Shown here: positions 1 to 52,498 of the stretch, piece after piece
How the letters are laid out: each line of letters begins with the position of its first letter
Position numbering within the stretch: the first letter of the stretch is position 1
Assembly: GCF_014637725.1 (NCBI RefSeq)
Contig: NZ_BMFC01000021.1
Coordinates: 1-52,498 of the forward strand
DNA length: 52,498 bases
DNA from: Marivita lacus
GTDB lineage: Bacteria > Pseudomonadota > Alphaproteobacteria > Rhodobacterales > Rhodobacteraceae
Reading direction: 5' to 3'
Program-made: the position numbers and the translations under genes
Notes under the pieces: model-generated
What the model was told of the DNA's origin: nothing
The model's input: the letters and a program-made list of their open reading frames with translations, nothing else
Database searches by the model: none

Positions 1-72
1 GTCGAGGCGTTCGGGCTCATCGACACCGCACAGATCGACCCGCTTCTCAGCATATCAACACAGGCCGCCTGA
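1..72 (+). CDS. C-terminal tail of an unidentified protein (partial)
   Basis: The first 72 bases read through in frame 1 without a stop and end in TGA at 70-72, giving a 23-residue tail ending LLSISTQAA. The rest of the gene lies upstream of the window. There is not enough sequence to assign a family. It runs in the same direction as the ugp genes but is separated from ugpB by 280 bases, so it is probably a separate transcription unit. Confidence 0.4.
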   Translation, partial: VEAFGLIDTAQIDPLLSISTQAA

Positions 73-352
73 CCGATGCCCTCGATTGGCCATACCCGAA
101 TTTACACCAGCTTGACGGACGCTACCCAACCAAGTTGGCAAAGTCGCACAGTAGCCGACGCACATGGCCATGTGGGTCGGGTCTCACTGCCAACCTGCCA
201 TTCAGCGAGATTGCAACCACCTTCGTTTCAAGTCGTCACATATGCGATACAAAACACCTGTAGCCGGACGACAGTGCTTGAGACGGGAGCTTCTCTCGCC
301 GGGTCGAGCCGTGAGCTGGTAGGTATCAGCAAATCATAATCGGAGATAAGAG

Positions 353-1654
353 ATGCAAATTTTGAAAGCAGTAGCGGCTTTCGGTTTCGCCCTTGCGGCG
401 AGCCAGACAACTGCCCAGACAGAGATCACATTCTGGCACGCCATGGGCGGGGAACTCGGCGAATCAACCAACCAGATCGCCGAAAATTTCAACGCCAGCC
501 AGAATGACTACCGCGTTGTTCCAGTGTTCAAGGGCACTTACGAAGAAGCCCTGACCGCAGGGATCGCCGCGTTCCGCGCAGGCGAGCAACCCAACATTCT
601 GCAAGTGTTCGATGCCGGTGCCGCCACAGTGATCGGTGCAAAGGGCGCGACAGTTCCGGTTCAGGACCTGCTGGAATCCAACGGCGTCGACTTCAACATT
701 GAAGATTACATTTCCGGCGTACGCTACTTCTTCGCCGACAGCGACGGCAAGATGATCGGTATGCCATTCAATTCGTCCTCGCCGATCATGTATTACAATG
801 CCGATGCTCTGGAAGCAGCTGGTGTGACACCACCAGAAACATGGGAAGAGTTTCAGTCCGTTACCGCTCCGGCGCTGAAGGAAGCAGGCTACACCGCGCT
901 GGCACAGTCGCATCTGCCGTGGATCTTCACCGAGAACTTCATGTCTCGTCACAACCTGCCGTTTGCCACCAACAACAACGGCTATGACGGTCTGGACACC
1001 CAGATTCTCGTGAACAACGACGCCCTGAAGGCGCATTTCACCGCCCTGACCGACTGGCAGGAGAAGGGCTATTTCGAGTGGTTCGGTACCGGCTGGGGTG
1101 ACAACCAGACCCCATTCGAAGAAGGCAAGGTCGCGATCTGGCTTGGCTCTTCGGGATCTTTCGGCGGCCTGGCTGCCAAGGACCTGGGTTTCGAGTTTTC
1201 CGCCACCAATCTTCCCTACTGGGAAACAGTGACAACCGAGCCTACTCAGACCTTTATCGGTGGTGCTGCCCTGTTTGCAATGTCCGGCAAATCAGATGAA
1301 GAAAACGCTGCAACCGCAGCCTTCTTCGATTTCCTAACGAAGCCTGAAACCCAGTATTTGTGGCACCGTGAAACCGGCTATGTGCCGATCACAACAGCCG
1401 CCTATGAGCTGGCAAAAGCTGACGGCTACTATGAAGAAGCCCCCGCCGCGGAAGTGGGAATCCAGCAGTTGTCTCTGCCTGCCGGCGAAAACACCGCAGG
1501 CTATCGCATGGGCTTTTACGTTCAGATCCGCGACGTGATGAACCGTGAATACGGCCGTATCTTGACTGGCGAAACCTCTGTCGAAGATGCCTTTGCGAAC
1601 ATCGAAAAAGAAGCAAACGACCTGTTGTCCCGGTTCGCACGAACCCAAGGCTGA
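353..1654 (+). CDS. ugpB: sn-glycerol-3-phosphate ABC transporter, periplasmic binding protein UgpB
   Basis: A 433-residue solute-binding protein of the family 1 (MalE-like) type. The N-terminus is a signal peptide (hydrophobic AAFGFALAASQ, cleavage near residue 22), followed by the family-typical ITFWHAMGGELGE start of the mature chain. The later FNSSSPIMYYNADAL and TFIGGAALFAMSG stretches are characteristic of UgpB. Its role is to capture glycerol-3-phosphate or glycerophosphodiesters in the periplasm and deliver them to UgpAE. The ATG at 353 follows a GGAGA ribosome site at a suitable distance. It is the first gene of ugpBAEC and is followed by a strong hairpin, consistent with a higher transcript level for the binding protein. 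Length is normal for the family. Confidence 0.9.
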   Translation: MQILKAVAAFGFALAASQTTAQTEITFWHAMGGELGESTNQIAENFNASQNDYRVVPVFKGTYEEALTAGIAAFRAGEQPNILQVFDAGAATVIGAKGATVPVQDLLESNGVDFNIEDYISGVRYFFADSDGKMIGMPFNSSSPIMYYNADALEAAGVTPPETWEEFQSVTAPALKEAGYTALAQSHLPWIFTENFMSRHNLPFATNNNGYDGLDTQILVNNDALKAHFTALTDWQEKGYFEWFGTGWGDNQTPFEEGKVAIWLGSSGSFGGLAAKDLGFEFSATNLPYWETVTTEPTQTFIGGAALFAMSGKSDEENAATAAFFDFLTKPETQYLWHRETGYVPITTAAYELAKADGYYEEAPAAEVGIQQLSLPAGENTAGYRMGFYVQIRDVMNREYGRILTGETSVEDAFANIEKEANDLLSRFARTQG

Positions 1655-1675
1655 CGCCCGACCTTCAAACCAAGG

Positions 1676-1703
1676 GCGGCCGCGCAATCGCGTGGCCGCT
1701 TTT
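1676..1703 (+). terminator. Hairpin with T-tract between ugpB and ugpA (attenuator-like)
   Basis: A ten-pair stem (GCGGCC plus four inner pairs, one of them G-T) with an AATC loop closes at 1699 and is followed by TTTT. Its place between the binding-protein gene and the permease genes of one operon suggests partial termination or 3'-end protection of the ugpB message. Confidence 0.6.
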
Positions 1704-1730
1704 GCATCTGATATTCAGGAGTACGACACG

Positions 1731-2612
1731 ATGAAACGCGCAGGTTTCGTGAACCGCTGGCTGCCGATGTTGCTTCTTGCGCCGCAGCTGGTCATCATTG
1801 CGATCTTTTTCTACTGGCCCGCCGCTCATGCGCTTCACTCCTCGTTCTTTCTGCAAGACCCGTTCGGCTTTGGGTCGACCTTTGTGGGTTGGGAAAACTA
1901 CACTGATCTTGCAGGTAACAGTGAATACCGCCGCATCGCGTGGTTCACTGTTTTATTCACCTGCCTCGTCACCTTCTTTTCGCTGGCACTCGCGCTGCTA
2001 CTGGCGGTCAAGGCCGACAAGGTCATTCGCGGGGCACGCACCTATCGCACTCTGATCATGTGGGTTTATGCGGTCGCCCCGCCTGTCGCAGGCTTCATCG
2101 GCGTGATCATGTTCAACCAAAGCTGGGGCCCGCTGACGCGCGTTTTCGAGTATTTCGGTCACGACATGACACTTGGCGTCAACTACAACGACACCGCATT
2201 CGCCATGGTGCTGGTGTCGATATGGAAACAGGTTCCTGTCAATTTCATCTTCTTCCTGTCCGGCCTTCAGTCCATACCCAAATCAATCCGTGAAGCGGCT
2301 CTGATAGATAACCGCTCTGCCTCTGGCCGGTTCTGGGATGTGACTTTTCCACTCTTGGCACCGACAGGGTTTTTCCTGCTGATCATCAACATCACCTACG
2401 CCCTGTTCGATACCTTCGGCGTGATTGACACGCTGGTCAAAGGCGAACCTGGCAACAACCCCATGACGCTGGTCTACAAGGTTTATGTGGACGGGTTCCG
2501 CGGCAATGACCTCGGTGGGTCCTCGGCACAATCGGTGATCCTGATGGTGCTCGTATTGATTCTGACCGTCGTGCAGTTCCGCCTCGTGGAACGCCGCATT
2601 CACTACACATAA
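1731..2612 (+). CDS. ugpA: sn-glycerol-3-phosphate ABC transporter permease UgpA
   Basis: A 293-residue inner-membrane permease of the MalF/UgpA type. About six hydrophobic helices are visible, beginning with PMLLLAPQLVIIAIFFYWP. The cytoplasmic EAA loop that contacts the ATPase is SIREAALIDNRSASGRFW followed by the TFPLLAP end. The ATG at 1731 is preferred because it follows CAGGAG at good spacing and because the chain from there begins like other UgpA proteins; an upstream in-frame extension would overlap ugpB and the hairpin. It pairs with UgpE at 2623 to form the translocation channel. Confidence 0.88.
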   Translation: MKRAGFVNRWLPMLLLAPQLVIIAIFFYWPAAHALHSSFFLQDPFGFGSTFVGWENYTDLAGNSEYRRIAWFTVLFTCLVTFFSLALALLLAVKADKVIRGARTYRTLIMWVYAVAPPVAGFIGVIMFNQSWGPLTRVFEYFGHDMTLGVNYNDTAFAMVLVSIWKQVPVNFIFFLSGLQSIPKSIREAALIDNRSASGRFWDVTFPLLAPTGFFLLIINITYALFDTFGVIDTLVKGEPGNNPMTLVYKVYVDGFRGNDLGGSSAQSVILMVLVLILTVVQFRLVERRIHYT

Positions 2613-2622
2613 GGGCAATCCT

Positions 2623-3534
2623 ATGACCGAAGCGAACCCTGCTGCAATGGCGGCTACCGCCGCAACTCCCGCCACCCGGCATCGCCGCCGCTTGCGGAGC
2701 GGAGACATTCTCGATCATGCTGTACTGATCGCAGGCGCACTGTTCATGTTGCTCCCTTTGCTGATGGTTCTGCAAATGACCACAGTCCCCGATGTCGAAG
2801 TGATCAAGACGGGGCCAACCCTGACCATTGGCGACCAGTTAGATGAAAATTTTGAGAAGGCGATGTTCGAAGCCTCGGGCTTTTCGGGCGAAAACACCGG
2901 CGTACGGATGCTGATCAACTCCTTCATCCTTGGCATCGGCTTTGCTGTTGGCAAGATCGTCATCGGTATGATGGCAGCCTATGCAATCGTCTATTTCCGC
3001 CTGCGTTTTGCGACACTGGCCTTTTGGATCATCTTCACAACGCTTTTGCTGCCGCTCGAGGTACGCATCCTACCTTCTTACGAAGTGGTGCAGAAGCTGG
3101 GGATGCTCAACAGCTTCCAAGGGCTGATCATTCCGCTGATCGCCTCGGCCACGGCGACCTTCTTTTTCCGCCAGTTCTTTCGCAGCGTGCCAGAGGAACT
3201 GGTCGAAGCCGCCCGCATCGACGGGGCCGGACCAGTAAAATTCTTCATCGACATCCTCGTGCCACTGTCAAAAACCATGGTCGCGGCGATGTTCATCATC
3301 ATGTTCGTCTACGGCTGGAACCAGTATCTCTGGCCGACAATGATCACGACCGACGAGGATATGTTCACCCTCGTGCGTGGGATCAAACAGATCACGCAGG
3401 TGATGGAAGGTAACCGCATCCCCGAATATGGCCGCGCAAACCTGCTGGCGATCATCGCCATCGTGCCGCCCGTATTCGTCGTCATTTTCTTCCAGAGCTG
3501 GTTCGTCAAGGGCCTGACAGAGTCCGACAAGTAA
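2623..3534 (+). CDS. ugpE: sn-glycerol-3-phosphate ABC transporter permease UgpE
   Basis: A 303-residue MalG/UgpE-type permease. It has an Ala/Arg-rich cytoplasmic N-terminus of about 30 residues, then hydrophobic helices starting at [18 protein letters not shown]. The EAA loop is [17 protein letters not shown] followed by VPLSKT. A long periplasmic segment between helices 1 and 2 is typical of this family. It starts 10 bases after ugpA stops and ends 11 bases before ugpC, so it is cotranscribed. The N-terminus is longer and more alanine-rich than usual; the exact start codon is therefore slightly uncertain. Confidence 0.88.
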
Positions 3535-3545
3535 GGAAAAAAAAC

Positions 3546-4592
3546 ATGGCTCAAGTCAAACTCGACCGTCTTCGCAAACTCTACCCCAACGGCTTCGAAG
3601 CGTTGACCCCGACTTCGTTCGAAATTCACGATGGTGAATTCGTCGTCCTTGTCGGACCCTCGGGCTGCGGCAAGTCCACGCTGCTGCGCATGATCGCGGG
3701 GCTCGAGGACATAAGTGAAGGCACGCTGCATATTGGCGACAGGATGGTCAACACGGTTGATCCTGCCGATCGGGACATTGCAATGGTGTTCCAGAACTAT
3801 GCACTTTACCCGCATATGACCGTGCGCCGGAACATCGGTTACGGTCTGAAAAACCGCAAGATCGCGCAAGATGTCATAGACAGTAAGGTGCGCGATGCGG
3901 CGCAGATGCTGAACCTGACCGAACTACTGGACCGCAAGCCAAGCCAGTTGTCCGGTGGTCAGCGCCAGCGTGTCGCCATGGGCCGCGCCGTGGTACGCGA
4001 CCCGGCTCTGTTTTTGTTCGATGAACCGCTGTCAAACCTCGATGCAAAGCTGCGCCATCAGATGCGGATCGAAATCAAGGCCCTCCAACGCCGTCTTGGT
4101 GTCACATCGGTCTACGTCACCCACGATCAGGTCGAAGCCATGACCATGGCTGACCGGATCATCGTGCTGAACGCGGGCCGGATCGAACAGATCGGCACAC
4201 CGGCAGATATCTATCACGCGCCCGCATCGACCTTTGTCGCCTCGTTCATGGGCGCACCACCAATGAACTTGCTGGATGGTCATTGCGCCGATGGCACCGT
4301 GACACTGGGCGAAGGTTTTGCGTTGGGCACTTCTACCGACACTTCCACACGCAAGATAACAGTGGGCATTCGCCCCGAAGACGTTGAACTGGGTGGGGCC
4401 GGGGCTGTGCCGTTCCATGTCGATATAATCGAAGAACTGGGCGCGCACCGCCTGTTGCACGGCAGGCTGGCGGACCAAGCCTTTACCGTCCACATCCCCA
4501 AGGATCAGCACGCGAGCACCGGCGAAATGCCGATCACCCTGCCCGAACCGGCGCTGCGTCTGTTCGACGCTGAAACGGGGCGCGCGCTATGA
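3546..4592 (+). CDS. ugpC: sn-glycerol-3-phosphate ABC transporter ATP-binding protein UgpC
   Basis: A 348-residue MalK-class ATPase that powers UgpAE. Walker A is GPSGCGKST, the signature is [14 protein letters not shown], and Walker B is [12 protein letters not shown], followed by the H-loop region [11 protein letters not shown]. The C-terminal third (residues about 240-348) is the TOBE-type regulatory domain with the usual VGIRPEDVE segment. The ATG follows AAGGAA. The stop overlaps the start of the next gene by four bases (ATGA), so the downstream phosphatase-fold gene is translationally coupled to the transporter. Confidence 0.9.
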
Positions 4593-5605
4593 TTAACCGC
4601 ACCGTTGCAACCCTGCCGCCGGTGACAGACGCGCAAAAGGCCGCAATCAACGCAGCCCCCCGCACGGCAGATGCCCACCGCGCCTTATTGGCTGATCTGC
4701 CAGCTATGCAGGCGGTGCAACTGGGCGGGCAGGCACGGGCCGCCCAGTTGCCCGCAACCATCAGCGTCGCTGCATGGAATGTCGAACGCTGCTTGTTCCC
4801 GCAGCAAACCGCTCGTCACCTTGCGCCGCTGGCCCCCGATGTTGTGCTGTTGTCCGAGGTCGATCACGGCATGGCCCGCACAGGCCAGCGCCATACCACA
4901 GCCGAGATCGCAGCCGCACTTGGCATGGCCTATGCCTTTGGTGTCGAGTTTCTGGAGCTTGATCTGGGCGGCGCCACCGAGCGGGCGTTCTGTACCGATG
5001 ATTTCAACGCGCTTGGCTGGCATGGCAATGCAATCCTGTCATCGGTTCCCTTTGACGCGGTGATGATGGTGCGACTGTTCGATCATGGACACTGGTTCGC
5101 AGGCCCCGCCGACAAGGTGGACCCGAACCAGCCACGGGTCGGCGGGCGCATCGCGCTGGCCGCGATACTGCCGACCGTCGCAGGCCCGATCTGCGTGGTG
5201 TCCACCCATCTGGAAAGCAACGCTGACGTGACGCACCGACACGGGCAGTTCGAAATCCTGTTGGACGCGGTCGGCGTTTTCGCACCTGATATGCCCGTGC
5301 TGATCGGCGGTGATCTGAACACGGGCAATGATGCCCCGCCAGATTATGACTGGCGCGCCGAAACGCTCTTCGATCTTGGTCGTTCGCGCGGTTATGATTG
5401 GGGTTTTACTGCGGACGGTACGACGACCCGTGCAAGCCTGATCACCCCGCATCCGACCCGACAACTCAAACTGGACTGGCTGGCAGGGCGGAATTTGACT
5501 TGCACGGAGACTGGCATCCTGAGTTCGCTGTCGGATGACGGCAAGCCCCTGTCAGATCATGATTGTGTGTATTGCCGCGTCACTTTCAACTCGTCTCAGA
5601 TTTGA
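4589..5605 (+). CDS. Endonuclease/exonuclease/phosphatase (EEP) family metal-dependent hydrolase in the ugp operon
   Basis: A 338-residue protein with the complete EEP (DNase I-like) motif series: [10 protein letters not shown] near residue 57, [11 protein letters not shown] near 88 with the metal-binding Glu, a WHGNAILS strand, [22 protein letters not shown], and the terminal [11 protein letters not shown] with the catalytic Asp-His pair. The fold hydrolyses phosphodiesters or phosphomonoesters using Mg2+. No signal peptide is evident, so it is probably cytoplasmic. It overlaps ugpC by four bases, which places it in the position often held by the glycerophosphodiester phosphodiesterase ugpQ. 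The inference is that it cleaves imported glycerophosphodiesters; an unrelated phosphatase or nuclease role is also possible. Confidence 0.8.
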
Positions 5606-5931
5606 AAGCCACAGCGCAAGTCTGGGTTGATCGACGGCTTGAGGTCGTTTGCACGGGAAACCGGAATGCCGCAGCAGCTCTGCAAACGGCGCCTTCTTGC
5701 TCGTTGCTGCCGTTCATGAGCCGTGCGGCGAATTCACACTTACTGCCCGATGCCGCTGGTGTACTGGAAATTGCAGAAGCTTGGGAGTGCGTATCATCTG
5801 GGCCAACATCACTTGGTCAGCCGGGGATGTCCTGAGTCAGGTAAAGACGCGTTGCCGTTGGATACTTCATGATCATGGCCGATGGAACGCCTGGCGCTAC
5901 CTTTCAAAGCAACGACAGACCTGGGGGGCAA
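5606..5931 (+). other. Intergenic stretch without a supported gene
   Basis: 326 bases between the EEP gene and the DUF2177 gene. Open frames exist here (for example 5649-6194) but they overlap the DUF2177 gene in another frame and lack family-like sequence. No clear hairpin, repeat or RNA gene was seen. The last ten bases carry the GGGGGG-type ribosome site of the next gene. Confidence 0.4.
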
Positions 5932-6324
5932 ATGATCCTTTACGCCATCACCGCCGTTCTCTTCCTCGTCATCGATGCGGTCATGTTGACGCTCGTGATG
6001 AAACCTCTGTTCACCCGCCACATCGGGGACATGATGCGCGACAGCCTGATGCTGGCCCCGGCGGGGCTTTTTTACCTCGCTTACATTGCCGGGCTCGTGT
6101 TCCTCGTCTCGACCCCGGCCCTGCGCGATGCGGCCCCGGAGCGGGCGGCGCTGCACGGGGCCGTGATCGGCGCGATGGCCTACGGTACGTATGAGTTCAC
6201 GTCGATGTCGATCATGAAGAACTGGTCCTGGGCGATGGTCGCCACCGACACGGTCTGGGGCGCGGTGCTGACGGGCTTTTGCGCCTGGGCCGGTGTGATG
6301 ATCATGATGCGCGTTCAGGGCTGA
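5932..6324 (+). CDS. DUF2177 family membrane protein
   Basis: A 130-residue integral membrane protein with four hydrophobic segments: ILYAITAVLFLVIDAVML at the N-terminus, LAPAGLFYLAYIAGLVFLV, a segment around the GAVIGAMAYGTYEFT motif, and WGAVLTGFCAWAGVMIMM at the C-terminus. The Gly-Tyr-Glu-Phe-Thr pattern is characteristic of DUF2177. The ATG at 5932 is chosen because it follows a run of six G at 5923-5928 and gives the family's usual length; an in-frame ATG at 5869 would add about 20 non-conserved residues. Function is unknown. It precedes a SOUL lipoprotein gene by 55 bases on the same strand. Confidence 0.8.
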   Translation: MILYAITAVLFLVIDAVMLTLVMKPLFTRHIGDMMRDSLMLAPAGLFYLAYIAGLVFLVSTPALRDAAPERAALHGAVIGAMAYGTYEFTSMSIMKNWSWAMVATDTVWGAVLTGFCAWAGVMIMMRVQG

Positions 6325-6379
6325 CCCGCGGCGACACAAATGGCGGCGGCGCGGCCGCGGCGATCATAGAGAGGCAGGG

Positions 6380-7006
6380 ATGCTGTCACACGCGACACGG
6401 ACGATCGGGGCAATTGCCGGGCTTCTGGGTATCGCCGCCTGTTCCGTTTTCGGAGGTGCCGCCGCGCCGGAATCCGAATACGACGTGGTCCTCTCCGAGC
6501 CGCCGTTCGAGCTGCGCGACTACGGCGAACTGGTCGTGGCCAAGACCCCGATGACGGATGGGTCCAGCACTGCGTTTGGGCGTCTTTTTGACTACATTTC
6601 TGGCGCCAATGGCGGCGCGCGCGACATCGCTATGACAGCGCCAGTCCTGAACACCGAAAGCGCCGATGGCGCCAAGATCGCGATGACCGCACCGGTCCTG
6701 CAAGACCGGGAAGGCGCGCGCAATATGATCTTTGTCCTGCCCGAGGGGCTGACACCGCAGACCGCGCCGGTACCGACCGATGCGCGCGTCTCGCTGACGA
6801 CGATCCCGCCGCGCCGAGTCGCGGTGGTACGCTATTCCGGTTTCCTGACCCGGCGAGTCTCAATCGAGGAAGCCCGGCTGCACGACTGGCTGGCGCGCAA
6901 AGGCCTGAGGGCGACGGGGCCGGCCGAAATCGCCGGTTACAATCCGCCCTGGACCCTGCCGCCCTATCGCCGCAACGAGGTTCTCATCCCCGTCGAACGT
7001 GACTGA
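6380..7006 (+). CDS. SOUL-family haem-binding lipoprotein
   Basis: A 208-residue protein with a lipoprotein signal peptide (hydrophobic AIAGLLGIAAC, lipobox Cys at about residue 21) followed by a complete SOUL domain: YDVVLSEPPFELRDYGE, the paired IAMTAPVL motifs, an FVLPEG segment and the terminal YNPPWTLPPYRRNEVLIPV. SOUL proteins bind haem or related tetrapyrroles. Lipidation would place it on the periplasmic side of a membrane. The AGAGGCAGGG sequence just before ATG supports the start. It shares strand and short spacing with the DUF2177 gene, so the two are probably cotranscribed. Confidence 0.85.
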   Translation: MLSHATRTIGAIAGLLGIAACSVFGGAAAPESEYDVVLSEPPFELRDYGELVVAKTPMTDGSSTAFGRLFDYISGANGGARDIAMTAPVLNTESADGAKIAMTAPVLQDREGARNMIFVLPEGLTPQTAPVPTDARVSLTTIPPRRVAVVRYSGFLTRRVSIEEARLHDWLARKGLRATGPAEIAGYNPPWTLPPYRRNEVLIPVERD

Positions 7007-7060
7007 CCGCCGGTTCCGTCTCCGCCATCTGACGTTGATGCTCGGCATGATGCTACAACT

Positions 7061-7216
7061 TGGGCAGGGGTTCGAACCTCCGAGTAACAGTTTTCGAGAC
7101 CGTTTTCAGCCTATTGTGGCGCATTAAGACCCTTATTTTATTGGGGCTCCACGGTGCGAGATGCGCAATATTAGCATTATCGGCGGGGCAGGGCGGCATA
7201 GTCGGACGGCATAGTG
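7061..7216 (+). repeat. Dispersed ~157-bp repeat, copy 1, with a tRNA-Ser-like anticodon arm and T-loop on the minus strand
   Basis: This 156-base stretch aligns along its whole length with 14557-14714. The best conserved blocks are CCTCCGAGTAACRGTTTTCG at the left, TTATTTTAT/TTATTTATAT in the middle and CGGCATAGTYGGACG at the right. Read on the minus strand, the left part forms a five-pair stem around CTCGAAA, the anticodon loop of tRNA-Ser(CGA), followed after a few bases by GGTTCGAAC, a T-loop-like element. The long variable arm and acceptor stem expected of tRNA-Ser are missing, so it is a relic or mimic and not a working tRNA. Confidence 0.65.
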
Positions 7217-7588
7217 CTGGCGCTTTGCGTTCCCGCCAGAGGAGGCCGCTGCGGGCGTGCTTTGATAGAGTGGGCCGCAGAGGTTCGATTGGTTACCAGA
7301 GGACCGGTAAGACCGGCTAACCCTGGGAAGCGAGAGCAAAGCTGAATTGGAAGGGCGGGGTTAGCAAACCATTAATCACCGTCGCCTCTCTTCGAGGAGG
7401 ATGGTGCGATCGGCCCGGCCCGGACTTTGGAAGCGGGCGGCGTGCCGCGGTGCAGCAGAGCCATGACCCTCGTTCCTGGTCGCCGGCAGTCTCAGCGCAA
7501 ATTTGAGGGTTAACAAGTGCGGAAACCAATGCCACCGTCAGATGTTTGGGACGGCGGAAAGACGAACGAGGGCAGACTGGGTAGATCT
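7217..7588 (+). other. Non-coding stretch between repeat copy 1 and the acylphosphatase remnant
   Basis: About 370 bases with no frame that resembles a protein family and no RNA gene that could be recognised. Short stem-forming words are present (around 7300-7320) but none is followed by a T-tract. Confidence 0.35.
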
Positions 7589-7806
7589 ATGACGGTAAAA
7601 CATGTGATTATAAAAGGCCACGTGCCGGGTGTATCGTACAGAGCATGGAGGCGTGATCGGGCACAAGAACTGGGGATCTCGGGATGGGTTCGCAATCTGC
7701 CGGACGGATCGGTCGAGGCCCTTGTCTCTGGGGCAAGCGAGGCTGTCGAGGTTTTGATCGAAGCTCTATAGAAGGCCCGTTTTCGGCGGATGTAAATGAT
7801 GTTTGA
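7589..7806 (+). pseudogene. Acylphosphatase remnant with a frameshift near its C-terminus
   Basis: From the ATG at 7589 the frame encodes an acylphosphatase: [17 protein letters not shown] contains the phosphate-binding loop and active-site Arg, and [15 protein letters not shown] contains the catalytic Asn. The frame stops at 7769-7771, about 60 residues in. The expected C-terminal motif (Gly-Pro-x-x-Ala-x-Val) appears immediately downstream in a different frame as EGPFSADVNDV, ending at a TGA at 7804-7806. One missing base near 7768 explains this. Even after repair the protein would be about 72 residues, shorter than the usual ~90. It is therefore either a decaying gene or carries a sequencing error; the disturbed surroundings favour decay. 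Confidence 0.75.
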
Positions 7807-8170
7807 ACGCCTCCGAGACCCAGACGCCTGTCGAGCGGGGTTTTCGTACCCGGGGCTGAGAGACGGACGCATTCGCGGAAATTGTCAGCCATCGAGCGTG
7901 TCGGCGCACCGCCGGCTTCGATACCAGTGGGACTTGTGTTCAACGCGGTTTCGAAGCAGGATCTTAGGCTGCTTCACCGCGCAGATTGCAAGTTTCCTCG
8001 CGCAGTGTAAGAAGGGCAGGCAACATAAGTTTTTCGCCGAACCCGAAAGTCACAAATCGAAGTCGGCCAGCTGTCAAGTCCTGCTTGAATGCCAGTTTCC
8101 CATGAATTTTCCGGGACCCCGTTTTGGCTGAACTGCCTCCGGAGGTGCCGCTTCACGAAAGGGTGAAGAA
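7807..8170 (+). other. Intergenic stretch upstream of the six-PAS hybrid kinase
   Basis: 364 bases without a supported gene. A short phrase near 7881-7912 (GTCAGCCATCG followed by CACCGCCGG) recurs at 15012-15033, suggesting shared junk or mobile-element-derived sequence in this accessory segment. The ribosome site and TTG start of the kinase lie at the right edge. Confidence 0.35.
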
Positions 8171-11100
8171 TTGAACACCGCGACTGACAGCCTCTTTCTG
8201 TCACACCCCGATCCGATGTTGATCTATGATCTGGAAACGCTGCGATTTCTGGATGTCAACAAGGCCGCCGTCGCAAAATACGGGTATTCCCGCGACGAAT
8301 TTCTTTCAATGACCATCGCCGATATCCATCCGGATGAAGACAAGTCCGCCCTTGTGGCCCACCTCGCGGCTGCCACCGAAGGCCGCAACGAAGCCGGGAT
8401 GTGGCGGCACCGGCTGAAGTCCGGCGAGATCATCCATGTCGACATCACCAGCCACATTATCGACCACGATGGGCGCAGCGCGAAGCTGGTCGCGGCACGG
8501 GATGTGACGGAACGGGTGAATGCTGAAAGGGCCCTTGCGCAGGCGAAACGGATGCTCGAGATCGCGGGTCATTCGGCAAAGTTCGGAGCCTGGAGCTTTG
8601 ACGTGGCCAACAGAAAAGCAGAATGGTCCACCGAGACCGCCCGTATCCATGATGAACCTGATGGGTTTTCACCACATATCGACGATGCGCTTTCCTATTT
8701 CGCGCCTGAGGATCGGGAGCGGATCAAGAATGCATTCAAAGATTGTATTGCTCATGGCCGTTCCTTTGATGAAATACTCCAGGTAATCACGGCGAAAGGC
8801 CGCAAGTTATGGGTGCGCTCGACGGGTGAGGCGGTTCTTGATGAAACCGGCAAGACCACGATGGTTGAGGGCTCCATTCAGGACATGTCTGAACTGGTGA
8901 CCGTCCGCAAGCGTGCTGAGGACGCGGAAAGATTGCTGGCGATGGCCGGCCGGGCGGTCAAGCTGGGGGGGTGGCGCGTTGATCTCGCGAACCAAAAGGT
9001 AACTTGGACGGATGGCACAGCGGCCATTCACGAACTGCCGGCTGGCTTTTCCCCTTCATATGATGCTGGGATCGATTATTTTGCACCAGAAGAGCGCGAC
9101 TCGGCGCGGAAGGTTTTCGACGATTGCGTCGAACACGGCATTGCGTTTGATAACGTCCGCGACCTGATCACGGCAAAGGGAAATCGCATCCAGGTCCGCT
9201 CCTTTGGGGTGCCGGTAAAGGATGACGCGGGCCAGATCGTTGCCGTGCAGGGCGCGATGCAGGACATCACTGAATTGATGACCGCCCAACGGACAGCTGA
9301 TGAGCTTAGCGGGCGTCTGGCCGAGACGTTGGAAAATATAGGCGATGCCTTTTTTATGCTCGATAGGGATTGGCGCTTTTCCTACCTCAACACCAAGGCT
9401 GAGGAGCTTCTGGAGCGCACTCGTGAGGAATTGATTGGACGCCGGATTAGCGATGAACTTTCTGGAAGCGTCTTTGAAGCTCAGTATTCGCGGGCGTTCG
9501 AGACCGGGCAGACAGTCAGGTTTATTGAGCATTATCCTCCGCTCAAGCGAACGTTCCGCGTCACTGCCCATCCGATACCAGATGGATTGGCTGTCTATTT
9601 TTCCGACATCACCGAAGAATGTCGCCAGACCGAACAGTTGCGGTTGCTCGAGGCGGCCGTTCAGCAGATCAACGATGTCGTCATCATCACGGATGCCATA
9701 CATCGCGCTGCTTCTGGCGACGACACCATCATTTACGTCAACGATGCCTTCGAACGCATGACCGGGTTCACGCGCGACGAGGTGATCGGACGGACACCCA
9801 GAATCCTGCAAGGCCCCAAAACCCAACGCTCCGAACTTCACCGGATCTGGCAGGCGATTGAGACCCACTTTCCAGTGAGCGTCGAATTGATCAACTACAC
9901 GAAGTCCGGTCGGGAATACTGGCTGGAGCTCGACATGGTTCCGCTTGCAAATGGTGAAGGACAGGTCACGCATTTCGTCGCGGTGCAGCGCGATATAACC
10001 GATCGCAAGCGCGGCGAGGACGCATTGCGCGTCTCAGAGGCACGGTTTCGCCTGATCGCCGACGCAACCGAAAACACCGTTTGGGACTGGGACATCGCCG
10101 AAGGGCGCTGGTGGTGGAGCGACGGAATGGTGCAGCAATTCGGCCATCATCCCGATCCCGACGCCAAGCTGCCGACCGTCTGGCGCGCAAACGTGCACCC
10201 CGACGACCAGATGCGTGTCGAGGCACTTTTCGAGAAGCTCACTCTGGGTGAAATTGGTGTACTTCACGACCAGTATCGGTTTCGACGGGCCGACGACAGT
10301 TGGGCGCATGTGGAAGAACATGCCTTCCCGATCCGCGATAATGAAGGACGTATCGTCAGGGTCATTGGAAGCATGGCGGATATCTCGGATCGGCTGGACA
10401 TGGAGGAGCGTCTGCGTCAGTCGCAAAAACTGGAGGCCGTGGGTCAACTGACAGGCGGCATTGCCCATGACTTCAACAACCTGCTGACAATCATCATGGG
10501 CAATACGGAAATGCTTCGGGACAGCCTTGAGGAAGACAGTCCACTGCGGCGGTTTGCCGACGCGAGCGCTGTTGCGACGGATCGCGCCACTGAACTGACC
10601 AATCGGCTGCTGGCGTTCTCGCGCAAACAGATGCTTCAACCCCAGGTGTTTGACGTCAACGCCGTGATTACCGACTTCGAGGACATTCTGCGCCGGACCT
10701 TGGGTGAGAATATCGACATCGAGATCGACCTCGCCAATGATATATGGCTGACAGAGATCGATCTTGCTCAGGCCGAAGCCGCCATTCTGAACCTTGCGAT
10801 CAATGCGCGCGATGCGATGCAGGGTGGCGGGTCATTGACCATCGAGACGGCGAATGTGGTCCTCGACAGCGACTATGTCTCGAGCGAACCTGATGTGCCT
10901 GCCGGGCACTACATCGTCATTGCGGTCAGTGACACCGGGCACGGCATTCCCAAGGACCAGATCGCACAGGTCTTCCAGCCGTTCTTCACCACGAAAGCTG
11001 TTGGCCAGGGAACGGGGCTTGGCTTGAGCATGGTGCACGGTTTCGTCAAGCAAACCGGCGGTCATATCCGGATCTATTCCGAAGTGAACGAAGGCACGAC

Positions 11101-11548
11101 CGTCAAACTGTATTTCCCCCGGTATGTCGGGGACCGAGAAGAGCAAGGTACCACATCGCAGGACCGGCCCTTGCAACGTGGTCAGGAGACCATTCTGGTA
11201 ATCGAGGACGACGTCCTGATCTTGCAGCAGTTGATGGCGCAACTGACCGGGCTGGGGTACCGGGTGATCACGGCGTCGGCCGGCCCCCCGGCGCTGGACA
11301 TCCTGCGTGCGAGATCGGATATCGACTTGCTCTTGACAGATGTGATCCTGCCCGGCGGCATGAACGGACGTCAGATTGCCGACGCCGCCCGTGTGATCCA
11401 TCCGGACCTCAAGGTTGTTTTCACCTCGGGCTATTCGGAAAATGCGATTGTGCACCACGGACGGCTGGATTCCGATGTCAACTTTCTGGGCAAACCCTAC
11501 CGCCGGTCCGAACTCGCCGCGAAGGTTCGGGAGGTTTTAGAGTCCTGA
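8171..11548 (+). CDS. Hybrid sensor histidine kinase with about six PAS domains and a C-terminal receiver
   Basis: A 1125-residue protein without signal peptide or membrane segments, so a cytoplasmic sensor. In order: PAS1 (about 5-110), PAS2 (128-250), PAS3 (254-375), PAS4 (384-480), PAS5 (495-620), PAS6 (625-745), HisKA with phospho-acceptor His766 in GGIAHDFNNLL, HATPase with N-box NLAINARDAM and G-box DTGHGIPKDQ, and a receiver (about 1008-1125) with Asp1057 in LLLTDVILPGG. PAS2 and PAS3 are near-copies of each other (an internal duplication). PAS5 has a LOV-like GRTPRILQGPKTQR stretch but no photoactive Cys. The start is TTG; the first PAS begins within ten residues, which argues against the later ATG. 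Its stop lies 24 bases from that of the convergent kinase gene. Confidence 0.88.
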   Translation: MNTATDSLFLSHPDPMLIYDLETLRFLDVNKAAVAKYGYSRDEFLSMTIADIHPDEDKSALVAHLAAATEGRNEAGMWRHRLKSGEIIHVDITSHIIDHDGRSAKLVAARDVTERVNAERALAQAKRMLEIAGHSAKFGAWSFDVANRKAEWSTETARIHDEPDGFSPHIDDALSYFAPEDRERIKNAFKDCIAHGRSFDEILQVITAKGRKLWVRSTGEAVLDETGKTTMVEGSIQDMSELVTVRKRAEDAERLLAMAGRAVKLGGWRVDLANQKVTWTDGTAAIHELPAGFSPSYDAGIDYFAPEERDSARKVFDDCVEHGIAFDNVRDLITAKGNRIQVRSFGVPVKDDAGQIVAVQGAMQDITELMTAQRTADELSGRLAETLENIGDAFFMLDRDWRFSYLNTKAEELLERTREELIGRRISDELSGSVFEAQYSRAFETGQTVRFIEHYPPLKRTFRVTAHPIPDGLAVYFSDITEECRQTEQLRLLEAAVQQINDVVIITDAIHRAASGDDTIIYVNDAFERMTGFTRDEVIGRTPRILQGPKTQRSELHRIWQAIETHFPVSVELINYTKSGREYWLELDMVPLANGEGQVTHFVAVQRDITDRKRGEDALRVSEARFRLIADATENTVWDWDIAEGRWWWSDGMVQQFGHHPDPDAKLPTVWRANVHPDDQMRVEALFEKLTLGEIGVLHDQYRFRRADDSWAHVEEHAFPIRDNEGRIVRVIGSMADISDRLDMEERLRQSQKLEAVGQLTGGIAHDFNNLLTIIMGNTEMLRDSLEEDSPLRRFADASAVATDRATELTNRLLAFSRKQMLQPQVFDVNAVITDFEDILRRTLGENIDIEIDLANDIWLTEIDLAQAEAAILNLAINARDAMQGGGSLTIETANVVLDSDYVSSEPDVPAGHYIVIAVSDTGHGIPKDQIAQVFQPFFTTKAVGQGTGLGLSMVHGFVKQTGGHIRIYSEVNEGTTVKLYFPRYVGDREEQGTTSQDRPLQRGQETILVIEDDVLILQQLMAQLTGLGYRVITASAGPPALDILRARSDIDLLLTDVILPGGMNGRQIADAARVIHPDLKVVFTSGYSENAIVHHGRLDSDVNFLGKPYRRSELAAKVREVLES

Positions 11549-11572
11549 CCGAAGTGTCTTTACCGAAAATCC

Positions 11573-13132
11573 TTAATCAGGAGCAGGTAAATGCAACTCC
11601 ACGGTCGTTCCTTTGCCGCTTGCGCTGCGCAGCCTCAATTCTCCTGAGGCCACGCGTGCAAGACCATCAACAAAGCTGAGCCCCAGCCCAATGCCCATGC
11701 CGACCTCACGCTTCGTGAAGAATGGCTCTCGGGCCTTTTTCAGCGTGGCGTTGTCCATGCCGAATCCCTGATCGCTAACAGCGATGACGATCTCTCGGGC
11801 CTGAGTCTCGTCCCTCATGGTCAGCCGCGTCGAGAGATGAATGTCACCGCCGTCAGGCATCGCTGCGACCGCATTTGTGATCAATTCTTCAATCGCCTCT
11901 TTCAGCATGTCTGACCCCAGCTCGACAACGGCGCCAGCGGCTTGGAGATCGACCGTCAATCGATACTTTGCGGCAAGGCGGTTGGCCTGATTCCGCGCGA
12001 TGTCCTGCAAATGCGGGTCGACCTCGAGGTTGGCGAACTGTGCAAGGGTATAGCCCGAATACAACAGCAGGTGATTGACGAGTTTTGCAGCCCGTTGCGT
12101 CACGACAAAACTGCTTTCGAGGGTTGGTTGAAGATGCGGTCGATCAGCAAGCTCTTCTTCCAGTAATTCAAGGTTGCCCAGAATAACGGTCAGGATGCCG
12201 TTCAGATTGTGCGCGAATCCACCAGTCAACTGACGGACGATGGCGTCACGGTCGATCTGCCGCTTCTGGGCTTCGGCGCGGAATTCTTCCGTGACATCTT
12301 CCACGACACCCACGACAGAAGTTATGAGGCCGCCAGAATTGGTGATCGGAATTGCCTTCATTTGGACGTGTCGCTGCGGCGCATCCTGCACGTCGATACG
12401 TAAACGGCCTGAGAAAGTTTTGCCTGCGCGGATCGCCTCCTGAAACTGTGGCCCGATGGCGGTGCGATCCTCGCTGGTCAGGGCCGAGAGCCAGTCTTCC
12501 GCAGAGTCGACGCCCAAAAGTGCAAAAAACCGGCGACTGGCCTGCACTATTTCACCGGAAAAAGGATCAGCGCGGAAAATACCCACGGGAAGTGTGTCGT
12601 AAAACGCGTGCAACTCGTTGTTGGTGCGATCAAGGCTCTGGTTGGTCGCGCTCAACTCTTCGTTCAGATCTTGAAGCTCTTGGTTGGCCGCAGACAGGGC
12701 GCTGCGCGCAGCCAGCAGCTCACTTTCATAGCGGCGCCGGTCTGTCGCGTTAAAGACGGTGATCCAGATCGAGATAGCCTTACCGTCCTCGTCGCGCCGT
12801 TCTGCCGCATTGACCAAAATCGGAATGCGGTCACCGTTTTTTGCGACCAGATCAAGCGCCACTTCGTTGAATGATCCCTGAAGACGAAGGAGCGGCGCGA
12901 AATGCGTTTCGTAGTAAATCTTGCCCGCCACATTCAGCAGGTCCTGAAATCGCCGCCCCGGCAACTCGCCGGTGTCATATCCTGTCCATGCCCGGAATGT
13001 TGCATTCACTCGAACGATGCAGCCGCCAGGATCAAGAGACAGGTAACCGCAGGGTGCATGCTCGTAGAGATCCCGGAGTTCATCGAGATCGATCTGCAAG
13101 GCGTCTGTATCGCTGGGGCAATTGGTGTCCAT
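11573..13132 (-). CDS. Cytoplasmic histidine kinase with an RsbP-like N-terminal PAS domain
   Basis: About 519 residues from the ATG at 13132 (a GTG at 13153 would add seven). Counted from that GTG: PAS-A 24-140, a heptad-like coiled coil 140-182 (ELQDLNEELSATNQ), PAS-B 183-293, HisKA with His315 in GGFAHNLNGIL, and HATPase 410-525 with N-box EELITNAVAAM and G-boxes SDQGFGMD and GIGLGLSF. No membrane segments and no receiver. PAS-A contains APCGYLSL, FAPLLRLQG and IPILVNAAERR, closely matching my recollection of the PAS domain of Bacillus RsbP. The start abuts the stop of the RsbQ-like gene (TGA-T-ATG arrangement), so the two are translationally coupled. Output in RsbP is a PP2C phosphatase; here it is a histidine kinase. 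Confidence 0.88.
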   Translation of the reverse strand: MDTNCPSDTDALQIDLDELRDLYEHAPCGYLSLDPGGCIVRVNATFRAWTGYDTGELPGRRFQDLLNVAGKIYYETHFAPLLRLQGSFNEVALDLVAKNGDRIPILVNAAERRDEDGKAISIWITVFNATDRRRYESELLAARSALSAANQELQDLNEELSATNQSLDRTNNELHAFYDTLPVGIFRADPFSGEIVQASRRFFALLGVDSAEDWLSALTSEDRTAIGPQFQEAIRAGKTFSGRLRIDVQDAPQRHVQMKAIPITNSGGLITSVVGVVEDVTEEFRAEAQKRQIDRDAIVRQLTGGFAHNLNGILTVILGNLELLEEELADRPHLQPTLESSFVVTQRAAKLVNHLLLYSGYTLAQFANLEVDPHLQDIARNQANRLAAKYRLTVDLQAAGAVVELGSDMLKEAIEELITNAVAAMPDGGDIHLSTRLTMRDETQAREIVIAVSDQGFGMDNATLKKAREPFFTKREVGMGIGLGLSFVDGLARVASGELRLRSASGKGTTVELHLPAPD

Positions 13133-13133
13133 A

Positions 13134-13928
13134 TCAGGCAAAGATGAAATCACGAATGGCGGTCGACGTGGCCTCGGGTGCGCTTAGGTTCGGGCAGTGG
13201 CCAGTCGCATCGAGCGTGACAAGTTGGCTGTCTGGAATGGCGTCGTGAACGTATTTACCCACCGCTTGCGGCGCGATGATGTCTTCCCGGCATTGCAGGA
13301 TCAGCGTCGGGATTGCAACGTGAGCGAGGTCGGATCGGTTGTCTGATGTAAAGGTGGTGCGGGCAAAGTGCCGGGCAATTTCCGGATCGGTCCTGCAAAA
13401 GCTGTTGGTCAGCTCCTCGCCCAACTCCGGTCGATCCGGGTTGGCCATGATCGTCGGCGCCATGGCCGCGGACCACCCCATGTGATTGCTGTCCAGAAAT
13501 TCAAGCAGCTCTTCGATTTCGGGCGCAGTGAAGCCGCCGAAATAATTGCCATCGTTAATATATTTCGGCGAAGGGCCGACGAGAACGAGGTGACTGAACA
13601 ATTCAGGCGCAGCGCGCGCCGCCAGCACACCAATCATCGCACTGACCGAGTGTCCGACAAAGATCGCTTTGCCCAGATCGAGTTCCCGGAGGATTTCCAA
13701 GACATCATCGGCGTGCCCCTCGAGGCTGCTGTATCGGTCCGGCGACCATGCGCTCAGATCTGACCTTCCTGCTCCGACAAGATCGAACAGCACCACTCTG
13801 AAATCGTCCGTAAAGTTCGGCGTCACAAACCGCCACATGTTCTGGTCACAGCCGAAGCCATGCGCAAAGACAATGGGCGATCCGGAATCCCCCAGTATCT
13901 GCACGTTGTTTCTGGTGATGACTGACAT
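13134..13928 (-). CDS. RsbQ/KAI2-like alpha/beta hydrolase
   Basis: A 264-residue alpha/beta hydrolase with the intact catalytic triad Ser94 (FVGHSVSAMIG), Asp216 (QCREDIIAP) and His244 (TGHCPNLS). Family-specific words FAHGFGCDQNMW, FDLVGAGRSDL, LFSHLVLVGPSP and FCRTDPEIARHFA match the RsbQ/D14/KAI2 group rather than general esterases. In Bacillus, RsbQ is needed for RsbP to respond to energy stress; plant relatives bind and hydrolyse butenolide signals. The ATG at 13928 is preferred because GGAGG precedes it by five bases; an upstream extension lacks family similarity. Coupled to the PAS kinase downstream, it probably generates or senses the small ligand that the kinase's PAS domain reads. 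Confidence 0.88.
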   Translation of the reverse strand: MSVITRNNVQILGDSGSPIVFAHGFGCDQNMWRFVTPNFTDDFRVVLFDLVGAGRSDLSAWSPDRYSSLEGHADDVLEILRELDLGKAIFVGHSVSAMIGVLAARAAPELFSHLVLVGPSPKYINDGNYFGGFTAPEIEELLEFLDSNHMGWSAAMAPTIMANPDRPELGEELTNSFCRTDPEIARHFARTTFTSDNRSDLAHVAIPTLILQCREDIIAPQAVGKYVHDAIPDSQLVTLDATGHCPNLSAPEATSTAIRDFIFA

Positions 13929-14151
13929 GGAGTCCTCCGGCATTTGCGTGTCTTGTGGCTCGGCGCGACCGCGTTTCAAATTTGACCCGTTCCAGCTCTT
14001 ACGGCTGGTCCATCAGAATCTTGCGCTTGCCTGAACGTAATCGCACACAACGTGTTGGACAATGCCAAGCCTACGGATGGGCGGTTTACACCCATCACGC
14101 AATCAAATCGCTGGAAATCCGAAAACTCATCCTCGTCTCGGCCCCATCGCT

Positions 14152-14271
14152 GCGCATTGGCACAGGGATGCCGTGATCCTGAGCGCGACCATTGATCTCG
14201 CGTCGCAACTGGGCCTGCGGGTCGTTGCAGAGGTGGTGGAACGGGCCCAGCAGGCCGACTGGTGGCGATGA
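14152..14271 (+). pseudogene. Fragment of an EAL-domain cyclic-di-GMP phosphodiesterase gene
   Basis: The frame ending at the TGA 14269-14271 reads RDAVILSATIDLASQLGL and then RVVAEVVERAQQADWWR. This matches the late part of EAL domains, where a helix of the form DAxIVxAIIxLAxxLGLxVVAEGVE is conserved. The Gly of the normal AEGVE is replaced by Val. Nothing upstream in this frame matches the EAL catalytic core, and the frame stops shortly after, so this is a small remnant of a deleted gene. It abuts a second, oppositely oriented remnant five bases away. Confidence 0.6.
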
Positions 14272-14276
14272 AAGCC

Positions 14277-14408
14277 CTACGGGGCAAAAGCGCGCACGGT
14301 GCTTTCTCCGAGTTGCATCTCGGGGCCGAACTCGATGCCTTGGGCTTCTACGGCAAGCGGCGCCATGCCCGCCAGGAGCGCGGCGCGGAGGGTGTGGTGT
14401 ATGGTCAA
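14277..14408 (-). pseudogene. Truncated N-terminus of a secreted protein (remnant)
   Basis: On the minus strand a TTG start at 14408 opens a frame with a signal-peptide-like segment (LRAALLAGMAPLAVEAQG) followed by IEFGPEMQLGESTVRAF and then a TAG stop. The mature start resembles small secreted proteins of the TTHB210-like/DUF5602 kind, which begin with a similar Gly-x-Gly-x-Val-Arg-Thr-Phe pattern, but the chain is cut after about 20 mature residues. The resemblance is from memory and weak; the truncation itself is clear. Confidence 0.35.
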
Positions 14409-14556
14409 TAGGGTCTTTCTTTCGTTTGGGTTAATTGTGATGGCCGTGGTCCGGCGCGGCGCAGGAAGGTGGAGGAAGAGACCGCGAAGGTCCTGGAGCC
14501 GCGTCTGGGCGTTCGGGCTCAAGGGAATTACCATACGCGCATCGCCCAGCCATGGG

Positions 14557-14714
14557 TTAGGGCAGAGATTCGTACCTCCGAGTAACGGTTTTCGAGACCG
14601 TTTTTGGGGCAGGGTGGGGATGCCATAGCCTTTATTTATATGGGTCCGCGGGATCTGTATGCGCGAGTGCGACAAGCTGAGCGGTGTAAGACGGCATAGT
14701 TGGACGCCATAGCA
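14557..14714 (+). repeat. Dispersed ~157-bp repeat, copy 2, with a tRNA-Ser-like anticodon arm
   Basis: Second copy of the repeat at 7061-7216, in the same orientation and of nearly the same length. Here the minus-strand stem around CTCGAAA is perfect (AACGGT paired with ACCGTT), and the following T-loop-like element reads GGTACGAAT. The repeat copies bracket a 7.3-kb segment holding the acylphosphatase remnant, both PAS kinases, the RsbQ-like gene and two gene fragments. Confidence 0.65.
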
Positions 14715-15218
14715 TCCAAGCGGCGCATTACCCCCTTGTGAGGCGGCTTCCCCCATCCGACGCGGGCACTTGATCAGGAGAAGATTGAAGGTCCCATCGC
14801 CTGGATGCGAACGGCAGCCTCGAGCCCAAAGTGCTCACGGCTTCACAGATCAGTTTCGCGACCGCAGCGAACGCGCTTGGTCGTGAGCGACCCGTAGCCA
14901 GCCTTCATGCTAAGCGCAGCGAATGGCGGTGCTGAACCGAAGGCGTGACCCGGTCCTTCGCGCTTGAAACGGAGAGGCTTGCTCAATTTTCAAGCCAAAG
15001 TGGGAGCGTATGTCAGCCATCGCACAACCGCCGGCAGACTATGTCGACAGAAGCATCGTCATGAAAAGTGGCCAATATATTGATCGAACGCAAGAAAGAA
15101 GCTCTCGAACGCGATGAAAGTCGCACCCCATCTTGACGGCCGCGGCGACGATCTCGCCGTCCCACCCGATGCGGCCTCGGGCAGAATTGCTCCGGACATA
15201 TCGCAAAGGAGGTTCGCA
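14715..15218 (+). other. Non-coding stretch right of repeat copy 2
   Basis: About 500 bases with no frame resembling a known family. Short direct similarities (GACCGCAGCGAACGCG, AAGCGCAGCGAATGGCG) hint at degenerate repeats. The last bases carry a strong AAAGGAGG ribosome site for the next small gene. Confidence 0.35.
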
Positions 15219-15602
15219 ATGGACCTGATCGCTTTCACCCCTGTCGTCACGCCCGTTCTGCGCGCATCCCGCCTCGACTTCGCGCTGGATAGCCTCGACG
15301 GTTGGCTCGGCGCCGAGGTTGGCAATCTCGAGGATCTGTTCGACATCACCGGCCACGGCGATGCCGTCGACGATATCGAGGTGCTCAGGAGTCTGCATCT
15401 TGCACCCGGCGCGAGCCCGGAGGATGTCCGCCGCCTGCTCGAAGACGCGATGCTACCTCTCGAGCGCCTGCTGGACCGGGTGTGGTCGATCCCCCTCAAG
15501 GGCCCGTTCAACGATCCTTCGGGTCTCGACGCATGGATATTCCGGTCGGAAGCAAGGCTCGAGGATGTCCTGTCGGCGCTGAACCTCGCGCTGGCGGCCT
15601 GA
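15219..15602 (+). CDS. Small protein of unknown function
   Basis: A 127-residue acidic protein starting at an ATG eight bases downstream of a near-ideal AAAGGAGG, which is the main reason to accept it as a gene. The sequence (MDLIAFTPVVTPVLRASRLD, then LAPGASPEDVRRLLEDAMLP and a C-terminal EARLEDVLSALNLALAA) looks mostly helical and soluble, without signal peptide, membrane segment or Cys pattern. I do not recognise the family. It stands alone between non-coding sequence and an IS-like repeat within the accessory segment. Confidence 0.55.
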   Translation: MDLIAFTPVVTPVLRASRLDFALDSLDGWLGAEVGNLEDLFDITGHGDAVDDIEVLRSLHLAPGASPEDVRRLLEDAMLPLERLLDRVWSIPLKGPFNDPSGLDAWIFRSEARLEDVLSALNLALAA

Positions 15603-15637
15603 GGCGGAGCAGAGTCTCGCTATCCATCTGAGACCGT

Positions 15638-15683
15638 TTTAACGGTGGCGCATACACATGTTTAACAGTGGCGCATACACATG
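15638..15683 (+). repeat. Tandem 23-bp repeat resembling the terminal repeats of an IS21-type element
   Basis: Two head-to-tail 23-base units, TTTAACRGTGGCGCATACACATG in pattern, differ at one position. On the minus strand they read TGTGTATGCGCCACTGTTAA. IS21-family elements carry several such subterminal repeats near each end and often begin with TGTGTA-like words. No istA/istB gene is present nearby, so this would be an orphan end left after a deletion. Confidence 0.5.
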
Positions 15684-16016
15684 GCCTCTAGGCGACATGT
15701 GCCGTCGTGGTGGACGATGGCGCGTCAGATCTGCGAGAGAGAAACCGAATACATGAAAGCGGCCGACACGTGCATCGCGACGCTTGCGGCGCGACCCGCG
15801 TCGATCGTCGGCGAGCCGGAGCCGGCGATGGTTTCGGCGCATCTCCGAGTGGAGCACAACATGCAGCACATTCCCGGTTTTCTTTAGAAGGAGCTTGACA
15901 CCATATACTAAGATCGTCCATATTATGGATGTATATCAGTAACTTAGCATAGAATCCTACCACCCCAGCCAGTTTTGCCCGCCAGTGATGCTATGAAACT
16001 GCCCGTCGACCTTGCG
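15684..16016 (+). other. Intergenic stretch between the IS-like repeat and livF
   Basis: About 330 bases without a convincing gene; a 68-codon frame at 15681-15887 starts inside the repeat and has no recognisable features. An AT-rich segment at 15893-15945 contains a TTGACA word and the 13-base palindrome TCCATATTATGGA (15917-15929), possibly a promoter or operator remnant. Confidence 0.35.
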
Positions 16017-16703
16017 TCAGACGCCGATATGGGTTGCTGAGACCTCGGGCGTGATCTCGGAAAACGGGCCGGACCAGACCGTTGTCCCTCGGGCGAGGAT
16101 CACCGCGCGGTCGGACACCTGCGCCAGTTCCCGCACCGATTTGTCGATCAACAGGATCGCTGTCCCGGTTTCGCGTTTCAGCCGCGCGATGGCTGCCCAG
16201 ATTTCATGACGGATGATGGGGGCCAGCCCTTCGGTGGCCTCGTCCAGGATCAGCAGGCGCGGGTTCGTCATGAGCGCGCGTCCGATGGCCAGCATCTGCT
16301 GTTCGCCGCCCGACAGCGACGCGGCGCGTTGATTCTTGCGTTCGCCAAGGCGGGGAAACAGGTCCGCGAGGGTTTTCAGAGTCCAGTCACCGGGACGCGC
16401 GGCTGCGATCAGGTTCTCCTCGACCGTGAGATCGCGGAAGCAGCGCCGTCCTTCCGGGGCCAGGCCAATGCCAAGCCGCGCTGCCTTGTGGCTTGGCAAG
16501 CCGTGCAGATCTTGTCCGTCAAAGCGCAACACACCGTCGGCGGCGATCATCCGGCAGATTGCCTTGACGGTCGTTGACTTGCCCATGCCGTTGCGCCCCA
16601 TCAGCGCCACCACCTCGCCCTCGGCCACGTCAAGCGTGACGCCGAACAACACCTGCGCCACGCCGTAGCTTGCGGTCAGATCCTGCACCGAGAGCAGTGT
16701 CAT
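16017..16703 (-). CDS. livF: Branched-chain amino acid-type ABC transporter ATP-binding protein (LivF-like)
   Basis: A 228-residue ATPase of the HAAT family. Walker A GRNGMGKST, signature LSGGEQQMLAIGRAL and Walker B LLILDEATEGLAP are intact; the LivF hallmark GRNGMGKS (rather than GPNGAGKS) separates it from LivG. It is the last gene of a five-gene minus-strand operon and overlaps livG by four bases. The complex imports branched-chain amino acids or other HAAT substrates such as amides and aromatic acids; the substrate cannot be told from the ATPase. Confidence 0.9.
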   Translation of the reverse strand: MTLLSVQDLTASYGVAQVLFGVTLDVAEGEVVALMGRNGMGKSTTVKAICRMIAADGVLRFDGQDLHGLPSHKAARLGIGLAPEGRRCFRDLTVEENLIAAARPGDWTLKTLADLFPRLGERKNQRAASLSGGEQQMLAIGRALMTNPRLLILDEATEGLAPIIRHEIWAAIARLKRETGTAILLIDKSVRELAQVSDRAVILARGTTVWSGPFSEITPEVSATHIGV

Positions 16704-17449
16704 GCCTCTTCTCCCAGGTAGGCCACGCGCACGGTGCTGCTGGACCGGATCTCGTCCACACTCCCCGAGGCGATGACCTTGCCGTAGACCAGCACGCTGA
16801 TCCGGTCGGCCAGCGCAAAGACCGCGTCCATGTCATGTTCGACCAGCAGGATCGGTGCTTCCGCCCTCAACTGGTCAAGGAGGGCGGTCATCTGGTGCGA
16901 TCCCTCGGCTCCCAGCCCGGCCATCGGTTCGTCCATCACGAAAGCCTTGGGTGACAGCGTCAGCGCCACTGCCACCTCCAGCTGCCTGCGTTGGCCATGG
17001 GAGAGGGCGGCACAGCGCATGTGCCGTTGGTCGATCAGGCCGACACGCTCCAGCGCGGCTTCGGCGATGGCGGTGAGGGATCGGTCTGACAGCGCCCGTG
17101 TCCAGAATTGCCAGGGCCGCCCGGACGCGCCCAGGGCACCCAGCACGACGTTCTCCAGTACGGTGTCTTCCATCGCCAGAGCGGAAATCTGGAAGGTCCG
17201 GGCAAGCCCGGCACGGGCGCGGTCTGCTGTGCTGTCCTGCGTCACGTCCCGTCCCATAAGGTGAACGGTTCCGGAATCCGGGGCCAAGCCACCGCAGATC
17301 TGTGCGATCAGGGTCGATTTGCCCGCCCCGTTCGGGCCGATGATGGCGTGGATTTCGCCCGCGCGCAGGTCGATTGACACGTCATCGGTCGCGGCCAGCG
17401 CGCCGAAGCGCTTCTTCAGGTTTCGGGTCTGAAGGATGGCGTCAGACAT
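16700..17449 (-). CDS. livG: Branched-chain amino acid-type ABC transporter ATP-binding protein (LivG-like)
   Basis: A 249-residue ATPase with Walker A GPNGAGKST, signature LSHGQRRQLEVAVAL and Walker B AFVMDEPMAGLG. The LSHGQ form of the signature and the VEHDMDAVF switch region are typical of LivG. It overlaps livM by eight bases and livF by four, so translation of the whole group is coupled. The two ATPases together power the LivHM channel. Confidence 0.9.
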   Translation of the reverse strand: MSDAILQTRNLKKRFGALAATDDVSIDLRAGEIHAIIGPNGAGKSTLIAQICGGLAPDSGTVHLMGRDVTQDSTADRARAGLARTFQISALAMEDTVLENVVLGALGASGRPWQFWTRALSDRSLTAIAEAALERVGLIDQRHMRCAALSHGQRRQLEVAVALTLSPKAFVMDEPMAGLGAEGSHQMTALLDQLRAEAPILLVEHDMDAVFALADRISVLVYGKVIASGSVDEIRSSSTVRVAYLGEEA

Positions 17450-18425
17450 GCGCGCCCTCCTTGCCGGTCAGAAGGCCAATGATTCCACCACGGGCGAACA
17501 GCACGATGGCCAGCAGGATCAACCCCAGATAGACATGCCAGAACTCGGTCAGCCCTCCCAGCCAATGCTCCAGCGCGACGAACAGGCACGCGCCGATGAC
17601 CGGGCCATAAAGCCGCCCGACGCCGCCGATGATGATCAGCACGATCAATTCGCCCGAAAGCTGCCAGCTGAACATGGTCGGCGACACGAACCGGTTGAGA
17701 TCGGCAAAGAGCGCGCCCGCCAGCCCGGTGATCGCGCCAGAAATCACGAAGGCCACCAGCTTGAGCCGCACCGGGTTCAGACCCACGGTCTCGACCCGCG
17801 TTGGAACCTGCCGTGCGGCATTCAGCGCCAATCCGAACGGCGCATTCTGCAACCGGGCATTCAGGAACAGCACGACGCAGAGCAGCACAAGGCACAGGCC
17901 GAAGAACTGGATCGGCACAAGCGTGTTCAGTCCGGGAAAGCCGTTGCGCACATAGATCGACAGCCCGTCCTCTCCGCCATACGCGCTCCAGGAAATCGCG
18001 AAATAAAAGAACATCTGCCCGAAAGCGAGGGTGATCATGATGAAATAGACGCCCGATGTCCGCAGGCTCAAAAGCCCGATGATCCATGCTGCCAGCGCTG
18101 ATATGACGATGGCGACCAGCCAGATCACGGGCATGGACTTGGTGCCGGGAATGACCAGTCCGATCAGGTTCAGCGATGTGAAGGTCTGCGCATGATAGGC
18201 TAGGATGCCCATCGCGTAACCGCCGATGCCGAAGAACACCGCGTGACCAAGGCTGACAAGCCCGCCGATGCCCAAGGCGATGTTCAGGCCGACGGCGGCA
18301 ATCGCGAGGATCACGGCGCGCGTCACAAGCGTGATGGTGAAGGGTTCGTCCACCACCACGGCCCAGAGCGGCACCGCGAGCAGGCCAAGCAAGGCCACCC
18401 AGTTGACCAGACGTTCGGGGATCAT
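17442..18425 (-). CDS. livM: Branched-chain amino acid-type ABC transporter permease (LivM-like)
   Basis: A 327-residue permease with about eight to ten hydrophobic segments. Family motifs include LNIALGIGGLVSLGHAVFFG near the N-terminus, the SLRTSGVYFIMITLAFGQM stretch, and LFADLNRFVSPTMFSW followed by IIIGGVGRLYGPVIGA. The ATG at 18425 overlaps the livH stop by four bases; a much longer upstream frame is an artefact of reading through livH. Together with LivH it forms the membrane channel. Confidence 0.88.
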   Translation of the reverse strand: MIPERLVNWVALLGLLAVPLWAVVVDEPFTITLVTRAVILAIAAVGLNIALGIGGLVSLGHAVFFGIGGYAMGILAYHAQTFTSLNLIGLVIPGTKSMPVIWLVAIVISALAAWIIGLLSLRTSGVYFIMITLAFGQMFFYFAISWSAYGGEDGLSIYVRNGFPGLNTLVPIQFFGLCLVLLCVVLFLNARLQNAPFGLALNAARQVPTRVETVGLNPVRLKLVAFVISGAITGLAGALFADLNRFVSPTMFSWQLSGELIVLIIIGGVGRLYGPVIGACLFVALEHWLGGLTEFWHVYLGLILLAIVLFARGGIIGLLTGKEGAHV

Positions 18426-19342
18426 GCGCGGGCTCCGAACAGGCCGGTGGGGCGCCAGACCAGCACGAGGCTCATCAGGATGTAGATCGCCATGGAGGCC
18501 AGCGCCGACCCGGTCTGTGTTGCGGCTCCCGGCTCCATGAAGAGCTTGAAGAGTTCGGGCAGAAAAATCCCGCCCAGCGTGTCCGTCAGGCCGACCAGCA
18601 GCGCCCCGATGAAAGCACCCTTGATAGACCCGATGCCGCCGATCACGATCACCACGAAGGCAAGGATCAGCACAGGTTCGCCCATACCCACCTGCACAGA
18701 CTGGATCGCGCCCACCAATGCTCCAGCCAGCCCGGCCAATGCCGCGCCGATGGCAAAGATCAGGGTATAGAGCCTGCGGATATCCACCCCCAGCGCCGCG
18801 ATCATCTCGCGGTCGTTTTCGCCTGCGCGGATCTGGATGCCGACACGGGTGCGTTCGATCAGCGCCCAAAGCCCCAGACCGACCAGAAGGCCGACCGCGA
18901 TCAGGAACAGGCGGTACAGCGGATATTGGATGCCGCCTGGCAAGGTGACGGGGCCGGACAGGGCATCCGGAATATCAAGGAAAAGCGGAAACGATCCGAA
19001 CAACCAGCGCGTGCCTTCGGAAAAGATCAGGATCAGTGCGAAGGTGGCCAGCACCTGATCCAGATGCGCCTTGCCGTAGAGCCTTCGGATCACCGTCATC
19101 TCGATCAGCGCCCCGGCGATGGCGGCCACCGCAAGGGCCGCAGCCAGGGCAAGCCCGAACGATCCGGTTGCACCAGCAACGGCAGCGGCGGCAAAGGCGC
19201 CGATCATGTAAAGCGATCCATGCGCCAGATTGATCAGCCCCATGACGCCAAAGATCAGCGTCAGACCGGCCGCCATCAGGAACAGCATGACGCCAAACTG
19301 CACTCCGTTGAGGAGTTGCTCGATGATCAGGAGTGTCGACAT
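18422..19342 (-). CDS. livH: Branched-chain amino acid-type ABC transporter permease (LivH-like)
   Basis: A 306-residue permease. Recognisable elements are the N-terminal LLNGVQFGVMLFLMAAGLTL, the GLINLAHGSLYMIGAF loop, and the C-terminal VVIVIGGIGSIKGAFIGAL conserved in all LivH proteins. It starts 54 bases after the binding-protein gene and couples to livM by a four-base overlap. Confidence 0.88.
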   Translation of the reverse strand: MSTLLIIEQLLNGVQFGVMLFLMAAGLTLIFGVMGLINLAHGSLYMIGAFAAAAVAGATGSFGLALAAALAVAAIAGALIEMTVIRRLYGKAHLDQVLATFALILIFSEGTRWLFGSFPLFLDIPDALSGPVTLPGGIQYPLYRLFLIAVGLLVGLGLWALIERTRVGIQIRAGENDREMIAALGVDIRRLYTLIFAIGAALAGLAGALVGAIQSVQVGMGEPVLILAFVVIVIGGIGSIKGAFIGALLVGLTDTLGGIFLPELFKLFMEPGAATQTGSALASMAIYILMSLVLVWRPTGLFGARA

Positions 19343-19396
19343 GGCTGCCCGCGTTTTGGTGTGCCGGACACTGCCCCCGGCACACCGTCTGGCGTC

Positions 19397-20527
19397 TTAC
19401 ATCTTGCAGTCGACGGCGTAGACGTCGCCGTGGTTTTCAAGTGCGACACCGATGATCTTGTTGGTGAACACGTCGCCTTCCTTGATGACCTCGCGGGCGT
19501 AGATCGTCTGGATCGGGTGCTGGTTCGGGCCGAACTTGAAATCGCCACGTGTGCTGTCGAAATCGGCGGCACGCAGCGCCTCGCGGAAGGCATCGGCATC
19601 CGACACCTCGGCCTTGTCCAGCGCCGACAGGATCAGGTTGGCGGTGTCAAAACCCTGGCTGGCATAAAGCGACGGCAGGCGTCCGTATTCGGCCTGGAAG
19701 CTTTCGACGAAGGCGGCGTTGGTCGGATTGTCGATATCCTTGTTCCACTGGCTGGTGTTCACCACGCCAAGAGCCGCATCGCCAACCGCTTGCAGGATGC
19801 CCTGGTCAAAGCTGAAGGCCGGGCCGACCACCGGCAGATCGACACCGCTGTCGGCATATTGCTTGAGGAAGGAAATCCCCATGCCGCCCGGCAGGAAGAA
19901 AAACACGCTGTCTGCGCCCGACGCCCGGATCTGCGCGATCTCGGCGGCATAGTCGGTCTGACCCAGTTGGGTGTAGATCTCGCCGGCCAGTCCGCCTTCG
20001 AAGGTGCGCTTGAAGCCCGTCAGCGCATCCTGACCCGCCGGGTAGTTGGGGGCAAGGATGAAGCTGTTGGAATAGCCCGCGGATGTCGCATAGGCACCCG
20101 CCGCCTCATGCAGGTTGTCGTTCTGCCAGGCGACGTTGAAATAGTTGGGATGGCAGCCCTGACCGGCCAGCGCCGACGGGCCCGCATTGGGTGAGAGGTA
20201 GAATTTGCCCTGTGCAGTGACGCCGGGAATGACGGCCATGGCAAGGTTCGACCAGATGATCCCGGTCAGAATATCGACGCGCTCCGATTGCACCATCTTG
20301 TCGGCCAGTTGAACGGCGATGTCGGGCTTTTGCTGGTCGTCCTCGATCACCACGTCGATATCGTCGCGGCCCGATTGACCGATGGCCAACATGAAGCCGT
20401 CGCGCACGTCGATGCCAAGACCGGCACCTCCGCCGGACAGGGTGGTGATCATCCCGATCTTGGTCTCGGCAAAGGCCGATGTCGCGCCGATCACCATGGC
20501 CGCCGTGGCCATCAGAAGCTGTTTCAT
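19397..20527 (-). CDS. HAAT-family ABC transporter substrate-binding protein
   Basis: A 376-residue periplasmic binding protein (Leu/Ile/Val-binding family, type I fold). The signal peptide is KQLLMATAAMVIGATSAFA, and the mature chain begins ETKIGMITTLSGGGAGLG, as in this family. The segment DVVIEDDQQKPDIAVQLADK matches the ligand-cleft helix region. The many Asn/Trp residues (SNLAMAVIP, FNVAWQND) resemble binding proteins annotated for aromatic or amide substrates more than LivK. The ATG at 20527 follows AGGGAGAA; the longer upstream frame has no signal sequence. First gene of the liv-type operon. Confidence 0.88.
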   Translation of the reverse strand: MKQLLMATAAMVIGATSAFAETKIGMITTLSGGGAGLGIDVRDGFMLAIGQSGRDDIDVVIEDDQQKPDIAVQLADKMVQSERVDILTGIIWSNLAMAVIPGVTAQGKFYLSPNAGPSALAGQGCHPNYFNVAWQNDNLHEAAGAYATSAGYSNSFILAPNYPAGQDALTGFKRTFEGGLAGEIYTQLGQTDYAAEIAQIRASGADSVFFFLPGGMGISFLKQYADSGVDLPVVGPAFSFDQGILQAVGDAALGVVNTSQWNKDIDNPTNAAFVESFQAEYGRLPSLYASQGFDTANLILSALDKAEVSDADAFREALRAADFDSTRGDFKFGPNQHPIQTIYAREVIKEGDVFTNKIIGVALENHGDVYAVDCKM

Positions 20528-20642
20528 CTGGTTCTCCCTAATGTTGTCGTCCCGTGTGATCGAACTGTTGATTGCCACCGGACCGGCGGCGCAATTCTGA
20601 CCCAAGACGTTTTGTCCTTGAATGTGTTGAACAAAGCGTGCC

Positions 20643-20678
20643 GAAAAACAAGAGACCTGTGCGAATAACACGGGTCTT
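20643..20678 (-). terminator. Intrinsic terminator of the response regulator/kinase operon
   Basis: On the minus strand, a stem (AAGACCCGTG paired with CACAGGTCTCTT, one wobble and one bulge possible) with a short TTATTCG loop is followed by TTGTTTTT. It lies about 55 bases after the kinase stop and separates the two-component operon from the liv-type operon downstream. Confidence 0.7.
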
Positions 20679-20731
20679 GGCGGATGGTCCTTCGGGTTTT
20701 GCCGGTATTTTACCGAGTGGTAAATTTGCAA

Positions 20732-22159
20732 TCAGGCGCGCTGGATGCTGAGGCGGGCCTGCAGGCCGGTTGCCGAGTTCTCGAAGGACAGCGCCCCGTT
20801 GTGCAGCGCCGCGATGGTCGCGACGATGGACAGGCCAAGCCCGTGCCCCGCGATATAGCCCGTGTTCTCGCCGCGCTCGAACGGGGCGATCAGGGCTTCG
20901 ACATCCCCAGCCAGCGTGTCGGATCCTTCGTCTTCGACCACGATGGTGGCGGTTTGCGCGTTGGTCTCGATGGCGATGCTGGCACTGCGCCCGTATTTCA
21001 GCGCGTTGTCGATCAGGTTGGTGATTGCCCGCTCCAACGCAATCGGTCGTCCGCTGATGATCACCTGCCGCCCTGTCGTGACCACGCTTTGACCCTGCCG
21101 CGACATGAACAGGGACCGGCCCCCCTGAACCACCACATCGCGCGGTGGCACAAGGGTCACAGGATCCCCAACGTCCTGGTAATCCGACACGATGGTTTCC
21201 ACCAGCGAGTTGAGCGACAGTTTGCGCGGCGCCTCGGCGTTCATCTCGACGCGGGTGTAGGTCAGGGCGCTTTCGATGATGCCGGTCATCGAGTCGATGT
21301 CGGATTCCAGCTTGCGGCGCAATTCGTCGTCCTGGATCAGCGCGGTGCGCAGCCGCAGGCGCGTGGCCGGAGTGCCAAGATCATGGCTCACGCTGGACAG
21401 AACGGCGGCGCGGTTGGCAAGTTGCCTGCGCTCAGCCTCGAGGAACGCATTCAGCGACTCCACGATGTCCCGCAATTCGGTCGGGCCGGTGGTTTCGTAA
21501 CTCTCCGGACCACCAAAGCGACGGTTGCGAAAGGCCTGCGCGAAGGCGTCAAAAGCTTGGGTCGTGTTCCCGATCAGCGTCACCAAGGCGGCCACCGCCA
21601 GCAACGCGACCAGCACCGCCATGAGGCGCATGTCGCGCGGTGCCGCGTCACACCCCCAGATCGCGCTGCCCTCGACACGGTGCCATGGTCCGTTGCCGTA
21701 GCGTGCAAACAGGATCGGATCGCTGCAATAGGTGGCGAAAAGGCGGGTCAATGCCGCCAGTTGCGCGGGCGGGCTGGGTACCGCGTCGGCCTGAATGTCG
21801 GCAACGGGGTAACGCAACACGTCCGACACGGCGCCGATGCGCAACCCGCCATCCGCCCCCTGCAGGGACAGCACGGTGACATAGGCGGGTTGCGGTGTGC
21901 CCGTGATCCGTTCGAACTTTCCGGTTTCGGCCAGTACGGCATCCTCTGCCGACAATTGCGTGACCGTCAGGACAGGGTGGGTGTCGCGCCCCGTTCTCAG
22001 CGCTTCGTAGGTCAACAGCCCGGCGGTTTGCGCAGCAGCCAGATGGTCCGACCAGGATTGCGTGGACCGCAGCCAGAGCGCGGTGGCCAGCGTTGCCGAA
22101 ATCATCGCGATCGCCACCCAGATCAGGGCCAATGTGCGCAGCCGGAACGCCCGTGCCAT
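20732..22159 (-). CDS. Sensor histidine kinase of a two-component system next to a sugar ABC importer
   Basis: A 475-residue membrane kinase: transmembrane helix at about 8-30, a periplasmic domain (31-177) with two Cys (145 and 170) that may form a disulfide, a second helix at 178-197, HAMP-like linker, HisKA with His259 in SSVSHDLGTPATRLRLR, and HATPase with NLIDNALKYGR, EDEGSD and GHGLGLSIV. It starts at an ATG sharing one base with the stop of the response-regulator gene. The divergent position next to the sugar importer suggests it senses sugar availability, like the GtrS-GltR system of Pseudomonas; that parallel is inference. Confidence 0.87.
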   Translation of the reverse strand: MARAFRLRTLALIWVAIAMISATLATALWLRSTQSWSDHLAAAQTAGLLTYEALRTGRDTHPVLTVTQLSAEDAVLAETGKFERITGTPQPAYVTVLSLQGADGGLRIGAVSDVLRYPVADIQADAVPSPPAQLAALTRLFATYCSDPILFARYGNGPWHRVEGSAIWGCDAAPRDMRLMAVLVALLAVAALVTLIGNTTQAFDAFAQAFRNRRFGGPESYETTGPTELRDIVESLNAFLEAERRQLANRAAVLSSVSHDLGTPATRLRLRTALIQDDELRRKLESDIDSMTGIIESALTYTRVEMNAEAPRKLSLNSLVETIVSDYQDVGDPVTLVPPRDVVVQGGRSLFMSRQGQSVVTTGRQVIISGRPIALERAITNLIDNALKYGRSASIAIETNAQTATIVVEDEGSDTLAGDVEALIAPFERGENTGYIAGHGLGLSIVATIAALHNGALSFENSATGLQARLSIQRA

Positions 22160-22893
22160 CAGTTGGACTCGGCGGTCACATCGACGGCGAACACGTAGCC
22201 GGTGCCGCGTTCGGTGCGGATCATTTCGGGGGCTTTCGGATCGGGTTCGATCTTGGAGCGCAGCCGCCCGACCAGAACGTCGATGGCGCGGCCCGTCGAT
22301 TCAGGCTGGTCCTGATCACCGGTCACGTCCAGCGCCGTGGCGATTTCCTGACGGGTCAGCGGGATATGCGGATTGGCCAGCAGCACCTTGAGCAACGCGG
22401 TCTCGCGGCGGGACAGCGACACCTGGTAGCCGTCGGGGGATCGCACCTCGTCCTGTTTGCCGTCATAGACCCAGCCGCCAAAGCGGAAGGTCTGGATGCG
22501 CCGCCGGTAAATCAGCGAGGACGACCGCCGCGCGCGGGACAGCACCGCGCGTACCCGCGCCAGCAGAAGTTCGGGGTTGAAGGGTTTGGCCACGTAATCG
22601 TCTGCACCGGTCTCGTATCCCGCCATCCGCTGGTGATCGGCGGACAGGGCCGAGACCATGATGATCGGCACGTCATGGTCGCGTCGAAGCCCCTTGCAGA
22701 TCTCCAGCCCGCTTTCATCGCCCAGCATCACGTCCAGCAGGACAAGGTCGATCCGCCCATCGTCAAGGTGGCGATGCACCTCGGCCTCGGTCGCGGCAGG
22801 CAGCGCGATGCACCCGTTCTGGCGCAGGTACTGGCTCATCATCTGGCGCATGTCGGGGTCGTCATCGACCACCAGAATTCGTGGAATCGCCAC
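22159..22893 (-). CDS. OmpR-family response regulator
   Basis: A 244-residue regulator with an N-terminal receiver (ILVVDDDPDMRQMM, phospho-acceptor Asp54 in LVLLDVMLGD, Lys in DDYVAKPFNPELL) and a C-terminal winged-helix DNA-binding domain (LSRRETALLKVLLANPH to GRAIDVLVGRLRSKIE, then IRTERGTGYVF). The start is GTG at 22893, preceded by GGAGGAGG. It is coupled to the kinase gene (TGATG overlap). The region just upstream contains TGTAAC repeats spaced by helical turns, which fits binding by this class of regulator. Confidence 0.9.
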   Translation of the reverse strand: MAIPRILVVDDDPDMRQMMSQYLRQNGCIALPAATEAEVHRHLDDGRIDLVLLDVMLGDESGLEICKGLRRDHDVPIIMVSALSADHQRMAGYETGADDYVAKPFNPELLLARVRAVLSRARRSSSLIYRRRIQTFRFGGWVYDGKQDEVRSPDGYQVSLSRRETALLKVLLANPHIPLTRQEIATALDVTGDQDQPESTGRAIDVLVGRLRSKIEPDPKAPEMIRTERGTGYVFAVDVTAESN

Positions 22894-22945
22894 CTGTCCT
22901 CCTCCTCCGGCCTCGGCGTGTCACCACGAGGACCCTTCGTTGTCA

Positions 22946-22991
22946 TGTAACAACAGGAAACGAAATCTCGTCCAGTGTAACAGCGTGTAAC
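22946..22991. promoter_or_regulatory. Three TGTAAC direct repeats, candidate response-regulator binding sites
   Basis: TGTAAC occurs at 22946-22951, 22976-22981 and 22986-22991, that is with start-to-start spacings of 30 and 10 bases, all on one helical face. OmpR-family regulators bind tandem half-sites about 10-11 bases apart. The repeats lie 53 bases before the regulator start on one side and about 130 bases before the sugar-binding-protein start on the other, so they could serve both promoters. Confidence 0.55.
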
Positions 22992-23119
22992 GAGAGGCAC
23001 GAAAATCTGCACGTCGTTTTTGAAAACCCGCCATGACGTGATTGCAATGCTGGGGCCTCTTTCGTCAAAGATAAGCACCTGATGCCAGAACTGGCACAGA
23101 TTTTGGGAGGACTACACAC

Positions 23120-24361
23120 ATGAAATCCGTATTTTTCGGCGCTGTCTCCGCCACCGCTCTGATCGCATCCGCAGTACATGCCGAACCCAAGGCAGAAGTC
23201 CTGCATTGGTGGACATCGGGCGGTGAAGCGAAATCGGTCGCCGTTCTTCAGGAAGAATTCGCCGCACAGGGCGGTGTTTGGACCGACATGCCCGTCGCAG
23301 GCGGTGGCGGCGACGCCGCGATGACCGCATTGCGGGCGCGCGTCCTTTCGGGCAACGCACCGACCGCCGTTCAGCTCAAGGGCCCGGCGATCCAGGAATG
23401 GTATGAAGAGGGCGTTCTGGCCGACATCTCGTCCGTGGCCGAGGCAGAGGGCTGGGCCGACGTGCTGCCCGCATCCATCGCCGGTCACATGAAGTGCGAC
23501 GGCACATGGTGCGCGGCTCCGGTGAACGTGCACCGCGTTGACTGGATCTGGGCAAACGCCGCCGTTCTCGAAGCGAACGGCATCGAGATGCCGACCACAT
23601 GGGACGAATTCAACGCCGCAGCCGAAAAGCTCGAAGCGGCGGGCATCATCCCGCTCGCGCATGGCGGTCAGGCCTGGCAGGACGCAACCGTGTTCGAAGC
23701 CGTCGCACTGGGCATCCTTGGCCCGGACGGCTTCCAGAAGGCGTTTGTCGATCTCGACATGGACACCCTGAAGTCCGACGAGATGAAGGCCGTGTTCGAC
23801 CAGATGCGCACCATGCGCGGCTTTGTCGATCCGAACTTCTCGGGTCGTGACTGGAACCTTGCCACGGCGATGGTCATGAACGGCGAAGCCGCTTTCCAGA
23901 TCATGGGTGACTGGGCCAAGGGCGAGTTCATTGCCGCTGGCAAGGCGCCGGGCGAAGACTTCCTCTGCGCGTCGGTACCGGGTGATGGCTTCCTCTACAA
24001 CGTGGACAGCTTTGCCATGTTCGATGTGGAAGGCGAGGACAACAAGGCTGGTCAGGAACTGCTGGCAGAGCTGATCGTCGGTCAGAACTTCCAGAAGGTT
24101 TTCAACCTCAACAAGGGCTCGATCCCGGCACGCACCGATGTGTCGCTCGAAGCGTTCGACAGCTGCGCCCACCTGTCCTCCAAGGAAATGACCGAAAGCT
24201 CGGACAATGGCTCGCTCCTGCCCAGCTATGCCCACGGCATGGCGCTGCGCGGCGCGCAGGCCGGCGCGATCACCGATGTCGTGACCGCGCATTTCAACTC
24301 GGACATGTCGTCTGACGACGCCGTCAACATGCTGGCCGACGCGGTCGCCAACAGCATGTAA
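23120..24361 (+). CDS. Sugar ABC transporter substrate-binding protein (glucose/mannose type)
   Basis: A 413-residue family 1 binding protein. The signal peptide MKSVFFGAVSATALIASAVHA is followed by a mature start containing EVLHWWTSGGEAKSVAVL, which is the hallmark of the GtsA/glucose-mannose group. Further typical pieces are VQLKGPAIQEWYEEG, APVNVHRVDWIWAN and FQIMGDWAKGEF. A GGGAGG ribosome site precedes the ATG. It is followed by a 10-pair hairpin and two permease genes. Two Cys pairs (around residues 125-130 and near 280/353) could form disulfides. Confidence 0.88.
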   Translation: MKSVFFGAVSATALIASAVHAEPKAEVLHWWTSGGEAKSVAVLQEEFAAQGGVWTDMPVAGGGGDAAMTALRARVLSGNAPTAVQLKGPAIQEWYEEGVLADISSVAEAEGWADVLPASIAGHMKCDGTWCAAPVNVHRVDWIWANAAVLEANGIEMPTTWDEFNAAAEKLEAAGIIPLAHGGQAWQDATVFEAVALGILGPDGFQKAFVDLDMDTLKSDEMKAVFDQMRTMRGFVDPNFSGRDWNLATAMVMNGEAAFQIMGDWAKGEFIAAGKAPGEDFLCASVPGDGFLYNVDSFAMFDVEGEDNKAGQELLAELIVGQNFQKVFNLNKGSIPARTDVSLEAFDSCAHLSSKEMTESSDNGSLLPSYAHGMALRGAQAGAITDVVTAHFNSDMSSDDAVNMLADAVANSM

Positions 24362-24370
24362 GCGCAATCT

Positions 24371-24399
24371 CCCGCCCCAAAGCACCCGCTTGGGGCGGG
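24371..24399 (+). terminator. Hairpin downstream of the sugar-binding-protein gene
   Basis: CCCGCCCCAA (24371-24380) pairs perfectly with TTGGGGCGGG (24390-24399) around a nine-base loop. No strong T-tract follows, so it may act as an mRNA 3'-end stabiliser or partial attenuator that favours the binding protein over the permeases, as seen after ugpB and dctP in the same window. Confidence 0.6.
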
Positions 24400-24418
24400 A
24401 CTTTCAGGGACAGATCCA

Positions 24419-25291
24419 ATGACCAAGTGGCTTGAACAAAACACGCCCAAATTGGTACTGGCGCCCTCGTTCATCGCAGTTCTGATCTTTGTCTATGGCT
24501 TCATCGCCTGGACCGCCTGGATCTCGTTCACGCGATCGCGCCTGCTTCCAAGATATGACATCGAAGGGGTCATCCAGTACGAGCGCCTGTTCGCCTCGCC
24601 CCGCTGGGACACCGCGCTGAACAACCTGTTCGTGTTCGGGTTCCTGTTCATCGTGATCGCGATGGTGCTCGGGCTGGTGCTGGCGATCCTGCTGGATCAG
24701 AACATCCGCACCGAAGGCGCGCTGCGCACCATCTATCTTTATCCCATGGCGCTTTCGATGATCGTCACCGGCACCGCATGGAAGTGGATCCTGAACCCGG
24801 GTCTGGGCATTCAGGCCATGGTCCGTGGCTGGGGGTTCGAGGAGTTCACCTTCGACTGGCTCGTGAACCCGGATATGGCGATCTACACCATCGTCCTGGC
24901 CGCAATCTGGCAAAGCTCTGGTTTCGTGATGGCGCTGTTTCTCGCCGGTCTGCGGTCTGTGGATGGCGAGATCATCAAGGCCGCGCAGGTCGATGGTATC
25001 CCGACATGGCGCATCTATACTGCCATCATCATCCCGTCGATGGCCCCTATCTTTCTGTCGGCCTTCATCGTGCTGTCGCACCTCGCGATCAAGAGCTTTG
25101 ACCTTGTCATCGCGCTGACCGGTGGTGGCCCCGGCTATGCGACGGATCTGCCCGCAACCTACATGTACGCGATGGCCTTCTCGCGCGGCGATATCGGTCA
25201 GGCGGCAAGTTCGGCCATGATCATGATGATGGTCGTCTTCGCAATTGTCGTCCCGTACCTCTATTCGGAACTGAGGACCAAAGATGAGTGA
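24419..25291 (+). CDS. Sugar ABC transporter permease (MalF-type)
   Basis: A 290-residue permease with six predicted helices, beginning APSFIAVLIFVYGFIAWTAW. The EAA loop is EIIKAAQVDGIPTWRIY followed by IIIPSMAP. Sequence is of the GtsB type: IYLYPMALSMIVTGTAWKW and ALTGGGPGYATDLP are typical. It overlaps the next permease by eight bases. Confidence 0.88.
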   Translation: MTKWLEQNTPKLVLAPSFIAVLIFVYGFIAWTAWISFTRSRLLPRYDIEGVIQYERLFASPRWDTALNNLFVFGFLFIVIAMVLGLVLAILLDQNIRTEGALRTIYLYPMALSMIVTGTAWKWILNPGLGIQAMVRGWGFEEFTFDWLVNPDMAIYTIVLAAIWQSSGFVMALFLAGLRSVDGEIIKAAQVDGIPTWRIYTAIIIPSMAPIFLSAFIVLSHLAIKSFDLVIALTGGGPGYATDLPATYMYAMAFSRGDIGQAASSAMIMMMVVFAIVVPYLYSELRTKDE

Positions 25292-26177
25292 TCTGTCCAT
25301 GTCTCAGGCGACAGGTCAGAACCGGACGGGCAAGATCATCCTGCGCTGGGTGCTGTATCTTGCGCTGGGTCTGTTTGCCCTGTTCTACCTGATGCCGCTT
25401 TTCGTGATGATCACCACCTCACTGAAAAGTCTTGATGAAATCCGCACGGGCGACCTGATCGCCCTGCCGCGCGACGTGACGTTGGACGCATGGCGCACCG
25501 CGTGGTCGGGGGCCTGCACCGGCATCCAGTGCGAGGGCGTGCGCCCGTACTTCTGGAACTCGATCCTGATCGCCATCCCGGCGGTCGCGATCTCGACCCT
25601 GCTTGGCGCGATGAACGGCTATGTCGTGGCGCAATGGCAGTTTCGCGGCGCCAACATCATCTTTTCGCTGATGCTGTTCGGATGCTTCATCCCGTTTCAG
25701 GTGGTGCTGCTGCCGATGGCGCGGATGCTGGGGATCATGGGCATTGCAGGCACCATTCCGGGGCTGATCTTTGTGCATGTGATCTACGGTCTGGGCTTCA
25801 CCACGTTGTTCTTCCGTAATTACTACGTGTCGATCCCGTCCGAGCTGACCAAGGCGGCCAAGGTGGATGGGGCGGGGTTCTTCCGGATCTTCTGGTCGAT
25901 CTTCCTGCCGCTGTCGCTGCCGATCATCGTGGTGACAGTCATCTGGCAGTTCACCCAGATCTGGAACGACTTCCTGTTCGGCGTGTCCTTCAGCCAGGCA
26001 GGCACGCAGCCCGTCACAGTCGCGCTCAACAACATCGTCAATTCGACCACCGGCGTCAAAGAATACAACGTCGACATGGCCGCCGCGATCATTGCCGCGC
26101 TGCCGACGCTGTTCGTCTATGTCGTTGCCGGCAAGTATTTCATCCGCGGTCTGACCGCCGGATCCGTGAAAGGATAA
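25284..26177 (+). CDS. Sugar ABC transporter permease (MalG-type)
   Basis: A 297-residue permease, six helices starting with LYLALGLFALFYLMPLFVMI. The EAA loop is ELTKAAKVDGAGFFRIF and the following IFLPLSLPIIVV fits the family. An insertion around residues 70-90 (WSGACTGIQCEGVRPYF) with two Cys sits in the first periplasmic loop and is usual for the GtsC-like group. Coupled to the upstream permease and four bases from the ATPase gene. Confidence 0.88.
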   Translation: MSDLSMSQATGQNRTGKIILRWVLYLALGLFALFYLMPLFVMITTSLKSLDEIRTGDLIALPRDVTLDAWRTAWSGACTGIQCEGVRPYFWNSILIAIPAVAISTLLGAMNGYVVAQWQFRGANIIFSLMLFGCFIPFQVVLLPMARMLGIMGIAGTIPGLIFVHVIYGLGFTTLFFRNYYVSIPSELTKAAKVDGAGFFRIFWSIFLPLSLPIIVVTVIWQFTQIWNDFLFGVSFSQAGTQPVTVALNNIVNSTTGVKEYNVDMAAAIIAALPTLFVYVVAGKYFIRGLTAGSVKG

Positions 26178-26181
26178 TCCC

Positions 26182-27279
26182 ATGTCTCCGATCCTTGACA
26201 TCAACAACCTCTACAAGAGCTACGGCACGACGGAGATCCTCAAGGACATCAACGTGTCCATCGAACCGGGCGATTTCCTTGTGCTGGTCGGCCCCTCGGG
26301 CTGTGGCAAGTCCACGCTTTTGAACTGCATCGCCGGGCTTGAACCGATCACCGGCGGGGCGATCAGCATCGACGGCAAGGACATGACACATGTCAGCCCC
26401 AAGGACCGGGACATCGCGATGGTGTTCCAATCCTACGCTTTGTATCCCACCATGACCGTCGCCAAGAACATCACCTTCGGCATGAAGGTGCGCGGCGTCG
26501 ATCAGGCCACGCAGGACAAGAAGCTGGCGCAGGTGGCGGCACAGTTGCAGATCGAACCGTTGCTGAACCGCCGTCCGGGGCAATTGTCCGGTGGTCAGCG
26601 GCAGCGCGTTGCGATGGGCCGGGCGCTGGTGCGCGATCCCAAGCTGTTTCTATTCGACGAACCGCTGTCGAACCTCGACGCCAAGCTGCGCGTCGAGATG
26701 CGGACCGAGATCAAGGCCCTGCACCAGAATCTTGGCGCGTCGATGGTCTACGTGACCCATGACCAGATCGAGGCGATGACGCTGGCCACCAAGATCGTCG
26801 TGATGAAAGGCGGCGTGATCCAGCAGATCGGATCACCGTCCGAGATCTACAACCGTCCGGCAAACCTGTTCGTGGCCGATTTCATGGGCAGCCCGGCGAT
26901 GAACCTGATCCCCGCCAAGGCGCATCGCGCGGCCGACGGTACGCGGATCGAGATTGCCCGCAACTCCGGGGGGCCGATCGTGCTGACCGACACCAAGAAC
27001 CGCGATCTGCCCGAAGACGTGATCCTTGGCGTGCGACCCGAAGACATCGCCGACCCCGATCTGCGTGGCTCTGATGCCACACAAGCAGCGGACTGCCTGA
27101 TCGACATCGTGGAACCGGCCGGGGCCGACACGTTCGCGGTGATGCAGCTCGGTGGCAAACATGTCACAGCGCGGTTGCATGCGGAAACGACCGCCAAACC
27201 GGGACACTCCAAGCGGCTGTCCTTCGATCTGGGCAAGGTGTCGTATTTCGCGCCCGAAACCGGGTTGCGCCTGAACTGA
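26182..27279 (+). CDS. Sugar ABC transporter ATP-binding protein (MalK/MsmK class)
   Basis: A 365-residue ATPase with Walker [10 protein letters not shown], signature [15 protein letters not shown], Walker [13 protein letters not shown], and switch His in VYVTHDQIEAM. The C-terminal domain (about 240-365) is TOBE/MalK regulatory with VRPEDIADP. It closes the four-gene sugar importer and is followed by a convergent terminator. Confidence 0.9.
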   Translation: MSPILDINNLYKSYGTTEILKDINVSIEPGDFLVLVGPSGCGKSTLLNCIAGLEPITGGAISIDGKDMTHVSPKDRDIAMVFQSYALYPTMTVAKNITFGMKVRGVDQATQDKKLAQVAAQLQIEPLLNRRPGQLSGGQRQRVAMGRALVRDPKLFLFDEPLSNLDAKLRVEMRTEIKALHQNLGASMVYVTHDQIEAMTLATKIVVMKGGVIQQIGSPSEIYNRPANLFVADFMGSPAMNLIPAKAHRAADGTRIEIARNSGGPIVLTDTKNRDLPEDVILGVRPEDIADPDLRGSDATQAADCLIDIVEPAGADTFAVMQLGGKHVTARLHAETTAKPGHSKRLSFDLGKVSYFAPETGLRLN

Positions 27280-27286
27280 GCAAAGA

Positions 27287-27324
27287 CCGGGTGGTCAGTC
27301 CTTGAACGACCACCCGGATGTTTT
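27287..27324 (+). terminator. Terminator between the sugar importer and the convergent catabolic operon
   Basis: CCGGGTGGTC (27287-27296) pairs with GACCACCCGG (27308-27317) around an 11-base loop, followed by ATGTTTT on the plus strand. The stem overlaps the last codons of the CoA-transferase gene on the minus strand, so this coding end doubles as the terminator of the plus-strand operon. Confidence 0.65.
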
Positions 27325-28449
27325 CACCTGCTCGTTATGCGCGCCCAGCATGGGGGCAGTGCGGTCCAGCGACAATGTCGACGTGCTGAAGATGATCGGC
27401 GTGCGCACACCCGGCACACCTTCGGGCATGATCTTCATCTCGCGGTGAATGATCTGCGGATCGTCGAACACCTCTCCGACCGTGTTGATCGGTGACGACG
27501 CGACTTGTCTGGATTTCAGCGCGTCCAGAAGATCGGCCTTGGTCAGCTTCGCAGTTTCTGCCTTCAGCATGGCGATCAACTCGTCGCGGTGCTTCACGCG
27601 CTGGGCATTGGTCTGATATTCCGGGTTCTGCGCAATGTCGGGGCGTCCCACAATCTCGCACAACCCCTGGAACTGCCGGTCATTGCCGGAAGCGATGATG
27701 ATGTCGCCGTCAGATGCGGGAAACACCTCGTAGGGCACAATATTGGGGTGCTGGTTGCCCATGCGATTTGGGGACGTGCCGGTCGCAAGGAAATTCATCG
27801 CCTGATTGACAAGGCAGGCTGTGCCGGAGTCGAGCAGGCTCATGTCGAGATGCTGGCCCAGCCCGGTCTTGTCCCGCTCGCGCAGCGCGGCCTGTATCCC
27901 GATCACCGCGTAAAGCCCGGTGTAGATGTCGGTGACGGCAACGCCCACCTTTTGCGGCTCGCCATCCGGGTCGCCGGTGATCGACATGAGGCCGGACAGT
28001 CCCTGCACAAGGTAGTCATAGCCCGCGCGTTCGGCATAGGGGCCGGTCTGGCCAAAGCCGGTGACCGAGCAGTAGATCAAACCGGGATTGACCGCTGACA
28101 AACTGGCATGATCCAGCCCGTACTTGGCCAACCCGCCAACCTTGAAATTCTCGATCAGCACATCCGCCTCGCGCGCCAGATCCTGCACGAAGGCGCGGCC
28201 TTCCTCGGTCGTCAGGTCCGCCGTGACCGAGTATTTGCCCCGGTTGCAGCTGTAGAAATAGGCGGCGGAGGGCGTGTCTTCGCCCTCGCGCTCGATGAAG
28301 GGTGGCCCCCATGTGCGGGTGTCATCGCCCTTGGGGCTTTCCACCTTGATCACGGTCGCGCCAAGATCGGCCAATGTCTGGCCCACGATCGGCCCGGCAA
28401 GGATGCGGGCCAATTCAAGGACTTTGAGCCCCTCCAGCGGTGCTGTCAT
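27295..28449 (-). CDS. Class III (CaiB/BaiF) CoA-transferase
   Basis: A 384-residue family III CoA-transferase. It begins LEGLKVLELARILAGP, has the catalytic Asp in GVAVTDIYTGLYA, and the conserved FKVGGLAKYGLDHASL and YCSVTGFGQTGPYA segments. The enzyme moves CoA between acids, for example succinyl-CoA to glutarate. Being last in the operon and coupled (TGATG) to a glutaryl-CoA-dehydrogenase-like gene, the simplest reading is that it makes the CoA ester consumed by that dehydrogenase. Other substrates such as mesaconate or citramalate are possible. Confidence 0.87.
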   Translation of the reverse strand: MTAPLEGLKVLELARILAGPIVGQTLADLGATVIKVESPKGDDTRTWGPPFIEREGEDTPSAAYFYSCNRGKYSVTADLTTEEGRAFVQDLAREADVLIENFKVGGLAKYGLDHASLSAVNPGLIYCSVTGFGQTGPYAERAGYDYLVQGLSGLMSITGDPDGEPQKVGVAVTDIYTGLYAVIGIQAALRERDKTGLGQHLDMSLLDSGTACLVNQAMNFLATGTSPNRMGNQHPNIVPYEVFPASDGDIIIASGNDRQFQGLCEIVGRPDIAQNPEYQTNAQRVKHRDELIAMLKAETAKLTKADLLDALKSRQVASSPINTVGEVFDDPQIIHREMKIMPEGVPGVRTPIIFSTSTLSLDRTAPMLGAHNEQVKTSGWSFKD

Positions 28450-29663
28450 CAGAAGAACGCCTGCAACCCGGTCTGCGCACGGCCAAGGATGAGGGCGTGC
28501 ACGTCATGCGTTCCTTCGTAGGTGTTGACCGTCTCGAGGTTCTGCGCGTGACGCATGACGTGGTATTCCGCCATGATCCCGTTGCCGCCATGCATGTCGC
28601 GGGCGTGCCGTGCGATCTCCAGCGCCTTGCCGCAATTGTTGCGCTTGATCAGACTGATCGCCTCGGGTGCTGCGGTGCCTGCATCCAGCATCCGGCCGAC
28701 CTGAAGAGCTGCGTGCAGGCCCAGCGTGATCTCGGTCTGCATGTCGGCCAGCTTCTTTTGGAACAACTGGGTCTGCGCCAAGGGGCGGCCGAACTGCACA
28801 CGGTCCAACCCGTATTTCCGCGCCCGGTGCCAGCTGTCCTCGGCAGCGCCCATGACGCCCCAGGCGATGCCATAGCGCGCGCGGTTGAGGCATCCGAACG
28901 GACCCTTGAGCCCTTCGACACCAGGCAGCAACGCGTCCTCGCCGACCTCGACATCCTTCATCACGATCTCGCCGGTGATCGACGCGCGCAGCGACAGCTT
29001 GCCGTGAATTTTCGGCGCGCTGAGACCCTTCATGCCTTTTTCCAGTACGAAGCCCCGGATCTTGCCGCCATGCGCTTCGGACTTGGCCCAGACGACGAAC
29101 ACATCGGCAATCGGGCTGTTCGAAATCCACATCTTCGCGCCATTGATGACATAGCCCCCGTCGGTTTTCTTGGCGACGGTCTTCATGCCTGCAGGGTCAG
29201 ATCCTGCATCGGGTTCGGTCAGGCCGAAACAGCCGATCAGCGTGCCGGCCGCGAGACCGGGCAAGTATTTCTTGCGCTGCTCATCGCTGCCGTAGGCGTG
29301 GATCGGGTACATGACGAGCGAGCTTTGAACGCTCATCATCGACCGGTAGCCGCTGTCGATGCGCTCCACTTCGCGGGCGACGAGGCCATAGCTGACATAG
29401 CCCGCACCCAAACCACCGAATTCCTCGGGGATGGTGACGCCCAACAGGCCCATCTCGCCCATCTCGGCGAAAATCTCGGGTGCAACGCCTTCGTTCAGAT
29501 ACATGTCCGTCACGCGCGGCAGCAGCTTGTCCGATGCATAGGCTGCCGCACTGTCGGCGATCATGCGCTCTTCTTCGGACAGGGTGGCGCGCAGGCCCAG
29601 CGGATCTTCCCAGTCGAATTTGGCGAGTGAGGGTCCGTGACCCGCGTGTGACGCATCAAGCAT
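28449..29663 (-). CDS. gcdH: Acyl-CoA dehydrogenase, glutaryl-CoA dehydrogenase-like
   Basis: About 404 residues. FAD- and substrate-binding words [17 protein letters not shown] and [18 protein letters not shown] are intact; the active-site Glu lies in [20 protein letters not shown], which matches glutaryl-CoA dehydrogenases specifically. These enzymes oxidise and decarboxylate glutaryl-CoA to crotonyl-CoA. Two ATGs are close together; AAGGAG sits one base before the first and seven before the second (29663), so the second is preferred. It overlaps the end of the FAD dehydrogenase gene. Confidence 0.87.
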
Positions 29664-31047
29664 GTCCATGCTCCTTTTTCATGTCAGCGGCCGCAGCCGA
29701 TCCGGCGATATGCCCAAGGACTGTCGCGGCCAGTAGCCCGTTACCGGACAGATACCCACTATCACCGGAACCTGAAACACCCACCGCAGCGCCACCTGCC
29801 GCAAAAAGGTTGTTCAGAACGCCCCCATCCTTGTGGCAGACGCGGGCTTCGTGATTGACGCGCAGCCCGCCCTGCGTGTGAAACAAGGCCCCGGTGACCT
29901 TGACTGCACAATAAGGTGCTTGCAGCGGTTCGCCAAGGAAGCTGCGTCCAAAGGCGTCAGGCTCGCCCGTTGGAATTTCTGCAATCGACCGTGTCAAAGC
30001 ATCGTGGGGCAGGCCCGTCACCTTGGCAAGCTCTGCAAGCGTGTCGGCGCTACGGATCGCGCCAATGGCCTCGGCATCCTTGAAATCCTGGAACTGCCGG
30101 GCAATGCCTGCGATCCGGCTGTCGAAGATCGTCCACGCGATGCCCTCGGGCTGTGCCAGCACCGCGCGGGCGGCCTCGGAGTAGCCCTGGCTCTCGTCCC
30201 AGAACCGTTCACCGCTCAGGTTGACCTGCACGCCGCCTTCGGTGATCACCGCCCATGTGATGAGGATCCCCTGCGGATGCGCGACATTGCCGTGGCCCTG
30301 ATAGGCCCCCAGATGCAGCGTTTCCGCGCCAAGCGCGTCACCCCATGCCACGGCGTCGCCCTGATTGTAGTCATGCCCGAACCAGAGCGCGTTTTCGATC
30401 TCGGGCATGAACTCGCGCACCATGTCGCGGTTGCCGCCATAGCCGTTGCAGGCAAGGATCAGCGCGCCACAGCCGACATCTTCCGTACCGTTCGGACCCT
30501 CCAACCGTACGCCATGGATTGTGTCGCCTTCGACGAACAGCGCGGTGGCGCGGCGGTTGCAGATGATGTCGATGCCCTGCGCCTCGCAGGCGGTGCGCAA
30601 ACGGTCGATCAGTTCACGCCCCGCGCGGGTGGGCAAGCCGTGCATCCGGCGGCGGGAATGGCCGGGATAGTCGAAATCGGTGACCACCGAGAAGGGCAGG
30701 TCGAACCGATCCGCCAGCCATTCGATCACTGTGCCGGACTGCCCTGCCAACAGATCGACAAGCTCCTGCGGGTTCTCGCCCTTGGCCTTCTTCTGGATGT
30801 CCTTGGCGAAGAGAGCCGCGTTGTCGTCAATCCCTGCCTCCCGCTGAAACCGTGTGCCCGCTGCCGGGATCAGCCCGGCGGACAAGGCGGTGGACCCGGA
30901 TGGCGCTGCATCGGCCTCGACCACCAGCACGTCGGCCCCGGCGTTGTTGGCGGTCAAGGCGGCAACCAAGCCGCATGCCCCGGCGCCGACAATCAGGATC
31001 GGCACGTCCAGATCAAAGCCAGTGGCAGGGGGCGGCAGGATCGACAT
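29656..31047 (-). CDS. FAD-dependent dehydrogenase of the fumarate reductase/3-ketosteroid dehydrogenase type
   Basis: A 463-residue flavoprotein. The N-terminal dinucleotide fold is [17 protein letters not shown]; the C-terminal FAD segment is [17 protein letters not shown]. Middle motifs ([48 protein letters not shown]) place it with succinate dehydrogenase/fumarate reductase flavoprotein homologues, which introduce or reduce C=C bonds next to a carbonyl. No haem motif or export signal is present. It lies three bases after the lyase gene. Its likely job in the locus is oxidation of a saturated acid or reduction of an unsaturated intermediate; this is inference. Confidence 0.82.
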
Positions 31048-31050
31048 GGC

Positions 31051-31920
31051 TCAGTCGTGCCCGCCGGACTCGTAGCGTTTGCCCAAGGCGAGCATCTCGT
31101 CCGTGCCCAGACGGTCGTTCAACCCGCTGAAATCGAACATCCGGTCGGCAAAGGCGCGGTTGCTGCCGGTGGACATCAGGCTGGCATAGTAATCCTCGGC
31201 GGTGCGGGCGAGGGCGCGGACGATGCCGCCAGGAAAGATGACGATGGAAAAGCCCATGGCCTCGAGGTCCGACGCGGTCTGGATCGGCGTGGCCCCGCCT
31301 TCGACCATGTTTGCCAAAAGCGGCACGCAATCCTTGAACCGCTGTGCCACGGTGTTCAATTCTTCGACCGACCGCAGCGCTTCGATGAACAGCGCATCAG
31401 CGCCCGCCTCGACATAGGCTTCGGCGCGGTCGATAGCGGCGTCGAACCCCTCGACGGCAACCGCATCGGTGCGGGCGATGATGAGTGTCTCGTCACTTGC
31501 ACGGGCGTCAGCCATCGCGGCGATCTTGCCGACCATTTCCTGCGTGGGAATGATGGATTTCTCGGCCAGATGCCCGCAGCGTTTGGGATAAGTCTGATCC
31601 TCGACCTGCAGGGCATTCGCCCCCGCGCGTTCATATAGCCGCATCGTCCGCTGCGCGTTCATCGCGTTGCCGAACCCGGTATCGGCGTCGATGATCACCG
31701 GCAGGTCCACGCGGTCGCGGATCAGGGCCATCGTGTCGACCATCTCGCTGACCGAGGTGAGACCGATGTCAGGCCGGCCCAGCCGCGTATAGGCCACCGC
31801 CGCCCCGCTGAGATACAGCGCATCAAAACCCGCCTGTGCGGCCAAGGTGGCGGTCAGGGCATCATAGACACCGGGGGCGACAAGGATGTCATCGGCGGAA
31901 AGGCGGGTTTTGAGGGTCAT
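31051..31920 (-). CDS. Isocitrate lyase/PEP mutase-family C-C lyase
   Basis: A 289-residue TIM-barrel protein. Metal-binding VIIDADTGFGNAMN (around 75-87), VEDQTYPKRCGH with the catalytic Cys115, and a gating loop of the methylisocitrate-lyase kind are present. The intact Lys-Arg-Cys-Gly-His motif indicates lyase activity on a 2-hydroxy- (malate-like) dicarboxylate, giving pyruvate or glyoxylate plus a short acid, as in methylisocitrate or 2,3-dimethylmalate lyase, rather than a phosphonate mutase. It overlaps the isochorismatase-fold gene by four bases. The presence of LeuCD-like hydratase genes in the same locus fits production of its substrate. Confidence 0.82.
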   Translation of the reverse strand: MTLKTRLSADDILVAPGVYDALTATLAAQAGFDALYLSGAAVAYTRLGRPDIGLTSVSEMVDTMALIRDRVDLPVIIDADTGFGNAMNAQRTMRLYERAGANALQVEDQTYPKRCGHLAEKSIIPTQEMVGKIAAMADARASDETLIIARTDAVAVEGFDAAIDRAEAYVEAGADALFIEALRSVEELNTVAQRFKDCVPLLANMVEGGATPIQTASDLEAMGFSIVIFPGGIVRALARTAEDYYASLMSTGSNRAFADRMFDFSGLNDRLGTDEMLALGKRYESGGHD

Positions 31921-32522
31921 GTCAGTCTGTCCACCATCTCTGCGCAGGTCACGTTCGGGCAGACCGACGCAAGCGATAGCAGCGTGGCGTCATGCACCTC
32001 TTGCTTGAACGCGGCGCACCCATCGGACAGCAGGATCGTGTGCAGGTTGCGCAAATGCGCGTCGCGCACCGTGCTGGCCACACCGCCATTCGTGACGATC
32101 CCGCCGATGATCAGCGTGTCGATCTCCAGCGCACGCAGGATGTATTCCAGCCGCGTCTGGTACAGCGCGGAATAGGCCACCTTTTCAATGGTGTAGTCCG
32201 CCGGAGCAAGCGCATCGACCAACGCATGGCCGAACTTGCCCGGCGCGAAATCGCCTTTGCCAAGAAAGGGCCGTAGCTCCTTCAGATGCGGCGCGATGAG
32301 CGGTTCCTCATTCGGCCCCGGCACCAGCGTGAACTGCGCGCTGATATAGGTGCCGCCCTTGGCGCGCAGCGCATCCACGACGGGTTTGATCCGCGCGGGC
32401 AGGGCGGTGATCGCCTCGGCTGTCTGTCCCGCACGGCCATAGGCGCCTTCGGGGTGCAGAAAGTCGTTCTGCAGGTCGATGGTCAGAAGTGCTGTGCGCT
32501 TTGGGTCGATCGTTTGTGCCAT
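31917..32522 (-). CDS. Isochorismatase-fold (cysteine hydrolase superfamily) protein lacking the catalytic Cys
   Basis: A 201-residue protein with the isochorismatase fold. Asp16 (LLTIDLQNDF) and Lys114 (EKVAYSALYQTRLE) of the usual triad are present, and the cis-peptide region IIGGIVTNGGVAST is recognisable, but the position of the nucleophilic Cys (T-N-x-C-V) is Gly147. Amidases of this superfamily (nicotinamidase, biuret or maleamate hydrolases) need that Cys, whereas true isochorismatases such as PhzD also have a non-Cys residue and cleave a vinyl ether. So this may act on an enol ether or be catalytically different. It sits between hyuA (three bases away) and the lyase gene (overlap). 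Confidence 0.8.
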   Translation of the reverse strand: MAQTIDPKRTALLTIDLQNDFLHPEGAYGRAGQTAEAITALPARIKPVVDALRAKGGTYISAQFTLVPGPNEEPLIAPHLKELRPFLGKGDFAPGKFGHALVDALAPADYTIEKVAYSALYQTRLEYILRALEIDTLIIGGIVTNGGVASTVRDAHLRNLHTILLSDGCAAFKQEVHDATLLSLASVCPNVTCAEMVDRLT

Positions 32523-32525
32523 GCC

Positions 32526-34583
32526 TCAATCCTCGTCCCGTGTGATGATCGTGTTGCCACAGGCATCCACCGTTGCTGTCATGCCGGGGTCCACCAGAAC
32601 GGTCGTGTCCGGCTGCACGAGGATAGCGGGACCCGTGATCGTCGCTCCGACCGGCAGGGCAAGGCGGTTGTAGATCGTGGTCTCATGCCACGCATCCCCG
32701 AAATGCACCTTGCGGGTGCCAGTGCGTGCGGCGTCGACAGTGCCGCCTTTGGGGGCGAGCGTGGTCAGGTCGAACTTGGGCCGACGCCCGATCACGGCAG
32801 TGCGCAGGTTCATCACCCGGCGTGTGCCGTTCTTGAGCAGCCGCCCGTAGGTGGCTTGGTACGCGGCATCAAAGGCCGTCTCGACATCCGCAATGGTCGG
32901 CGCGGTGACGGTGGTGCCCTCCACCGTGATCGTCAAGGGCACCGCAACCGTGTGGGTCTGGCCGACATAGGCCATGTCCAGCTCGACCACGATATCGCGC
33001 GCCTCGAACCGGGATTGCGCGGCATCCAGAAGCGACATGCCTTCGTCGATATGCCGCTGCATCACGCCGCGCAGCGCGTCGGTGTCGAGCGTCGCCGTCA
33101 GGGTGTTGATCGTTTGCACGAAATCCTGCCGCATGTCGGCGATCACGCAGCCCATGGCACTGGTCACACCGGGATAGCGGGGAACAATCGCGCTGCCGAT
33201 TCCGACCTCCTTGAGGATCGCGCCGGTGTGCAAGGCACCTCCGCCGCCGAAGGGCATGAAGGCAAAACGTTTCGGATCGAACCCGCGTTCGATGCTCACG
33301 AGACGGATCGCGCCTGCCATGCGCGAATTGGCAACCCGCAGGATGGCTTCGGCGGCTTGAATCGTCGTGAGGTCCAGTTTCGAGCCGACATGAATGTCGA
33401 TGGCGCGCCCGGCAGCGTCCACATCCAGACGGTCCAGCTTGCCGCCGATGGGGTTGTCCGGGTCGATGCGGCCCAGAACGACATTTGCATCGGTCACGGT
33501 CGGACGGTCATTGCCCTGACCGTAAGCCACCGGGCCGGGGGTCGATCCCGCGCTTTCCGGGCCGATGTTCAGCAATCCACCCTTGTCGACCCACGCGATG
33601 GAACCACCACCCGCGCCAATCGTCGTGATCTCGATCATCGGGTTGCGCACCACCATGCCGAAATCGATCGAGGTCTGCGGCGACAGCATCGACTGCCCCT
33701 TGGCGATCAGCGCCACGTCAAAGCTGGTGCCGCCCATGTCGCCGGTGATTACGTTTTCAAAACCCGCCGTTGTGGCGATATGCCCGGCAGCGATCACGCC
33801 AGCGGCGGGGCCGGACAGCGCGGTGCGGATGGGCAGGCGGCAGGCGGTCTCGGTGCCCATGACGCCGCCATTGGACTGCACGATCATGAACTCGCCGGTG
33901 AACCCGCCTTTGGTCAGCGCCTGATCCAGACGGTTGATGTAGCCGGAGACTTCGGGTTGCAGGTAGGCGTTCAGGGCCGTGGTCGAGAAGCGTTCGAATT
34001 CGCGGATTTCTGGCAGGATTTCCGACGAACAGCTGACGTGGTCATTGGGCCACAGGGCGCGGACGGTGGCGACCGCCTTGGCCTCGTTCTCGGCGTTGGC
34101 ATAGGCGTTGGCGAACAGGATCGCGACGGCCAGACAGCCTTCGTCGATCAACGTCTGCGCTGCCGCCTTGACCGCGTCCAGATCGACGGGTGTGCGGATC
34201 GTGCCATCTGCCAGCGTACGCTCCGGCACCTCCAACCGCAGGTTTCGCGGCACGACGGGCTCGAAATCGCCGCGCAGGCCCCAGGTGCGGGGCCTGTCGC
34301 GGCGGCGCATTTCAAGAACGTCGCGGAGTCCGTGAGTGGTGATCACGCCGATCTTTGCGCCTTTGCGCTCGAGCAGAGCATTGGTTCCGGCGGTGGTGCC
34401 ATGCACAACGGCCGCGACGGTGGACAGGTCATCGACCTGCTGGCCAATCCCGTCCAGAAAGCCACTGGACTGGTCAGGTCGGGTGGTGGGCACCTTGGCC
34501 ACGGTCGCAGTGCCTGTGGCTTCGTCCAGCACGAACACGTCGGTGAATGTTCCGCCGACATCGACGCCGATCATCTTGGTCAT
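32526..34583 (-). CDS. hyuA: Hydantoinase/oxoprolinase-family subunit A (HyuA-like)
   Basis: A 685-residue ATP-dependent subunit. The N-terminal actin-like phosphate loop IGVDVGGTFTDVFVLDE, the middle VHGTTAGTNALLERKG, the QSNGGVMG and GPAAGVIAAGH segments, GDMGGTSFDV and MPFGGGGALHTG are all conserved in HyuA. The family includes N-methylhydantoinase, 5-oxoprolinase, lactamases (caprolactam, valerolactam) and acetone/acetophenone carboxylases. The ATG at 34583 overlaps the hyuB stop by four bases and follows GAGG; the slightly earlier start is less likely. Substrate not identifiable by eye. Confidence 0.87.
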   Translation of the reverse strand: MTKMIGVDVGGTFTDVFVLDEATGTATVAKVPTTRPDQSSGFLDGIGQQVDDLSTVAAVVHGTTAGTNALLERKGAKIGVITTHGLRDVLEMRRRDRPRTWGLRGDFEPVVPRNLRLEVPERTLADGTIRTPVDLDAVKAAAQTLIDEGCLAVAILFANAYANAENEAKAVATVRALWPNDHVSCSSEILPEIREFERFSTTALNAYLQPEVSGYINRLDQALTKGGFTGEFMIVQSNGGVMGTETACRLPIRTALSGPAAGVIAAGHIATTAGFENVITGDMGGTSFDVALIAKGQSMLSPQTSIDFGMVVRNPMIEITTIGAGGGSIAWVDKGGLLNIGPESAGSTPGPVAYGQGNDRPTVTDANVVLGRIDPDNPIGGKLDRLDVDAAGRAIDIHVGSKLDLTTIQAAEAILRVANSRMAGAIRLVSIERGFDPKRFAFMPFGGGGALHTGAILKEVGIGSAIVPRYPGVTSAMGCVIADMRQDFVQTINTLTATLDTDALRGVMQRHIDEGMSLLDAAQSRFEARDIVVELDMAYVGQTHTVAVPLTITVEGTTVTAPTIADVETAFDAAYQATYGRLLKNGTRRVMNLRTAVIGRRPKFDLTTLAPKGGTVDAARTGTRKVHFGDAWHETTIYNRLALPVGATITGPAILVQPDTTVLVDPGMTATVDACGNTIITRDED

Positions 34584-36274
34584 GCCGCGACCTCTTTCCA
34601 TGCGGGGCCGTAGAGGTCGGTCGCTGCATCGGGCGTCAGGTATCCCAGCGCCACGTCCCGCGCGACGGCCTGTGCATCACGACTGGTCGCAGGGCCATAG
34701 CCACCGCCACCGGGGGTGTCGAGGCGCACGGCCTGTCCCTTGGTCAGCTTGATCCCGAGCATCTTTGAGGCCAGCGGCGGTGTCTTCCATCCGTCCGCCT
34801 GTTCATAATGAAAGACGTTCATCGCGCCGGTTCCGCCGCCCTGCACACCCTGCGGGGCAAAGCGACCGCGCTCGCCGAACAGGAAGGCTTCGGCGCTTTC
34901 CTCAAGCACTTCAATCTCGTAAGTCGCGCCCAACCCCCCGCGATGCTGGCCTGCGCCCGCGCTGTCCGGGCGCAGCGCCCATTGGCGGAACATAACCGGA
35001 TAGGCCGCTTCAAGGATCTCCATCGGCGGGATCGTCGCGGTAGAAATCGGCGCGTTGCCATGGTTGAGGCCGTCTGACTCGATGCTGCCGCCATGCCCGC
35101 CGCCATAAAAGCTGAACATCACCCAGCGTTGCCCGTTCGCCCGTTTGCCGGCAATGGAAAGCGCGTTGATCGTGCCATAGGCGTTGGCGACCACGCGGTC
35201 AGGGGCGGCTTGTGATGCGGCGCTGAAGATCACGTCGATCATGCGCAGGATGGTTTCGGTGTAGCCCCCGACCGGGGCCGGGAATTCCGCTGAAAGCAGT
35301 GACCCGTCCGGCACCCGCACGTCGATGGGGCGCATGACACCGGCATTTGCGGGCAGGTCGGGGAAGATGTGCTTGATCGCGACATAGGCCGTCGCAACCG
35401 CCGTGGGATAGGCGATGTTCACGGGGCCAGCCGTGACAGGTGCGGTGCCTGCGAAATCCAGCACCATCCGGTCGCCCTTGATCTCGAGCGCGACCTTGAT
35501 CGGCAGGGCCACATCGGTGATCCCGTCATTGTCGAGGTAATCCGTGGCTTCCCAACGGCCATCCGGCAGGCCTGACAGTTCCGAGCGCATCAGCGTTTCG
35601 GCCCGGTCGCCCAAGGCGACGAGCGCGGCAGAAACGGTCTCGGCGCCGTATTCGTCGAGCAACTCGTCCAGCCGTTTCACACCCAGGTCCAAGGCGCCCA
35701 GTTGCCCGTTCAGATCGCCCATCGCCGATTGCGGCAGGCGGGTGTTGCGCAACAGGATGTCGATGATGTCATGCTGGATCACCCCTGCGCGGGCCAGCTT
35801 CACGGGCGGCAGGATGAACGCCTCCTGGAAGGCCTCGGTGGCGGAGGGGTTGTAGTTGCCCGGCACGGCACCGCCCACATCGTGCCAGTGGCCGACGCTG
35901 GCAAGGTAGCAGAATAGTTCGCCGTTACGGAAATAGGGCCGCACCAGCCGCATGTCGGACAGGTGCGTGCCGCCGATATGGGCGTCGTTGAAGATGTAGA
36001 TGTCCCCGTCCGCCAGATCACCCGCCTCTGCCGCCTTGTCGATCACCGCTTTCACGGCAAAGGCCATGACGCCGACAAAGATCGGCAGGCCGGATTTGCC
36101 CTGCACCAGCGTGTCGCCTGAGGTGGCATGATAGAACCCGTGCGAGGCGTCATGCGCCTCGGCGATGATCGGGTTGAAGGCGGCGCGGAACAGGGTCGCG
36201 TCCATCTCGTCGGCGATCTGTTCCATGCGTCCTGCCAGAACGGCCAGGGTGATCGGGTCGATGGCGGCACTCAT
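34580..36274 (-). CDS. hyuB: Hydantoinase/oxoprolinase-family subunit B (HyuB-like)
   Basis: A 564-residue subunit B. Conserved segments are DPITLAVLAGRMEQIADEMD at the start, SHGFYHATSGDTLV, FNDAHIGGTHLSDMRLV, the SVGHWHDVGGAVPGN metal-like motif, and the C-terminal GQHRGGLGATYEIEVL and GGGGYGPATSRD. Together with HyuA it forms the heteromeric ATP-dependent hydrolase or carboxylase. Coupled by four-base overlaps on both sides. Confidence 0.87.
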   Translation of the reverse strand: MSAAIDPITLAVLAGRMEQIADEMDATLFRAAFNPIIAEAHDASHGFYHATSGDTLVQGKSGLPIFVGVMAFAVKAVIDKAAEAGDLADGDIYIFNDAHIGGTHLSDMRLVRPYFRNGELFCYLASVGHWHDVGGAVPGNYNPSATEAFQEAFILPPVKLARAGVIQHDIIDILLRNTRLPQSAMGDLNGQLGALDLGVKRLDELLDEYGAETVSAALVALGDRAETLMRSELSGLPDGRWEATDYLDNDGITDVALPIKVALEIKGDRMVLDFAGTAPVTAGPVNIAYPTAVATAYVAIKHIFPDLPANAGVMRPIDVRVPDGSLLSAEFPAPVGGYTETILRMIDVIFSAASQAAPDRVVANAYGTINALSIAGKRANGQRWVMFSFYGGGHGGSIESDGLNHGNAPISTATIPPMEILEAAYPVMFRQWALRPDSAGAGQHRGGLGATYEIEVLEESAEAFLFGERGRFAPQGVQGGGTGAMNVFHYEQADGWKTPPLASKMLGIKLTKGQAVRLDTPGGGGYGPATSRDAQAVARDVALGYLTPDAATDLYGPAWKEVAA

Positions 36275-36831
36275 TGCGCGCGGACCTCGGCCATGTCGTT
36301 CCAGACGTCCTGACGCTGGATTTTGTCACGCGCGATCTCGAACCGGTCAATAAATCGGATGCCCTCGAACGGCGTGCCATCCATCCATTCGCCGTACAGC
36401 GTGCCACGGGCATAGACGACAGCCACACCGCCGCTGTGCAACGCGTCGAACCCGTCATAGGTCTTTTTGACGAACCGATAGCGGCCCTTGGACCAGTCGA
36501 TCAGTTCGGAGAGTTCTGTCATCGGCCGGGTGCCGGGGAACACCATCTGGAACCCGACGCCCAGCGTCGTCTTCGCCGTGTCCAGATCACGGGCTTCCAT
36601 CGCCGCAAGGTAGGCGCGCACGATCTGGGTTGGATCGGGCAGGGCGGGTGCTGGTTTGCGGTGCTGCCCACCGCGGGCATAAGCCTCGGACGGGTATTCG
36701 TGCAGCATCACCGTGATCGCCTCGTCCGGTGCCGGAACGACAAAGCGAATCGCATCGGTGAGGGCGGTTGTCAGGCGTGATTTCTCGGTCGGGCTATATC
36801 CTTCAAGGATATGTGCTTCCACGATTGGCAT
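36271..36831 (-). CDS. Fusion of a 4-oxalocrotonate-tautomerase-like domain and a SnoaL-like domain
   Basis: A 186-residue protein. Residues 1-58 resemble the tautomerase superfamily: the chain begins Met-Pro-Ile-Val, giving an N-terminal catalytic Pro after Met removal, then SPTEKSRLTTALTDAI and the VMLHEYPSEAYARGG end. Residues about 70-186 look like an NTF2/SnoaL-type alpha+beta-barrel (IVRAYLAAMEARDLDTA; RFVKKTYDGFDALHSGG; GIRFIDRFEIARDKIQRQ). GGGGAGGG precedes the ATG at 36831. It is the first gene of the eight-gene minus-strand operon. Possible role: isomerise an unsaturated or keto acid made in the pathway. Confidence 0.75.
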   Translation of the reverse strand: MPIVEAHILEGYSPTEKSRLTTALTDAIRFVVPAPDEAITVMLHEYPSEAYARGGQHRKPAPALPDPTQIVRAYLAAMEARDLDTAKTTLGVGFQMVFPGTRPMTELSELIDWSKGRYRFVKKTYDGFDALHSGGVAVVYARGTLYGEWMDGTPFEGIRFIDRFEIARDKIQRQDVWNDMAEVRAQ

Positions 36832-36859
36832 ATGGCCCTCCCCAAAATCTGCACTTTTC

Positions 36860-36891
36860 GTATAACAGGTTTTGGTATATTGAAAGACCAA
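36860..36891. promoter_or_regulatory. Candidate GntR/HutC operator between the divergent catabolic operons
   Basis: The 130-base divergent gap contains TTGGT (36872-36876) and ACCAA (36887-36891) as a 20-base inverted repeat, and GTATA at 36860 and again at 36875. HutC-type regulators bind short palindromes with GT-x-TA-type half sites. The AT-rich stretch around it may hold both promoters. Confidence 0.4.
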
Positions 36892-36961
36892 CAATCGAAG
36901 AATCTTCGCCGGATCACCAAAGCGACCGCGAAGATCGCCAACCAACAGGGGCCGCGCTGTC

Positions 36962-37756
36962 GTGTCGATCAATGCGCATTCCGGACTTCCAGAAGGCGGC
37001 AAGGCGCGCCGGGTTTACCTGTTGCTGCGCGACGAAATATCAAACGGCGCCTTCAAGGACGGCACGCGCCTGCCCGGCGAGCACAAGCTGGCCGAGCAGT
37101 TCGATGTATCCCGCATCACGATCCGCCGCGCGCTGGAGGCTTTGGCTGCCGATGGCTGGATCGAGAAAAAGACCGGTGCCGGGTCGGTTGTTCGGACGCA
37201 GGAACAGGCGGGCCAACGCCTGTCCGCCGATTTCGCAACGCTGATCCCGCATCTCGTTGAGATGGACCGCAAGACAACTGCGCGGCTCTTGTCCTTTTCC
37301 TATGACAGCGCCCCTGCTGCGGTGGCCCAAGCGCTGGGCATTCCCGAAGGTGCGGATGTGCAAAAGGCGGTGCGCGTGCGGTCCTCGGGGGGCACGCCGT
37401 TTTCGCACCTCACCACCTATGTGCCGAAAGACATCGCGCTCAGCTATGACGAGGCCGATCTAGCGACGCAGCCGCTTTTCCGTCTCTTGGAGCGCAGCGG
37501 TGTGAGCGTGGAAAGTGCGCATCAGACCGTGACTGCCGCGCTTGCGACGCCGGATGTGGCCGAGGCGCTGGAGGTGTCTGTCGGATCGCCGCTGTTGTTC
37601 GTGCAGCGCATCGTCCGTGATGCGGGCGGGCAGGGGGTGGAGCATCTGTCCGCGCTCTATCGCCCTGATCTGTTCCGGCTCGAGATGGACTTGGCCCGTG
37701 TCGGCGCTGGCGAAGCGCGGCACTGGGAACCGGTGATCGGGGGCACATCGTCATGA
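36962..37756 (+). CDS. GntR-family (HutC subfamily) transcriptional regulator
   Basis: A 264-residue regulator with an N-terminal winged helix-turn-helix (about 15-85: YLLLRDEISNGAFKDGTRLP, FDVSRITIRRALEALAADG) and a C-terminal UTRA ligand-binding domain (about 105-250: PFSHLTTYVPKDIA, LLFVQRIVRDAGG, SALYRPDLFRLEMDL). The start is GTG at 36962. Being divergent from the eight-gene operon and coupled by a four-base overlap to the leuC-like gene, it most likely represses both units and is released by a pathway acid. Confidence 0.88.
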   Translation: MSINAHSGLPEGGKARRVYLLLRDEISNGAFKDGTRLPGEHKLAEQFDVSRITIRRALEALAADGWIEKKTGAGSVVRTQEQAGQRLSADFATLIPHLVEMDRKTTARLLSFSYDSAPAAVAQALGIPEGADVQKAVRVRSSGGTPFSHLTTYVPKDIALSYDEADLATQPLFRLLERSGVSVESAHQTVTAALATPDVAEALEVSVGSPLLFVQRIVRDAGGQGVEHLSALYRPDLFRLEMDLARVGAGEARHWEPVIGGTSS

Positions 37757-39153
37757 GTGGGCGCCGTCTTCTCGACAAGCTGTGGGATGCCCATGAAATC
37801 CTGCGCCGCGAAGACGGGACCAGCCTGCTTTGGGTGGATCGGCATCTCGTGCACGAAGGCTCGCATCACGCCTTTGCCAAGATCGCGGAACGCGACCTGC
37901 CCGTGGCCGAACCCGGCCTGACCTTTGGCGTTGCCGACCACTACGCACCGACCCGTGGTGGCCCTGCGACGGATGCGATTGCGCGGATGATCGACACGCT
38001 TTCGGAGAATACGGCGAAGCACGGCATCACCTGTTTCGGTCTCGACGATCCCCGTCAGGGCATCGTGCATGTGATCGGCCCGGAACAAGGCCTGACCCTG
38101 CCGGGCCTGCTCATCAATTGCGGTGACAGCCACACCTCGACCCACGGCGCGTTCGGGGCCTTGGCCTTTGGCATTGGTGCCACGGAAGTGGCGCATGTGC
38201 TGGCGACGCAAACGGTCTGGCAGAAAAAGCCCAAGGCGATGCGGATCGACGTGACCGGGCGTCTTGGGCCGGGGGTCGGGGCAAAGGACCTGGCGCTGGC
38301 GTGGATCGCCAAGCTGGGGGCCGATGGCGCGCGGGGTCATGCGATTGAATATACGGGCGCGGCTGTACGGGCGATGTCGATGGAAGGGCGCATGACGCTG
38401 TGCAACCTGTCCATCGAAGGCGGTGCCCGGTTCGGCATGATTGCGCCGGATGAGACCACGTTTGACTATGTGAGGGGACGGCCATTTGCGCCGACCGGAG
38501 CGGAGTGGGATCGCGCGGTTGAGCTATGGTCACTGCTGCCATCCGACTCCGACGCGGAGTTCGAAACCACAGTCTCCCTCGACGCTTCCGAGATCGCGCC
38601 CATCGTGACATGGGGCACGTCGCCCGAAGACGCCTTGCCGGTGACGGCCACCATTCCCGACCCCTCGCTTTTGCAGGGCAGTGCGGCGGATCGCGCGCGC
38701 AATGCGCTGGACTACATGGGTCTGACCGCCGGTCGCGCGCTGACCGAGATTGCCGTGGATCAGGTGTTCATCGGCTCTTGCACCAATGCCCGCATCGAAG
38801 ACCTGCGCGCGGCGGCCGCCGTTCTGGCCGGTCGGCGCGCCAAGGTGCCGGGCATCGTGTCGCCCGGGTCGCAACTGGTGAAAGCACAGGCCGAGGCCGA
38901 AGGGCTGGACCGCATCTTTACCGACGCAGGTCTCGACTGGGTCGGGTCGGGGTGTTCGATGTGTGTCGCGATGAACGGCGATCACGTGGAGCCGGGCAAG
39001 CGCTGCGCCTCGACCACCAACCGCAACTTCCGGGGTCGTCAGGGGCGCGGCGCGCGGACGCATCTGATGTCGCCTGCGATGGTGGCGGCGGCGGCGGTGA
39101 CCGGGCATCTGACTGATGTGCGCGATCTTTTGCGCGGGCGCGAGGTCGCATGA
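37753..39153 (+). CDS. Aconitase-superfamily hydratase large subunit (LeuC-like)
   Basis: A 466-residue large subunit with the [4Fe-4S] ligands Cys343 (FIGSCTNARIEDL), Cys401 and Cys404 (GSGCSMCVAMNGD), the INCGDSHTSTHGAFGALAFG segment, and VDRHLVHEGSHHAF near the N-terminus. It hydrates or dehydrates malate-type dicarboxylates. The sequence is close to 3-isopropylmalate dehydratase, but its place in a GntR-controlled catabolic locus with a malate-type lyase and TRAP importer argues for a related hydratase (for example dimethylmaleate, citraconate or maleate hydratase) rather than leucine synthesis. Confidence 0.82.
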   Translation: MSGRRLLDKLWDAHEILRREDGTSLLWVDRHLVHEGSHHAFAKIAERDLPVAEPGLTFGVADHYAPTRGGPATDAIARMIDTLSENTAKHGITCFGLDDPRQGIVHVIGPEQGLTLPGLLINCGDSHTSTHGAFGALAFGIGATEVAHVLATQTVWQKKPKAMRIDVTGRLGPGVGAKDLALAWIAKLGADGARGHAIEYTGAAVRAMSMEGRMTLCNLSIEGGARFGMIAPDETTFDYVRGRPFAPTGAEWDRAVELWSLLPSDSDAEFETTVSLDASEIAPIVTWGTSPEDALPVTATIPDPSLLQGSAADRARNALDYMGLTAGRALTEIAVDQVFIGSCTNARIEDLRAAAAVLAGRRAKVPGIVSPGSQLVKAQAEAEGLDRIFTDAGLDWVGSGCSMCVAMNGDHVEPGKRCASTTNRNFRGRQGRGARTHLMSPAMVAAAAVTGHLTDVRDLLRGREVA

Positions 39154-39797
39154 GCGGGTGGACCACACATACCGGCCCGGCCGTGGCGCTGGATCGCGAG
39201 AACGTGGATACGGATCAACTGATCCCGGCACGATTCATGTCGACGCCGCGTTCCGAAGGTTACGGGCCTTTCCTGCTGCACGACATGCGCCATGACAGCG
39301 ACGGCACACCTGTGTCGGACTTCCCGTTGAACATGGTGCCCAACGCCAGCATCCTGATCTCACGCCGCAATTTCGGCAGCGGATCGTCGCGCGAGGCCGC
39401 CGTTTACGCGCTGGTCGATTTCGGCATCCGCGTCGTGATCGCGCCCAGCTTTGGCGATATCTTCGCCAGCAATTCGGTGAACAACGGCCTGCTGCCCGCG
39501 CGGGTGTCCGAGGCCGATGTGGACGCGGCGATCGCATTGCTCGCCGATGGCCCGCAAGAGGTGAGCGTTGACCTGATCGACCGAAAAATTCGGCTGGGCA
39601 ACACCACACTGGACGTCACGCTCGACGATGTCTGGCAGCAGAAACTGATCAATGGTTGGGACGATATCGACCTGACCCAGACCCATAAACAGGCTATCGC
39701 GGCATTCCGTGCGCAGCACGTGCAAGGCAAACCGTGGGCCGTACCAGTCCAACAGACCGACTTCAGAAGAGCGGGGCGGGACACCGTTTCGCAGTAA
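39150..39797 (+). CDS. Aconitase-superfamily hydratase small subunit (LeuD-like)
   Basis: A 215-residue swivelling-domain subunit. LDRENVDTDQLIPARFM, RRNFGSGSSREAAVYAL and APSFGDIFASNSVNNGLLP are the LeuD signature segments; the Gly-Ser-Gly-Ser-Ser-Arg-Glu loop holds the substrate-binding Ser/Arg. It overlaps the large-subunit gene by four bases. The specificity loop cannot be read reliably by eye, so the substrate stays open. Confidence 0.82.
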   Translation: MSGWTTHTGPAVALDRENVDTDQLIPARFMSTPRSEGYGPFLLHDMRHDSDGTPVSDFPLNMVPNASILISRRNFGSGSSREAAVYALVDFGIRVVIAPSFGDIFASNSVNNGLLPARVSEADVDAAIALLADGPQEVSVDLIDRKIRLGNTTLDVTLDDVWQQKLINGWDDIDLTQTHKQAIAAFRAQHVQGKPWAVPVQQTDFRRAGRDTVSQ

Positions 39798-39837
39798 CAC
39801 AGGCCATGATGGCCGAAGGGTGTAGGAGGAACTATCC

Positions 39838-40851
39838 ATGACGATGAACTTGCTCAAAGGCTGCGTTGCCGGTGGGGTGCTGCTTGGGTCCGTGGCCCAT
39901 GCGGAAGAGACGATAACGGCGGTGCACGCGTTTCCCGAAACTCTGATCTATACGCAAAGCTTCCTGTCCTTCGTGGACAAGGTGAACGAAGCCGGTGCGG
40001 GCGTGATCCAGATCGAAGTGCGCGGCGGCCCCGAGGCCATCGGCATGATGCAGCAGCCCGACGCGGTGCGCGATGGCATCGTCGACATGGTCTACACGCC
40101 CGGTTCGTTCTACGGCGGTGCGCTGCCCGAGAAAGATGCGCTTGTGGCATCGAACCTGACCGCCATCGAGACGCGCCAGAACGGCGGGCTCGATTTGATC
40201 GACCGAATCCACCAGGAGCGGATGGGGGTGAAATACCTTGGCTGGTTCGACAGCGGTGTGTGCTACAACCTCTGGACCCGCGATGAGCCGTCGTTTGATG
40301 CGGATGGCAACCTCGAAGTCGAGGGTCTGCGTCTGCGCGGCAATGCTGTCTACAACGCGTTCTTCACCAACTACCTGCAAGCGCAGGTGATCGACCTGCC
40401 GACCGGAGAAGTCTATTCGGCGCTGCAGAACGGCGTGGTCGACGCAACCGGCTGGACCCAGATCGGCCTGATCGACCTCAAGTGGAACGAGTTCCTGAAC
40501 TACCGGATCGAGCCCTGCTTCTTCTCGACCGACCTTGGCGTGATCGTGAACCTCGACACATGGAACGGTCTGAGCGACGAGGCCAAGGGTATTCTTCAGA
40601 ACACCGCGATGCAGCACGAGATCGACAGCGTGAACGCGCTTCGCACCAAGCGGGACGAGGATTTCGCAGCGCTTGATGCCGCCGGCATGACGGTGGTTGA
40701 ACTCGAAGGTGAGGCCAAGGCCAACTACCTTGCCGCTGCCCGTGAAACCACCTGGGCACGCATGAAGGAGCTGATGGAAGCGACACCGACAGCCGTTGCC
40801 GGCTATGACGACCTGATCGCCAAGTTCTACGATCCGGCTGCCGACAACTAA
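39838..40851 (+). CDS. dctP: TRAP transporter substrate-binding protein (DctP family)
   Basis: A 337-residue DctP-type protein. A signal peptide (LLKGCVAGGVLLGSVAHA) precedes the mature start EETITAVHAFPETL. The family segment around LRLRGNAVYNAFF with its organic-acid-binding Arg, and the GEVYSALQNGVVDATGW helix are present. AGGAGG precedes the ATG. TRAP systems import carboxylates using the sodium gradient, so this one probably takes up the acid degraded by the locus. Confidence 0.88.
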   Translation: MTMNLLKGCVAGGVLLGSVAHAEETITAVHAFPETLIYTQSFLSFVDKVNEAGAGVIQIEVRGGPEAIGMMQQPDAVRDGIVDMVYTPGSFYGGALPEKDALVASNLTAIETRQNGGLDLIDRIHQERMGVKYLGWFDSGVCYNLWTRDEPSFDADGNLEVEGLRLRGNAVYNAFFTNYLQAQVIDLPTGEVYSALQNGVVDATGWTQIGLIDLKWNEFLNYRIEPCFFSTDLGVIVNLDTWNGLSDEAKGILQNTAMQHEIDSVNALRTKRDEDFAALDAAGMTVVELEGEAKANYLAAARETTWARMKELMEATPTAVAGYDDLIAKFYDPAADN

Positions 40852-40857
40852 GACACT

Positions 40858-40883
40858 TGGGCCGGGGCAGGCGCCCCGGCCCA
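40858..40883 (+). terminator. Hairpin between dctP and dctQ (mRNA stabiliser or attenuator)
   Basis: An 11-pair perfect stem, TGGGCCGGGGC with GCCCCGGCCCA around AGGC, lies seven bases after the dctP stop. No T-tract follows. It is the third such hairpin after a binding-protein gene in this window. Confidence 0.6.
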
Positions 40884-40906
40884 CCCTCATTCGAACGGAA
40901 CATTCC

Positions 40907-41413
40907 ATGCGCGCCGTGATCCGGGCCTATGACGCCCTTTTGTACACGATGGCTTTCATCGCAGCCCTGACCCTGGTCTGGCTGATGGTGTCGGTGGTCG
41001 TGTCCGTGCTGATGCGCAATCTGGGGATGCAGCCCTTCGCGTGGCTGTTCACCTCGGCCGAATACGGCATTCTGTACATGACGATGCTCGGTGCGCCCTG
41101 GCTGGTGCGCGAAAAGGGCCATGTTCATATCGAACTGGTCACCGCCGCCTTGCCGCCCAGCTTGCGACGGTTTGTCAGCCGGTTTGTGGCGGCGCTCTGC
41201 GTGTTCGTCTGCGTGATCCTGGCGTGGTACGGGCTGCAATTGTTCCTGACCAATATCGAGCGCAACAATTTCGACGTGCGCGCCTACTACTATCCCCGTT
41301 GGCTTCTGACCGTGACCTTTCCCATCGCCTTTTCCGTCATGGCGATCGAATTCTCCCGGTTCGTGTTCGGGTCAGACCTCATGCACTCGGGTGAAGCGGG
41401 GATTCACGAATAA
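40907..41413 (+). CDS. dctQ: TRAP transporter small permease (DctQ family)
   Basis: A 168-residue protein with four hydrophobic helices: LYTMAFIAALTLVWLMVSVV, a second containing GILYMTMLGAPWLVREKGHV, a third FVAALCVFVCVILAWYGLQL and a fourth WLLTVTFPIAFSVMAIEF. The REKGHVHIELV motif is the DctQ hallmark. Its stop overlaps the dctM start by one base (TAATG). Confidence 0.87.
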   Translation: MRAVIRAYDALLYTMAFIAALTLVWLMVSVVVSVLMRNLGMQPFAWLFTSAEYGILYMTMLGAPWLVREKGHVHIELVTAALPPSLRRFVSRFVAALCVFVCVILAWYGLQLFLTNIERNNFDVRAYYYPRWLLTVTFPIAFSVMAIEFSRFVFGSDLMHSGEAGIHE

Positions 41414-42723
41414 TGGAATGGTTCGAAGCGCTTGGTCTGCTGGTTGGCAGCATCATGGTTCTCATGGCGCTGGGCATGCCCGTGGCGCTGGCGTTTCTGG
41501 CGGCGAACATCATCGGCGCATGGGTGTTCATGGGTGGAGAGCGCGGGGTTGTCGCGCTTCTGAACAACGGCTGGGGCGCACTGACGATCTTTGCGCTTGT
41601 GCCGATCCCTCTTTTTCTGCTGATGGGCGAGATATTCTTCCAGACCGGGCTGGGAAGTCGCATGTTCTCGGCCATCGACAAGCTGCTCGGGCGCCTGCCG
41701 GGGCGGCTGAGTTATGTCACCGTGATCGGCGGCACCGGGTTTTCCACGCTGTCGGGGTCGTCCATGGGGTCAACCGCGCTTCTCGGGTCGCTGATGGTGC
41801 CCGAGATGAACCTGCGCGGGTACAAAAGCCACATGTCCATCGGTCCGATCCTTGGCACAGGTGGGCTTGCCATCATCATCCCGCCCTCGGCGCTGGCGGT
41901 TCTCTTGGCGACACTTGCCAAGATCGACGTTGGGGCGTTGCTGATCGCCGGGGTCATACCGGGGCTGATATTGGCCGGATTCTATATCGCCACGATCTAT
42001 ATCCAGACCCGCATCGACCCCGATGCGGCCCCCGCCTATGACGTGGACCCGATGTCCGCAGGCGAAAAGATCGCCGTTCTGATGCGCGACGTGGTGCCGA
42101 TGATCGGCCTTATGGTGGTCATCGTCATCATGATGATCAACGGCATCGTGACCCCCTCCGAAGCGGCGGCCTTCGGTGCGCTGGGCGTGCTGATCCTGGC
42201 CGCGTGTTATCGCTGCCTGACATGGGACTCGATCAAGAAATCGGTGCGCGGCGCGCTTCGCGTGACGCTGATGGCCTACCTGATCGTCTTCGGGTCCGCG
42301 ACGTTCAGCCAGCTTCTGGCGTTTTCCGGCGCATCGCGTGGGTTGATCAATTGGGCCACCGGGTTCGATCTGGACCCGACGCTGATGCTTCTGGTGATGT
42401 TCGGCGTGCTGCTGGTGCTGGGGATGTTCATGGAGCAGATCTCGATCATGCTGCTCACCGTGCCGATCTTCTTTCCCCTGGCGGCGACCCTGGGTTTTGA
42501 TCCGATCTGGTTCGGTCTTATCATGCTGCTGGCGCTGGAAATCAGCTTTACCACCCCACCTTTCGGGTTGCTCTTGTTCGTCATGAAAGGTGTGGCACCG
42601 CCAAACACGACCATGCGCGAGATCTATCGCGCCGCGTTCCCGTTCATCCTGTGTTCGCTTCTGGTGGTGGCACTTTTGATCATATTCCCGATTCTGGCCA
42701 CGTGGCTGCCCGGCCTTGGTTAG
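41413..42723 (+). CDS. dctM: TRAP transporter large permease (DctM family)
   Basis: A 436-residue membrane protein with about 12 helices. Family segments are MALGMPVALAFLAANIIGAW, PLFLLMGEIFFQTGLGSRMF, GTGGLAIIIPPSALAVLLA and the C-terminal ALEISFTTPPFGLLLFVMKG. It is the ion-coupled channel of the TRAP system and the last gene of the plus-strand catabolic unit. Confidence 0.9.
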   Translation: MEWFEALGLLVGSIMVLMALGMPVALAFLAANIIGAWVFMGGERGVVALLNNGWGALTIFALVPIPLFLLMGEIFFQTGLGSRMFSAIDKLLGRLPGRLSYVTVIGGTGFSTLSGSSMGSTALLGSLMVPEMNLRGYKSHMSIGPILGTGGLAIIIPPSALAVLLATLAKIDVGALLIAGVIPGLILAGFYIATIYIQTRIDPDAAPAYDVDPMSAGEKIAVLMRDVVPMIGLMVVIVIMMINGIVTPSEAAAFGALGVLILAACYRCLTWDSIKKSVRGALRVTLMAYLIVFGSATFSQLLAFSGASRGLINWATGFDLDPTLMLLVMFGVLLVLGMFMEQISIMLLTVPIFFPLAATLGFDPIWFGLIMLLALEISFTTPPFGLLLFVMKGVAPPNTTMREIYRAAFPFILCSLLVVALLIIFPILATWLPGLG

Positions 42724-42910
42724 ATTACCATGCTGTGACAGCTGTGAAGACGTTGCCGAAGAGCGAGTCCGCGCGTGTCTCTGCGCATGGCGTTCAAACA
42801 ATGCCTTCAAAAAGCCCAGAAAACAGGCATTCCGCAATTTTTTTGAGCGAAAACTCCCGGTTGGCGCGTGATCGGCTTGCGTGTCCGACGCTGTTGCGCA
42901 AGCGTAAACC

Positions 42911-44335
42911 ATGACCGAACACTCTGTATTTGACGAAATGTGGGGCCGTGACGACCAAATTCGCGCGCCCTATCAGAATTTCTTCGATTGGTTTGATCAG
43001 GAAGATCCCAAGCGATTGCGTGCCAAGAACCGCGAAGCCGAGGACCTGTTCCGCCTGACTGGCATCACCTTCAACGTCTATGGCAGGTCCGAGGCTGAAG
43101 AGCGCCTGATCCCCTTCGATATCATTCCCCGGATCATCTCTGGGTCGGAATGGGCCAAGCTGTCGCGCGGTATCGAGCAGCGGGTGCGTGCGATCAACGC
43201 GTTCCTGCATGACATCTACCACACGCAGGAAATCCTGAAGGCGGGTCGCATCCCGCGCGCGATGATCTACCAGAACGAGGCGTTTCAATCCAAGATGATG
43301 GGCGTCGATGTGCCGGGCGGCGTGTATACGCATATCGTCGGCATCGACCTTGTCTGCACCGGACCGGGCGAATTCTACGTGCTCGAAGACAATGCGCGGA
43401 CGCCCTCCGGGGTGAGTTACATGCTCGAAAACCGCGAGACCATGTTGCAGATGTTCCCGGAACTGTTCTCCAAGAATCGCGTGCAGTCGGTGCAGCAATA
43501 CCCGATCGACCTGCGCCGGTCGCTTGCCGCCTGCGCGCCCCGCATGGCGCAAGCCGATCCCACGGTCGCGGTACTCACGCCGGGAATTTATAACTCGGCC
43601 TATTTCGAGCATGCTTTCCTTGCCGACCAGATGGGTGTCGAACTTGTCGAAGGGCATGACCTGAGGGTGATCGACGGACGTGTCGCGATGCGCACGACCC
43701 GTGGGTACAAGCCCATCGACGTGCTCTACCGCCGGGTCGATGATGATTTCCTCGATCCGTTGAACTTCAATCCCGACAGCCAGTTGGGCGTGCCGGGGAT
43801 CATGGATGTCTACCGCGCGGGCGGCATCACCATCGCCAATGCACCGGGGACTGGAATTTCCGACGACAAGGCGATCTATTCCTACATGCCGGAAATCGTC
43901 GAATTCTACACCGGTGAACGCCCGCTCCTGCAGAACGTGCCGACATGGCGCTGTTCTGAACCGGACTCGCTGGCCTATGTGCTCGACAACCTCGAAGACC
44001 TTGTCGTCAAGGAAGTGCACGGCTCCGGCGGCTACGGCATGTTGATCGGGCCGACCGCCACGAAGAAGGACATCGCCGATTTCCGCCGCAAGCTCAGGGC
44101 GCGGCCCAAGAACTACATTGCCCAGCCCACGCTCAGCCTGTCCACCGTGCCGATCTTTGCCAAGGCGGGCCTGACGCCGCGCCATGTCGATCTGCGGCCC
44201 TACGTGCTGGTCAGCCCGGACGGGATCAAGATCACCCCCGGCGGCCTGACCCGCGTGGCGCTCAAGAAGGGATCGCTGGTCGTGAACTCCTCGCAGGGCG
44301 GGGGAACGAAAGACACCTGGGTCCTGGAGGAGTAG
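42911..44335 (+). CDS. Circularly permuted ATP-grasp protein of the Anbu cluster
   Basis: A 474-residue protein of the circularly permuted ATP-grasp (DUF404/DUF407) family. Diagnostic segments: FDWFDQEDPKRLRAKNREAE near the start, IIPRIISGSEWAKLSRGIEQ, RAINAFLHDIYHTQEIL, LEDNARTPSGVSYMLENRE, and VVKEVHGSGGYGMLIGP. The family is predicted to make peptide-like bonds with ATP. In many proteobacteria this gene is clustered with alpha-E, transglutaminase and Anbu peptidase genes, exactly as here. Starts 187 bases after dctM and is followed four bases later by the alpha-E gene. Confidence 0.88.
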   Translation: MTEHSVFDEMWGRDDQIRAPYQNFFDWFDQEDPKRLRAKNREAEDLFRLTGITFNVYGRSEAEERLIPFDIIPRIISGSEWAKLSRGIEQRVRAINAFLHDIYHTQEILKAGRIPRAMIYQNEAFQSKMMGVDVPGGVYTHIVGIDLVCTGPGEFYVLEDNARTPSGVSYMLENRETMLQMFPELFSKNRVQSVQQYPIDLRRSLAACAPRMAQADPTVAVLTPGIYNSAYFEHAFLADQMGVELVEGHDLRVIDGRVAMRTTRGYKPIDVLYRRVDDDFLDPLNFNPDSQLGVPGIMDVYRAGGITIANAPGTGISDDKAIYSYMPEIVEFYTGERPLLQNVPTWRCSEPDSLAYVLDNLEDLVVKEVHGSGGYGMLIGPTATKKDIADFRRKLRARPKNYIAQPTLSLSTVPIFAKAGLTPRHVDLRPYVLVSPDGIKITPGGLTRVALKKGSLVVNSSQGGGTKDTWVLEE

Positions 44336-44339
44336 CGCC

Positions 44340-45281
44340 ATGCTGGGAAAAACCGCCAATGGCCTCTTCTGGATGTATCGCTACATGGAGAGGGCCGAGA
44401 ACACCGCGCGACTGATCGAGACCGGCCAGCGGATTGCCCTGACCCGGCTCAACCAGACCGACGATGAATGGCTGTCGGTGATGCGATCCGCCGATTGTCT
44501 GGAAGGGTTCATGGCTGCCCATGACGAGGTCTCGCGCGATCTGGCTGTCGACTGGATGCTGCGCAGCAAGGACAATCCGTCCTCGGTGGTGTCGAGCGTG
44601 AACGCGGCCCGGCAAAATGCGCGTCTGGTCCGGACCGCCATCACCGGCGATGTCTGGGAGGCTGTGAACTCGGCCTACATGTCCCTGAAAAAAGCGTTGA
44701 CCCGCAAGGTGTCGGAACGCGATCTGCCCAGCATCGTGCGGCTGATCCGGCATCACGCGGCGCTGGTGCGCGGCGTCACGCATGGCACGATGCTGCGCAA
44801 CGACATTTACGACTTCGCGCGTCTGGGCACGTTTCTGGAGCGGGCGGACAACACCGCGCGCATCCTCGATGTGAAATACTATGTCCTGCTGCCTTCGGCC
44901 CGTGCCGTGGGCACTTCGCTCGACAACGTGCAATGGGAATCGATCCTGCGCTCTGTCTCGGCGCGCGGCGGGTTCCGCATGGAATACGGGGCGGGCGGCG
45001 GACCGCGGCAAATCGCTGATTTCCTGATCCTCGACCGCCGGATGCCCCGATCACTGGCCTTTTGCGCAGGCAAACTCTGTGATAATCTCGGGTATCTCGC
45101 CGATGGCGGGGATGCCGGTGCAGGCTCGCGCGAAAAGGTTGACGCGCTGCGGGACGGGTTGTTGTCCCAAAGCATCGACGCCATTTTCGAATTCGGGCTG
45201 CACGAGTTTCTTCAGAAAACCCTTAAGGAATTGTCGGCCATTTCACGCCAGATCGAACAGGATTTCCGCTTTTATGCCTAG
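44340..45281 (+). CDS. Alpha-E domain-containing protein (DUF403)
   Basis: A 313-residue, mostly helical protein. MLGKTANGLFWMYRYMERAE at the N-terminus and LERADNTARILDVKYYVLLP in the middle are the alpha-E signature; ILDRRMPRSLAFCAG is also conserved. Biochemical role unknown; always found with the ATP-grasp partner. The gene begins four bases after the ATP-grasp stop and ends 21 bases before the transglutaminase start. Confidence 0.88.
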   Translation: MLGKTANGLFWMYRYMERAENTARLIETGQRIALTRLNQTDDEWLSVMRSADCLEGFMAAHDEVSRDLAVDWMLRSKDNPSSVVSSVNAARQNARLVRTAITGDVWEAVNSAYMSLKKALTRKVSERDLPSIVRLIRHHAALVRGVTHGTMLRNDIYDFARLGTFLERADNTARILDVKYYVLLPSARAVGTSLDNVQWESILRSVSARGGFRMEYGAGGGPRQIADFLILDRRMPRSLAFCAGKLCDNLGYLADGGDAGAGSREKVDALRDGLLSQSIDAIFEFGLHEFLQKTLKELSAISRQIEQDFRFYA

Positions 45282-45302
45282 GCCCGAACAGGACTGTCCA
45301 GC

Positions 45303-46100
45303 ATGCGCCTGAAGATCGACCACACCACGGTGTACACGTTCGACACGCCGGTGATCTATGGCTTGCAGCAATTGCGCAAGACGCCAAAGAGTTCATACAA
45401 TCAGTCCGTTGTGCACTGGCAGACCCAGATCACCGGCGGGCGCAAGGAAGTCACGTTCGAGGATCATCATCACAACACGACCGAGCTGATCAGCTTTGAT
45501 CCCGAGGTCACCGAATTGTCGGTGTCCAGTTCCGGTGAGGTCGAGATCACCGACAATGCCGGTGTCCTGGGTCCGCATCACGGCACGACCCCTTTGTGGC
45601 TTTACGAGATGAACACCCCCCGAACCGAACCGGGGCCGGGGACGCGGGCATTGATCAAGGGCATCAACCCCGATCCGGGTATTTCAGACCTGCACGAGCT
45701 GTCGGACCGCATCCGAACTCAGGTGTCCTATTTGCTTGGCGCATCCGCACCGGACTGGAGCGCCGAAGACTCGATCACGGCGGGGCAGGGCGTCTGTCAG
45801 GATCACACCCATATCATGATCGCCTGTGCGCGGGCGCTCAAACTCCCGGCGCGCTATGCCAGTGGCTATCTCATGCTGAACGAAACAACGACGCAGGACG
45901 CCATGCACGCCTGGGCCGAGGTGCATGTCGAGGGGCTTGGCTGGGTCGGCTTCGACGTATCGAACGGTGTTTCGCCTGACACACGATATATTCGCGTTGC
46001 AACGGGGCTGGACTATTCCGAAGCCGCCCCGATATCTGGTATGAGGATCGGCGGCGTGAACGAAGTGTTGCACGTCACCATCCACGTGGCTCAGCAATAA
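45303..46100 (+). CDS. Transglutaminase-like cysteine protease family protein
   Basis: A 265-residue cytoplasmic protein with an N-terminal beta-rich domain (YTFDTPVIYGLQQLRKTP) and a transglutaminase core: Cys in GQGVCQDHTHIMIACAR, His in AMHAWAEVHVEGLGW and Asp in VGFDVSNGVS form the triad. It likely hydrolyses or forms amide bonds on the product of the ATP-grasp/alpha-E pair. Third gene of the cluster. Confidence 0.88.
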   Translation: MRLKIDHTTVYTFDTPVIYGLQQLRKTPKSSYNQSVVHWQTQITGGRKEVTFEDHHHNTTELISFDPEVTELSVSSSGEVEITDNAGVLGPHHGTTPLWLYEMNTPRTEPGPGTRALIKGINPDPGISDLHELSDRIRTQVSYLLGASAPDWSAEDSITAGQGVCQDHTHIMIACARALKLPARYASGYLMLNETTTQDAMHAWAEVHVEGLGWVGFDVSNGVSPDTRYIRVATGLDYSEAAPISGMRIGGVNEVLHVTIHVAQQ

Positions 46101-46110
46101 AGGCGACCCA

Positions 46111-46851
46111 GTGACATATTGCGTTGGAATGATGCTGCGCAGCGGCTTGGTCTTCATGTCGGACACCCGCACCAATGCCGGTTTGGACAACATCTCGACC
46201 TTCAAGAAGATGACGATCTGGGAAGAACCCGGCGAGCGGGTGATGACGCTGATGTCGGCGGGCAATCTGGCCACGACGCAAGCCGTGGTCAGCCTGCTCG
46301 AGGAACGCAGCAAGCACCCCGAGGATCGCACGCCGTCGCTGCTCAGGGCACCGTCGATGTTCCAGGCCGCCTGCATGGTGGGCGACACGCTGCGCGAGGT
46401 CATCAAGGGCCTGCGCGAAGGCGGCCAGCGCGCCGACAGCGCCTTCGAGGCGACGCTGATCTTGGGCGGGCAGATCGCGGGCAGCCCTCCGCGCCTGTTC
46501 CTGATCTATCCGCAGGGCAATTTCATCGAAGCCGGAGAGGACACGCCGTTCTTCCAGATCGGCGAGATCAAGTACGGTCGTCCGATCCTCGTACGCGCCT
46601 ATGATCCGGACATCAGCTTTGCCGATGCGCTCAAGCTGTTGTTGGTCAGTTTCGATTCCACGCTCAAGGCGAACCTGTCAGTGGGCGCACCGCTGGATTA
46701 CTTCTGCTACCGGACCGACAGTTTCGAGAAAAAACACGTGGGCCGGGTCGAGGCCGACAACCCCGAATTTCAGGCAATCTCGACACAATGGGGCAATGCC
46801 CTTAAGCAGGCGCTGGACACATTGCCCGATGTCCACCTGAACACGAACTGA
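46111..46851 (+). CDS. Anbu-type (ancestral beta-subunit) proteasome-fold peptidase
   Basis: A 246-residue Ntn-hydrolase. After Met removal the N-terminus is Thr-Tyr-Cys-Val-Gly, giving the catalytic Thr1; LVFMSDTRTNAGLDNIS, TLMSAGNLATTQAVVSLL and the LILGGQIAGSPPRLFLIYP strand pair are typical of Anbu. The start is GTG at 46111, fixed by the need for Thr at position 2. Ten bases after the transglutaminase gene. Confidence 0.87.
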   Translation: MTYCVGMMLRSGLVFMSDTRTNAGLDNISTFKKMTIWEEPGERVMTLMSAGNLATTQAVVSLLEERSKHPEDRTPSLLRAPSMFQAACMVGDTLREVIKGLREGGQRADSAFEATLILGGQIAGSPPRLFLIYPQGNFIEAGEDTPFFQIGEIKYGRPILVRAYDPDISFADALKLLLVSFDSTLKANLSVGAPLDYFCYRTDSFEKKHVGRVEADNPEFQAISTQWGNALKQALDTLPDVHLNTN

Positions 46852-46874
46852 AGTCCACCGCAGGGAGTCCTGTC

Positions 46875-47828
46875 ATGTTTGCAAGCCCTGTCATCTGCGT
46901 CGGCGGAGAAAACCTCATTGATCACGTCACCCGCGATGGCGAGGTGTCCGCTCTGGCCGGTGGGTCCCCGTTCAACGTGGCCATGGCGCTGGGGCGTCAA
47001 CAGGCGGATGTGCATTACCTCACGCCGATTTCCACCGATTCCTGGGGCGACATTCTGGCCGACACGCTGCTCGCCTCCGGTGTCACGCTCAGCGGTGGGC
47101 GGCTCGATGCCCCCACGACCATGGCCCGCGTGACCGTGACCAAGGGCATTCCGTCCTACATATTCGAACGCGACGGGACGGCGGAACGCCGCGTCACCGC
47201 TGGCTCGCTCGCGGCCTCTATGCCCGCCGATACGACAGCGCTTCATACCGGGTCTCTGGCCCTGACCGATGGCGCCGATGCCGATGCGTGGGAAAAGACC
47301 TGTGCCACCGCCTTTGCCTCCGGCACGCTCGTGTCGCTCGATCCCAATGTGCGGCTGTCGGTCATCACCGATATCGACGCTTACCGCGCGCGGATCTTCC
47401 GCATGATGCAGGCCGCGCATCTCCTGAAGCTTAGCGATGAAGACCTCGAAGGTCTGTGCCCGGATATGCCGCAAGATGCTGCCTTGGCGCATGTGCGCAG
47501 CCAGACATCGGCGTCTCTGGTGGTCATGACCAAGGGCCCCGATGGCGCAATCGCGATGTGCGGCGACAGCACCGTGAACATTCCAGCACCGCCTGTGCCC
47601 AGTCTTGTCGACACCGTGGGCGCAGGTGACACGTTCATGGCTACACTTCTGGCGGGTCTGGCCCGGACTGCCGCGCTGTCACCCGCCGCGCTCGACGGTC
47701 TTCATGCCGCTCAGGTCGAAACCCTGATCCGACGTGCAGGTATGGCCGCCTCCATCAATTGCAGCCGCGCTGGCTGCAACCCGCCCACCCTGCAAGAGCT
47801 GGACGCCGCGATGGCCTCTGCCGACTGA
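46875..47828 (+). CDS. PfkB-family carbohydrate kinase (fructokinase-like)
   Basis: A 317-residue sugar kinase. The N-terminal ribokinase motif region is ALAGGSPFNVAMALGRQQAD, and the C-terminal ATP/anion-hole motif is DTVGAGDTFMATLLAGL with the catalytic Asp. The sequence SIEQ-like insert is absent; SYIFERDGTAERR in the lid region is of the fructokinase kind. It follows the Anbu gene by 23 bases and precedes a transaldolase-family gene by four, suggesting a sugar-phosphate role. Confidence 0.85.
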   Translation: MFASPVICVGGENLIDHVTRDGEVSALAGGSPFNVAMALGRQQADVHYLTPISTDSWGDILADTLLASGVTLSGGRLDAPTTMARVTVTKGIPSYIFERDGTAERRVTAGSLAASMPADTTALHTGSLALTDGADADAWEKTCATAFASGTLVSLDPNVRLSVITDIDAYRARIFRMMQAAHLLKLSDEDLEGLCPDMPQDAALAHVRSQTSASLVVMTKGPDGAIAMCGDSTVNIPAPPVPSLVDTVGAGDTFMATLLAGLARTAALSPAALDGLHAAQVETLIRRAGMAASINCSRAGCNPPTLQELDAAMASAD

Positions 47829-47832
47829 TCCG

Positions 47833-48492
47833 ATGGACCTCTATCTCGATACGGCTGACCGCGAGGCGTGGGCCGATCTCATGCCGACCGGACTGTTCCG
47901 GGGCATCACCACCAACCCGCTGCTGGCTCAGCGTGCCGGGCTCGACTACCCTTCGATAAACTGGAAAGACATGGCCCAACGCGCCCGCGATCTGGGTGCA
48001 CAGGACCTGCACGCTCAGGTCTTTGGGCCGGTGGAAACCTATGTCGACTGGGCGGGCAGCCTTTATGATGCCGGGGCCGCCGCCGGGCTGCGAACGGTGG
48101 TCAAGATCCCGATGACAGAAGCGGCGCTCCGAACTGTGCCCGCGATCAAGGCGTTGGGTGGGGCGATCCTGCTCACCGCCGTCTACGATCCCAAACAGGT
48201 CGTTGTCGCCAAGGCACTCAACGCCAATTTTGCAGCACCCTATTTCGGTCGCATGCTGGAGGCCGGTCTGCCTGCCCTCGACCTCATCACGCAGATGCGG
48301 GCCATCGCGGGTGCACAGCCCCGCATCCTTGTTGCCTCCCTGCGCAACGCCGATCAGATCGTGGCACTGGCGGGCCGAGGGCTCGATTGCTTCACACTCG
48401 CACCCGATCTGGCCCGCCGCCTGCTCAGCGATCCGATGACGGATCAGGCCGCCGCCGATTTCGAGGCCGCCGCTCTTGGGCGGACGCTATAG
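47833..48492 (+). CDS. Transaldolase-family protein (fructose-6-phosphate aldolase/TalC-like)
   Basis: A 219-residue TIM-barrel protein. LYLDTADREAWADLM with GLFRGITTNPLLAQRAG at the N-terminus, the Schiff-base Lys in TVVKIPMTEAAL, and LITQMRAIAGAQPRILVASL are family features. The length matches the short TalC/FsaA class. The ATG at 47833 begins four bases after the kinase stop. Its stop codon shares CTATAG with the stop of the convergent small gene. It may cleave the fructose-phosphate formed by the adjacent kinase; inference. Confidence 0.85.
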   Translation: MDLYLDTADREAWADLMPTGLFRGITTNPLLAQRAGLDYPSINWKDMAQRARDLGAQDLHAQVFGPVETYVDWAGSLYDAGAAAGLRTVVKIPMTEAALRTVPAIKALGGAILLTAVYDPKQVVVAKALNANFAAPYFGRMLEAGLPALDLITQMRAIAGAQPRILVASLRNADQIVALAGRGLDCFTLAPDLARRLLSDPMTDQAAADFEAAALGRTL

Positions 48493-48789
48493 AGACAGCC
48501 GCCTTTCCCTGGCACCACCCCGCCTGCGGGGTTTCGGCAGGGAAAGATCCAAAGGTTGAAGGGGCACTTCCAGCGATGCCTTCAACAATGCGCAGAATTC
48601 CGCGACCGCCGGGTCGGTGTTCCGGAACGGTTCGGCCGCCATGTAGGCACAGGTGGCCTCGGTGATGTAACAGGCCTGCGCGGGCAGCCCGCCAAGCCAT
48701 TGCATATAGCCCAATTGCCCGATTTCCCGCGCGCGTTCCGGCGTGCGTGGATTGACTTGCAACTGGGTCAGGGTTCTTTCGATCGACAT
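48487..48789 (-). CDS. 100-aa protein of unknown function behind a cobalamin riboswitch
   Basis: A 100-residue protein starting at an ATG preceded by GAGGG. It begins IERTLTQLQVNPRTPERARE, continues GQLGYMQWLGGLPAQACY and has a basic tail (PKPRRRGGARERR) encoded by the hairpin at 48503-48546. No signal peptide or membrane helix is evident. I do not recognise the family. A cobalamin riboswitch lies about 110 bases upstream on the same strand, so expression should fall when vitamin B12 is plentiful. Candidate roles are B12-independent substitution or cobalamin/cobalt handling; neither is shown by sequence. Confidence 0.65.
   Translation of the reverse strand: MSIERTLTQLQVNPRTPERAREIGQLGYMQWLGGLPAQACYITEATCAYMAAEPFRNTDPAVAEFCALLKASLEVPLQPLDLSLPKPRRRGGARERRLSL
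48503..48546. terminator. Nested hairpin serving as bidirectional terminator
   Basis: CTTTCCCTG (48503-48511) pairs with CAGGGAAAG (48538-48546), enclosing CCCCGC/GCGGGG (48518-48531) followed by TTTC. It sits 10 bases after the transaldolase stop and inside the last codons of the convergent 100-aa gene, so it can end transcription from the left operon and possibly from the right. Confidence 0.6.
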
Positions 48790-48900
48790 AATAGCGCCCT
48801 CCGCGCTGAGGCGGGTCGCATCGAGGTCGCAGGCATCTATCGCGCCATCAAGGCGCCAGGCATCTCGACCTCCGGTGCACCCCGCCCGGGTTCAGTTCAC

Positions 48901-49085
48901 GTGTGATGGCAGGTCTCCTGACTTGCGGGTCTTCATGCGGTTCGCACCTTCCCAGACCATCTGGCCCAGTGGCTATGCGCGAAGCACTCGTCGCTTACAG
49001 TTGCGGGGGCAGTCACGGATTTTCACCGTATTCCCTATTGGGACAGCGCATCACACGCTGCCCACCATCATCTTCACTGTCACAG
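48901..49085 (-). promoter_or_regulatory. Cobalamin (adenosylcobalamin/B12) riboswitch
   Basis: On the minus strand the conserved core is complete in order: a hairpin ending CCAATAGGGAA, then CGGTGAAAATCCGTGACTG, CCCCCGCAACTGT, a long variable peripheral arm (around 48935-49000), and the B12 box AAGTCAGGAGACCTGCCATC at 48905-48926. This order and these words define the cobalamin riboswitch class. It reads toward the 100-aa gene starting at 48789. The stretch from the B12 box to the start codon (about 110 bases) would hold the expression platform; a clear terminator was not identified there, so control may be translational. Confidence 0.92.
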
Positions 49086-49316
49086 AAGCCGCGATTCCAA
49101 TCAATCGGCTTTGTGTGGGCTTGCCCAATTCGACGCAGGCTTGGGGCGCTGCATACGGGTTGTTAAGACTTCGGTGCCAGAACTGGGCGGCACTTGGGCG
49201 ATATGGCCCAATTCATCTCGCAAAGGCCCCGCCCGATGGTCGTCTTCCTGTTGATCCGCCTGTTCCGGCTCCTCATTGACCGCATGTTGCGCCATGCCGG
49301 GTGGCAAAACTGGCCG

Positions 49317-52300
49317 CTACACCGCGAAGGGCTGGTCAGAGATACCAACCAATTGCATCAGGAACCCGTCACGCGCCCCGTCCAGGATATCGGCATGAAG
49401 CGCGTCGCTTTGGCTGATCCTCGCCTCAAGACTGCTGTCCGATCCGTCGAAGGCCTGCATTATGTCGGCCGCATCGGTGAGGTCCGACATCCCGAGTGCG
49501 ACGGCGAAATGCCCGCCCAAAAGCACCTTGTTCGCCAGGTAGGCAGCGTCAGCTGGGCTGCCGCTTTCGGCCTTTGCTCCTTCAAGGATGGCCTGGATGA
49601 AGCGAGCAGGCGCAAGCCCGGTCCCGGAGTCAAGCACACTCAGCCAGAACTCCATGCCCGACGCATCGGGCGCGCGCCCGAGCACGTTCTGATAAACCGC
49701 GGTCACGAAGGTTGGCATGTCCTCCAGCGCCCCATAAAGATCCCGCGTCTCGGGCTGATCGAAGAAAAGCGTGGCGATCTCGTCAAGGCCAAGTCCCCCC
49801 GCCATCTGGTTCCCCCAGAAGTAAAGCCCCACCGCATCGGGGGCGCGGTTGAAATAGGCGATGTAGAGCTCGGTCAGCGCTGCCATCGCATCGCTCTCAA
49901 GACGCGCCATGCCGTCGAACATCTCGATCGACAGGCCGTCCTCTGCAAAAGGCGAAACCTCACGGTCGAAATCGACTCGCTCGATGTTGCGCAACTGCAC
50001 CGGCCCCGCGCCCTCTGCCCGGTTCTCGATCCAGACAGTGCCATCGTCAAAGCGCAGCGAATAACTTCCCTGATCGCCGCTCATCATCACCGTGTCGAAC
50101 CCGTTTCCGCCATCGACCAGCACGTCTCCGGCCTCCGGTCGGATCACATCGTCGCCCGCCGTCGCACCAGCGGTGAGGCCCGTCCCGTCCTCTTCCCGCG
50201 CGTCCTGCGATCTTTCCGAAAAGGGCGCGACCAGCGGTTCGGGCAGAGTGACGCCCACCTTCTCCCCGACCCATTGTGCGATCTGGGCGTAGTTCTGAGC
50301 GACTGCGGGGTGGATGGAGTTGGGGAGGTCGATGTCCTGTGGTGGTTGGGATCCTGTGAGGGTTGTGTAGTGCAGGAGTGCTGCGAGGAAGGAGAGGGTT
50401 GGTGTGGCGTGGCCGTCGTCGTCGAGGAAGAGATCGGCGGCGGTGAGGCGGGTGAGGCCGAGCGACGGGGTGTCGAGCATCTGTGCGACGGTAGTGCCGA
50501 CGCTGATCAGGCGGATGTCGAGATCGGGTCGGGCCTGCTGGAGCATTTCGGTGAGGGAGACCCACCAGCCATGCCAGTCGCCGGTCATGAAGTCCGTCCA
50601 GGCGGCGAATTGCGCGGCGCTGGAGGGCAAGCCGTCCATTCCCGGCCAGGCCTCGTAGATGTTGACGGCGGCCCCGGGCGCGCGGTCCTGGGTCCAGTCG
50701 ATGATGCGCAGCGCCGCCTCCAGCGGGGAGGTGGTGGGCTCGTGCCAATAGGGGCTGTCGGGGGACTGGTCCTGCACGAAGTTGACCGCAGAGAGGGTGA
50801 TCTGGTTGAAACCCGCCTGGGCGAAGCTCTGGCCGGTGTCCGGATCCCAGGACGAGTCGACCCCGTCGATCCCCAGATGCGGGTCGGGCGGCAGGTCGTC
50901 ATGCCGGGTCAGCATGCCGGTCTGGATGGCGGTGGCATAGGAGAGGCCTGCGGCATCGGCGAGCATGTCGGTCCAGTAGGGCACCGTGATCTCCGGGTCG
51001 CCGACGCCCCAGGCGAAGAGGTCGTTGCCGAAGACATATTCCCGGACCTCGTCCAGCGGCTGCGGGGTTGGTGCTGGCGCAGGCGTGGGTTCGGGTGCGG
51101 GCCGCGGTTCGGGTGTGGGGCTGGGCGGGGGGGTCCAGGTCGGGGGATCCTGCACATCCGGAGCAACGGGCGCATCGTCCTCCTCCACCGGTGTCGGCCC
51201 GGGCGCGGGGCCGAACTCGAACGCGCCGTTGTCCCAGACGCCGTCCTTCATCGTGGCGGGTGCGGGGTGGCTGTCCATGAAGCGTTCCACCGCGTCGTGG
51301 CGCGCGGTGCTGTCCTGCAGGTGGCGCAGCGAGCCCCAGCTGCCCCATTGGCTGGGTTCGGAGACATCGACGAAGACGTTGAAGAGCGTGCCGCCCGCAT
51401 CCTCCCAGCCTGCGAAGAGCTCGGTGTAGAGCTGGCCCATGCCGGCGGAATAGTTGAGATGGGTGAAGAACTCGGTGAGCAGGTCGTTGTTGACCCAGGA
51501 GCCGATGCCGACCACATGGGTGCCGCCCTCGTACATCACCAGGTCGAGCCCGTGGGCGTCGGCGACCGACTTGTGATAGGCGAACATCTCGAAGAGACCG
51601 GCCAGGGAATCCTCGGCATTGCCGGTGACGGAGCCGTCGCGCAGCTCGCGCACGGCGAGGGCTTCGGCCAGATCGAAGCGGTGCTCGGCGACATAGGTCT
51701 CTGCGGCCGCCCCGCGCAGCCCCTGTGCCGATGCGTCCTGCCGGGCCTGCGCCTCGCTGCGGGCGATCCAGTCCAGAACGGCGGGCGCCTTTTCGTCGGT
51801 GCCGAGGCTGTTGCCGAAATAGCCGGTGATCGCATAGGTGTCGAAGGAGAGATAGGGGGCCGTGTTGGCCGGGCTCAGCGCCTGCCAGTCCGGGGCCTGC
51901 AGGGCGCCCTCCTCGAGGCCGGGCCAGTAGGTGTGGGTCGCGATGACCTTGACCAGCCGATCCTCGGCCCCTGCATAGACGCTGTCCAGGACGCGGGCCA
52001 TCTCGGCGGAGCGGGCACCGTATTCCTGCATCCAGCCATTGCCGAGATCCTGGCCGAAGCGCGCTTCGGCGGCCTGGGCGGCATCGCGGGCCTGCTCGAA
52101 CATCCAGTTCCAGACCTCGTTGGACATCTCGATATGGGCGCGCAGGTCCGGATCGAGAGTGTCGCGCACATAGGTGGCGAAAGTGCGGATATAGGTCTCG
52201 TCGGCGTTCCAGGGCATGTTGAACCACGGCTCGGTGCCGGTGGCATTGGCCAGCGCGACCATGACCTCGAGCGGCACGCCCCCGGCATAGCTGTAGGTGT

Positions 52301-52498
52301 CCACCGTGGGGCGCTCGGACCAGCTGCGGATGGTGGATTCGTTGGTCTCCTGCCAATCCATGAAGCGCAGCCCCTGGGCGTCGTCGATCACCTCGAGCCA
52401 GAGCGGATTGAACAATGCGCCGGCCTCGAAGGCGGGGATGTGCTCCTGCTTGACCACCTCGATGTTGCGCAGGTAGTTGCCGGTGTTCTGCGGATCGG
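49317..52498 (-). CDS. Large secreted-type multidomain protein with glycoside-hydrolase-like region and C-terminal DUF4214 modules (partial)
   Basis: The frame is open to the window edge at 52498, so the N-terminus is missing; about 1059 residues are visible. The first ~400 contain a TIM-barrel-like region with EMSNEVWNWMF, where an Asn-Glu pair is typical of clan-A glycoside hydrolases (acid/base Glu). A Pro/Thr/Glu-rich linker (around 51040-51200, PPPSPTPEPRPAPEPTPAP) follows, then a second region (50200-51000) with VNIYEAWPGMDG and DWHGWWVSLTEML resembling SGNH-type hydrolases. The last ~300 residues have a GDDVIRPEAGDVLVDGG calcium-repeat-like stretch and two DUF4214 units (LYIAYFNRAPDAVGLYFWG; VYQNVLGRAPDASGMEFWL). 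Probably an exported, type I-secreted polysaccharide-active protein; no C-terminal signal was proven. Confidence 0.75.
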   Translation of the reverse strand, partial: DPQNTGNYLRNIEVVKQEHIPAFEAGALFNPLWLEVIDDAQGLRFMDWQETNESTIRSWSERPTVDTYSYAGGVPLEVMVALANATGTEPWFNMPWNADETYIRTFATYVRDTLDPDLRAHIEMSNEVWNWMFEQARDAAQAAEARFGQDLGNGWMQEYGARSAEMARVLDSVYAGAEDRLVKVIATHTYWPGLEEGALQAPDWQALSPANTAPYLSFDTYAITGYFGNSLGTDEKAPAVLDWIARSEAQARQDASAQGLRGAAAETYVAEHRFDLAEALAVRELRDGSVTGNAEDSLAGLFEMFAYHKSVADAHGLDLVMYEGGTHVVGIGSWVNNDLLTEFFTHLNYSAGMGQLYTELFAGWEDAGGTLFNVFVDVSEPSQWGSWGSLRHLQDSTARHDAVERFMDSHPAPATMKDGVWDNGAFEFGPAPGPTPVEEDDAPVAPDVQDPPTWTPPPSPTPEPRPAPEPTPAPAPTPQPLDEVREYVFGNDLFAWGVGDPEITVPYWTDMLADAAGLSYATAIQTGMLTRHDDLPPDPHLGIDGVDSSWDPDTGQSFAQAGFNQITLSAVNFVQDQSPDSPYWHEPTTSPLEAALRIIDWTQDRAPGAAVNIYEAWPGMDGLPSSAAQFAAWTDFMTGDWHGWWVSLTEMLQQARPDLDIRLISVGTTVAQMLDTPSLGLTRLTAADLFLDDDGHATPTLSFLAALLHYTTLTGSQPPQDIDLPNSIHPAVAQNYAQIAQWVGEKVGVTLPEPLVAPFSERSQDAREEDGTGLTAGATAGDDVIRPEAGDVLVDGGNGFDTVMMSGDQGSYSLRFDDGTVWIENRAEGAGPVQLRNIERVDFDREVSPFAEDGLSIEMFDGMARLESDAMAALTELYIAYFNRAPDAVGLYFWGNQMAGGLGLDEIATLFFDQPETRDLYGALEDMPTFVTAVYQNVLGRAPDASGMEFWLSVLDSGTGLAPARFIQAILEGAKAESGSPADAAYLANKVLLGGHFAVALGMSDLTDAADIMQAFDGSDSSLEARISQSDALHADILDGARDGFLMQLVGISDQPFAV

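Follow-up and report, generated by a model that had tools for sequence, protein, structure and literature searches.

An RsbQ-like hydrolase paired with an RsbP-type PAS histidine kinase in Marivita lacus

Nadezhdin, Brody and Price (2011, PMC3183031) reported 45 RsbQ-PAS pairs, with five proteins of the set carrying extra PAS domains; in the portion of the survey drawn on here, the outputs are a PPM phosphatase, a diguanylate cyclase or, in Gram-negatives only, a histidine kinase. In the PAS domain of RsbP, the mutations L48A, F55A, Y59A and E72A had null effects, and F55A abolished the binding of RsbQ. Two models were put forward, in which either the hydrolase delivers a product to the PAS domain or sensing is done by the hydrolase itself (PMC3183031). 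A 2025 eLife article (PMC12143880) predicts that RsbP and RsbQ form a 2:2 complex and refers to the forms with kinase and cyclase outputs, and it has been proposed that the plant receptor KAI2 possibly arose by transfer of a bacterial RsbQ (PMC10504578). An earlier note on the DNA studied here stated that RsbQ feeds a small molecule to its partner, which agrees with one of the two published models but leaves aside the other, in which the hydrolase senses. It further suggested a portable sensor with swapped output. This idea of a mix-and-match RsbQ-PAS sensor is correct, and outputs indeed vary among the relatives of the pair, but on the evidence of the cited parts of the 2011 survey it has been in print since then (PMC3183031); the pair described here is a good new example of it.

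The window is the whole stretch of 52,498 nucleotides of M. lacus DNA that was analyzed. The hydrolase gene lies immediately upstream of the kinase gene, and the RsbP-type PAS domain is the most N-terminal domain of the partner, which is the layout of the described module (Table 1). The ATG of the kinase is one base past the hydrolase stop and its GTG is 20 bases within the hydrolase gene; translational coupling from hydrolase to kinase is likely. Pfam finds Abhydrolase in the first gene and the order PAS, PAS, HisKA, HATPase_c in the second, with the receiver domain absent. The linker behind PAS-A, which leads into PAS-B, has 82% hydrophobic residues at the a and d positions in its best register, a value reached by 8 of 5,000 shuffles. 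The domains and the type of PAS-A thus bear out the earlier proposal of a hydrolase-PAS input joined to a histidine kinase in a Gram-negative. Its remark that no PP2C or anti-anti-sigma gene is nearby also holds, because SpoIIE and STAS have no match on the window's contig, C21; elsewhere in the genome there are two SpoIIE matches (C1 and C6) and three STAS matches (C3, C13 and C1). No response regulator for the window kinase was found among the genes scanned (3.5-22.2 kb).

Table 1. Features of the hydrolase-kinase pair (positions in the window; residue numbers are those of the respective protein)
Feature	Position	Strand	Remark or basis
RsbQ-like alpha/beta hydrolase, 264 aa, S94-D216-H244	13134..13928	-	start ATG 13928, stop end 13134
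GGAGGA, ribosome-binding-site-like, ahead of hydrolase ATG	13933..13938	-	read directly
Histidine kinase	11573..13153 (GTG start) or 11573..13132 (ATG start)	-	stop end 11573
PAS-A, RsbP-PAS type, residues 34-137	12743..13054	-	Pfam PAS_9
Predicted F-alpha helix of PAS-A, KIYYETHFAP, residues 78-87	12893..12922	-	mapped to B. subtilis F55/Y59, offset +25
Heptad-patterned linker, residues 137-176, possible coiled coil	12626..12745	-	heptad statistics
PAS-B, ordinary PAS, residues 180-287, DIT-like DVT motif at end	12293..12616	-	Pfam
HisKA dimerization/phosphoacceptor domain, residues 307-366, H315 in atypical HNLNG	12056..12235	-	Pfam and H-box survey
HATPase_c, residues 415-525, N/G1/F/G2 boxes, no receiver after it	11579..11911	-	Pfam, 65.4 bits

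Several other features of the window were recorded. At 8171-11548, the convergent neighbor encodes a hybrid kinase that has several PAS domains and a receiver, and two more copies of it (window 7808-11550) are present on C39 and C5 with DNA identities of 86% and 84%; the homology of these copies stops at 11550, 23 bases before the sensor kinase gene ends. A cobalamin riboswitch is found at 48891-49084 on the minus strand (129.2 bits). The region of a SOUL heme-binding gene (6588-7028) has 96% identity over 441 bases to a genome of the same genus, with no longer match listed there.

The earlier note had called for a survey of RsbQ homologs beside PAS-kinase genes. A single scan of genome contigs gave at least 552 confirmed relatives, and in 78 of the best 80 kept from these an RsbP-PAS-type protein adjoins the hydrolase, the other two having the hydrolase at a contig end. 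The pair is also adjacent in all 17 hydrolase-bearing genomes of the window's family, including its own. In all 94 pairs other than that of the window, drawn from the best 80 of at least 552 relatives and from the family loci, the PAS begins less than 200 bases from the hydrolase match on the same strand. A chance juxtaposition was ruled out by these counts and by the profile score of PAS-A given below. Profile scoring of the 78 loci (best 80 of at least 552) assigns 31 outputs to short HisKA kinases, 15 to larger kinases of the window type and 30 to phosphatases, leaving 2 unclassed. Pfam, applied to 79 proteins of the same best 80 of at least 552 with the window included, finds HisKA in 47, SpoIIE in 29 and Response_reg in 15, so that the number of phosphatases differs slightly by method (29/79 with Pfam SpoIIE versus 30/79 with profile scoring). 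The 16 other family loci carry HWE_HK in 8, HisKA in 6 and GGDEF in 2. When five output states are placed on the hydrolase tree, in which many forks are weak, 8 changes are needed compared with the least possible number of 4. The distances between hydrolases correlate with those between PAS-A domains (Spearman 0.79, 95 pairs; highest of 500 permutations, 0.24), although shared ancestry alone would yield much of this correlation.

Individual loci deserve mention. The nearest relative of the window pair is L091/L107. Two actinobacterial metagenome-assembled loci (L079 and L088) have a short histidine kinase as output, in contrast to the restriction of kinases to Gram-negatives in the 2011 survey, and binning errors are possible there. 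The RsbQ-PAS partner in Verrucosispora (L071, 6803-7810) ends in a GAF domain with no recognized output, and in Nitrobacter (L050) the open frame ends at 1923 within the hydrolase match (1459-2244), indicating that the copy may be broken.

The likeness of PAS-A to the PAS domain of Bacillus RsbP, which the earlier note had proposed, was examined through a profile search and through the published class positions. A profile was built from 30 RsbQ-linked PAS domains whose output was classed as a PPM phosphatase (RsbP-like), with the window left out. PAS-A grouped with these phosphatase-coupled domains of other bacteria at 170.7 bits and not with the generic PAS domains tested, as PAS-B scored 7.3 bits and six PAS stretches delimited by eye in the neighboring kinase did not exceed 14.8. 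Among the C-terminal remainders of 27 linked proteins, the highest score was 12.4 bits, with four remainders unlisted, and the other 64 linked PAS domains with outputs other than a phosphatase all scored at least 41 bits. At E 0.001, the M. lacus genome contains no other match to PAS-A, and the solved PAS structures give no good one (best E, 0.016).

The words APCGYLSL, FAPLLRLQG and IPILVNA, on which the likeness had been based, are found at residues 33, 85 and 110 (GTG numbering). With a gapless offset of +25 assumed from the APCG motif and the symbols of the published legend assigned to positions by inference, the nine RsbP-PAS class positions of B. subtilis (C10, L13, L48, Q53, F55, C56, Y59, E72 and P86) correspond to C35, L38, L73, K78, Y80, Y81, H84, E97 and P111 of the window kinase. 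On this mapping, all nine fit the RsbP-PAS class, position 56 being described in the text of the 2011 survey as "hydrophobic or neutral aromatic" in most members (PMC3183031). Y80 and H84 are conserved residues of the predicted F-alpha helix, where the published RsbQ contacts of B. subtilis RsbP fall. The class positions are kept in the 94 other PAS domains, with His at 59 in 76/78 and 12/16 and Pro at 62 in 94/94, while E72 (62/78 and 13/16) and P86 (67/78 and 10/16) are less constant. The end of PAS-A (NATDRRRYE) lacks the DIT motif, as is the case in the RsbP-PAS class, whereas PAS-B, outside the class, ends in EDVTEE.

Taken together, we consider it very probable that the window pair is an RsbQ-PAS bipartite cytoplasmic sensor placed on a PAS-B/HisKA/HATPase kinase, which would most likely act through the docking of the hydrolase on PAS-A and through the linker. 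Two features of the kinase speak against this reading, the score of its HisKA domain and its H box. The HisKA domain scores 25.4 bits, just under the Pfam cut-off of 26.9, and an HWE_HK domain was not found in the window kinase with Pfam, the five HWE_HK matches of the genome being on other contigs. An acidic residue at H+1 helps autophosphorylation and marks an active HisKA kinase, and Asn or Thr at H+4 serves the phosphatase activity. The window kinase has Asn at H+1, not Asp or Glu, and Gly at H+4, and both its autokinase and its phosphatase activity may for this reason be weak. Since the acidic residue is replaced by Asn, it could be argued that the wiring is as described but that the kinase is weak or pseudokinase-like, the module then exerting its effect through binding or by using ATP to control the conformation of a different kinase or regulator. 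Among the 53 RsbQ-linked HisKA kinases surveyed, H+1 is acidic in 51, and Asn occurs only in the window kinase and in its sister L091 (HNLNN). A receiver domain is present at the end of 17 of the 19 partners of the window's kinase type; the window kinase has none, and L091, the other exception, has a frame that stops inside HATPase near the contig end, so that its receiver status cannot be judged. The convergent hybrid kinase, with its receiver, also fits such an arrangement. However, the phosphoacceptor H315 and the N, G1, F and G2 boxes that bind ATP are all intact, and the need for an acidic H+1 is general background, the survey being one of RsbQ-linked kinases. We regard a weak or pseudokinase-like partner as unlikely and retain the bipartite sensor on a histidine kinase as the preferred reading.

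The distribution of the hydrolase is patchy: at a cut-off of E 1e-50, it is present in 17 of 394 genomes of the window's family and in 1 of 17 of the genus, its own included in both. The DNA beyond about 15,939 has conserved counterparts in 10 or more of the other 16 genomes in the genus; for the stretch of the pair, no comparable match is listed. Such a distribution would also be expected if both genes were a decaying import that had lost its signaling role, but both frames are intact, the triad and the class residues are kept, and the junction is tight with a good ribosome-binding-site-like sequence, which makes decay very improbable. Among 72,556 plasmid records, 66 carry the hydrolase at E 1e-50, and 24 of these 66 are of conjugative type; the four plasmid loci that were read all have the short-kinase form. 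Apart from the pair, any gene is shared by a few of the 16 family loci at most (4.5-19.9 kb; mechanical ORFs, blastp), and the pair therefore looks like a functional unit. In view of its occurrence on plasmids, its patchiness and the lack of another recurring gene, the pair appears to be mobile and kept as a unit. On a conjugative Neorhizobium plasmid (L159, 5001-9567), the pair lies beside two IS1595 transposase genes. Two plasmid matches considered as hydrolase-PAS fusions were rejected: H24 has two distinct annotated genes with an overlap of eight bases, and in H29 the kinase gene begins five bases before the end of the match, with no hydrolase gene annotated.

Among all solved chains, phmmer ranked B. 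subtilis RsbQ (1wom) first (E 1.4e-92, 313 bits), followed by Olei00960 (235 bits) and by KAI2, D14, HTL and like-named plant chains (224-158 bits); the first chain beyond the RsbQ/KAI2/D14 group had 68 bits (E 8.7e-18). Over the aligned part of our own alignment, the hydrolase is 38-41% identical to three KAI2-type chains. The triad claimed earlier was found intact at exactly the residues named, and across 99 bacterial rows Ser is present in 99 and Asp and His in 98 each, with one gap each. A quick maximum-likelihood analysis of 106 rows, with four paralogs from the same genome as the outgroup, places the hydrolase as sister to L091, from a genome of the same family, with a support of 99, within a group that contains RsbQ and KAI2. 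The split from the four paralogs has a support of 94 (SH-aLRT, not starred; the outgroup branches are very long). The exact placement of RsbQ, Olei00960 and KAI2 is unsure, since they are among the long-branched rows and 38 of the tree's 103 internal branches are open. By its sequence, the hydrolase groups with RsbQ/KAI2 apart from other hydrolases, and its position inside this clade and its kinship with the plant hormone receptors, both predicted by the earlier note, agree with the ranking and the tree. That it is an ordinary metabolic esterase of, for example, the PcaD or BioH kind lying by chance beside a generic PAS kinase can be dismissed as extremely improbable, for although the best NCBIfam matches are the PcaD and BioH models, far under their cut-offs, and the 25 NCBIfam matches listed (of 31) include no RsbQ model, the gap in bits between RsbQ and the best chain beyond the group, the steady pairing with an RsbP-type PAS and the profile score of PAS-A all speak against it.

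The eight family relatives with an HWE kinase behind the RsbP-type PAS (L096-L099, L101-L103 and L105) suggest a further connection. Their hydrolases form one group (support 86), and when one of them served as the query at E 1e-60, matches came from 6 of 385 genomes of the class, including two of the window's family. No HWE output was found in the small sample of four class loci read from other families. HWE kinases are a class implicated in PhyR/NepR/EcfG signaling. NepR is present in seven of the eight HWE-pair genomes, the eighth being 77% complete, but also in 14 of the 17 hydrolase-bearing family genomes, including that of the window, and most carry it whatever the output. Since there are, in addition, up to 14 HWE matches per genome, the link from the HWE pair to PhyR is one drawn at the level of the kinase class. 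A local linkage to the PhyR system was rejected, as NepR lies beside the pair in none of the 17 genomes. In one literature collection, no paper was found that treats RsbQ and HWE together, and a search for RsbQ with PhyR gave one paper, a sigma-factor review. It is possible, though doubtful, that the HWE-coupled RsbQ-PAS drives the general stress response in a second, unrelated way, through the alphaproteobacterial PhyR cascade as opposed to the sigma-B partner switching of Bacillus; the window version, with a non-HWE kinase, no acidic H+1 and no receiver, would then be a further, possibly non-canonical wiring. If the HWE relatives do feed PhyR, two bacterial general stress responses would be tied by one input.

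For the bipartite sensor proposed here, the following course of events can be envisaged. The hydrolase would bind, and possibly slowly turn over, a putative small molecule in its Ser-Asp-His pocket and dock on the F-alpha face of PAS-A. This contact, alone or with a delivered product, might shift the quaternary arrangement of the kinase as a dimer, a change that the heptad linker would relay to the kinase core, so that phosphotransfer to an unlinked response regulator could be altered. The basis for this scheme in our analysis is the family membership of both genes, the class residues, the adjacency, the heptad linker and the order of domains. The need for the triad and the direct contact between RsbQ and PAS are presumed by analogy from work by others on B. 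subtilis, and the ligand, the dimer, the partner regulator and the sign of the output are all putative. The occurrence of RsbQ-PAS with phosphatase, cyclase and at least three sorts of kinase outputs provides a natural set of independent assays for the signal sensed by RsbQ, and the window pair is one more clean case of it.

The karrikin and strigolactone receptors KAI2 and D14 of plants share the alpha/beta hydrolase group and the triad with the window hydrolase, but many positions that are more than 95% conserved among bacterial rows carry another residue in the three KAI2-type rows, such as T for C27, R for D181 and L for C245. KAI2 and D14 signal through plant F-box partners, not PAS. The kinase-output module, as the 2011 survey presents it in the parts used here (PMC3183031), has in common with the window the gene order, the N-terminal RsbP-PAS, the class residues and the Gram-negative kinase, and the heptad-patterned linker may be a further likeness if it forms a coiled coil. 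Unlike that module, the window kinase has PAS-B between the linker and the core, no receiver, and HNLNG instead of an H box with an acidic H+1. With the RsbQ-RsbP system of B. subtilis, the window shares a hydrolase that is about 52% identical over the aligned part and RsbP-PAS class positions that are conserved in type. The output of RsbP, however, is a PPM phosphatase that targets RsbV within the sigma-B pathway, whereas that of the window is a histidine kinase.
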